IMG/VR virus record: IMGVR_UViG_3300027971_000090
Span: 1-41,395 of that record
DNA: 41,395 nt
Reading direction: 5' to 3' (one strand)
Origin: a virus
The position numbers and the translations under genes were made by a program. Shown here one piece after another: positions 1 to 41,395 of this stretch; position 1 is the stretch's first letter, and every line of letters starts with the position of its first letter. The notes under the pieces are model-generated. The model was not told where the DNA came from. It saw only the letters and a program-made list of their open reading frames with translations, and searched no databases.

Positions 1-2
1 TA

Positions 3-704
3 GATATTCCCAGATTTATTCATGTAACGTACGATATTATTTGTTGGACAGAGTTCTTAGAGCAAATGAATGATTTGACAGAACAAATTATGTTTTTTAA
101 TGGTACGGCATTTGGAGATACGCAAAAATTTCCAACTACTATATCAGCCCCGTCATTTGAATTAAGTAATGAAATTGGTAATGATAGATTTGTAAAAGCA
201 AAGTTTTCATTTACAACTAAAGCATATTTAATAAATGAGGATGCAAGAAATAGACCTTCCATTCAAAAATTAATACCACCAAATAAAGTAGTTGTTAATT
301 TCTTTGAATCAACGACGTTATTAGATTCAGCAACTGTAAGCTCTGGAAGATCAACAGCAGTAGCAATTGGACAAGGAAGTGGCGGAGTGCCTAAAACACC
401 GGTAATAAATCAATTAATATATGCTTATTTAAATACTGCTATTACTAAACAAGCATCATCAATAACAGTACCAAATACAGCAACATTCTCTCCTGCAAAT
501 ATACTTCAACCACCTGCAGGTTCTGGATTACCTGCTACATCAGTAAATGATTTTACATTCTTTATAAACGGTCAGTATGTGCCATCTTCTTTAGTAACTT
601 TAACTGAAGTAGGTACAACAGTAACATTAGTATTTAATACGACATCATTAGGATATGTATTAGAAGCAGACGATGAAGTAATAGCAATCGGTAAATGGGC
701 ATAA
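3..704 (+). CDS. Phage structural protein, 5' end outside the window
   Basis: The reading frame is open from base 3, well before the first ATG at 66. The codons before that ATG read DIPRFIHVTYDIICW, protein-like sequence of the kind seen in phage neck and tail proteins, so this is a partial gene and not a 212-residue protein. The N-terminal part (PRF...YDI..WTEFLEQMNDL) resembles a domain I associate with structural proteins just upstream of tail fibres in large myoviruses. The C-terminal 50 residues (FTFFINGQYVP...VLEADDEVIAIGKW) look like a beta-rich fibre or adhesin tip. It ends 11 bases before the next small fibre gene. A structural role is inferred from context; I cannot name the T4 counterpart. 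Confidence 0.7.
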   Translation, partial: DIPRFIHVTYDIICWTEFLEQMNDLTEQIMFFNGTAFGDTQKFPTTISAPSFELSNEIGNDRFVKAKFSFTTKAYLINEDARNRPSIQKLIPPNKVVVNFFESTTLLDSATVSSGRSTAVAIGQGSGGVPKTPVINQLIYAYLNTAITKQASSITVPNTATFSPANILQPPAGSGLPATSVNDFTFFINGQYVPSSLVTLTEVGTTVTLVFNTTSLGYVLEADDEVIAIGKWA

Positions 705-715
705 ATAATTAAGAT

Positions 716-934
716 ATGGCACGATTAAAATTAAAACAAGTATTATCTAATCTTCAATATAATTCATCTACTGACCAACTTATATTAACTGGCTCTACTA
801 ATCCATCATTTATAGTGTCTGGATCTGTAATAGTAACCTCAACACCAACAGTATCAGGATCATTAACTATTAATGGATATGATACATTTGGCGATAATAG
901 TACTCCAACATCGATTGATTTAGGTACATTCTAA
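716..934 (+). CDS. Small fibre-associated protein
   Basis: This 72-residue protein starts MARLKLKQVLSNLQYNSSTDQL and continues into short beta-type repeats (VSGSVIVTST, VSGSLTINGY) that match the GS-L-x-V/I repeats of the large fibre downstream. It ends with a DTFGD...IDLGTF segment. It lies between a structural protein and the giant fibre, and its small size and shared repeat chemistry suggest a fibre connector or fibre-bound accessory subunit. No enzyme motif is visible. The function is inferred from the repeats and neighbourhood only. Confidence 0.65.
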   Translation: MARLKLKQVLSNLQYNSSTDQLILTGSTNPSFIVSGSVIVTSTPTVSGSLTINGYDTFGDNSTPTSIDLGTF

Positions 935-972
935 TACTTACAAAATAATTATAGTACAATACCAACGTTGTA

Positions 973-989
973 GATATTTATTATTGTAA
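973..989 (+). promoter_or_regulatory. Candidate late-promoter motif before the giant fibre
   Basis: The sequence starts GATATTTATTATT, one member of a recurrent motif class (others at 7954, 15404, 28601 and 33085) that sits just upstream of genes in this window. It lies 32 bases before the ATG at 1022. A promoter role is inferred from recurrence only. Confidence 0.35.
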
Positions 990-1001
990 TTATATAATTA
1001 C
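986..1001. promoter_or_regulatory. Perfect 16-base palindrome in the fibre leader
   Basis: GTAATTATATAATTAC is identical to its reverse complement and is followed by TTTTAATAATTT. It could be a weak stem-loop (six base pairs, loop ATAT) in the leader of the giant fibre mRNA, or a protein-binding site. AT-rich palindromes arise by chance in such DNA, so confidence is low. Confidence 0.3.
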
Positions 1002-1021
1002 TTTTAATAATTTATTCGCAA

Positions 1022-4000
1022 ATGTCAAATCAATATCTTAAACTACGCCGTAGTTCTGTTCCGAACAAAATACCTGATACCGGTTCTTTAGATTTCGGGG
1101 AGTTAGCAATAAATACATACGATGGTTTAGTCTTCATGAAGAAGAGCGGATCGTCCGGAGAAGAGGTAATTTCTATCGGCAGCGGCGGTGGAGGTGGTAC
1201 GACAAATACAGGCTCTTTTGCTACAACAGGCTCAAATAGATTTAATGGCGACCAAACAATAACAGGATCATTAACGGTTACTAATACAATAACAGCTCAA
1301 AAATTAGTAGTTCAGTCTATTACTTCAAGTGTATTATATTCAAGCGGGTCTAATGTATTTGGCAATGACATTTCAAATACTCAAGTATTTACCGGCTCGT
1401 TATATCAAACAGGATCAGTAGCAGCATTTATGGGTAATGTAGGTATTGGAACAACAAGTCCTTCTGCTTCATTACATATAAAAGGTGCTGGGTTAAATGA
1501 TATATTAATAACAGAAAAAGCAAATGGATCAGGAAGTTTTAAAATATATGCTGATGGATCTGTATCTAATACTCCAAATGGTATAAATTCAGGTAATGAA
1601 GCTTTTGGAATCAGCGCATTAGTAAGTGCTTCAAATGCTTCAGGTGCTAACACAGCTATGGGAGTCTGGGCATTAAAAAATACAACTGCAGGTCAATTAA
1701 ATGTAGGTATAGGGTATTTAGCAGGAGCATATGGGTTTGGATTTAATAGTAGTACTTATGTAGGAGGACAAGCAGGTAGATTTGCAGGATCAGGATCTGA
1801 TTTTAATGTTGGTATTGGTAGAGATGCATTAGGAGGATCAATTAATCCTTCAAGAACAGCAAATGATCCCGCCCAAGTAAATTATGTAACAGGAATTCGT
1901 AATACAGCGGTAGGAACATCAGCATTAACAAGAATAGTTAGCGGTCAAAGAAATAATGCTTTTGGAGATTCGGCTTTATCAAATAATGTATCAGGTAGTT
2001 ATAATACTGCTAATGGTAATAGAACAATAAATACTTTAATTTCTGGAGATTATAATACCGCATTAGGATATGATTCATTATTTACAGTAAATTCATCTAG
2101 TTATAATACAGGTATAGGTACACAAGCATTAAGAGATGCTACAATAGGAGATAAAAATATTTCATTAGGATTTGATTCTGGAAGAGGAATTACAACAGGA
2201 AGAGCTAACCTAATATTAGGATCAGTAACTGGATTAGATCCATCATTATCTAATAATATTATTTTAGCAGATGGAGATGGAAATATTAGAGCTCAATATA
2301 GTTCTTCTTTATGGAATATAAGTTCATCACTAACATTATCAGGCTCATTATCAATAAAATCGACATCTACAGGAAGTATTATAAATACAATAAATCTCTC
2401 AGGTTCTAATGTTTTTCAAGTAACAAATGCTGGAAAATTTATAGTTAGTAGATCAATAGGAGATTCAGGACAAACGGTTAACGTATATGCTAACCAAAAC
2501 GGATCTGATGGAATGTATTTCCAGAATGATAATAATGGTTCTAGTGCTGGTATACAATTACTAATGGGTAATGATAAAATTGCTGCTAGTGGTAGTAGTA
2601 ACTTCTTCCAGATATATAAAGGCAGTTCAACAAATGGTATAATAGCTGATGGTACTTTAATAGTAGAATATGGTGTAGGTGGTATAAGAATGACATCCCA
2701 AGGAAATGGTACACCTGCGACAGCCGGTCCCATATCATTTGCAATTGGTGGATATGATGCATCAAATGAAATTGCTTGGTTTAATCATCCTTCATACTTA
2801 TCATCCTTTACATCTAAGAACAACATAAATATTTTATCTGGAAGTTTAAGAGTATTTAATGGTAATATTAATGTAACGGGAAGTATAATAGCAACTCAAG
2901 GTATTACAGGTTCATTGCAAGGAACATCATCATTTGCATTAACAGCATCTTTTGCACCTTTATATTTACCTCTAAATTTAAATTCAAACACTACTGCTTC
3001 TATTAACAATAATAAATTATTCTTTACTGGTACTACAGCTGATATGTTTAATCTTGAACGTATTACTACAGTAGGTGATGGAGGAAGAACGTCATTAACA
3101 TTAATTGCAAATGCTTCATCATCTGTTATACAAGATGGATATGGGCCTGAAATTGATTTTAAAATTAAAAATAGTAGTAGTATAGATAATACATTAGCAG
3201 CTATAGTAGCTACTAGACAAGTAAATGATAGTAGTGGTCAATTAGAATTTTATACATTTAATACAGGATCTTTTTCTAGACAAGTAATAATAACTTCTAC
3301 TGGAGCAATGGGAATTGGTGTTGAGTCTGTCTCATTAGCTAAATTACAAGTTAATGGTAATGTATATGCAACTTCATTTACAGGTTCTTTATTAGGAACA
3401 TCATCATTTGCTTCAACTGCGTCATTAGCACCAAACTATGTATTAAATGCAAACACCGGATCATTTGCAACGACAGGATCAAATACTTTTAAAGGTAATC
3501 AAATAGTAACAGGGTCTATTATATTTAATAGCGGATCTCAAATAACATCGACTTATTACGGTAATACCTATCCTGGATATATTGATATTGTAGCAGGAGC
3601 ACCGGGTGGATTTGTTGAATTACTATCATATAACCAATCATCTTCTTTTGTAGTAGAGGATTATGGTGTGTATATAACAACAAATACAAGCTCACTATTT
3701 AATTTATGGGAATTTAGAAATGATGGTAGATTACTAGCTCCTAGGGGAATAGAAGCCTCTTCATTTACAGGTTCATTACAGGGAACATCATCCTATGCTT
3801 TAAATGCTTTAACAGCATCCTATTTATCTGGATATGTTTCTCCTTTTCCTTATACCGGAAGCGCAATTATAACTGGCAGTTTAGAAGTAACGGGGTCAAT
3901 AAATATTACAGGCAATATAACAGGATCAAATGCTGTATTTTCAGGAACAATAACAGCTCAAAAATTAGTAGTTCAGCAAATAACTTCAAGTATATTATAT

Positions 4001-5371
4001 TCAAGCGGATCTAATGTATTTGGTAATAATATTTCAAATACTCAAGTATTTACAGGTAGTGTTTTTATAACTGGATCTAATTTCTTATTTAATAATAATA
4101 GAATCATAGACAGTAGCTTAACCGGGTCTATGAGTGTATTAAGTTCTTCATTCGCAAGTACAGCATCATTAGCCCTTCAAGTATCGACAAGTATATCTAC
4201 GCAAAATTTACAACATAATGTATTATTTGTTGATACATCCGGTCCTGGATATATTCAAGTAGATGGAGGATTACGTTATAATCCTAATCAAAATTTATTA
4301 ACTACAACATCATCATATGCTAATCAAGCAGCAAGCGCCTCGTATGCCTTAACAGCATCATTTGCATTAAATGGTGGTGGGGGAGCAGCATTTCCATTTT
4401 CAGGAAGTGCAATAATAACAGGTTCATTAATTGTAACATCTGGTATAACAGGTTCATTACAAGGAACAGCATCATTTGCAACTAGTGCATCTTATGCTTT
4501 AACTGCTCAAACGTTATTAGGATCAGTTACCAGTGCATCATTCGCGTCAACCGCATCTTATGTATTACAAGCAGTATCAAGTTCATTTGCTTCAACCGCA
4601 TCCTTCTTTACAGGAACTGTTACAAGTGCATCATTCGCTTCTACAGCATCATTTGTATCAAATGCCTTTATTCAAAATGGTAATTCATTTGGAGCTACTG
4701 CATTATTAGGAACAAATGATAATCAATCATTAGCTTTAGAGACTAGCGGATCTACAAGATTATTTATTTCAAATACCGGAAATGTTGGTATTAGAACATT
4801 AGTACCAAGCGCATCACTTCACGTAGCAGGAACAACATTATTATCATCATCATTCAATACCGCAATATCAGGATCAACATTAAAAGTCCAAGGTAGTGGT
4901 TCAGCCCTGCCAATATTTACAGTTGTAGGTTCTCAAGGAGAATTATTTTCAATTAACGATTCATTATCAGGATCATTATTTTCTGTTAATGATATATCTG
5001 GATTACCAATATTAGAAGTATTTAGTGATAATACTATATTACTAGGAAATTATCAAGCTCCGACATTATATACCACAAATAGAATAGCATCGACAGCCTT
5101 AGGATCAAATATTATTTATTCATTCCCTACAAGCTCTTATGACGGCGTTTTTATGGACTATACCGTAAAGAGTGGATCTAATGCCAGAGCAGGAAACTTC
5201 GCAGCAATATGGTCAGGTACGGCGGTAAATTACATGGATAATTCAACTACGGATTTTGGCTCGACAACAGGTATGGTATTATCAGGAAGTATATCAGGAA
5301 GTAATTTAGTTGTCTTTGCAAGTGGAAGTTCTGCAGGGTGGACATTTAAAGGAATTATAAAATCAATTTAA
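1022..5371 (+). CDS. Giant composite tail fibre with YadA-head-like region
   Basis: This 1449-residue protein is a likely trimeric fibre. The N-terminus (LKLRRSSVPNKIP...DFGELAINTYDGLVFMKK, residues 6-40) is a type I recognise from phage fibre attachment ends. Around residue 138 is an NVGIGTTSPSASLHI motif. Residues about 190-400 carry repeated NTAxG..AL units like the head repeats of trimeric autotransporter adhesins. The rest is low-complexity TGSLxGTxSFAxTASY repeats separated by globular beta segments. A second NVGIRTLVPSASLHV lies near residue 1253, followed by a C-terminal adhesive domain (FMDYTVKSGSNARAG...). I see no S74 autoprotease. Its size, repeats and position among LamG adhesins make it the main host-contact fibre candidate. 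Confidence 0.88.
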   Translation: MSNQYLKLRRSSVPNKIPDTGSLDFGELAINTYDGLVFMKKSGSSGEEVISIGSGGGGGTTNTGSFATTGSNRFNGDQTITGSLTVTNTITAQKLVVQSITSSVLYSSGSNVFGNDISNTQVFTGSLYQTGSVAAFMGNVGIGTTSPSASLHIKGAGLNDILITEKANGSGSFKIYADGSVSNTPNGINSGNEAFGISALVSASNASGANTAMGVWALKNTTAGQLNVGIGYLAGAYGFGFNSSTYVGGQAGRFAGSGSDFNVGIGRDALGGSINPSRTANDPAQVNYVTGIRNTAVGTSALTRIVSGQRNNAFGDSALSNNVSGSYNTANGNRTINTLISGDYNTALGYDSLFTVNSSSYNTGIGTQALRDATIGDKNISLGFDSGRGITTGRANLILGSVTGLDPSLSNNIILADGDGNIRAQYSSSLWNISSSLTLSGSLSIKSTSTGSIINTINLSGSNVFQVTNAGKFIVSRSIGDSGQTVNVYANQNGSDGMYFQNDNNGSSAGIQLLMGNDKIAASGSSNFFQIYKGSSTNGIIADGTLIVEYGVGGIRMTSQGNGTPATAGPISFAIGGYDASNEIAWFNHPSYLSSFTSKNNINILSGSLRVFNGNINVTGSIIATQGITGSLQGTSSFALTASFAPLYLPLNLNSNTTASINNNKLFFTGTTADMFNLERITTVGDGGRTSLTLIANASSSVIQDGYGPEIDFKIKNSSSIDNTLAAIVATRQVNDSSGQLEFYTFNTGSFSRQVIITSTGAMGIGVESVSLAKLQVNGNVYATSFTGSLLGTSSFASTASLAPNYVLNANTGSFATTGSNTFKGNQIVTGSIIFNSGSQITSTYYGNTYPGYIDIVAGAPGGFVELLSYNQSSSFVVEDYGVYITTNTSSLFNLWEFRNDGRLLAPRGIEASSFTGSLQGTSSYALNALTASYLSGYVSPFPYTGSAIITGSLEVTGSINITGNITGSNAVFSGTITAQKLVVQQITSSILYSSGSNVFGNNISNTQVFTGSVFITGSNFLFNNNRIIDSSLTGSMSVLSSSFASTASLALQVSTSISTQNLQHNVLFVDTSGPGYIQVDGGLRYNPNQNLLTTTSSYANQAASASYALTASFALNGGGGAAFPFSGSAIITGSLIVTSGITGSLQGTASFATSASYALTAQTLLGSVTSASFASTASYVLQAVSSSFASTASFFTGTVTSASFASTASFVSNAFIQNGNSFGATALLGTNDNQSLALETSGSTRLFISNTGNVGIRTLVPSASLHVAGTTLLSSSFNTAISGSTLKVQGSGSALPIFTVVGSQGELFSINDSLSGSLFSVNDISGLPILEVFSDNTILLGNYQAPTLYTTNRIASTALGSNIIYSFPTSSYDGVFMDYTVKSGSNARAGNFAAIWSGTAVNYMDNSTTDFGSTTGMVLSGSISGSNLVVFASGSSAGWTFKGIIKSI
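1286..1392 (+). repeat. 107-base direct repeat, copy 1 (within the giant fibre)
   Basis: This copy begins ACAATAACAGCTC and ends CAAGTATTTAC. It aligns without gaps to copy 2 at 3947-4053 with about 9 mismatches by my count. It encodes a TAQKLVVQ.ITSSxLYSSGSNVFGN segment, so the same fibre module is used twice about 2.7 kb apart in one gene. Confidence 0.85.
3947..4053 (+). repeat. 107-base direct repeat, copy 2 (within the giant fibre)
   Basis: This is the same length as copy 1 and aligns to it without gaps. The mismatches are scattered and include silent changes, as expected for an internal duplication that has diverged under coding constraint. Confidence 0.85.
4518..4668 (+). repeat. Tandem SASFASTAS repeats
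   Basis: Three consecutive units of the form VTSASFASTASY / VSSSFASTASF / VTSASFASTASF lie in the distal third of the giant fibre. Similar units recur singly near 2906, 3380, 3769 and 4446 and in both fibre paralogues at 8000 and 9230. They are probably shaft repeats of a trimeric fibre. Confidence 0.75.
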
Positions 5372-5379
5372 TATAAGTT

Positions 5380-6060
5380 ATGAGTTTTAATTATTCACCG
5401 AAAATAATAAATGACAGCAGTTTAGTATTATATTTAGATGCTGCAAATAATAGATCATATCCTAAATCAGGTACTACTTGGAATGATATTTCAAAAGGAG
5501 CGAGTACTGCAACATTAACAAATGGACCGACGTTTAGTAGTGCTAATAATGGAAATATTGTATTTGATGGTGTAGATGATTTTTGCTCTACTACTTTAAT
5601 AAAGACTTTTACAAGCATGACAATACAAGTTTGGTTTTATAAAAACGGAGCATCAGTTTCATTCTTTTCAGGTTTAGTAGCAAGTAGGGGTGGAGCAGGT
5701 GGAAATATAACAGGGTTATTGATAAATGGTGGAGGTAGTGAATGCTTAGGATATAATTGGAATGATGCAGTAAATACATATAGTTGGAACTCGGGATTAG
5801 TATTACAGGATAATGCTTGGAACTTTTTATCTTTAACGGTGACTCCAACATTAGCAACAGGATTTTTAAATGGAGTATCTGCTACTAATACTGTAAATCA
5901 TGCATCAACAACTATAGCAAACTTAGCAATTGGGAAAGATTATATCTCTGAAAGACTTGTACGTGGTAGTATAGGATTAGTATTTATTTATGATAAAGCA
6001 TTATCTACAGCTGAAGTAGCACAAAACTATAACGCAACTAAAACAAGATACGGACTATAA
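5380..6060 (+). CDS. LamG-like tail adhesin 1
   Basis: This 226-residue protein has a concanavalin/LamG-like jellyroll pattern: an N-terminal LVLYLDAANNRSYPKSGTTW strand pair, then NGPTF...GNIVFDGVDDF, a core of alternating hydrophobic strands, and a C-terminal FIYDKALSTAEVAQNYNATK. These are hallmarks of LamG-type carbohydrate-binding domains on phage tails. It starts 8 bases after the giant fibre stop and is followed 3 bases later by a paralogue. No catalytic residues are evident. Binding of a surface glycan is inferred from the family. Confidence 0.8.
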   Translation: MSFNYSPKIINDSSLVLYLDAANNRSYPKSGTTWNDISKGASTATLTNGPTFSSANNGNIVFDGVDDFCSTTLIKTFTSMTIQVWFYKNGASVSFFSGLVASRGGAGGNITGLLINGGGSECLGYNWNDAVNTYSWNSGLVLQDNAWNFLSLTVTPTLATGFLNGVSATNTVNHASTTIANLAIGKDYISERLVRGSIGLVFIYDKALSTAEVAQNYNATKTRYGL

Positions 6061-6063
6061 ATT

Positions 6064-6768
6064 ATGGCAGGAAGAATAGCATATTACGGAAATATAGTCA
6101 AAGAAGGATTAGTCTTAAACTTAGATGCGGCAAAGAAAGATTCATATCCTGGATCTGGAACTGCATGGAGAGATATTTCAGGGACTACTATTACCGGATC
6201 ATTAATAAATGGGCCAACATTTAATACTTCGGGAAGCGGTACTATTGTATTTGACGGAGTAGATGATTATGCTAATTTAGGTAATATATTATTTAATAGT
6301 GCAAGTGCAACTACAATAGATATATGGGTTAGTTTTCCTAGTATGGTTGTAGGTAAATATCCTATATCTAAAGGATCAGCAGGAGATGGAATATATACTT
6401 TTATTATGTATACAGGACAAGGTCCTTCAGGAGGCGGTTCTAGTTATGTAAGATTTTCTATGGGTAATCAAGCCGGGACAATATCTACTAATATAGAATA
6501 TAGTTTTTTAAATTGGAACCAATGGTATAATTTTACTTATACATATAATGGTTTATTTGTAACTGGATATAAAAATGCGGGCACGCCCTTATCTAGCTCA
6601 TTATCTGGAAATTTACATACAAATACATCTCCTATAAGCTTAGGAGTGGATAAATATAGTGCCTATGGTGCCGCTAATATTTCAAGTTTTAAAATATACA
6701 ACAGAGCATTAAGCGCAGCAGAAATAACACAAAACTATAACGCAACAAAAGGAAGATTTGGACTATAA
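6064..6768 (+). CDS. LamG-like tail adhesin 2
   Basis: This 234-residue paralogue of the preceding gene shares GLVLNLDAAKKDSYPGSGT, NGPTFN, IVFDGVDDY and the ending IYNRALSAAEITQNYNATK. The central strands differ, as expected if the binding face is under diversifying selection. It is packed head to tail with its neighbours in one transcript. A single-domain LamG adhesin is the best reading; the ligand cannot be deduced. Confidence 0.8.
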   Translation: MAGRIAYYGNIVKEGLVLNLDAAKKDSYPGSGTAWRDISGTTITGSLINGPTFNTSGSGTIVFDGVDDYANLGNILFNSASATTIDIWVSFPSMVVGKYPISKGSAGDGIYTFIMYTGQGPSGGGSSYVRFSMGNQAGTISTNIEYSFLNWNQWYNFTYTYNGLFVTGYKNAGTPLSSSLSGNLHTNTSPISLGVDKYSAYGAANISSFKIYNRALSAAEITQNYNATKGRFGL

Positions 6769-6777
6769 AATAATAAT

Positions 6778-7044
6778 ATGGAATTACAAGATTACGAAAC
6801 AAGAAACTTTATGATATTTAATATATCAGAGCTATCTAATATTGATTTTACTCAAGTATTAGAAACATCAATTGATACTATAAGAAAGTCAGTAGATGAA
6901 ACTAAAACATTCGTTAAATGGGACGGTGCAATACCAACATGTGTTGAAACATTATTAACAAAAGAAGGACCATATACTTATGAAGAAATATTAGTTATAT
7001 TAGCTACAGCAGAATGGTCAGCTCCAATGCCTTTTAATATATGA
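6778..7044 (+). CDS. Small conserved adhesin-associated protein
   Basis: This 88-residue protein (LSNIDFTQVLETSIDT..., then TFVKWDG..P.CVETL and GPYTYEEILVILATAEW) sits between LamG paralogues 2 and 3. Its stop overlaps the start of LamG 3 in ATGA, so the two are probably translationally coupled. I associate this type of protein with tail-fibre operons of large phages, but its function is not known to me. An assembly factor for the adhesin next to it is a guess from position. A second small gene at 11333 occupies a similar place after another adhesin. Confidence 0.7.
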   Translation: MELQDYETRNFMIFNISELSNIDFTQVLETSIDTIRKSVDETKTFVKWDGAIPTCVETLLTKEGPYTYEEILVILATAEWSAPMPFNI

Positions 7045-7760
7045 GTACTTTAACAGGAGGACAAGGTAATATAATTACTAATGGATTAGTATTAAGATTA
7101 GATGCTGCAAATCCTAGATCATATCAATCAGGAAGTACAACATGGAATGATTTGAGTAGTAATGTAAAAAATGGGACATTAACTAATGGCCCGACTTTTA
7201 ATACTTCATCAAGCGGTGCTATTAGATTAGATGGTGTAGATGATTATATTTCAGTACCTGATATTATATGTACGGGAGTAGGATTTACAGGAACTATTGA
7301 AATTATAACTAACTGTACAGGAAGTTTAATTCACAATGAACGAGAATCTGATAACCAAGGAGACGGTTATTTTTACACAACATCTAGCGGAAGTTTAGCT
7401 ATTGGGGTTAATTCTAATGGTAATCCTCCATATACTTATTCTCTAACTTCATCAATACCAGGTAAATTAAATCAAGTTAATCATTATATAGCATCTTACA
7501 CAACACCTTCATCTACTGGTACTATGAGTGGTATATTAGGTACAAATGGAGTATTTGAAAGTCTTTCAACTTCAATTGTTGTAAATGGAACTATATCTAA
7601 TTATTTAAATATTAATATAGGAAGACAAAGAAACTTTACCTATGGAACATTTTATAGTAGCCCAGGAAATATATATATTGTAAGAATATATAATAGACGA
7701 TTATCACAACAAGAAATGTTACAAAACTATGACGCAACCCGAGCTAGATTCGGAATATAA
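7041..7760 (+). CDS. LamG-like tail adhesin 3
   Basis: This 239-residue protein is the third LamG-like member of the cluster, with GLVLRLDAANPRSYQSGSTTW, NGPTFN, IRLDGVDDY and the C-terminal RIYNRRLSQQEMLQNYDAT. The framework positions are kept while the middle is different from the other two. It begins inside the stop of the 88-residue gene (4-base overlap). Three tandem paralogues suggest alternative or cooperating glycan-binding tips on one virion. Confidence 0.8.
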   Translation: MSTLTGGQGNIITNGLVLRLDAANPRSYQSGSTTWNDLSSNVKNGTLTNGPTFNTSSSGAIRLDGVDDYISVPDIICTGVGFTGTIEIITNCTGSLIHNERESDNQGDGYFYTTSSGSLAIGVNSNGNPPYTYSLTSSIPGKLNQVNHYIASYTTPSSTGTMSGILGTNGVFESLSTSIVVNGTISNYLNINIGRQRNFTYGTFYSSPGNIYIVRIYNRRLSQQEMLQNYDATRARFGI

Positions 7761-7777
7761 TAATAAATAATAACAAT

Positions 7778-7951
7778 ATGAAATACTTAATTCAAATGGA
7801 ATTTATACCTAATTGGGATATCTGGGTATCACACCTAGAACCAACAGATCCTATTTACGAATATGATAATGAGCAAGAAGCATTAGACAAAGCAGCAGAG
7901 CTACAAGAAAATGACCCTACAGGAAGAAAATATCGTGTAATTGAACAATAA
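7778..7951 (+). CDS. Small acidic protein of unknown function (57 aa)
   Basis: The short ORF begins MKYLIQMEFIPNWDIW and ends in KYRVIEQ with TAA. It is rich in Asp and Glu (YEYDNEQEALDKAAELQEND). It starts 17 bases after LamG 3, preceded by AATAACAAT, a start context like its neighbours. It fills nearly all of the gap between LamG 3 and the next fibre, and its sequence is complex rather than random-looking, so I believe it is real. The function is unknown. Confidence 0.6.
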   Translation: MKYLIQMEFIPNWDIWVSHLEPTDPIYEYDNEQEALDKAAELQENDPTGRKYRVIEQ

Positions 7952-7953
7952 CC

Positions 7954-7969
7954 GATATTTATTAATATA
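7954..7969 (+). promoter_or_regulatory. Candidate late-promoter motif before the fibre paralogues
   Basis: GATATTTATTAATATA lies 30 bases before the ATG at 8000. The same 14 bases, GATATTTATTAATA, occur at 28601. A phage late promoter is inferred from recurrence upstream of genes. Confidence 0.4.
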
Positions 7970-7999
7970 ACCATTAGTGGAAAGCGAAACTAATAAATT

Positions 8000-9229
8000 A
8001 TGGCAAATGAATTCATAGCAAGAAACGGTCTTATAGCTCAAAATAATACTACTATTACTGGTAGTTTAACTGTAACGGGACCTATAACAGGATCTATATC
8101 AAGTGCATCATTTGCAACAACAGCATCTTATGCAATGAATGGAGGAAGCGGTGGCGGAATAATATCATTTCCATTTAGTGGTAGTGCTGTAATAAGTGGC
8201 TCATTAGAAATCAAAAACCAAGCACTTACATTACCATCCGGTTCAATATTTGCTCCCACTAATAATTTTACTACACTATATGCTAGCAGTTCGATATCAC
8301 AATCAACAAGCTTTAATATAACTAATAGTGCTCTTAGTTTTTATGGAACTGATCAAGATAGTCCTACTAGTATATATGTAACGTTTTATGTTATAACATA
8401 TTCAAATCAATACCACGCAGCAACAAGTGCTGGCTATCTTGTTAGTGATAGTAATTCTAATGGTTATACTCTTGTTATATCCCCTGGATCTGTTCAGTCA
8501 CCTGCTACTATTACTGGATATGATATTTATGGTAATAATGGTGTAAATTGGAAAAGACAAAATTATCTCTCAGCGGGGGCTGGTCCTTTTTATATAGGTA
8601 TTGATGACACTTTATCTGCGGGGTATGGTTGGGTTATAACTTCGTCATTACCAAATTTAACAAACTTACCAGTACCTGGATATAGTATTAATAATAATAT
8701 AGGTATTAGTAAATCTTCATCATTAAATGGTGTTTTAGATATTAACGGAAATACAATAATTACAGGTTCATTAAATGTAACAGCAGGTATAACAGGATCA
8801 TTATTAGGGTCAGCTTCATTTGCATCGACATCATCTTATTTAAATACATTAAATCAAAATGTATTTATAACTGGTTCTTTTACTATTACTGGTTCTACAA
8901 TCACTACCGGATCCGTTATAGAAAATACAAGAGCTTTATCTATAGCCTCAAACACAGCATCGTTAAATTTAAATAGTGGTAATTTCTTTACCTTACAGCT
9001 TGTGCCAAATACTAATACTTTTATTAATCCCAGTAATATTACACCTGGCCAAACTACAACCATGTTAATATCAACTACAGGATCCGCTACTGTATCATTT
9101 TCACCTTCCGTATTACAAATATCTGGATCATCATATATACCAACTATTACAACTGGAAAAGATTTAATAAATATGATTTCATTTAATACTTCATCTTTAT
9201 ACTTAGTATATATCAAAAATTTAATATAA
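8000..9229 (+). CDS. Tail fibre paralogue A
   Basis: This 409-residue protein starts MANEFIARNGLI, an attachment-type N-terminus, followed by TGSLTVTG..TGS and SASFATTASYAMNGG shaft repeats. Residues to about 103 and from about 208 to the end are closely related to the next gene, while the middle differs. The C-terminal part (SLNLNSGNFFTLQLV...TTGSATVSF...SSYIPTITTGKD) is a beta domain of a type common in phage fibres. It abuts paralogue B with no spacer (TAA then ATG). A receptor-binding or side-fibre role is inferred. Confidence 0.8.
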   Translation: MANEFIARNGLIAQNNTTITGSLTVTGPITGSISSASFATTASYAMNGGSGGGIISFPFSGSAVISGSLEIKNQALTLPSGSIFAPTNNFTTLYASSSISQSTSFNITNSALSFYGTDQDSPTSIYVTFYVITYSNQYHAATSAGYLVSDSNSNGYTLVISPGSVQSPATITGYDIYGNNGVNWKRQNYLSAGAGPFYIGIDDTLSAGYGWVITSSLPNLTNLPVPGYSINNNIGISKSSSLNGVLDINGNTIITGSLNVTAGITGSLLGSASFASTSSYLNTLNQNVFITGSFTITGSTITTGSVIENTRALSIASNTASLNLNSGNFFTLQLVPNTNTFINPSNITPGQTTTMLISTTGSATVSFSPSVLQISGSSYIPTITTGKDLINMISFNTSSLYLVYIKNLI

Positions 9230-10471
9230 ATGGCAAACGAATTTATAGCAAGAAATGGATTAATCTCCCTTAAAGATTCAACAATAACAGGTAGTTTAAC
9301 TGTAACAGGAACTATAACAGGATCTATATCAAGTGCATCATTTGCAACAACAGCATCTTATGCAATGAATGGAGGAAGCGGTGGTGGAAATGGGACATTT
9401 CCATTTAGTGGAAATGCGGTAATAAGTGGCTCATTAGAAATCAAAAACCAAGCACTTACATTACCATCTGATTCAATATTTGCCCCTACTAATAATTTTA
9501 CAACATTATATGTTAGTAGTTCAATATCACAGTCAGCTAGTTATAATATACTTACTGGTAGTATTAGTTATGGTGGAATATTTGATACTGCTTATGCTAA
9601 CTTAGATTCTACATTTTACATTATAGCATATTCAAACCAATACCATTCAGCTACTAGTCCCGGTGTTAGATTTACTGATGGTACTCTTCAAGATTATGAA
9701 ATTTATTTTAACACGGCATCAGTTCAATTACCTGCCGTTATCACTGGATATGATATATATGCCTATAATTGGCTTAATAGTACTTGGTATAGAAATATAA
9801 ACTTTCTTTCATATACTGGTAGTAATATGATAACATACTTATACAGTGGTATTTATAGTAATGTAGATGGATGGTATACAACCTCATCTTTATTAAGTTT
9901 AACAAACCTCCCGGTACCTGTATATAATACTTATAATAATGTAGGTATTAATAAATCTTCATTATTAAATGGAGTACTAGATATTAATGGAAACACAATA
10001 ATTACTGGCTCATTGATAGTAACTAGTGGAATAACAGGATCATTATTAGGAACAGCATCTTTTGCTTCAACAGCATCATTTGTAAATACTTTACGACAAA
10101 ATATAATAATAACTGGTTCATTAAATATAACAGGATCTGTAAATATAACAGGATCTGTAGCCGGAAATACAATAGCATTAACAATAGCATCAAATACAGC
10201 TTCATTAGATTTAAATAGCGGTAATTTCTTTACATTACAATTAGTGCAAGGTTCTAATACCTTTATTAATCCAACAAATATTAAAACAGGTCAAACAGCA
10301 AATATATTAGTATCAACTACAGGATCCGCTACAGTATCATTTCCATCTTCCGTATTACAAATATCTGGATCATCATATATACCAACTATTACAACTGGAA
10401 AAGATATAGTGACTATGGTTTCATTAAATACTTCTTCTTTATACTTAGCATATGTTAAAAATTTAATATAA
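9230..10471 (+). CDS. Tail fibre paralogue B
   Basis: This 413-residue tandem duplicate of the preceding gene has the same MANEFIARNGLI start, SFATTASYAMNGG shaft and NSGNFFTLQLV...SSYIPTITTGKD end. The DNA aligns with an offset of 1230 bases at the 5' end and 1242 bases at the 3' end, so the central segment differs by a net 12 bases and many substitutions. The pair looks like a duplicated fibre in which only the central segment has been allowed to diverge. The ATG follows the previous stop directly, implying translational coupling. Confidence 0.8.
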   Translation: MANEFIARNGLISLKDSTITGSLTVTGTITGSISSASFATTASYAMNGGSGGGNGTFPFSGNAVISGSLEIKNQALTLPSDSIFAPTNNFTTLYVSSSISQSASYNILTGSISYGGIFDTAYANLDSTFYIIAYSNQYHSATSPGVRFTDGTLQDYEIYFNTASVQLPAVITGYDIYAYNWLNSTWYRNINFLSYTGSNMITYLYSGIYSNVDGWYTTSSLLSLTNLPVPVYNTYNNVGINKSSLLNGVLDINGNTIITGSLIVTSGITGSLLGTASFASTASFVNTLRQNIIITGSLNITGSVNITGSVAGNTIALTIASNTASLDLNSGNFFTLQLVQGSNTFINPTNIKTGQTANILVSTTGSATVSFPSSVLQISGSSYIPTITTGKDIVTMVSLNTSSLYLAYVKNLI

Positions 10472-10472
10472 T

Positions 10473-11327
10473 ATGATATTTTCACCTTTTAGTTTTTTAT
10501 CAACTATTCCTTTATTTAATTTTACAACTCAAGCATTAGCTTGGCAAACTGCTATTGTAGCAAATGGCGGATCTATGCCTAATGATACACTACAAATATT
10601 TGATAATTATTTCTTCAAACCTATGATATCTGCTAGTTTACTTACTGAATTTGATAGAATAAACATATATGTTGGTACTGGCAATCAAATAGCAGCAAGA
10701 ACTAGTTTAGTTAGTTCTAGTACATATCTTGTAACTCCCGTATCATCTCCAACTTGGGCTAATACACAAGGATACCAATCAGCAGGTGCTGGTAGTTATT
10801 TAAATTTAAATTATACTCCATCAACACAAGCTGTTAAATATTTACAAAGAGGAGCTACAGCATTTTATATAGCTAAATCACCAAACATGGTTACCACTAG
10901 AATAGCTATGGGTGGTCATACAACTGGTATTAATACTTTATCAAGAAATGCATCAGGTAGTGGTACATTTGTTTCATCAATTAATGCTGGTGCAAATGCT
11001 AATTTAACTAGCGGTCAAGCATATACTGGATCTGTTATGCATATGGCTGCATTTTCAGGTAGTGGTACTACTAACTCTGTTAGACAAACTATCTATATTC
11101 CCACAGTAGGGGCTATTATTTCAGGCAGTGGTGGTAATATTACTACTGCCGTTTTACCAGCAGCATCCCAATTTGAATTAACAAGCAATACTAATGGAAC
11201 ACCTGCTGGTAGCTATGAAACAGGAACTTATCACATGATATCAGCTCATGGTGGTTTTAAATTATATCAAAGTGGCTCTACCGTATATTCAATATTATCA
11301 AGTTTATTTACACAATTAGGAGTATAA
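10473..11327 (+). CDS. Tail adhesin or fibre tip protein
   Basis: This 284-residue protein is rich in Ser, Thr, Gly and Asn and has beta-strand periodicity (YLVTPVSSPTW, AGAGSYLNLNY, YTGSVMHMAAFSGSG). Its N-terminal 50 residues (ALAWQTAIVANGG..PNDTLQIFDNYFFKPM) are of a type I have seen in proteins next to phage LamG adhesins. It starts one base after the stop of fibre B and is followed 5 bases later by a small gene, parallel to the LamG/88-residue arrangement upstream. Structural or receptor binding is inferred from composition and context. Confidence 0.65.
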   Translation: MIFSPFSFLSTIPLFNFTTQALAWQTAIVANGGSMPNDTLQIFDNYFFKPMISASLLTEFDRINIYVGTGNQIAARTSLVSSSTYLVTPVSSPTWANTQGYQSAGAGSYLNLNYTPSTQAVKYLQRGATAFYIAKSPNMVTTRIAMGGHTTGINTLSRNASGSGTFVSSINAGANANLTSGQAYTGSVMHMAAFSGSGTTNSVRQTIYIPTVGAIISGSGGNITTAVLPAASQFELTSNTNGTPAGSYETGTYHMISAHGGFKLYQSGSTVYSILSSLFTQLGV

Positions 11328-11332
11328 CAATT

Positions 11333-11533
11333 ATGAATGTTTTAAAAGCAACAGATGAACAAAAAGAACAATTAGAAGGATTTTATGCAAACGGAGCATA
11401 TCTTCGATTTGTTAAAGACTCATTTGATAATAATGTAGTTACTGACGCAGTATTATATGATGATAGTTTTTTAAGTATTAGAGAAATACTTTATTCATTA
11501 CCTATAATAGAATATGTAGATATAATAGAATAA
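11333..11533 (+). CDS. Small adhesin-associated protein (66 aa)
   Basis: This short, acidic protein (MNVLKATDEQKEQLEGFYANGAY... ending LYSLPIIEYVDIIE) closes the fibre block. Its placement after an adhesin and its size resemble the 88-residue gene at 6778, and both have an (Y/I)xEIL segment near the end, but I do not claim homology. The function is unknown; an assembly or attachment role is a guess. Confidence 0.6.
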   Translation: MNVLKATDEQKEQLEGFYANGAYLRFVKDSFDNNVVTDAVLYDDSFLSIREILYSLPIIEYVDIIE

Positions 11534-11543
11534 GTAAATTAAA

Positions 11544-11575
11544 TTTGGATATATAAAATAAATATATTATATTAC
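11544..11575 (+). promoter_or_regulatory. Candidate early/middle promoter (TTTG-N20-TATATTAC)
   Basis: TTTGG at 11544 and TATATTAC at 11568 are separated with the same 20-base spacing as the elements before 18197, 31733 and 33603. This fits the Bacteroidota -33 TTTG and, partly, the -7 TAnnTTTG consensus. Only four bases separate it from the ATG at 11580, so the mRNA would be nearly leaderless. Confidence 0.4.
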
Positions 11576-11579
11576 TACT

Positions 11580-12059
11580 ATGGAAACAATAAAAATTAAA
11601 CTAGGCCAAATATTTGAGCTTGACGCCGAAATTAATGGCATTTCAAGTACTAATGAATTAGGAGAGCAAGTTACATTAATAAAGGGGTTTATAAACGAAT
11701 CCCTTTCTTTAACTACTAAATATTGGTTACTTGAATTAAATAAGGAAGTCAATAAAGTAAAATCCTCATTAGAATCTTTACGAGATGAATTAATTAAAAA
11801 ATACGGCGTAGAAGATAAAGAAACAGGAAAAATAATAATTTCATTATATTTACTAGGTACAGAGGAATTTGATGATAATAATAATATAATTAACGGCACT
11901 CCTAATCCAATCTATATTGAGTTTCAAAAAGAATATTCAGATCTAATAAATGATGATTTAGAGATTAAATATAAACCAATACCATTATCAGTTTTAAGCA
12001 GAATAGAAACAGAATCAGTATATCCTTTCATTTTACAAAATTTAATAATAACAGAATAA
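11580..12059 (+). CDS. Unknown phage protein (159 aa)
   Basis: I do not recognise a named family. The protein is mostly helical with an acidic middle. Residues about 45-75 (TKYWLLELNKEVNKVKSSLESLRDELIKKYG) could form a short helical hairpin. The segment LRDELIKKYGVEDKETGKIIIS is similar in pattern to the end of the next protein (IQQAFTKKYG...LESGEFIS). It lies between the fibre block and the tail sheath and has its own promoter-like element. A structural chaperone or minor virion protein is possible. Confidence 0.65.
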   Translation: METIKIKLGQIFELDAEINGISSTNELGEQVTLIKGFINESLSLTTKYWLLELNKEVNKVKSSLESLRDELIKKYGVEDKETGKIIISLYLLGTEEFDDNNNIINGTPNPIYIEFQKEYSDLINDDLEIKYKPIPLSVLSRIETESVYPFILQNLIITE

Positions 12060-12065
12060 TAAACT

Positions 12066-12341
12066 ATGGCAAACGTAACAAAACTATCTAACGAAGAGTT
12101 AGAAGAATTAAAATCAATCCAATCAAAGTATTTGGAATTGACAGCTCAATTAGGGCAAGTGAATTTAGAGAAGATTTCTTTAACATTAGCATTACAAGGT
12201 ATTGAAGAAGAACTTTCTAAATTACAAGGAGTATTTTTAGAGCTAAAAGAACTAGAATCTAAAATTCAGCAAGCATTTACCAAGAAATATGGTATTGGTA
12301 CTGTAAATTTAGAATCTGGAGAATTTATTTCGGAGGTTTGA
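12066..12341 (+). CDS. Small coiled-coil protein (91 aa)
   Basis: Almost the whole protein is predicted coiled coil: heptad-like Leu/Ile spacing in EELEELKSIQSKYLELTAQL and EKISLTLALQGIEEELSKLQ, ending in KKYGIGTVNLESGEFISEV. The two-helix layout with a central break recalls prefoldin-like helical hairpins, but I cannot assign the family. It starts 6 bases after the 159-residue gene and shares a KKYG...(E/K)(S/T)G(E/K).I motif with it. It precedes the tail sheath, so a sheath-assembly role is conceivable but unproven. Confidence 0.65.
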   Translation: MANVTKLSNEELEELKSIQSKYLELTAQLGQVNLEKISLTLALQGIEEELSKLQGVFLELKELESKIQQAFTKKYGIGTVNLESGEFISEV

Positions 12342-12384
12342 TCTTAAGATAATATAATTATATTCGTAGGAAGAATCTTTCTAC
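12341..12384 (+). promoter_or_regulatory. Structured leader of the tail sheath gene
   Basis: Three adjacent elements are visible. ATCTTAAGAT (12341-12350) and AATATAATTATATT (12351-12364) are perfect palindromes. GTAGGAAG-AAT-CTTTCTAC (12366-12384) is a hairpin with an 8-base-pair stem including one G-U pair and a 3-base loop. There is no T-run, so it is not a terminator. A 5' mRNA stabiliser or regulatory site for a highly expressed gene is possible. Confidence 0.35.
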
Positions 12385-12416
12385 ACAAATCACGAAATTT
12401 ATAACTTTAACAAATA

Positions 12417-15332
12417 ATGACAACAGAAAGAATTATTAGCCCAGGCGTCTTTACCAACGAGAATGATTTATCATTTCTTCCAGCAGGTATTGCCCAAATT
12501 GGAGCAGCCTTTGTAGGTCCTACATTAAAAGGGCCGGCGTTAGTACCAATGCAGGTATTAACGTATCAAGATTATCAAGTAATGTTTGGAGGTGAAGATT
12601 CATCTCAGACTTACATCCCTTATGCAATCAAAAATTATTTAAAAAATGCGGGATCTGCTATGGTAGTTCGTATTTTAGGTAATGGTGGTTGGAACTTTAC
12701 TACAACAACAAATAAGTTGGCCGCTGTTGTATTAGCCTCTACAGGGTCAACGATTACATATCAAATTATATCAGGTTTACATCCAGCAAAAAATAATAGC
12801 GATGCTAATTTAGATTTAAGAGCTTCGACAGCAGTAAGCGGAAATATTTATAATAGTTTTACATTAACAGCATCAGGAAGTAACTTAACAGCTAAATCTT
12901 ACAATGTATCTATTAATCGTCAAAATACTAACTTTATTACTAAAGTAATCGGAAGCTCTCCAGAATCAACTAAGGTAAGTTCTACAAGCTATAATGATGG
13001 TATTTATTCGTATGTTACATTCCAAGATTTTAGTACTAATATATCTAATGGATATGGAGTTACTATTCCAGGTACATCATTAACATCTTTAGGAAATCAA
13101 GCAGGTATATATACCACAGCTTTATCAGTTGGATATATAAATGGGTCTTCTTTGGCAGGTACTGCAGCATACGCATCAAGTAGCGCAGTAGACCAAGGGT
13201 GGATTAATCAGGGAGCATTATGGGTTATGACAGTCACTACTGCTTCTTTAAAAGCAGCTATGCCTATAGAATCATTTAATGCTTTAACAGGTTCTCCATC
13301 TTATTTAAATTTTGCTTTAGGAACTACTTCTAATCCATATACTAATTTAGCTGGTTACGATTATTTCCCGACATTAACCACATATAACGCCGCGTCAGGC
13401 TCATTTACATACTATCAACAGTATGTTTCAATATATTATAATGGAACTACATCTAATATAGATTGGAATACATATACAGGTACAGTAACTCCTACGAAAG
13501 TAATTTATCCAGTAGTTTCTGGAAGTTCTACACCAGCAACATTTATACCAGCCGTTACAGTAATAACATCTTCTTATAATGTTTATTTCCCAGATTATGA
13601 TAATGCAGCTACCCCTTGGATTACATCAGGAGTAGTAACTGGAGTAAATGGTGCTAGAAATACTCAAAACTTATTTAAATTCCATCATTTATCAGATGGT
13701 ATAGATACTAATAAAGATATCAAAATTAGTATTACTAATTTAAGAGAATATTCTTCTGGTAGCTATTCTACATTTGATGTATTAGTTAGAAGCTATAGCG
13801 ATTCAGATAACAGAGCTAGTATATTAGAACAATATAGAAGCGTTAATTTAAATCCAGATAGCCCTCAATATATTGCAAGAGTAATTGGAGATAAATATAA
13901 AGTATTTGATACTACGACTAATAAAATTGTTGAGTATAATAACTATAATAATATTTCTAAATACGTAAGAATGGAAATGGATCCTTCAGTAGATTCAAGT
14001 GCAGTATCAGTTACATTATCTCCTAGAGGATTTAGAAAATTAAAACAAACTTATATTGGATTTACTAATGCTAATATGCCTGCTTCAGCATATACCATTT
14101 CACAAAACAGCAGTAATTTATCATATTCAAATAATACATTCTTAGGATGGAATTTTGCAAATGCAGATAACGAAAATTATTTATTACCAATTCCAGTATC
14201 TGGTTCATCAGCAACCTTAGGTGTAGCAATTGATTCAATCAATCCAGACTTTAATGTTGATAATTTAGTAATGCCTCTTAATACAGGATTGACATATACA
14301 GGTTCATTAGCTGCAAGAGTTGATATCACTGGTGTTACTGGCCCAACAGCTAATAACGTTCAGTTTACAGTTCCATTTCAAGGTGGTTCAGATGGTATGA
14401 GTCCTGCTAGAAGAAAATTAGCTGGCGCTGATATTACTGCAACTAACGTATTTGGATTTGATTTATCAACCGCTACAAGTAACGGAAGTATTAAGTATAC
14501 AGATGCATTCGATATTTTATCAAATCAAGATGAGTATGATATCAATATGTTATTAGCACCTGGAGTAATCAGAAGATTATGCCCTTATGTTGCAGATTAT
14601 ATGATATCGACAGCAGAAAATCGTCAAGATACATTTACTATTGTAGACGTTACTGCATACGGAGATTCTATTGCAACCGCTGCAAATCAAACAACTAATA
14701 TGGATAGCAATTATGCTGCAACATATTATCCTTGGATGCAAGTATTAGATGCTTCTATTAATAAACCAATTTGGGTTCCACCAAGCGTGTTAATGCCTGG
14801 CGTATTAGCTTATAATGATTCAGTAGCTGCAGAATGGTATGCACCAGCAGGTTTAAATAGAGGTGGTATTACAGATGCTATTAATATTGAAACTAAATTA
14901 AATCATTCAGAGCGTGATACATTATATGAAAATCAAGTTAATCCAATTGCTTCATTTCCTGGTCAAGGTATTTGTGCTTGGGGTCAAAAGACTTTACAAC
15001 AAAAACCTAGCGCATTAGATAGAATAAATGTAAGAAGATTATTAATTACGGTTAAGAAATACATTGCATCTACTTCTAGATATTTAGTGTTTGAACAAAA
15101 TACTGCTGCTACAAGAAATAGATTCCTAAGTATCGTTAATCCTTATTTGGAATCAATACAGCAAAGACAAGGTTTATATGCATTTAGAGTAGTGATGGAT
15201 GAAACTAATAACACTCCTGCTCAAATAGACAGAAATTTATTAGTAGGTGACATTTATTTACAACCTGCAAAAACCGCTGAATTTATTGTTATTAACTTTA
15301 ATTTAACTCCAACCGGAGCTGAGTTTCAATAA
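12417..15332 (+). CDS. Contractile tail sheath protein (gp18-like)
   Basis: This 971-residue protein has the sheath signature at both ends. The N-terminus is ERIISPGVFTNENDLSFLP...GAAFVGPTLKGPALVP, with an MFGG...YAIKNYLKNAGSAMVVR segment. The C-terminus from about residue 847 reads FPGQGICAWGQKTL, then DRINVRRLLITVKKYI, RNRFLSIVNPYLESI and a final IVINFNLTPTGAEF. It forms the contractile outer tail tube. At 971 residues it is well longer than T4 gp18 (659), with extra Ser/Thr-rich domains in the N-terminal and middle parts that would be surface exposed. A strong terminator follows, consistent with its high expression. Confidence 0.96.
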   Translation: MTTERIISPGVFTNENDLSFLPAGIAQIGAAFVGPTLKGPALVPMQVLTYQDYQVMFGGEDSSQTYIPYAIKNYLKNAGSAMVVRILGNGGWNFTTTTNKLAAVVLASTGSTITYQIISGLHPAKNNSDANLDLRASTAVSGNIYNSFTLTASGSNLTAKSYNVSINRQNTNFITKVIGSSPESTKVSSTSYNDGIYSYVTFQDFSTNISNGYGVTIPGTSLTSLGNQAGIYTTALSVGYINGSSLAGTAAYASSSAVDQGWINQGALWVMTVTTASLKAAMPIESFNALTGSPSYLNFALGTTSNPYTNLAGYDYFPTLTTYNAASGSFTYYQQYVSIYYNGTTSNIDWNTYTGTVTPTKVIYPVVSGSSTPATFIPAVTVITSSYNVYFPDYDNAATPWITSGVVTGVNGARNTQNLFKFHHLSDGIDTNKDIKISITNLREYSSGSYSTFDVLVRSYSDSDNRASILEQYRSVNLNPDSPQYIARVIGDKYKVFDTTTNKIVEYNNYNNISKYVRMEMDPSVDSSAVSVTLSPRGFRKLKQTYIGFTNANMPASAYTISQNSSNLSYSNNTFLGWNFANADNENYLLPIPVSGSSATLGVAIDSINPDFNVDNLVMPLNTGLTYTGSLAARVDITGVTGPTANNVQFTVPFQGGSDGMSPARRKLAGADITATNVFGFDLSTATSNGSIKYTDAFDILSNQDEYDINMLLAPGVIRRLCPYVADYMISTAENRQDTFTIVDVTAYGDSIATAANQTTNMDSNYAATYYPWMQVLDASINKPIWVPPSVLMPGVLAYNDSVAAEWYAPAGLNRGGITDAINIETKLNHSERDTLYENQVNPIASFPGQGICAWGQKTLQQKPSALDRINVRRLLITVKKYIASTSRYLVFEQNTAATRNRFLSIVNPYLESIQQRQGLYAFRVVMDETNNTPAQIDRNLLVGDIYLQPAKTAEFIVINFNLTPTGAEFQ

Positions 15333-15359
15333 ATAGCATAACTAATTTAACTTAGAAAG

Positions 15360-15395
15360 CAGTCCTATATCTAAAAAATATAGGGCTGTTTTTTT
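15360..15395 (+). terminator. Rho-independent terminator after the tail sheath
   Basis: The arms CAGTCCTATAT and ATATAGGGCTG pair over 11 positions with one G-U pair around a CTAAAAA loop, and are followed by seven T residues. It lies 27 bases after the sheath stop. Confidence 0.9.
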
Positions 15396-15403
15396 ATGGT
15401 CGT

Positions 15404-15418
15404 GATATTTATATTAAA
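15404..15418 (+). promoter_or_regulatory. Candidate late-promoter motif
   Basis: GATATTTATATTAAA lies between the sheath terminator and the next gene, where a new promoter is required if the terminator works. The same 15 bases recur at 33085. This is the best positional support for the motif being a promoter. Confidence 0.5.
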
Positions 15419-15436
15419 GGCGTATAATTTGAAAAT

Positions 15437-15808
15437 ATGAACCGTACACTACTTACTCAATTAATTAAAGAATGTTTAGAAGAAGTACAGAGCGAACAAA
15501 CTATGTGTAATTCTTGCGCTATTAAATTTCTTCAAGAACTTAAAGCTAATCCAATAATAGGAGAAGCTGAATACCAAGGAAGAAAAGTTTCATTAGGAAA
15601 ACCATTCTTAACTCCAGACGGCCCTAAGAAAAGATCAGTATATGTTAAGAATGAAAAAGGTAATGTTATTAAAGTTAACTTTGGCGATCCTAACATGAGA
15701 ATCAAGAAAAATATACCAGCTCGAAGAAAATCATTTAGAGCACGTCATAAATGCAATACAGCTAAAGACAGAACATCAGCTCGCTACTGGAGTTGCCGCG
15801 CCTGGTAA
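15437..15808 (+). CDS. Phage protein with C-terminal RARHxC...YWSC motif
   Basis: This 123-residue protein has two parts. Residues 1-21 (MNRTLLTQLIKECLEEVQSEQ) form an amphipathic helix of the type found at the N-terminus of several small proteins of large phages, and it resembles residues 50-70 of the next gene. The C-terminal half (SVYVKNEKGNVIKVNFGDPNM...RRKSFRARHKC...ARYWSCRAW) is a compact, basic, Cys/His-containing domain I recognise as recurrent in uncultured marine and freshwater phages but cannot name. Between them is IIGEAEY, compatible with a T4 prohead protease site, (I/L)xE followed by A/G/S. It is the first gene after the sheath terminator. Virion localisation is inferred. Confidence 0.7.
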   Translation: MNRTLLTQLIKECLEEVQSEQTMCNSCAIKFLQELKANPIIGEAEYQGRKVSLGKPFLTPDGPKKRSVYVKNEKGNVIKVNFGDPNMRIKKNIPARRKSFRARHKCNTAKDRTSARYWSCRAW

Positions 15809-15838
15809 TAATTATATAATAAAGAAACATAAATCAAT

Positions 15839-16885
15839 ATGCCATATTCATATCATAAACAAGGTGACCAATATATCGTTACTAAAAAAGATACCGGTAA
15901 AGAAGTCGGCCGTACTAAAGGCACTAAAGAAGCATTAAATAAATACTTAGCAGCATTACATATAAATGCTAACGAAAATAAAACTATGAAAAAATCAGAA
16001 CTAACTAAAATGATTCAAGAAGTCATTAAAGAAGTATTATCAGAACGATCTACTAATAAAGTAAATGAGGCGGGAGATATGTTCGTGTCTGGCGGAAACA
16101 TTAATCCTGAACTAAGAAAAAAAGTAGAGCAGTTTGTTAAAAATATAGCTAAATATTATGACTACAGTGTTGATGATGCTTTCTTAGCTATAATGACTAT
16201 ACTTAAAGGTGGTATACGAAAAGAAACTGTAAATGAAACATATACTACAATTAAAATAGGAGATATAGTTTCTAAAAAGTATGCTTCGACAGACGAAGAT
16301 TATACTAAAGAATTTAAAGTAATAGATATTACAGGGACGAAAGCTACTTTACAAGATACAAATACTGGCAGAAAAACAGGAATTGCTCTTAGTGATTTAA
16401 CAAAAATTCCTATGAAAGAAGCAACTACAGATTATATGAAACGTAGAAAAGCTCAAGATGATTATGCTACTAATAAAAAAGATGCTCCTAAAAAACAAAG
16501 TAAAATGCCAGCATCTACAGGTAAGACAGATTATATGAAACGTCGTGAAGCAGAAAAGAAAATGCAAGAAGCAGCACCAGCTAAAGCTAAAGATTTAGGA
16601 ATATCAGAAAAAGGATATTTTAAAGTAAAATTTCCAGCAGGAACAAGAGAAGAAGCATTAAAGTCAATCGAATCATTACTTAAATCAGATCAAGCTAAGT
16701 ATCCTTCATTAAAAGTAGATATCATGCCTTTAAAAAAGGAAGAAGATAAAGATTTTGCAGTTATTAAGCTTAATGGTGAAGGAGCTCATACAGTAGGATT
16801 AAAAATGAAAGCTGCTTATAAAGATAAAGCAGGATTTAAAGGTGCAACCATCAAACCATATCATCCAACCTTTCAAAGTAAGTAA
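15839..16885 (+). CDS. Modular phage protein, possible internal start at 15986
   Basis: This 348-residue protein starts with a small domain (YSYHKQGDQYIVTKKDTGKEV...NKYLAALHIN) of a type frequent in phages. At M50 (ATG at 15986) begins MKKSELTKMIQEVIKEVLSER, the same kind of helix that starts the upstream protein, so either a two-module protein or two nested products are possible. The middle has a beta-rich segment (IKIGDIVSKKY...FKVIDITGTKATLQD) like an SH3/KOW-type fold. TDYMKRR(K/E)A occurs twice (about residues 200 and 229) in a Lys/Ala-rich linker, and a C-terminal alpha/beta domain (GYFKVKFPAGTREEALKSIE) follows. The function is unknown. Confidence 0.7.
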   Translation: MPYSYHKQGDQYIVTKKDTGKEVGRTKGTKEALNKYLAALHINANENKTMKKSELTKMIQEVIKEVLSERSTNKVNEAGDMFVSGGNINPELRKKVEQFVKNIAKYYDYSVDDAFLAIMTILKGGIRKETVNETYTTIKIGDIVSKKYASTDEDYTKEFKVIDITGTKATLQDTNTGRKTGIALSDLTKIPMKEATTDYMKRRKAQDDYATNKKDAPKKQSKMPASTGKTDYMKRREAEKKMQEAAPAKAKDLGISEKGYFKVKFPAGTREEALKSIESLLKSDQAKYPSLKVDIMPLKKEEDKDFAVIKLNGEGAHTVGLKMKAAYKDKAGFKGATIKPYHPTFQSK

Positions 16886-16929
16886 TTTAGACCCAAAACC
16901 TTAACTTTAACATACGATTATATTAATCC

Positions 16930-17556
16930 ATGGAAATTGTACACGAATTCATATCTAGCTCAATTACGGCATTCTTAACCGGGGTATTAAGCCCCGTAGC
17001 GGTATTGCTGATAAGCAGATATATTACTTATAAGAAAAGAACTAAAGACCCATTAAAAGAAGCCGCAGTACATAGCGAAGTCATTTGTAAATTAATGGAT
17101 ACTATTATGGAAGAAGTTGTTTGTGATAGAGTTTGGATTTCGCAATTCCATAACGGAGGTCATTTTTATCCTACAGGTAAATCAATTCAAAAGTTTTCTA
17201 TGATATATGAGGCTGTTAGTAAAGACACTTATTCAATAAGACATAACTTTCAGAATATACCAATAAATCTTTTCAGCAGATCTATTAATCAATTATTAGA
17301 TAACGATAAAATTATTATAGTAGATTATAAAGACGAAGAAACATCTACTTATGGATTACGTTATATGGCTAATGAAACAGATTGCAAATCTTCATATTTA
17401 TTTGCATTAAAAAGCATTGACGGTAAAATGATTGGTATTATTGGAATAGAATACACTAAACGTAAAAAATCATTATCAGACGAATTATATAATGATTTAA
17501 AACTACATACCGTACAAATAGCTACATTATTAGATACGTTTCTTCACACAAAATAA
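16930..17556 (+). CDS. Membrane-anchored GAF-like protein
   Basis: This 208-residue protein has one hydrophobic helix at about residues 8-32 (ISSSITAFLTGVLSPVAVLL) followed by a basic stop-transfer segment (YKKRTK). Residues about 45-200 look like a GAF-type sensor domain: DRVWISQFHNGGHFYPTGK..., SYLFALKSIDGKMIGIIGIEY. I have seen this HNGG architecture in other large phages. It lies between the sheath and tube genes. Possible roles are a lysis or superinfection sensor in the host membrane, or a membrane-associated virion factor; the sequence does not decide. The ATG follows a GATTATATTAAT motif closely. Confidence 0.65.
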   Translation: MEIVHEFISSSITAFLTGVLSPVAVLLISRYITYKKRTKDPLKEAAVHSEVICKLMDTIMEEVVCDRVWISQFHNGGHFYPTGKSIQKFSMIYEAVSKDTYSIRHNFQNIPINLFSRSINQLLDNDKIIIVDYKDEETSTYGLRYMANETDCKSSYLFALKSIDGKMIGIIGIEYTKRKKSLSDELYNDLKLHTVQIATLLDTFLHTK

Positions 17557-17579
17557 AAATGTATTGGTTTTTGAAGACC

Positions 17580-17598
17580 GATAATAATTATATTAAAT
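17580..17598 (+). promoter_or_regulatory. Candidate late-promoter motif before the tail tube
   Basis: GATAATAATTATATTAAAT is a variant of the recurrent motif and lies 23 bases before the tail tube ATG. The promoter role is inferred. Confidence 0.4.
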
Positions 17599-17621
17599 AA
17601 CAAATATAAACATATAAAAAT

Positions 17622-18113
17622 ATGCCAGAAATATTAGACCCATCGGAAATAATGTTCCAATCATGGGAACCAAAACAAACTAACAGGTTCTTTATGTATA
17701 TTGAAGGAATTCCTTCTTTCATTATTAAAGCTGCTGCAAGACCTAATTTAACATCAACTATAACTGTATTAGATCATATCAACGTAGATAGAAAAGTAAA
17801 AGGTAAATCACGTTGGCAAGACATCTCTATTACATTATATGATCCAATCGTACCTTCAGGAGCTCAAGCTATTATGGAATGGATTCGTTTGGGACATGAG
17901 TCTGTAACAGGTAGAGATGGTTATTCTGATTTTTACAAAAAAGACATTACTTTTAATTCTTTAGGACCTGTAGGTGATAAAGTAGAAGAGTGGGTATTAA
18001 AAGGTGCTTGGTGTTCAGATGTTAATTTCAATGAAATGGATTGGGCAAATGACGGAGAAGCAGTTACTATTACAGTTACTATAGCATATGATTACGCTAT
18101 ATTGAATTTCTAG
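17622..18113 (+). CDS. Tail tube protein (gp19-like)
   Basis: This 163-residue protein has the size and layout of T4 gp19-type tube subunits: SWEPKQTNRFFMYIEGIPSFIIKAA near the N-terminus, ITVLDHINVDRKVKGKSRWQDISITLYDP in the middle, and EEWVLKGAWCSDVNFNEMDW then ITVTIAYDYAI at the C-terminus. It polymerises into the inner tube through which DNA passes. In T4 the sheath and tube genes are adjacent; here three unrelated genes lie between them. It ends with TAG. Confidence 0.95.
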   Translation: MPEILDPSEIMFQSWEPKQTNRFFMYIEGIPSFIIKAAARPNLTSTITVLDHINVDRKVKGKSRWQDISITLYDPIVPSGAQAIMEWIRLGHESVTGRDGYSDFYKKDITFNSLGPVGDKVEEWVLKGAWCSDVNFNEMDWANDGEAVTITVTIAYDYAILNF

Positions 18114-18146
18114 TTTTTAGTAAAAATAAAAAAAATAGCAAAAATA

Positions 18147-18178
18147 TTAGGAACTTTGAAACGTTTCATATATATTTG
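18147..18178 (+). promoter_or_regulatory. Candidate early/middle promoter (TTAG-N20-TATATTTG)
   Basis: TTAGG at 18147 and TATATTTG at 18171 are separated by 20 bases. TATATTTG is an exact match to the Bacteroidota -7 consensus TAnnTTTG, and an A-rich tract precedes it. The same arrangement occurs before the DNA polymerase and SSB genes. It drives the ferritin-like gene at 18197, in the middle of the tail block. Confidence 0.55.
18157..18168. promoter_or_regulatory. Perfect 12-base palindrome in the promoter spacer
   Basis: TGAAACGTTTCA is self-complementary and lies between the -33 and -7 elements. A central CG flanked by symmetric arms is typical of LacI-family operators. It could be a repressor site; a chance match is also possible. 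Confidence 0.3.
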
Positions 18179-18196
18179 CGTTAGATAAAATAAATT

Positions 18197-18568
18197 ATGA
18201 ATAAAGAATATTTAAAGCTAGTATCTTATCTGCTACATTCAGCTACACAAGTACATGTTTTTCATCTTCAAACTAATTCATTTTCAGAGCATAGCGCTTT
18301 GAATACGTATTATGATGAAATTGTTGACTTGACAGATGGCTTAATAGAATCATTTCAAGGAAAATATGATATTTTAAAAGGATATGAAAATTATGCTTTA
18401 AATGATTATGAAAATAATGCTCAAGTAATAAAATACTTTAAAGCATTAATGAATACAGTAGATGAATTAAGGGTATCAGTTAAAAATGATTCTTATTTGC
18501 AAAACGAAATTGATAATGTCGTTAAATTAATTGCTTCGACATTATATAAACTAAGATTTTTAAAATAA
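18197..18568 (+). CDS. Ferritin/Dps-like phage protein (DUF5856-type)
   Basis: This 123-residue all-helical protein has HVFHLQTNSFSEHSALNTYYDEIVDLTD at residues about 20-47, then LIESFQGKYDIL. Conserved His, Glu and Asp residues on paired helices are the pattern of a phage family described as ferritin-like (DUF5856). Related T4-like phages carry it; whether it binds iron or protects DNA is not established. It has its own early-type promoter and an inverted repeat in that promoter, so it may be expressed separately from the tail genes around it. Confidence 0.7.
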   Translation: MNKEYLKLVSYLLHSATQVHVFHLQTNSFSEHSALNTYYDEIVDLTDGLIESFQGKYDILKGYENYALNDYENNAQVIKYFKALMNTVDELRVSVKNDSYLQNEIDNVVKLIASTLYKLRFLK

Positions 18569-18576
18569 CCAATAAA

Positions 18577-18918
18577 ATGTCAAAGACTATAAAATTAAAA
18601 TCTCTTCTTAAAGAAGGATATGCATGGGAACGTAAAGCAGGTAAGCCTTTACCAACTATTCAAGAAGTAATGGATGAATTCCAAGCTACCCAAAAAGAAG
18701 AAGTCCCTGTTAAAGAAGCAATGACTTTAAATGATGTAATATTTACAGAAAAAGGTAAAGAATTCTTTTTAGGTATGACAGATTGGTGTCAAGCACCTGA
18801 CTTTGATATGAGAGAATCTTTTAATGCTGAGTATTTAGATGGCTTTTTTAATAACGGTCAAGATATGATAAAAATGTTAGCTAAGACAGGATTAGTTCAA
18901 TCTAATAATCAATTATAA
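18577..18918 (+). CDS. Unknown small protein with short N-terminal helix tag (113 aa)
   Basis: The N-terminus MSKTIKLKSLLKEGYAWERK is a short amphipathic helix followed by L-K-E-G, compatible with an (I/L)xE/(A,G,S) protease site at residues 11-14. The body (LNDVIFTEKGKEFFLGMTDWCQ...YLDGFFNNGQDMIKML) is acidic and helical with no recognised motif. It is the first of four consecutive unknown proteins with tag-like N-termini. Virion packaging is a hypothesis from that shared feature. Confidence 0.6.
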   Translation: MSKTIKLKSLLKEGYAWERKAGKPLPTIQEVMDEFQATQKEEVPVKEAMTLNDVIFTEKGKEFFLGMTDWCQAPDFDMRESFNAEYLDGFFNNGQDMIKMLAKTGLVQSNNQL

Positions 18919-18930
18919 TAAACAATTAAT

Positions 18931-19596
18931 ATGAATTTAACATTAAACGAAAAGCTAAGATTTCAAAAACAAGCTGGAATCATTAATGAATCTCAATATA
19001 AGAAATTATTGAAAGAGGAAGAAGAAATGACTCCATCTATTAACTTTGATAGATTAAAAAAAATCTTAAATCAAGCTTCTGAAGTTACTAGTGGTAGCGG
19101 TAAAAAACTTCTTATTGGCAATATTGATAAATTTCTTAAATTTATACAATTGGCAATCACATCACTTGAAAACCAAGATGCAGATTGGGGTGATAAAGTA
19201 ACTGGCACGCCATTATTATATATACCATTAAACCGCAACTATAATGGACAAGAACCCGCTAAATGGGAAGCTTTTAATAAAGTTATGGAAAAATTCTCTG
19301 AAGCATCTTATGAGAGCGAACGTGGTACTATCCCTAAAAAAATTATAAATGAGCTACGACAAGCACTAACCGCATTACAACAGTATATTGATACATTTGA
19401 TGATGATTATTATTTAAAAGGTTTAAGTGGTAGAGAATTTGAAAAGAAAGAAATAAAAGATTGGTTTAAATTTGCGCCTATATGTCATATCTTAGTTAAT
19501 GATAATGGAAATGAATATACGGTTGAATTTAATGATGTAAACAAAGCACTTGAATTTGTTGATAGTTTGCCTGAAACGGCAGATATTATGCTTTAA
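18931..19596 (+). CDS. Tagged unknown protein 1 (221 aa)
   Basis: Residues 1-31 match the tags of the genes at 19703 and 21137: MNLTL at 1-5, Q12, A15, I17-I18, then E20-S21-Q22-Y23-K24-K25-L26-L27-K28 and an acidic run. The body is unrelated to theirs: helical segments (FDRLKKILNQASEVTSGSGKK, LRQALTALQQYIDTF) and a C-terminal alpha/beta part (CHILVNDNGNEYTVEF.DVNKALEFVDSLPE). No catalytic motif is seen. A terminator follows. The likely class is a packaged accessory protein carried by a common N-terminal signal. Confidence 0.65.
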   Translation: MNLTLNEKLRFQKQAGIINESQYKKLLKEEEEMTPSINFDRLKKILNQASEVTSGSGKKLLIGNIDKFLKFIQLAITSLENQDADWGDKVTGTPLLYIPLNRNYNGQEPAKWEAFNKVMEKFSEASYESERGTIPKKIINELRQALTALQQYIDTFDDDYYLKGLSGREFEKKEIKDWFKFAPICHILVNDNGNEYTVEFNDVNKALEFVDSLPETADIML

Positions 19597-19642
19597 TAAA
19601 CAATATAACAATATTACCTTTTCCCGAGGTTACTCCGAAATT

Positions 19643-19669
19643 GGCTTGCAATAAAATGCGGGCCTTTTT
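19643..19669 (+). terminator. Rho-independent terminator
   Basis: GGCTTGCA and TGCGGGCC form an 8-pair stem (two G-U pairs) around ATAAAA, followed by five T residues. It separates tagged protein 1 from tagged protein 2. Confidence 0.85.
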
Positions 19670-19676
19670 CATGATT

Positions 19677-19694
19677 GATATAATTATAATAAAT
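19677..19694 (+). promoter_or_regulatory. Candidate late-promoter motif
   Basis: GATATAATTATAATAAAT lies directly after the terminator and 8 bases before the ATG at 19703. ATAATTATAATAAAT is shared exactly with the site at 21772. The position after a terminator supports promoter function. Confidence 0.45.
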
Positions 19695-19702
19695 CATTTA
19701 AT

Positions 19703-21121
19703 ATGAACTTAACTTTAAAAGAAAGATTAGACTTGCAAAGAACAGCAAGAATCATTACAGAATCTCAATATAAACAGCGATTATCTGAAGATACTCAACG
19801 ATCAGGTAATTCATATAAAGATTATCAATTAACCATTACGTATAAAAACACAAAAAAAGAAGTTACTTTTGATATAGATTCTAAACCAACTACTTTTACA
19901 GGTAAATGGGATGCAGATGATATAATAGAAATTTTTCAAGATAATTATATTAAGCCTGAAGGTAATATTATATTAACATTAAGAGATTCACGTGGTAAGA
20001 TATTAAAGATAGGTAATATCGTTGGATTTCAAGATGGTAAAGATATGATGATTAATGATATGCCAATAACCCAAGATTTAAAAGAACTTGAAAAAGAAAA
20101 ATCTAATAAATTATCTAACAAAGAACAAGATATTGTAGATGATTTACTTAGTTCTTTAAATGAAGGATCATTTGATTCTATAATAGATAAAATAAAAACT
20201 TATGCAAGGCGAGGATTATTAACTGCAGGTATTGCATTAGCAGTATTAGGTAGCCCTTCATTAACTGCCGCTCAAAGAGACGTTTTACGTAAAGAGCCTG
20301 CAATTGAAAATGTAATGAAAGCAAGTCCAGAAGCTAAAAAAGAATTAGCAAGTCAATATGATTGGTGGCATTCTTATTTGCAATCACCGCAATATTTACA
20401 GAGATTACAAAAAGAATTTCCTGGTAAAGATAAAAAATGGATCGAAGGTGAAAGAGATGTTAGACTTAGTAATTTACAAAGCGTAAAAAATAAAACGCAG
20501 TTTGTTAATGCAATAGCAAAAGAGTCAGGATATGTATCTGGAATGTTTATACCTAAAAAATATGAAGGCGAGCGATGGGATTATGGGCAACAAAAATGGG
20601 TTAAAAGTAAATATGAGCCTGCTTCAGATAAAAAGGGATATGATAAACAAGGAAATATTTATATTGAAAAAGGTTTTAATACCCCTGGATATGAAACAAT
20701 ACCAGCCCATGAATTAGGTCATGCAGTTGATGCTGGCGGTACTAGAATACCTGATGCTACTAAAGAAAAAATTTATAAATATACAGGCGGCGGTAGTCAA
20801 TCTAAAGAATATAAGTCTGGTGATAAAGAATTTGATTATTATACGACACCTTCAGAATTTATTAACAGACTTCAACCTGTAAGATATTTATTACAAAAAT
20901 CAAAAATATACGATGCTAAAACTAAAGACTTTACTGAACAAGATTATAATAAAATGATGAATAATCCAGAGATTCGAGGTAATGAACATTTTAAAGATGT
21001 TATGAATTCATTAAAAGGTAATAGTCAAGAAAAAAAGAAAAATTTTATAGACCTTATGAATACGATTGCATCAAATAATATAAAAGTACCGACACAACAA
21101 GACATATCTAATATAGCATAA
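19703..21121 (+). CDS. Tagged putative zinc metallopeptidase (472 aa)
   Basis: Residues 1-24 carry the shared tag (MNLTL..., I18-T19-E20-S21). At DNA level the tag differs from the one at 21137 at only a few positions, whereas the bodies are unrelated. Residues about 33-140 form an unknown beta-rich domain. L152-N153-E154-G155 could be a second processing site. Residues about 168-190 are hydrophobic (LLTAGIALAVLGSPSLTAAQ), like a membrane or signal-like segment. H336-E337-L338-G339-H340 is a zinc metallopeptidase motif (HExxH) followed by AVDAGG, with E385 in TPSEFINRLQPVRYLL as a likely third ligand. It may act on host wall or envelope protein after injection, or in virion maturation. The substrate is unknown. 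Confidence 0.75.
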   Translation: MNLTLKERLDLQRTARIITESQYKQRLSEDTQRSGNSYKDYQLTITYKNTKKEVTFDIDSKPTTFTGKWDADDIIEIFQDNYIKPEGNIILTLRDSRGKILKIGNIVGFQDGKDMMINDMPITQDLKELEKEKSNKLSNKEQDIVDDLLSSLNEGSFDSIIDKIKTYARRGLLTAGIALAVLGSPSLTAAQRDVLRKEPAIENVMKASPEAKKELASQYDWWHSYLQSPQYLQRLQKEFPGKDKKWIEGERDVRLSNLQSVKNKTQFVNAIAKESGYVSGMFIPKKYEGERWDYGQQKWVKSKYEPASDKKGYDKQGNIYIEKGFNTPGYETIPAHELGHAVDAGGTRIPDATKEKIYKYTGGGSQSKEYKSGDKEFDYYTTPSEFINRLQPVRYLLQKSKIYDAKTKDFTEQDYNKMMNNPEIRGNEHFKDVMNSLKGNSQEKKKNFIDLMNTIASNNIKVPTQQDISNIA

Positions 21122-21136
21122 AATATAAACACTAAT

Positions 21137-21757
21137 ATGAACTTAACATTAAAAGAAAGATTAGATCTTCAAAGAACAGCAAGAATCATTACAGAATCTC
21201 AATACAAGAAATTATTAAAAGAAGAAGAACAAGTAGATGCTAAAGATATTATTAAAGCATTTAAAGATTCTATACAAATAATAAAACAGGGCGAATCTAA
21301 AATTACGCCTAGTCCTAAAGACGGCGAGTTAGATGAGTCATTAACCTTAGCTGCTGGATTAGTTGCAAGTGCTCCGGGATTGTTAAGCATTTTAGGCAAA
21401 TCAATAAATGGTTTAGTTAATTTCTTTTCGATTGGCGAATATACTACAACTATAGTTGGTGATGTACTTAAAAAGTGGGGAGAAGAATTAGAAGATGCGT
21501 ATATAGGTGGTATTGGGGCTTTATTACAAAAAGCATTCCCAGAAAAATATCAACTTCAAAATGCTCATGATAAGTCTTCAGAATTGTACGATATGTCGCA
21601 TTTTATATATATGAGTTTATTAGCAGCCTGTGCTTTACATGGAGCAGCAGGATTACAACATGCACATTCTTTACTTGCTGCAACAGGAGAAGGTAGTTTA
21701 GTTGGACTTAAATCTAAGGAAATATTAGATTTAGCAGCTAAGATAAATGCTGCCTAA
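21137..21757 (+). CDS. Tagged hydrophobic protein (206 aa)
   Basis: The N-terminal 31 residues are the shared tag (MNLTL, I18-T19-E20-S21-Q22-Y23, KKLLKEEE). After L65-D66-E67-S68 there is a long apolar stretch (LTLAAGLVASAPGLLSILGK, residues 69-88, continuing to about 100) and a second at about 151-190 (FIYMSLLAACALHGAAGLQH), separated by a charged amphipathic segment. This is the profile of a membrane-active or pore-like protein. With the tagged metallopeptidase immediately upstream (15 bases), it suggests a co-packaged pair. No named family is recognised. Confidence 0.65.
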   Translation: MNLTLKERLDLQRTARIITESQYKKLLKEEEQVDAKDIIKAFKDSIQIIKQGESKITPSPKDGELDESLTLAAGLVASAPGLLSILGKSINGLVNFFSIGEYTTTIVGDVLKKWGEELEDAYIGGIGALLQKAFPEKYQLQNAHDKSSELYDMSHFIYMSLLAACALHGAAGLQHAHSLLAATGEGSLVGLKSKEILDLAAKINAA

Positions 21758-21771
21758 TATCTATTATCCGA

Positions 21772-21787
21772 GATAATTATAATAAAT
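21772..21787 (+). promoter_or_regulatory. Candidate late-promoter motif
   Basis: GATAATTATAATAAAT lies 18 bases before the ATG at 21806. A small inverted repeat, ATTATC-CGA-GATAAT (21763-21777), overlaps its start. ATAATTATAATAAAT matches the site at 19677. Confidence 0.45.
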
Positions 21788-21805
21788 AATACCAATTAAA
21801 CCGTT

Positions 21806-22663
21806 ATGACACAAATAGTAAACGAAAACTATCCATTGGATAAAACATCAATCCAGGAATTAAAAAACAGTCTTATTCAGAACTATAACCAGAATGAAAT
21901 TAAAAAGCATAATTTTCCTACAGAGATAATATCTTTGCCATCCAAAGGATTATTATATTCTGAAGATTCGCCATTAAGAAATGGAACAATTGAACTAAAA
22001 TATATGACAGCGTCAGAAGAAGATATTCTTACGACTCCATCATTAATTAAACAAGGAATTGTATTAGATAAATTGTTTCAAGCATTAATCGTAACGCCCA
22101 TTAAATATAATGATTTAATCGGAGCCGACAAAGATGCTATAATGGTTGCATCAAGAATATTAGGATATGGTAAGTTATATGAAGCAACATGTACTTGTCC
22201 AGAATGTACTAAAGAATCTAAAGTATCTTTTGATTTAACTCAATTAAATGAAAAAGAATTTGATATTGATAAAGTTGAAATGATTGCCCCTAATGAATTT
22301 AAATTTATACTTCCAACAACAAACAGAGAAGTTACGTTTAAGTTACTTACCCATGGTGATGAAAAGAAAATTCAGCTAGATCTAGAAAATCTTAAAAAGA
22401 CAAATAAATCAGGTATCAGCAAAGATTTAACGACAAGATTAAAATCTATCATTACTTCAATAGATGGCGATACTAATAAAGTGTCAATTATACATTTTGT
22501 TGATAATGAATTATTTGCTCAAGATTCAAGAGCATTAAGAGAGCATATTAAAACAATCTCACCAGGAATAGATTTTAATATGGACTTTACTTGCCAAGAA
22601 TGTTTATACGAGGGTAAATTAAATTTACCTGTTGGAGTGGATTTCTTTTGGCCTGGGGCCTAA
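21806..22663 (+). CDS. T4-type base plate protein (gp26-like)
   Basis: This 285-residue protein shows the T4 base-plate family pattern: EIISLPSKGLLYSEDSPL...GTIELKYMTASEEDILTTPSLIKQG, then LIVTPIKYNDLIGADKDAIMVASRILGYGKLYEATCTCPEC. Two Cys pairs (CTCPEC near residue 130 and CQEC near residue 268) suggest a zinc ribbon. The C-terminus ends DFFWPGA. It takes part in baseplate hub assembly in T4-like phages. Its last codons overlap the next reading frame, and the TTT-T at 22644-22647 in this frame is a candidate +1 slip site. Confidence 0.85.
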   Translation: MTQIVNENYPLDKTSIQELKNSLIQNYNQNEIKKHNFPTEIISLPSKGLLYSEDSPLRNGTIELKYMTASEEDILTTPSLIKQGIVLDKLFQALIVTPIKYNDLIGADKDAIMVASRILGYGKLYEATCTCPECTKESKVSFDLTQLNEKEFDIDKVEMIAPNEFKFILPTTNREVTFKLLTHGDEKKIQLDLENLKKTNKSGISKDLTTRLKSIITSIDGDTNKVSIIHFVDNELFAQDSRALREHIKTISPGIDFNMDFTCQECLYEGKLNLPVGVDFFWPGA

Positions 22664-22892
22664 CTATAGGCCCATTCTGCATACGGAAATATTTAATTTA
22701 GTATTTCATGGGAAAGGAGGATTTACGTGGGAGAGCGTGTATTCCTTTCCAGTATGGCTCCGAAGATTTTACATTAAGCAGATTAATGATTTTAATACTA
22801 GAGAGAATGAAGAGATGAAAAAGCAAACCGAAGGTACTAATAATAAAGTACCTAAGATATCTAAACCCAATTTTATGAAAAAGAAGCCCTAA
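22632..22892 (+). CDS. Tail assembly chaperone-like protein, start by TTG or +1 frameshift
   Basis: This frame overlaps the end of the base plate gene by 32 bases and has no in-frame ATG before its conserved-looking core (FHGKGGFTWESVYSFPVWLRRFYIKQ); the first in-frame ATG is near 22815. An in-frame TAA at 22620-22622 bounds it, leaving TTG at 22632 or entry by a +1 slip from the upstream frame on TTT-T. The size, overlap and place just before the tape measure recall tail assembly chaperones made by frameshifting (as in lambda G/GT, where the shift is -1). The C-terminus is basic and disordered and ends within a terminator. Confidence 0.65.
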   Translation: MEWISFGLGPNYRPILHTEIFNLVFHGKGGFTWESVYSFPVWLRRFYIKQINDFNTRENEEMKKQTEGTNNKVPKISKPNFMKKKP

Positions 22893-22909
22893 GCAAAAAG
22901 GGCTTTTTT
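22884..22909 (+). terminator. Rho-independent terminator
   Basis: AAGCCCT and AGGGCTT pair around AAGCAAAA and the T-run continues to 22909. The 5' arm contains the end of the chaperone-like gene: its TAA stop is inside the hairpin. Confidence 0.88.
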
Positions 22910-22919
22910 ACTGTATAAC

Positions 22920-22937
22920 GATAATTAATAATATAAA
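22920..22937 (+). promoter_or_regulatory. Candidate late-promoter motif
   Basis: GATAATTAATAATATAAA follows the terminator directly and lies 13 bases before the ATG at 22951, so it is well placed to restart transcription of the tape measure operon. Confidence 0.4.
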
Positions 22938-22950
22938 AGAGTATAAAGAT

Positions 22951-23169
22951 ATGTTAACATCAATATTAGCAAATACATTAATTGCATTATTTCCTAAATC
23001 ATTCGCAAAGCGTCAACAAGAATTCTTCAAGAAAAAAGAATTTATCGAAGCTACATATAAAGCTAAAAATGCCGCTAAAAATGCTAATAAGACTATGAAA
23101 GTATATCAAGAAAAAAATAAAGGTACTAAATATACTAAACCATCTTCTACTAATAAAAACTTTAAATAA
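22951..23169 (+). CDS. Small basic protein before the tape measure (72 aa)
   Basis: An N-terminal hydrophobic stretch (LTSILANTLIALFPKSF) is followed by a very basic, Ala/Asn/Lys-rich helix (ATYKAKNAAKNANKTMK) and a disordered tail. It has 7 bases to the tape measure start. The high positive charge could mean nucleic-acid or tape-measure binding, but no family is recognised. Confidence 0.6.
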   Translation: MLTSILANTLIALFPKSFAKRQQEFFKKKEFIEATYKAKNAAKNANKTMKVYQEKNKGTKYTKPSSTNKNFK

Positions 23170-23176
23170 TTAAGTT

Positions 23177-25288
23177 ATGGCAAGTAGAACACCTGAGGAC
23201 ATAAAAAGAGATAAATTAGCAGATATTTATGAACAGCAATTAAAACAAGATGCTGCTAGAAATGACCTCGTCAATAAAACGGCAAAACAGCGTGCTGCTG
23301 CTGAAAAAGAATATCAAAAACTATTAAAAAATGAGCTAACGATATTAGAGCAAATTGCTAAATTAAAACAGCGAGAGGAAGATTCTTTAGATTCTATATC
23401 AAGAAAGTTACAAGATCAAATTAAATCATTAGCAGATAAAACTGATAAAACTGATGAAGAAAATGATCTATTAAGTAAATCTAATATACTTCAAACTAAA
23501 ATTTCAGAAGGAATTAAAACCGGTACAGCTAATACAAGAGATTTAGTAAATGAATATAAAGATGTTATTGACTCAATGCAAAAAGCAATTAAATTGCAGA
23601 ATGAATCTGAGAAATCTGCAAAAGAATTTTTATCAGATATTACTACCCGAATATCACAGATACCATTAATAGGCGGAGCATTATCAAAAGGATTTAATAC
23701 TTTTTTAAAGTCACCTAAAGGAACTGCATTATCTAAAAAAATTGCAAACAAATTATTTAATCCAGGATCAGCTGCAGAGTCTAGTAAGATGATGTCAAAT
23801 GCTGGTACAGGTGCAGCTACAGTTGCTGCAGGTATTGCTGTTGCAAAAAAAGGATTTGAATTAACTACAAAAGAATCTGAAATTAGAAAGGATATTAGAA
23901 GAACATTAGGATTAACTAATTCAGAAGCTATCGACTTTAGGGATACTAGTTTAAGTATGTTGCGAGATACTAATTCAATGGCTACTACACAAGAAGAAAT
24001 CTTAAAAGCTTCTAGCGAACTTCAAGATACATATGGTCATATGGCAAATTCTAATACAAAGTTAATGAATAGTCAAATAACATTAACTAAAGGATTTGGT
24101 CTTCAAGCCCAAGAAGCTGAATCTCTTAATGTATTAGCAGATGCTACGGGTCAAAGTTACGATGAACAATTAACATCGACTGTAGCAATGGCTCAAGCAG
24201 TAGGTAAAGTATCTAAATTTGGTATGAATGTTAATAAAATTATGGCGGAAGTCGCAAATTTATCAGCATCTATTAAAGCAACTTTAGGCGGTAGTGCAGC
24301 AGCAATGGCTAAGGCAGTTATTCAAGCTAAATTAATGGGTACGACATTGCAACAAATGGATGGTGCTGCTGACAATTTATTAAATATCGAATCATCTATA
24401 GAAGCTCAAGTTACTGCTCAGTTAGTAACAGGTAAAAATATTAATTTAGATAGAGCAAGATTATTCGCTTTAAATAATGATTTAGTTGGCGTAGCAAGAG
24501 AACTAACAAAACAAGGAATCGATTATGCGTCATTCGGAAAAATGAATCGCGTAGAACAACAAGCAACTGCTGCAGCAATGGGAATGCAAAAAGATGAGTT
24601 TGCAGATATGTTATTAAAGCAAAAAATGTATGCTGCAGTTGGGGCAGATATTAATGCAACAGATCAAGCACAAATAGATGCTGCAGAAACTCAGATATCA
24701 TTAAAAGCAAAAGCAGGCGATGCCGACGCTAAAAAATATATTGCGGATCAAAAAGCTTTAAGCGTTCAAGAAAGAATGACGGCAGCTGTAGAATCTATGG
24801 CAGGATTTTTTAATATGTTAGGCCCAATTATAATGGGATTGGGTATAGGCATAACTATATTAGGTGTAGCACTTGCAATAGCTGCTATCGGTGCTATATC
24901 GTTAATGAGCGCATTAACCCTCGGAATTGGTGCAATAGCAATTGCTGGGGCTATAGGTTTGGTAATGGGAGTAGTTAATGGATTTACACAAAGTGTATCT
25001 GATGGTGAAGCGCCAGCATCAAAAGGGCCATTTACTATTACAGATAAATTTGGAGCTACTGCAGTAACGCAAACAGGAGATGGCGTTGTTGTATCTCCTA
25101 ATATATCAAGAGACTCAGCACAGTCTAATACAAATACCGTAGTATCAAATAATAAAGAAACTAATGATTTGTTACGACAATTAATTGCAAAGGTAGATCA
25201 ACCAACTAAAGTATATGTAGGCATGGATGCTACTAATAAAATTTATAATCAAGGATCAATGAATAAAAATCTTCAAGCTGAAGCATAA
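23177..25288 (+). CDS. Tape measure protein
   Basis: This 703-residue protein has the classic layout: a charged coiled-coil N-terminus (about residues 15-150), a glycine/alanine-rich stretch, long helical segments (IMAEVANLSASIKATLGGSA), a strongly hydrophobic block at about 547-605 (IIMGLGIGITILGVALAIAA, then IGAIAIAGAIGLVMGV) and a polar C-terminus (LLRQLIAKVDQPTKVYVGMD). It sets tail length and probably forms or triggers the DNA channel. At about 0.15 nm per residue this predicts a tail near 100 nm, in the T4 range. It sits between chaperone-like and baseplate genes, as expected. Confidence 0.88.
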   Translation: MASRTPEDIKRDKLADIYEQQLKQDAARNDLVNKTAKQRAAAEKEYQKLLKNELTILEQIAKLKQREEDSLDSISRKLQDQIKSLADKTDKTDEENDLLSKSNILQTKISEGIKTGTANTRDLVNEYKDVIDSMQKAIKLQNESEKSAKEFLSDITTRISQIPLIGGALSKGFNTFLKSPKGTALSKKIANKLFNPGSAAESSKMMSNAGTGAATVAAGIAVAKKGFELTTKESEIRKDIRRTLGLTNSEAIDFRDTSLSMLRDTNSMATTQEEILKASSELQDTYGHMANSNTKLMNSQITLTKGFGLQAQEAESLNVLADATGQSYDEQLTSTVAMAQAVGKVSKFGMNVNKIMAEVANLSASIKATLGGSAAAMAKAVIQAKLMGTTLQQMDGAADNLLNIESSIEAQVTAQLVTGKNINLDRARLFALNNDLVGVARELTKQGIDYASFGKMNRVEQQATAAAMGMQKDEFADMLLKQKMYAAVGADINATDQAQIDAAETQISLKAKAGDADAKKYIADQKALSVQERMTAAVESMAGFFNMLGPIIMGLGIGITILGVALAIAAIGAISLMSALTLGIGAIAIAGAIGLVMGVVNGFTQSVSDGEAPASKGPFTITDKFGATAVTQTGDGVVVSPNISRDSAQSNTNTVVSNNKETNDLLRQLIAKVDQPTKVYVGMDATNKIYNQGSMNKNLQAEA

Positions 25289-25303
25289 TAGACTATCATA
25301 AAA

Positions 25304-28300
25304 ATGTCAATACTAGATTTAAAATCAAACTTATCGAACTTTAGAAAGCCGTCGACAGTTAAAGAACAGGAGAAACAAAAATTAAAAGAATCTCCGATCA
25401 TTAAACCTGTTTATAGCACGTCTAATACACTTAAAAATACTCCTGATATAAAGATAAATAAAGTAGATAATTCTACGTCTATTCAAGTATTAGGGGCTAA
25501 AAAAATAGATTATAAACTATTCTCTATCAACACTAATAGAGGAAGAGGAATACCTGCTATATCTACATTATTTGGAAAGGATATTTTAAATAAAAAATCT
25601 TTATTTAAGAAGTTTACTCCTGGTAATATAGTAAAGGTATCTGAATATAAAACTCAAAAGCCCGTTAATATTACTAAAGTATCTAATTTTGTTAAAATTA
25701 CTCCTATTGGTATTCAACATATTTCTACTTTCAAAGCAATACTTACAATCTTAAAAAATAAAGTAAGTGAGTATAAGCAAGTATTTCCTAAAGCATTACC
25801 AAAGATTAGCGAGTATATAGATCAATCTCCAAGAGCATTGCCAAAGATTAGTGAATACATTTATCAATCTCCTAGACCTTTGCCAAAAATAAGTGAATAT
25901 ATTTATCAATCTCCTAGAGTATTATCTAAACTAAGTTTATATAAAGATCAAAGACCTAATATTTTAGATAAGTTAAGTCTCTATAAAAAATTGGCTGCAA
26001 ATGGTTTTGATGATTTACAATCAGGGGCTAGGGGATTTACATTATATCAAACCATAACCCAATATCTAGGATTAGATACTGGTACATTAACATATACATA
26101 TCCAAAGACAGTAAAGTTTGGAAGATTAAATAATAGATTATCATTTACTGGTCAAGGATTAAAAGGTTTTGATGATTTAACATCTGGCGCTATAGGATTT
26201 ATTGAAGGGCAAAAATTAAATACTGTAGCAAAAGTATCGCAATATTTAGGAATACTCGGTAATACATATACATATCCAGTAACAGTAAAAAATGGTAATA
26301 TTTTAAATAGGAGTCAATTTTTTTCAGATATTAAACATGGATTTCTTTTAAATGGGACAGAAAGAAGATTTGATGGTGATTTAGCAGCGACTCACTTTTA
26401 CAGAACATATTATACTGATAAAAAGCCATATACCTCATCTACAGGTATAAATGGTGATGATTTACGAACTTACTTTACTAGAACTAATTCTCCTTCTGCT
26501 AGAGATTGGATGTATACTAAATTTAATTTAAGAGATAATTCATTTAATACTGGGTTAGCTTTATTTAATCAGCCATTAATCTTAACTGGTATACAGCGTA
26601 AAGACTTTGTAAAAACAGGATTTTATCCATGGGAGACTTGGAACTTTGATGATGGATTTATTAGGGGTGGTGTTGTAACATCAACTCAAAGGGCAATTGT
26701 AGATGTTCTTCGTATTGGAAAATGGATGGCTTCTGCAAAAGGATTATTATTTATAACGCGTCAAGCAGGCCTTCAAGCTTCAGCTCCTAATACAGAAGCT
26801 GACCCTTTTGTAGGAAAACGTGCTGGTAATGGCGCATTAACATTAATAAGTTCATTAGCTAATACTGCTACTCAACATTTGGGTATTAGATTTAGAAAAG
26901 ATGCTTTTTTACTTAAAACTAGAACTACATATTCTAGTGTGATGTTAGCAAAGCAGATAGCAGAAACTGAAGATCCGACTTTAACTCAAAATAGATTAAG
27001 AAAACTTTACGAAAATTTAATCTTAGGAACCGGCACTTATTCTTTATCTGGCCCGAAGGGAATATTCGGAGGCCCTCAGTCAGTATATGGCATTGGCTCG
27101 ACAACTATTAGAAGGGTTGTTAATAGTGTAGATGATTTAAGTTATAATTATTTGAAAACTCCAATAAACGTTGTTAGTAATGATTTTAATTCTGACGATA
27201 CTAAATATGTCAATGATCCTTATATACGATTTCCTAGTATAACAAACTTCGTACCTAATTATATGAATAGCGGGCCGGGTAATAGATATGTTTTAAGAAT
27301 TGCATTACCCCAAAACGAATATTTTGATAGTATAAACTCATCTAATAATCAAAATATAAATGGTAATTATTATACTTTAGGGTATGGAGGTATTGGTACA
27401 CAAGGAGATATAAATAAAGGCTTAAATACTACTAACGTTACTAACTTTCTTCTTAATGATACATTTAAAGATGTAAAATGGATTCCTACCCTAGGTAGAT
27501 TTAGCGGAGATATAACAATTCAAAATTATACCCAAACTAGTCAACATATAAGAAAAAAACTTAAAGTACCAGATTATGGCAGACGTGGTAAAGATTTAAG
27601 AAATCCATTAGATGGGCCTTTTATGAATAAATATACTCCAGGCGGCCCTGGTATGGCAGATCCTATTTGGAAGATAAACCAAACAGATGAAGAAGCCGTA
27701 GATGATTTTATAAAATTCATGTTTCATGATTTAAATACTAATGAAAGATTTAGATTTAGAGCTTACATAGAAAATGTATCTGAAGATTTTAGTCCCGAAT
27801 GGCAAGAAGTAAAAATATTAGGAAGGGCAGATAGTCCTTATATTTATCAAGGATTTAGTCGTACTGTACAAATATCATTTAAAGCCGCTGCATTATCAAG
27901 AGCAGATTTAATGTTAATGTGGGACCAACTAGAAAGATTAGCTAAAACGACAGTTCCAAAGTATAATGATACTTATAAAATGAAAGGCCCGTTAATTAAA
28001 TTTACTTTGGGTAATTGGTTTATAAATACACCAGCATTTATTAAATCTTTATCATATACAGTTGATAATGATACGCCTTGGGAAATTAACTTAAGTGATT
28101 CTGGAATATATTTAGGAGACAATAAAGAATATAATGTCGGCGAATTACCTATGACAGTATCAGTTCAAGTATCAATGCAAATATTTGGGGAAGTAAGACC
28201 GGCCAGCACTCATACACAACCTACGCCAGATGGTATTACAGAAAGTACACATTATGGTGCAGGTCATTTATATCCATTAGGTGTAGATAAATTAAGAACG

Positions 28301-28591
28301 AAGCGTCAAACTGCATTAATGGGTAATTCAAGTTTAGTAGATCCTGAAGACGATGCTCTTATTCCAGTTGAAATACCTCCTAGGCCATTACCTGCCGTGA
28401 CATTACCTCCTCTAGCTGAACCAACTCCTCCTGGAGTACCAATATTATCAAGACAGCCACCTGCAGCAACCGCACCAGCACCAGCCGCGGCAAAAGAAAC
28501 AATGGAGCAAAAAATGCTTAGAGAAAAATATGATTTAATACAGAACGCTCCTGAAAATAGTAAGTCGATACAAATTATACATTACAAATAA
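25304..28591 (+). CDS. Large baseplate or tube-initiator-like structural protein
   Basis: This 1095-residue protein has three regions. Residues 107-233 are nine tandem repeats of 14-15 residues with the pattern xxLxK(V/I/L)SxYxxxxP. Residues 234-337 are a two-fold duplication beginning GFDDLxSGAxGF and containing QYLG...TYTYPxTVK. The C-terminal region (about 780-960) has FIKFMFHDLNTNERFRFRAY, SPEWQEVKILGRAD and YIYQGFSRTVQISF, which I associate with tail-tube initiator or baseplate-tube junction proteins of large myoviruses (T4 gp48/gp54 role). The last 80 residues are Pro/Ala-rich and probably disordered. The role is inferred from these segments and position after the tape measure. Confidence 0.65.
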   Translation: MSILDLKSNLSNFRKPSTVKEQEKQKLKESPIIKPVYSTSNTLKNTPDIKINKVDNSTSIQVLGAKKIDYKLFSINTNRGRGIPAISTLFGKDILNKKSLFKKFTPGNIVKVSEYKTQKPVNITKVSNFVKITPIGIQHISTFKAILTILKNKVSEYKQVFPKALPKISEYIDQSPRALPKISEYIYQSPRPLPKISEYIYQSPRVLSKLSLYKDQRPNILDKLSLYKKLAANGFDDLQSGARGFTLYQTITQYLGLDTGTLTYTYPKTVKFGRLNNRLSFTGQGLKGFDDLTSGAIGFIEGQKLNTVAKVSQYLGILGNTYTYPVTVKNGNILNRSQFFSDIKHGFLLNGTERRFDGDLAATHFYRTYYTDKKPYTSSTGINGDDLRTYFTRTNSPSARDWMYTKFNLRDNSFNTGLALFNQPLILTGIQRKDFVKTGFYPWETWNFDDGFIRGGVVTSTQRAIVDVLRIGKWMASAKGLLFITRQAGLQASAPNTEADPFVGKRAGNGALTLISSLANTATQHLGIRFRKDAFLLKTRTTYSSVMLAKQIAETEDPTLTQNRLRKLYENLILGTGTYSLSGPKGIFGGPQSVYGIGSTTIRRVVNSVDDLSYNYLKTPINVVSNDFNSDDTKYVNDPYIRFPSITNFVPNYMNSGPGNRYVLRIALPQNEYFDSINSSNNQNINGNYYTLGYGGIGTQGDINKGLNTTNVTNFLLNDTFKDVKWIPTLGRFSGDITIQNYTQTSQHIRKKLKVPDYGRRGKDLRNPLDGPFMNKYTPGGPGMADPIWKINQTDEEAVDDFIKFMFHDLNTNERFRFRAYIENVSEDFSPEWQEVKILGRADSPYIYQGFSRTVQISFKAAALSRADLMLMWDQLERLAKTTVPKYNDTYKMKGPLIKFTLGNWFINTPAFIKSLSYTVDNDTPWEINLSDSGIYLGDNKEYNVGELPMTVSVQVSMQIFGEVRPASTHTQPTPDGITESTHYGAGHLYPLGVDKLRTKRQTALMGNSSLVDPEDDALIPVEIPPRPLPAVTLPPLAEPTPPGVPILSRQPPAATAPAPAAAKETMEQKMLREKYDLIQNAPENSKSIQIIHYK
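25622..26002 (+). repeat. Nine tandem 14-15-residue coding repeats
   Basis: Successive units are GNIVKVSEYKTQKP, VNITKVSNFVKITP, IGIQHISTFKAILT, a KVSEYKQVFPK unit, three near-identical (A/P)LPKISEYI(D/Y)QSPR units, VLSKLSLYKDQRPN and ILDKLSLYKKLAAN. The central three are also nearly identical in DNA (about 42 bases each), suggesting recent expansion. Confidence 0.85.
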
Positions 28592-28600
28592 TTTATCTCT

Positions 28601-28614
28601 GATATTTATTAATA
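28601..28614 (+). promoter_or_regulatory. Candidate late-promoter motif next to a start codon
   Basis: GATATTTATTAATA ends one base before the ATG at 28616. It is identical to the first 14 bases of the 7954 site. If it is a promoter, the transcript would start at or after the ATG, which argues for caution or for a role in translation. Confidence 0.3.
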
Positions 28615-28615
28615 T

Positions 28616-28924
28616 ATGAATAGATATCAAGACCTTTCAATTATTAAAGATCAAAATGGAAGACGTAAGTTTAAAACTACGTTTATACCATATATTGATA
28701 AATCAGATAATGATATATATGTTATTACTGACCCTTCTGATAGATTAGATTTATTAGCAGATCAATTTTATGGAGATTCTACAGGATGGCCAATAATTGC
28801 AACTGCTAATAATTTAGGGCAAGGAACTTTAAATGTTGAAGCAGGAATACAAGTACGTATACCAGACCCAACAAAATATAGAGATTATATTATTCAAATT
28901 AGCAGATTTAATTCTCAAAGATAA
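28616..28924 (+). CDS. LysM baseplate protein (gp53-like)
   Basis: This 102-residue protein has an N-terminal strand (FKTTFIPYIDKSDNDIYVI) leading into a LysM-like fold at about residues 35-90: DRLDLLADQFYGDSTGWPII, ATANNL, GTLNVEAGIQVRIP. T4 gp53, a baseplate wedge protein, also carries a LysM domain, and such small LysM proteins sit in baseplate operons of many contractile tails. In this context the domain is structural rather than wall-cutting. It starts 25 bases after the preceding large protein and 12 bases before the hub-like gene. Confidence 0.75.
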   Translation: MNRYQDLSIIKDQNGRRKFKTTFIPYIDKSDNDIYVITDPSDRLDLLADQFYGDSTGWPIIATANNLGQGTLNVEAGIQVRIPDPTKYRDYIIQISRFNSQR

Positions 28925-28935
28925 AATAAATAGTT

Positions 28936-31128
28936 ATGCCTTTAAATTACCAATTTTATAATAACGTTACTCAAGACGTTAAAGATGAGATATATCGAAG
29001 AGAGAAATTATATTGGCCATCTGGTCATGTTAGCAATGATGCATTAGCATGGAACTATCAAAAGACTGCGTATATGATTTTAACTGCATTAAAAGTAACT
29101 CCTAAATCAGTTGCATATAATTCTCCAGCCTCTACTGTACCGCCTCTTACTCCTGCACTAACTACTACTAAACCACCAAGACCAGATTGGAGATCTGCTA
29201 CAGTAGGAGATTACCAAGCAAACGCAATAGCATCTAAGCCAGTTACGATAGAAAAATCATCAGAAGTTATAACTAGAATAACTACTCCTAACGCGCCTAT
29301 TTTAGATTTATATGGCCCCAATTATACAAATTCTACAGGCACTTTGCGAGGCGCCGTCCTTACTTCAGCTACAATAGGAGTTGAAGGTACATATGGATCT
29401 ATTTTACGAATTATCGTTAATTTTACGGTATTTGATAAAGACGAATTAGATAAGTATATGAATAACTTTCTTCGCCCTGGCGTAGATATAGGATTGGAAT
29501 ATGGATGGACTGTAAATGAAAAGCTTAATGTTAATACTGGTAATATAACAGGTACCGTTTTTAATTTTTCATTCGCAGCTAATGAAGATGGAAGTTGGCA
29601 ATGTACTTTACATGCATTTGGCCCATCAGCTATGACTTATGGATTTAATGTTGATGCTAAAGATGCAGAAAATACTACACCTGACCCTTCAAATTATAAA
29701 ACATACGGATTATTAGAATTATTTCGTAGTGTTGTAGATCAAGTTGACGATTTATATACTAATGGAGAGCTAATCACTGGTGGCGCAGTTGTCGTAAAAA
29801 AGGTATATGCTTCACAAGCAATACCAGTAAAAGCAAAAAATGATAGTACATATCCATATAACCCAGATAAAAAAGAAGGACCTATATTTTATATTTATAA
29901 TTTGCCATCAGAATTTAGCCCAGCATCTTCATATACTTCCTACGGAAACCAATATGCTCCTGGGGGTACGACTACAGGAACTGGTGCAAAAATTACAAAT
30001 TCTAAACCTATGGCATATATTACTCTAGGTAATTTAGTTGAATTACTTAATTCTAAAATTAATGCAATATCTAAACGATATTTACCAACATATGAATTTT
30101 TACAAGACGGTGTTAATATATGTGTTGGTACTGGATTAAATGAAAGATTTCTTCAAACAGGTCCAGCAGATTCATCAAAATTTGGATTTACTACTCAAAG
30201 AAATGGAGCGCTTGGGTCTGCGGCAGCTCAATCATCATTATCATTAAGGGGTACGTCAGAATCATTTAGTGGGCAGTTAACAGGTCCTAATATTGCATTG
30301 CAAAACTTAATTTTAATAAATGTACAATTTATTGTAGAAGAATTACAAAAAATTATTAGCGGAGATAAAAACGTACAAAATAAAAAATTAACATCATTTT
30401 TAAATTTATTGTTCGCTCAAATAGAAACTGAAACAGGAGGTATAATAGATTTAACCCTTATACCTAATAGGGATAGTGATGGTAATATAATAAGTATATT
30501 AATACAAAATAAAAATGGAGATCCAGACAACGCATCGACAAGCATAACCCCATTTTCTATACCTATGATGACTAAAAATTCAGTAGTACGTGCTATGAAT
30601 ATAGAATCTAAAATTCCAGATGCGATAGTAACAGAAGTAGCAACGTATACCAGGGCTGGTTTAAGTTATGGTGAAGAAGAACAAATAGATGTTAAAAGCT
30701 CAAATGATCAGAAAAAAATACTATTAGATGAATTGCTAAAATTAAATACTGATTATCTTACAAACTTAGCTGGCACAGATACAACGAAAACGTCTTCAAT
30801 AAATCAATGGAGGACAAGCGTAAGAAATATATATAGAAGATTAGCATCTATAGAATCATCATTAACATTAAATTCTGACGGATCAATACAATCAATAAAT
30901 AATATAATGGATTTAAAAACTGCCGTATTTCCAATTTCATATAAAGTGACTTTAGATGGTATAAATGGATTTTTATATGGAAATGCTATTACTACTAATT
31001 GGCTACCTAAGCAATATAGAGATGATAGAGTATATTGGACAGTTAAGACAATTACGCATACTATACAAAATAATGATTGGACTACTGAATTAGAAGCTAT
31101 ATATAGAGTAAAAGAAGTAAAAAAATAA
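28936..31128 (+). CDS. Putative baseplate hub protein
   Basis: This 730-residue protein has a segment at about residues 130-195 (TSATIGVEGTYGSILRIIVN, DKYMNNFLRPGVDIGLEYGW) that resembles the first domain of hub proteins of contractile tails (gp27 / late control D type). A helical region (LQNLILINVQFIVEELQKII) and a C-terminal beta domain (SYKVTLDGINGFLYGN, VYWTVKTITHTIQNNDWTTE) follow; the latter is typical for tail-tip hub proteins that thread onto the tube. It follows the LysM protein, and its stop overlaps the next start by one base (TAATG). I see no lysozyme domain. Confidence 0.6.
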   Translation: MPLNYQFYNNVTQDVKDEIYRREKLYWPSGHVSNDALAWNYQKTAYMILTALKVTPKSVAYNSPASTVPPLTPALTTTKPPRPDWRSATVGDYQANAIASKPVTIEKSSEVITRITTPNAPILDLYGPNYTNSTGTLRGAVLTSATIGVEGTYGSILRIIVNFTVFDKDELDKYMNNFLRPGVDIGLEYGWTVNEKLNVNTGNITGTVFNFSFAANEDGSWQCTLHAFGPSAMTYGFNVDAKDAENTTPDPSNYKTYGLLELFRSVVDQVDDLYTNGELITGGAVVVKKVYASQAIPVKAKNDSTYPYNPDKKEGPIFYIYNLPSEFSPASSYTSYGNQYAPGGTTTGTGAKITNSKPMAYITLGNLVELLNSKINAISKRYLPTYEFLQDGVNICVGTGLNERFLQTGPADSSKFGFTTQRNGALGSAAAQSSLSLRGTSESFSGQLTGPNIALQNLILINVQFIVEELQKIISGDKNVQNKKLTSFLNLLFAQIETETGGIIDLTLIPNRDSDGNIISILIQNKNGDPDNASTSITPFSIPMMTKNSVVRAMNIESKIPDAIVTEVATYTRAGLSYGEEEQIDVKSSNDQKKILLDELLKLNTDYLTNLAGTDTTKTSSINQWRTSVRNIYRRLASIESSLTLNSDGSIQSINNIMDLKTAVFPISYKVTLDGINGFLYGNAITTNWLPKQYRDDRVYWTVKTITHTIQNNDWTTELEAIYRVKEVKK

Positions 31129-31679
31129 TGGCTAACAGACCTAAAATATATTATCCTCAAGACCAAATAACTGCAGGACTTAAAACATCAGGAAAAGAAT
31201 GGATGTTAAGGGATGGCACTGAATTTAAAGGATTTTATCATACCTATAAAGATGGTATGGTGATGACGGGCTTTGATTATAATCAAGCTACCTCAGAATA
31301 TTTAATTACATACCAACCTCAAACATTATTTAAGTATGATTCTTTAACTAAGACTAATGTAAAAGAATATATTTCGCCTATTCAATATTATCCTGTTCCG
31401 CCAACCCAAGATTATGATCAAGGATATGTTACAAGATACTTTATAAGAAAAGCTAATAATGTAGATGCCAAAATTATTGAGATAGATCAAAAGCAATGGG
31501 GTCAAATAGGAAGCCAAATAGATCCTTATTTATATATGAAGACTTCTTTACCTTGGAAATTAACAGGTAATATAAAAGATGTAGAATCTACGAACTTTAA
31601 AATTACGAGAAAGTATAACGAAGAATTACCTGGACTTATAAAATATCTTCAAAACTACACAGAATTATATAGAGGATAA
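31128..31679 (+). CDS. Probable minor tail or baseplate protein (183 aa)
   Basis: This protein starts MANRPKIYYPQDQITAGLKT followed by GKEWMLRDGTEFKGFYHTYKDG, a pattern I associate with a small structural protein at the end of tail operons in uncultured T4-like phages. It is translationally coupled to the hub-like gene by a 1-base overlap. It is the last tail gene before the replication module. No enzymatic motif is visible. Confidence 0.6.
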   Translation: MANRPKIYYPQDQITAGLKTSGKEWMLRDGTEFKGFYHTYKDGMVMTGFDYNQATSEYLITYQPQTLFKYDSLTKTNVKEYISPIQYYPVPPTQDYDQGYVTRYFIRKANNVDAKIIEIDQKQWGQIGSQIDPYLYMKTSLPWKLTGNIKDVESTNFKITRKYNEELPGLIKYLQNYTELYRG

Positions 31680-31696
31680 TCTTTTTTCGCTAAAAA

Positions 31697-31728
31697 TTAG
31701 GTTATATCAAATTTATTTTATATATTTC
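31697..31728 (+). promoter_or_regulatory. Candidate early/middle promoter for DNA polymerase
   Basis: TTAGG at 31697 and TATATTTC at 31721 keep the 20-base spacing seen at 18147 and 33516. It is located exactly at the switch from tail to replication genes. Only four bases separate it from the ATG at 31733, implying a nearly leaderless mRNA. Confidence 0.55.
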
Positions 31729-31732
31729 TGGT

Positions 31733-33085
31733 ATGCTACCCATTGTAGAAACCGAAATTGAATTATTTGACTTGATAAGTGAAATCGAAGATCATCGTAT
31801 CTTCGTAGCGCCAATACTGAAAGATCCATTTCTGCATTATCAAGTAAATAGCATTTCTTTATTATATTTATATGATCTTACATTAGACAAAGAATGTATA
31901 GTAAGTTTTAATCATTCCGAAGCTCTTTCTATTGAGGAATCATTATTAACTAAACTATTATGTGCCAGTAAAGAATGCTTTGTTTTAAATCTTAAGTATA
32001 TATTATCTAAAGTTACTTGTGCTCATATGTATGATGCTAATCTTGTAATATATTTTACTACGAACAAATCAATAGATTTAGAAGAATACAATACTCCCGT
32101 TCATGAATATTTTAATCAAAAATACAGTAATCTTAAAGATCTTAATCATCTTATACCAATCGTTAAACAGCATGAAAAGTTTGGCGATATAATAAAAGAG
32201 CATAAAGAATTATTTAAGTCATTTAATATAACCGAAGCATTTATAAAATATAATACAGCAATAAAGACGCTTAATAAAATAGAAGTAAATGGATTATATG
32301 TTAATTCTGATATATTAAAAGAAACGTTTCCAAATGTAACAATAACTAATGATTTTGTTTATTCTGAATATAATCCTTATACAACAACAGGAAGACCTTC
32401 AAATAGATTTGATTCAGTAAATTATGCGGCTTTAAATAAAGAATCAGGAGTAAGAAAATCATTTAAATCTAGATTTGGAAGTGATGGGTTCTTATTGCAA
32501 TTTGATTATGATGCATACCATATTAGATTATTAGGAGAATTATTAAATTATGATTTTCCAGGTAAAATAAATATGCATGAATATTTTGGAAGACAATATT
32601 TTGGAAAAGATATATTAACGCCAGAAGAGTATGAACAAAGTAAAGGAATAACCTTTAAATTATTATATGGTGGTATTGAAAAAGAATTTTTAGAAATACC
32701 CTTCTTTAAATTAGTAGATGATTTTACTAAAACTAATTGGAAACTATATAAAGATCAAAGATACTTAGAAACGCCGATATATAAAAGGACATTAAAACAT
32801 ACTTTCTTTAGTGAGATGAATTCGCAGAAACTTCTTAACTATCTTATTCAATCATTAGAGATGGAAGAAACGTTGGCGATATTAGATACTTTGGCGAGCT
32901 TTAATGAAGGATATAAGAGTAAGATGATATTATATACATACGATTCCTTATTGATCGACTTTCATAAAGATGACGGCGGTAAATATATTAAGAAATGCCA
33001 AGACATATTAGAATGTAATGGGAAATATCCAGTAAAAGTTCAAGCAGGTTATGATTATCAATTATTGAAGAATGTAACGTTATAG
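31733..33085 (+). CDS. Compact, divergent family A DNA polymerase
   Basis: This 450-residue protein keeps the polymerase I core. TTTGRPSNRFDSVNYAAL at about residue 215 equals the TGRLSS...PNLQNI motif. Motif A is F257-D258-Y259-D260-A-Y-H-I-R. Motif B is K304-G-I-T-F308-K-L-L-Y312-G. Motif C is Y403-D404-S405. Both catalytic Asp are present. Differences from E. coli Pol I by my alignment: the Glu of DYSQIEL is His263, the Arg four residues before the motif B Lys is Tyr, and HDE is YDS. The N-terminal 180 residues look like an exonuclease-type fold without the DxE motif. At 450 residues it is much shorter than typical Pol I. It likely replicates the phage genome with the SSB, helicase and recombinase downstream. 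Confidence 0.85.
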   Translation: MLPIVETEIELFDLISEIEDHRIFVAPILKDPFLHYQVNSISLLYLYDLTLDKECIVSFNHSEALSIEESLLTKLLCASKECFVLNLKYILSKVTCAHMYDANLVIYFTTNKSIDLEEYNTPVHEYFNQKYSNLKDLNHLIPIVKQHEKFGDIIKEHKELFKSFNITEAFIKYNTAIKTLNKIEVNGLYVNSDILKETFPNVTITNDFVYSEYNPYTTTGRPSNRFDSVNYAALNKESGVRKSFKSRFGSDGFLLQFDYDAYHIRLLGELLNYDFPGKINMHEYFGRQYFGKDILTPEEYEQSKGITFKLLYGGIEKEFLEIPFFKLVDDFTKTNWKLYKDQRYLETPIYKRTLKHTFFSEMNSQKLLNYLIQSLEMEETLAILDTLASFNEGYKSKMILYTYDSLLIDFHKDDGGKYIKKCQDILECNGKYPVKVQAGYDYQLLKNVTL

Positions 33086-33100
33086 ATATTTATATTAAAT
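33085..33100 (+). promoter_or_regulatory. Candidate late-promoter motif overlapping the polymerase stop
   Basis: GATATTTATATTAAAT begins at the last base of the polymerase TAG stop and lies 12 bases before the GTG at 33113. Its first 15 bases are identical to the 15404 site. Confidence 0.4.
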
Positions 33101-33112
33101 AATCTATAATCA

Positions 33113-33499
33113 GTGATACGCCTACTTTGCACATTTACTACAGAAGATAATCTTCAATCGGTAATTAATGATATTTCAACTAATTATGATATCCTTAATG
33201 GGAAGATTTTTATTCTTCAGTTAAGCGAAAATCCAGAGCTAGCTTGCACATATAACATAGAATCCGGTAACCTTAGTAATCTATTAGATAATACAATATC
33301 TATACATAGAAGAAAAGAAAATAATGTATTATATACTATTAATGGATTAAACCATTTAATAAAATCTCTTAATAATAATATATTAGATAAAGGATATAAA
33401 ATTAATTGGGATGATTATTCCAATAGCGCGTTACTAGTAACTGATGGCCAATTAGTAATACATCAATTACAAATATACAAGATTGTATATATAAAATAA
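33113..33499 (+). CDS. Conserved unknown protein next to DNA polymerase (GTG start)
   Basis: This 128-residue protein begins (V/M)IRLLCTFTTEDNLQSVI with GTG at 33113; no in-frame ATG lies nearby upstream. It includes ISTNYDILNGKIFILQL, TISIHRRKENNVLYTINGLNHLI and INWDDYSNSALLV. I have a sense of this protein as a conserved neighbour of polymerase genes in related uncultured phages, but know no function for it. The alternating strands and helices suggest a small alpha/beta fold. A replication accessory role is inferred from position. Confidence 0.65.
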   Translation: MIRLLCTFTTEDNLQSVINDISTNYDILNGKIFILQLSENPELACTYNIESGNLSNLLDNTISIHRRKENNVLYTINGLNHLIKSLNNNILDKGYKINWDDYSNSALLVTDGQLVIHQLQIYKIVYIK

Positions 33500-33515
33500 A
33501 AAAGAAAAGAAAAAA

Positions 33516-33547
33516 TTAGGATAATACGAAAGATAATATTATATTAG
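33516..33547 (+). promoter_or_regulatory. Candidate early/middle promoter for the SSB gene
   Basis: TTAGG at 33516 and TATATTAG at 33540 are separated by 20 bases, with an A-rich stretch upstream. This is the third of the TTAGG-type sites. The predicted leader to the ATG at 33603 is about 50 bases and A-rich, with no small ORF of note. Confidence 0.5.
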
Positions 33548-33602
33548 ATAAAGAAATTAGATATCAGTTAGATACTAAATAAAAAACAAGAGAAAAACAA
33601 TT

Positions 33603-34394
33603 ATGGCAATTAACTTAGACGCAATCCGAGCCAAATTAGGCGATTTGCAAAAGAACACTGGTAAAAGTGAAAAACAAGAAAATCTTTGGAAACCAGAAGG
33701 TACCCAAGTAATCAGAATCGTACCGTATCAATTCAATACGGAGAATCCATTTAATGAACTTTATTTTCATTATGAATTCGGTAACAAACAATACTTATCA
33801 CCATCGACATTTGGTAAGGCAGATCCAGTAGTAGAGTTTTCAGAAAAGCTTCAATCAACAGGTAAAAAAGAAGATTGGAAATTAGGAAAGAAAATTGAAC
33901 CTAAAATGAGATGTTATGCACCTATTATCGTTCGTGGTAAAGAATCAGAAGGAGTTAAATTTTGGGGATTTGGTAAGACAGTATATGCTGAATTATTAGC
34001 ATTTATTGCTGACCCTGATTATGGTGATATTTCAGATCCAGTTTCTGGAAGAGATATTACAGTAGAGTTCAAAACTAAAGAACAAACAGGAAAAGACTTC
34101 CCTGAAACATCAATCCGTATTAAACCAAATCAAACTCCGGTTTCTACAGATAAGGAAATTATCAAAAAAATAGCTACAGGTCAAAAGAATTTATTAGAGA
34201 TTTTTAAAGAACCTTCTTACGAAGATTTAAAGATAGCTTTAACAAATTGGTTAAATCGTGATACAGAAGGAATGGCAACAGAAGGAGCGCCTGCTCAATC
34301 AAATGCCCCTGCTAAAGTATCAACTCCTACAAAGCCTGCCGAAACTAAATCGGTAGAAGATATATCAAGCGCATTCGATAGCTTGTTTAATTAA
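33603..34394 (+). CDS. Single-stranded DNA-binding protein (gp32-like)
   Basis: This 263-residue protein has NLWKPEGTQVIRIVPYQFNTENPF near the N-terminus, an OB-type core (FHYEFGNKQYLSPSTFGK..., CYAPIIVRGKESEGVKFWGF, DITVEFKTKEQTGKDFPETS) and a Pro/Ala-rich linker ending in an acidic-aromatic tail (EDISSAFDSLFN), as SSBs use to recruit partners. I see no Cys/His cluster, so unlike T4 gp32 it probably lacks the zinc site. It coats ssDNA during replication and recombination with UvsX (next gene) and the helicase. Its own promoter upstream and a large hairpin downstream suggest separate control of its level. Confidence 0.88.
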   Translation: MAINLDAIRAKLGDLQKNTGKSEKQENLWKPEGTQVIRIVPYQFNTENPFNELYFHYEFGNKQYLSPSTFGKADPVVEFSEKLQSTGKKEDWKLGKKIEPKMRCYAPIIVRGKESEGVKFWGFGKTVYAELLAFIADPDYGDISDPVSGRDITVEFKTKEQTGKDFPETSIRIKPNQTPVSTDKEIIKKIATGQKNLLEIFKEPSYEDLKIALTNWLNRDTEGMATEGAPAQSNAPAKVSTPTKPAETKSVEDISSAFDSLFN

Positions 34395-34404
34395 CAACAA
34401 AAGT

Positions 34405-34440
34405 AAATAAGGAGGGTATTTGATATACTCTTCTTATTTT
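34405..34440 (+). terminator. 15-base-pair hairpin between SSB and UvsX genes
   Basis: The arm 34405-34419 (AAATAAGGAGGGTAT) pairs completely with 34425-34439 (ATACTCTTCTTATTT), including two G-U pairs, around a TTGAT loop. It is followed by TACT rather than a long T-run, but the A-tract/T-tract ends resemble a bidirectional or partial terminator. It may attenuate read-through or protect SSB mRNA from 3' decay. Confidence 0.65.
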
Positions 34441-34459
34441 ACTATAATAATAAAGCATT

Positions 34460-35611
34460 ATGGCAAAAAAGAAAAGTGAAGGACTTGGAGCAGATGATAT
34501 CCAAGAAGATTTAGCGTCAGTACTAGCAAGTACATTAAATGCAAAATTCAAAGAAACAAATCAAAAGGTAGCATTCTTTTTAGATAAAGATGTTGATTCT
34601 CCTAGTAATGTTACAGATTGGATTTCTACAGGCAATGATATTGTAGATTTAGCTATTTCAAATAGACCTTATGGTGGATTACCAGTAGGACGTATTATAG
34701 AGATAATGGGTGAAACCGCAGCAGGTAAGTCTTTATTAACTGCTAGTATTTTAGCTCAGTGTCAACGTAAGGGTGGATTAGCAATTTATATTGATACCGA
34801 AAATGCAGTAGCAAATGAATTCTTTGAAATGTTGGGTATGGATTTAAGTAAAATGATTTATGCTCCTATTGAAACAATAGAAGATGCATTTGCAGTTATT
34901 GAAACTATCATTGAAAAAGTTCGCATATCTGATAAAGATAGATTAGTGTGTATTGCAATTGATTCTATTATGGGCGCAACTACAAAAGTAGAACAAGCAG
35001 CTGATTATGAAAAAGATGGATTTGCAACTACCAAAGCTATTGTATTATCAAAAGCAATGCGTAAGATTACTAATATGATTGGTCGTCAAAAGATCTGCTT
35101 AATTTTAACTAATCAATTACGTGATAAAGTTGGAGTTATGGGCTTTGGAGAAAAGACTCAAACATCAGGAGGAAAGGCAGTTGGTTTCCATGCTTCTGTG
35201 AGATTGCAACTTTACAATTTAGGTATGATTAAAAAGTCAGACGGAACGGTAGTAGGAGCAAGAACAAAATTAAAACTTAAAAAGAATCGTTTAGGACCAC
35301 CGAGTAGAGAAGTAGAATATGATATTTATTTTGATTCGGGTATTGATTCAGCGCCAAGTTGGATTGACGAATTAGTAAAGCATAAGTTAGTTAAGAAGCG
35401 CGGAGCATATTATGATTATGTAGATCAAGAAACTGGAGAAGAAGTAATCTTTACATCTGCTAATATATTGACGAAGCTCAAAGAAAATCCTGCATTAAAG
35501 AAACAGGTATATGAAAGACTTTGCAGCGAATATATTATGAAGTATGATCCTTCTAATCCAGATGAAGAATTACAATTAGTTACAAGTCCCGATGGTGGAG
35601 ACGATTTTTAA
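34460..35611 (+). CDS. uvsX: UvsX/RecA-type recombinase
   Basis: This 383-residue protein has Walker A G84-E-T-A-A-G-K90-S91 in MGETAAGKSLLTASILAQC, then GGLAIYIDTENAV, Walker B-type LVCIAIDSIMGATT, and the RecA L2-like segment LILTNQLRDKVGVMGFGEKT followed by SGGKAVGFHASVRLQL. It forms ATP-dependent filaments on ssDNA for strand exchange, repair and recombination-dependent replication. It is preceded by SSB and followed 22 bases later by GroEL. The C-terminus is acidic (DPSNPDEELQLV...GGDDF), as in RecA-family proteins. Confidence 0.93.
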   Translation: MAKKKSEGLGADDIQEDLASVLASTLNAKFKETNQKVAFFLDKDVDSPSNVTDWISTGNDIVDLAISNRPYGGLPVGRIIEIMGETAAGKSLLTASILAQCQRKGGLAIYIDTENAVANEFFEMLGMDLSKMIYAPIETIEDAFAVIETIIEKVRISDKDRLVCIAIDSIMGATTKVEQAADYEKDGFATTKAIVLSKAMRKITNMIGRQKICLILTNQLRDKVGVMGFGEKTQTSGGKAVGFHASVRLQLYNLGMIKKSDGTVVGARTKLKLKKNRLGPPSREVEYDIYFDSGIDSAPSWIDELVKHKLVKKRGAYYDYVDQETGEEVIFTSANILTKLKENPALKKQVYERLCSEYIMKYDPSNPDEELQLVTSPDGGDDF

Positions 35612-35630
35612 ACAACACAAAAAACAATAA

Positions 35631-37262
<1,632 letters not shown>

Positions 37263-37274
37263 AAAAAGTTATGT

Positions 37275-38330
37275 ATGCTGAATAAATATATCGAATTATT
37301 AAAAGAAATTCAGCAAGAAAAAGATAGTGCCGATTCAGTTAATATTAATTCTAGGATTATGTTAATTGACGGCACTAATTTTTATCTTCGCTGTTTCATG
37401 GCAAATCCAAGTTTAAATGAAAATGGAGAGCACTTAGGAGGATCATTAGGATTCTTGAGATCTTTGGGCTCTTATATTAAGACTTTTAAACCTACCCGGG
37501 TAATTATTACCTTTGATGGTAAAGGCGGTTCGCAAAAAAGAAGAGATATTTTCAGCGACTATAAAGGAAATAGATTAAACCCTAAATCATTTAATAGGGC
37601 TGAAATATTTGAAGACGCGGAAGATGAAGCAAAATCAATGCAACATCAATTTATGCGATTAGTTCAATACTTAAGATGCTTACCAGTATTGGTAGTTTCT
37701 TTAGATCATATTGAAGCAGATGATATGGTATCATATTTAACGACATCAGTATTGCCTAAGGTAAGTAATAATATTATATTGGTTTCAGATGATAAGGATT
37801 TCTTACAACTAATAAACGATAAAGTATCAGTATACAGACCCGTTGAGAAAAAGATGTATAAACTGCCGGAAATGAAAGAAAGATTTGGAGTTCCTGCAGA
37901 GAATTATCATTTGTATAAGGTCTTTATAGGAGACTCATCCGACAATATACCCGGCATACCAGGAATCGGGCCTAAGACCGCAGAAAAACTGGCTATACTC
38001 CAAGAAAATAGGATTGTTGGTTTGCAAGAGTTTTTAGATTATTGCGAAGCCAATACTGATAATAAAGTATACAAGAAGATTTTAGACCATAAAGAGGCAA
38101 TTATACGAAACTATAAGTTAATGCAGTTACATGATGTTGATATATCAGGAACGCATAAATTATTTTTGCAAGATAAGTTTAGAGATTCTGTATCTACAAT
38201 CAATAAAAATGAATTCTTACAAATTTTAACATTAGATAAGGGCTACACTTATATTAAAGATCCTGTAGCTTTTTTAAATTATTTCAGTCAACTAAATTTA
38301 TTTGCGCTAGGAACTAATAATAACTCTTGA
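37275..38330 (+). CDS. FEN-type 5'-3' exonuclease / RNase H (T4 Rnh-like)
   Basis: This 351-residue protein keeps the metal-binding acids of the 5'-nuclease family: D32 in MLIDGTNFYLR, VIITFDGKGGSQKRR, HIEADDMVSYL and LVSDDKDFLQL. D220 and D223 in GDSSDNIPGIPGIGPKTAEK add the final acid cluster and the H3TH DNA-binding motif. It likely removes RNA primers and flaps during lagging-strand synthesis. It starts 12 bases after groL at an ATG that overlaps an unrelated short frame (ATG at 37271). The first 25 residues before the catalytic core are a polar helix not seen in minimal family members. Confidence 0.92.
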   Translation: MLNKYIELLKEIQQEKDSADSVNINSRIMLIDGTNFYLRCFMANPSLNENGEHLGGSLGFLRSLGSYIKTFKPTRVIITFDGKGGSQKRRDIFSDYKGNRLNPKSFNRAEIFEDAEDEAKSMQHQFMRLVQYLRCLPVLVVSLDHIEADDMVSYLTTSVLPKVSNNIILVSDDKDFLQLINDKVSVYRPVEKKMYKLPEMKERFGVPAENYHLYKVFIGDSSDNIPGIPGIGPKTAEKLAILQENRIVGLQEFLDYCEANTDNKVYKKILDHKEAIIRNYKLMQLHDVDISGTHKLFLQDKFRDSVSTINKNEFLQILTLDKGYTYIKDPVAFLNYFSQLNLFALGTNNNS

Positions 38331-38360
38331 TCTTTAGAAAATAAAATTATATATTAAAGT

Positions 38361-39722
38361 ATGAATCAAGACAAATTTACTCAATACGGAAAAACCTTTC
38401 AATTAAAAATTATAGCAGCATTATTAAAGGATAAGTTATTTCTTCAACAGATATATGATATACTTATTCCTGAATATTTTGATTCTGAAGCCAATACCTG
38501 GATTGTAAATGTAATAATGAAATATTTTCCAGAGTATAAGACAGTCCCAACCTTAGAAGTATTTAAAGTAAAGGCCTTAGAATTAACTAATGAACCTTTA
38601 AAAATGTCTATTGTAGAATCTTTAAAAGATATATTAAGATATGTTGAAGCTGAGGATTTAGAGTTTGTTAAATCCGAATGTATTAATTTCTGTAAGAACC
38701 AATGTATTAAGACTGCTATTATTGAATCAGTAGAATTATTACAATCTGGAGAATATGACAATATTAAGAAAAAGATTGATAATGCTATGAAAGCAGGAGC
38801 CAATCAAGATATTGGAATGGATTACTTAAAAGATATTAAGCAAAGATATGAAGAATCTGCCAGAAAAACTATTGCAACTCCTTGGACTGCTTTTAATGAA
38901 TTAGTTGATGGCGGTATTGGTAAAGGAGAGCTTATTATATTTGTAGCAGGACCCGGAGCAGGTAAATCGACTGCAATGATTAATGTTGGAGCTCATTTAT
39001 TAAGACAAGGTAAGACAGTAGTACATTATACTATGGAATTATCAGAGCCTTATGTAGCTCAAAGATATGATTCGGTAGTTACAGGAATAGCTACTGCGAA
39101 CTTAAAATATAACTTAGATGAGGTAGAGCATGAATTAGGAAAATTGACAGGTCAATTAATATTAAAGTATTTTCCAACAAAAACCGCATCGGTAACAACC
39201 TTAAAGGCGCATTTAGATAAAATGCTAATGCAAGGAATAAAACCAGATATCGTTATTGTAGATTATGCAGATTTATTAAGATCAGCTAAATCAAAAGAGA
39301 AGCTTCATGAAGAGCTAGAAACTACATACGAAGATTTAAGAGGATTAGCAGGTGAATATCAAATACCATTAGTTACAGCATCTCAAGCAAATAGAAGTTC
39401 AGTTGAATCAGACATTATTACATCAGATCAAGTAGCTTCTTCATTTAGTAAGATTATGATTGGCGATGTTATTATTTCATTAGCAAGAAAGACGACAGAT
39501 AAGATAGCCGGAACAGGAAGAGTCCATTTTATTAAAAATAGATTTGGGCCTGACGGATTAACTTTGCCAACAAAACTTAATATGTCTAATGGAAGAATTG
39601 ATATGTATCAAGAAACTTCTATTAAGGGAAGAGAGACAAGAACAGATATGGATGAAGATACAGTAACACGAAAATCTTTAGCTAATAAATATTCTGAACT
39701 TTTAGGAGATTCTATGGGATAA
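38361..39722 (+). CDS. Replicative DnaB-type helicase (gp41-like)
   Basis: This 453-residue protein has an N-terminal helical domain (to about residue 165, with IIAALLKDKLFLQQIYDIL) and a RecA-like motor: Walker A G197-P-G-A-G-K202-S-T in IIFVAGPGAGKSTAMINVGA, VVHYTMELSEPYVAQRYD, Walker B IVIVDYADLL (D301), and SQANRSSVESDIITSDQVA with a downstream Arg-rich IKNRFGPDG. It unwinds duplex DNA as a hexamer for the polymerase encoded upstream. It starts 30 bases after the exonuclease stop. I saw no separate primase domain in it. Confidence 0.93.
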   Translation: MNQDKFTQYGKTFQLKIIAALLKDKLFLQQIYDILIPEYFDSEANTWIVNVIMKYFPEYKTVPTLEVFKVKALELTNEPLKMSIVESLKDILRYVEAEDLEFVKSECINFCKNQCIKTAIIESVELLQSGEYDNIKKKIDNAMKAGANQDIGMDYLKDIKQRYEESARKTIATPWTAFNELVDGGIGKGELIIFVAGPGAGKSTAMINVGAHLLRQGKTVVHYTMELSEPYVAQRYDSVVTGIATANLKYNLDEVEHELGKLTGQLILKYFPTKTASVTTLKAHLDKMLMQGIKPDIVIVDYADLLRSAKSKEKLHEELETTYEDLRGLAGEYQIPLVTASQANRSSVESDIITSDQVASSFSKIMIGDVIISLARKTTDKIAGTGRVHFIKNRFGPDGLTLPTKLNMSNGRIDMYQETSIKGRETRTDMDEDTVTRKSLANKYSELLGDSMG

Positions 39723-39817
39723 AACCATAAGTAAACAATAATTATAAATACCCAAATAAGGGTCGTTATGGAATACTCCTTTTCACAAAAAATTAAAAAC
39801 TAACTAACAACAAAACA

Positions 39818-41395
39818 ATGGACATATCAAACAAGATACTCTCTGACATTACAGTCTACAGCAAGTACGCGAAATATCAACAAGATATTCAAAGAAGAGA
39901 AAAATGGGAAGAAATCGTTACCCGAAACAAGGAAATGCACATCAAAAAATATCCTAGTATGGAAGAAGAAATTAATCTTGCATATCAAATGGTATTGGAT
40001 AGAAAAGTGCTTCCATCAATGAGAAGTTTACAATTTGGAGGCAAATCCATAGAGTTATCACCAAACAGAGTTTACAATTGCGCTTATCTTCCAATAGATG
40101 ATTATAGAGCTTTTGGCGAAACTATGTTTTTATTATTAGGTGGTACCGGAGTTGGTTATTCAGTTCAAAAACATCACGTAGATAAATTACCTGAGATAAG
40201 AACGCCCAAAAAAGATAAGCACAGAAGATTTTTAATTGGTGATTCAATTGAAGGTTGGGCAGATGCAATTAAAGTATTAATGAAATCTTATTTTGAAGGC
40301 GGTTCTAATATTTTATTTGATTTTTCTGACATCAGACCAAAAGGAGCAATGTTGGTTACATCAGGAGGTAAAGCACCGGGACCTCAACCATTAAAAGAAT
40401 GTATCGTTAAGATTCAAGGCATTTTAGATAGCAAAGTAGACGGGTCTAAATTATCTTCTATTGAGACTCATGATATTGTTTGTCATATTGCAGATGCAGT
40501 ATTAGCAGGTGGTATTAGAAGAGCTGCTTTAATTTCATTATTTAGCGCTGATGACGATGAAATGATTTCGTCTAAAACAGGCAATTGGTGGGAACTTAAT
40601 CCACAAAGAGGAAGAGCTAATAATTCAGCAGTTTTATTACGTAATAAAGTTACTAAAGAATTCTTTATGTCATTATGGGATAAAATTAAAGCTTCCGGAG
40701 CAGGTGAGCCTGGAATTTATTTAAATAACGATAAAGATTGGGGAACGAATCCTTGTTGCGAAATAGCATTAAGACCATTCCAATTCTGTAATTTATGTGA
40801 AGTTAACGTAAGTAATATTGAATCTCAAGAAGATTTAAATGAACGCGTTAAAGTAGCAGCATTTATTGGGACATTACAAGCAGGATATACAGATTTCCAT
40901 TACTTAAGACCGGTATGGCAAAGAACGACAGAAAAAGAAGCTTTGATTGGAGTAGGTATTACAGGAGTAGGTTCTGGTAAAGCCCAACAATATGATATGA
41001 AAGAAGCTGCTAAAATAGTGATGGAAGAAAATGCACGCGTAGCTAATTTAATTGGAATCAATAAAGCAGCAAGAGCAACCACAATCAAACCATCAGGAAC
41101 TTCTTCATTAGTATTAGGTACTTCATCAGGAATCCATGCTTGGCACAATGATTATTATATTAGAAGAATGCGCGTTGGTAAGAATGAATCGTTATATACG
41201 CATTTATTAATTAATCATCCAGAGTTATTAGAAGATGAGTTTTTCAGACCACATGATACGGCAGTAATATCTGTTCCTCAAAAAGCGCCAGAAGGTTCTA
41301 TTCTAAGAACAGAAAGTTCATTAGATTTATTAGAGCGTATTAAATGGTTCTACCAAAATTGGGTTCAGCCAGGTCATAGAGCAGGACAAAACACT
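39818..41395 (+). CDS. nrdJ: Class II (B12-dependent) ribonucleotide reductase, 3' end outside the window
   Basis: The frame is open from ATG 39818 to the window end (526 codons, no stop). C88 (in RVYNCAYLP), C313 and E315 (N-P-C313-C314-E315-I) and C324 (FQFC324NL) match the redox and active-site residues of AdoCbl-dependent reductases, where the catalytic and redox Cys are also 11 apart (C408/C419 in the Lactobacillus enzyme). Class I enzymes have 23 between the corresponding residues, so class II is favoured. Other markers are LLGGTGVGYSVQKHHVDKLP and IKPSGTSSLVLGTSSGIHAW. An ATP-cone is absent at the N-terminus. It supplies deoxyribonucleotides, without oxygen but with host-derived cobalamin. 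The extra Cys314 in NPCCEI is noted. Confidence 0.92.
   Translation, partial: MDISNKILSDITVYSKYAKYQQDIQRREKWEEIVTRNKEMHIKKYPSMEEEINLAYQMVLDRKVLPSMRSLQFGGKSIELSPNRVYNCAYLPIDDYRAFGETMFLLLGGTGVGYSVQKHHVDKLPEIRTPKKDKHRRFLIGDSIEGWADAIKVLMKSYFEGGSNILFDFSDIRPKGAMLVTSGGKAPGPQPLKECIVKIQGILDSKVDGSKLSSIETHDIVCHIADAVLAGGIRRAALISLFSADDDEMISSKTGNWWELNPQRGRANNSAVLLRNKVTKEFFMSLWDKIKASGAGEPGIYLNNDKDWGTNPCCEIALRPFQFCNLCEVNVSNIESQEDLNERVKVAAFIGTLQAGYTDFHYLRPVWQRTTEKEALIGVGITGVGSGKAQQYDMKEAAKIVMEENARVANLIGINKAARATTIKPSGTSSLVLGTSSGIHAWHNDYYIRRMRVGKNESLYTHLLINHPELLEDEFFRPHDTAVISVPQKAPEGSILRTESSLDLLERIKWFYQNWVQPGHRAGQNT

Follow-up and report, generated by a model that had tools for sequence, protein, structure and literature searches.

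Cargo is loaded via a scaffold-derived peptide in engineered fusions to the scaffold protein of phage P22. In T4, unrelated proteins (IPI-III and Alt) carry short N-terminal propeptides, the capsid targeting sequences (CTS), which are cut off by gp21 (PMC9026906, PMC3012670). These propeptides comprise 10–19 residues, gp21 cuts after the motif L/I-X-E, the internal proteins co-purify with gp22, and Alt is trimmed at both ends (PMC9026906). Inner-head propeptides have also been described for phiKZ and SPN3US, where diverged paralogues (gp53/gp54) have identical N-termini that the prohead protease removes after a Glu motif (PMC5694885).

Here, we analysed a tag that is shared by three proteins of an uncultured phage. 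A preliminary description had found the same module of ~30 residues at their N-termini and, by comparison with T4, had proposed that it is a packaging signal for ejected effector proteins.

The three tagged genes and their surroundings

The window, i.e. the whole stretch of DNA that was analysed, is an entire IMG/VR record of 41,395 bases, which is itself a fragment. Its early genes encode tail fibre-like, sheath, tube and baseplate proteins, and later follow genes for SSB, a recombinase, GroEL, a 5'-3' exonuclease and a helicase-like protein. Family or similarity matches were the basis for assigning tube, baseplate, SSB and GroEL, and the other genes were assigned from their order and reading. 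The head module (the gp21/gp22/gp23 region) is not present in the fragment. As a complete reference we used Immutovirus immuto, a cultured phage of Flavobacterium (sp. LMO8) with a genome of 160 kb, in which the order of the polA-like, SSB, RecA, exonuclease and helicase genes is the same as in the window. The phage-encoded GroEL (35634–37262) has ~58–60% identity to its best matches in the phage collection. Two tandem tail-fibre-like paralogues (8000–9229 and 9230–10471) have nearly the same N-terminus (MANEFIARNGLI) and diverge in their later parts, and three lectin-like paralogues (5380–6060, 6064–6768 and 7041–7760) have a common start pattern; the product of the first of these matches Pfam family PF13385.

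The tagged genes are located on the plus strand at 18931–19596, 19703–21121 and 21137–21757, and a search of the record with the tag found it at exactly these three places. As had been described, the proteins share their N-terminus and diverge afterwards: 18 of the first 34 residues are invariant (M1, N2, L3, T4, L5, E7, L9, Q12, A15, I17, I18, E20, S21, Q22, Y23, K24, L27 and E29). The near-identity of the tag DNA over about 70 bases in the second and third genes, with a stop of the similarity thereafter, was also confirmed. There, 66 of 72 bases are identical, followed by 10/21 and then 69/207, which is near background for AT-rich DNA; upstream of the tag, the identity is 18/60. The first and third copies are identical at 55 of 72 bases, with the peptide motif kept.

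The first tag (18931–19023, plus strand) reads MNLTLNEKLRFQKQAGIINE/SQYKKLLKE/EE, where slashes mark predicted protease cuts here and below; it contains the core described further down and two L/I-x-E sites, INE and LKE. Its body (19024–19596, plus strand) is an alpha/beta-looking protein of unknown family, for which a single homologue was found in viral contigs, on a near-identical contig (L004). The second tag (19703–19792, plus strand), MNLTLKERLDLQRTARIITE/SQYKQRLSE/D, precedes a body (19793–21121, plus strand) that consists of an N-terminal part, the conserved cassette KEQDIVDDLLSSLNE/GSFDSIIDKIKTYARRGLLTAGIALAVLGSPSL with a predicted second cleavage at SLNE/G (position ~20164), and a putative zinc metallopeptidase region with the motif HELGH. 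This motif was spotted by eye only and no Pfam family matched the body; at its C-terminus, there is a weak match to PHROG 24249, 'tail protein' (8e-9). The third tag (21137–21229, plus strand), MNLTLKERLDLQRTARIITE/SQYKKLLKE/EE, is followed by an all-helical hydrophobic protein (21230–21757, plus strand) from a family of at least seven members. Immediately before the hydrophobic region, this family has an invariant Glu (E67, ELDE/SL), at which the protein is possibly cut a second time, and this would release a membrane-active domain. At pLDDT 63 and 52, respectively, the AlphaFold2 models of the C-terminal part of the 19703 protein and of the 21137 protein did not have the quality needed for a fold search. 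Entry or takeover of the host would be plausible roles for both the HELGH metallopeptidase and the hydrophobic protein.

Recurrence and exchange of the tag

Searching IMG/VR with the tag yielded 34 and then 69 loci, and a profile search in all frames detected 121 distinct tagged frames, with up to six tag matches per long record. The consensus is M-N-K-E-x-L-R-M-Q-x-L-A-G-I-I-T-E-S-Q-Y-K-x-x-L-x-E, in which Q, A, G, I, T, E and the last E are conserved at ≥90% among 59 otherwise unrelated representatives. At the N-terminus, the core pattern occurs in 86 of 1525 called genes compared to 0.25 expected from shuffles. When the tag was stripped, the 107 bodies of the first locus set fell into 50 BLAST clusters, and a broader core search resulted in 190 bodies in 86 clusters. 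The tag is thus a swappable module on diverse bodies (~50–86 unrelated clusters), as had been suspected, and does not belong to one orthologous family. The preliminary description had called it an N-terminal tag, which holds for the three window genes and for most copies elsewhere; some copies are C-terminal or internal. The 59 representatives gave three weak Pfam matches, one PHROG match, one PADLOC match and nothing more. Almost no tagged body matches a known family, and the earlier view that they are ejected effectors may apply.

In the annotated phage collection, the window tag had no match at E≤10, and the consensus tag matched only Immutovirus at the same threshold. A tag search of genome contigs gave one match, a contig of a Flavobacteriaceae MAG, which is probably viral since it also carries the scaffold gene. 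A full-text search for the tag string in open-licence papers gave no match. As papers rarely spell out sequences in their text and the search was confined to open licences, this counts only weakly as evidence of novelty. We looked for virion proteomics of this phage group in the literature and found none.

The cassette of the 19703 protein (DLLSSLNE/GSFDSIIDKIKTYARRGLLTAGIALAVLG) is also present in immuto gp3, there behind MENFDLKKFLVENRLTYNSKLINE/G, a second type of tag that four immuto proteins have in common. Relatives of this body carry either MENFDLKKFLVENRLT..LINE/G, which is common to four Immutovirus proteins, or MKQHELRQLIREEISKIINE/K, which precedes the cassette in L140–L142. The three tag types on this body family all end in L/I-x-E. 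The second tag type of immuto, MENFDLKKFLVENKLTxNSKLLKEG, forms the N-terminus of four different immuto proteins (L038–L041; 1803–2318, 103806–104354, 117631–118632 and 118632–118931 of NC_055915). In the window, the neighbouring gene at 18577–18918 (plus strand) has a candidate head propeptide of another kind, MSKTIKLKSLLKE/GYAWE, and a comparable candidate, MAKDNKIKLRGLLNE/AFG, is found in the gene next to gp21 in the relative G007. Candidate propeptides of a third type may be present in two further plus-strand genes, 15437–15808 (MNRTLLTQLIKECLEE/VQSE/Q) and 15839–16885 (MKKSELTKMIQEVIKEVLSE/RS, at residues ~50–70).

The candidate L/I-x-E propeptide ends of the genes at 15437–15808, 15839–16885 and 18577–18918 are LIKECLEE, VIKEVLSE and LKSLLKE. 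The C-terminal cassette of the first of these genes, FRARHKCNTAKDRTSARYWSC, also forms the C-terminus of an unrelated 452-aa protein with several domains (L144), and is another movable module. A large multi-domain protein of 1231 aa (L143, 4291 onward) begins with a nucleotidyltransferase-like part, has two HExxH motifs and contains the 19703 cassette (DIVDDIL...KSYGRKGML).

The scaffold C-terminus and predicted protease sites

The first half of the tag, E-x-F/L-x-R-M-Q-K-L-A-G-I, contains the core F-x-R-M-Q-K-L-A-G-I, which equals the motif at the very end of the scaffold protein of these T4-like phages. The scaffold is here the product of the gene that immediately precedes the gene for the gp23 capsid protein (the gp22 position). 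Scaffold ends of the RMQKLAGL/I type were found in all tagged records that cover the head module (n=8): SRWQKLAGIIK in immuto, NRFKKLAGLK in G007, ARMQQLAGLRK in G035, ARMQRLAGLRK in G036, NRFQKLAGII in G037, ARMQRLAGIN in G038, LRMQKLAGLL in G040 and ARMQKLAGLI in G043. For an unbiased test, we queried IMG/VR with a scaffold segment that lacks the C-terminus and counted those homologues that include the stop codon (n=78). The core forms the end of 72 of these (0.06 in shuffles), and near-variants of it are found in the remaining six. Furthermore, a profile of cargo tags that included no scaffolds matched just three places in the 160-kb immuto genome, namely the end of the scaffold gene and two cargo genes. 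Tagged proteins of immuto are gp83 and the product of 25061–25456.

The scaffold motif is also present in Microcystis phage Mel-JY01 and in a 484-kb uncultured phage, where no N-terminal tags were found at E≤1. Thus, the scaffold motif alone does not imply tags. This pattern fits the scenario that the scaffold motif is older and was later copied to cargo genes. From the sequences, the best reading is that the tag would be derived from the scaffold C-terminus.

The second half of the tag, I-T-E/S-Q, fits the T4 gp21 motif L/I-x-E. Up to five residues downstream of the core, L/I/V/M-x-E is found in 149 of the 153 N-terminal tags (ITE in 120, INE in 12), which do not amount to 149 independent cases since the downstream ITE partly reflects shared ancestry. 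The motif L/I-x-E lies upstream of the core in 63 of 68 scaffolds (P-I-V-E/S-N) and in 19/19 C-terminal tags, of which six look like scaffolds that the filter missed. It flanks the core on both sides in 18 of 19 internal copies (e.g. ALNE/AFRKMQKLAGIKLNE/N); among the 19, one matches by chance and belongs to a PhoH-like protein. The placement counts are not independent trials, as many copies share a common descent; the C-terminal and internal copies nevertheless span roughly ten unrelated gene families. The background is 10% per 6-residue window and 26% per 14-residue window. The predicted propeptides are most often 17 or 20–22 residues long. In the tagged bodies outside the tag, L/I-x-E is not enriched overall (0.85x) and only L/I-N-E is raised (2.9x vs 1.7x in other genes), modestly and partly owing to one family; we therefore do not lean on this enrichment.

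The capsid proteins of the group have an L/I-x-E-type site at the T4 gp23 cleavage position (QLITE/SS in G007, QIVSE/A in immuto), and its proteases, which include gp70 of immuto, have such sites near their C-terminus (SLNE/G, MNE/S and INE/G). Wherever a tagged record covers the head module (eight of eight), it encodes both the gp21-type protease (PF03420) and gp23, and the two are jointly missing from the fragments. The match to the scaffold terminus and the placement of the gp21-type site, which would split the core from the cargo irrespective of the end that carries the tag, lend independent support to the capsid packaging that the preliminary description had proposed.

Function of the tag and comparison with known systems

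We consider it likely, on the basis of sequence comparison, that the tag is a removable head-targeting (capsid-targeting) propeptide, and we infer packaging, cleavage, retention and ejection of the cargo as follows. During prohead assembly, the core would bind the partners of the scaffold C-terminus, either other chains of the scaffold or the capsid protein at its inner face, and the tagged proteins would thereby enter the prohead core. During maturation, the gp21-type protease would cut after Glu20, often with a second cut at a further L/I-x-E (LLKE/E, SLNE/G or ELDE/S), which would free the cargo from the core. The freed cargo would remain in the head and would probably be ejected with the DNA into the next host. 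The tags would be exchanged among cargo genes as DNA cassettes. We cautiously favour the wider view that a large set of uncultured T4-like phages uses a natural cargo-loading code, in which the terminal peptide of the scaffold is reused as a portable, end-independent and self-removing address tag. With its core and flanking protease site at either end or in the interior of a protein, it would bring dozens of unrelated effector families into the head, besides at least two other tag types that follow the same cut logic.

The main and serious rival explanation is that the tag is a SHOCT-like helical hairpin by which the tagged proteins oligomerise or dock on each other or on the membrane, such that ITES is a turn and N-cap and not a cut site. 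SHOCT (PF09851) is a short hairpin whose pattern G-x-I-T-E-x-E/Q-Y/F-K resembles the tag, and it was the only Pfam family that responded (13.2 bits, E 0.08), with a score of up to 19.2 bits (E 2.7e-4) in one genome. The AlphaFold2 model of the tag consists of a helix (5–14), a loop and a helix (20–31), at a pLDDT of ~70 from a shallow alignment. In addition, SQYKxxL past the predicted cut is conserved in many tags, which is unexplained by a peptide that ends at Glu20. However, all matches are under the SHOCT cut-off of 27 bits, and the tag is mainly N-terminal and tied to protease motifs and the scaffold. The scaffold and several cargo C-termini stop at LAGI or LAGIITE and thus have no second helix, and distant tags retain RMQKLAG-ITE whereas the second half is lost. 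Neither the upstream, downstream or two-sided placement of L/I-x-E nor the scaffold terminus is accounted for by a hairpin. We thus regard this explanation as unlikely. A hairpin could still be the fold of the full tag and is compatible with a targeting role if it binds the scaffold.

Alternatively, the tagged proteins could be components of the tail or of tail lysis, and the tag could be a signal for assembly of the tail or for secretion. This is suggested by the location of the three genes between the tail-tube gene (17622) and the baseplate gene (21806) and by the PHROG 24249 match of the 19703 protein. We considered this and rejected it as very improbable, since the matching motif belongs to the head scaffold, the tagged genes of relatives are scattered over many places, including directly beside gp21, and there is no tail-structural family among the 59 tagged representatives except for the PHROG 24249 match. 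A recombination hotspot or translational-enhancer DNA with no function at the protein level, which the near-identical tag DNA of 19703 and 21137 and its sharp stop might suggest, was likewise rejected as hardly credible, because the peptide is conserved across genomes and even between the more divergent first and third copies, and C-terminal and internal copies can have no role in translation start.

If the tag is a head-targeting propeptide, it would provide a sequence handle to predict head-travelling proteins, including ~86 body clusters that are almost wholly without annotation, and a natural peptide with which proteins could be loaded into T4-like capsids. It would also suggest that T4-type cores recruit cargo by mimicry of the scaffold's own terminus. 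The idea is testable in the cultured phage Immutovirus immuto.

When comparing the tag to known systems, it resembles the P22 fusions in that the loading peptide is scaffold-derived; here, it is natural and protease-removable, and coat binding is a prediction. The inner-head propeptides of phiKZ and SPN3US differ in their S-x-E or A-x-E motif and their length of often >100 residues, and no scaffold match is reported for them in the passages of PMC5694885 that were consulted. Phage polyvalent proteins (PMC5512222) are similar as head-packaged multi-domain proteins with metallopeptidase domains, and a relative of the 19703 cassette is part of the 1231-aa multi-domain protein mentioned above; in contrast, the window proteins are small, and they matched no family model of polyvalent proteins or metallopeptidases. 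The T4 CTS are the known kind to which the tag corresponds. Both are short N-terminal propeptides with a terminal L/I-x-E and a predicted affinity to the scaffold core, and both are carried by unrelated proteins of T4-like phages that possess a gp21 protease. As the tag has no match anywhere in the T4 record (E≤10), we say that it works like a CTS and do not count it as a homologue. Unlike the CTS, its core equals the scaffold's own C-terminus, a feature that is absent from the C-terminus of T4 gp22, and it also occurs at C-termini and internally and on far more families. Compared to the T4 capsid targeting sequences, the tag is thus new in that its sequence differs, its core is identical with the end of the scaffold, and it is used at either end of a protein.
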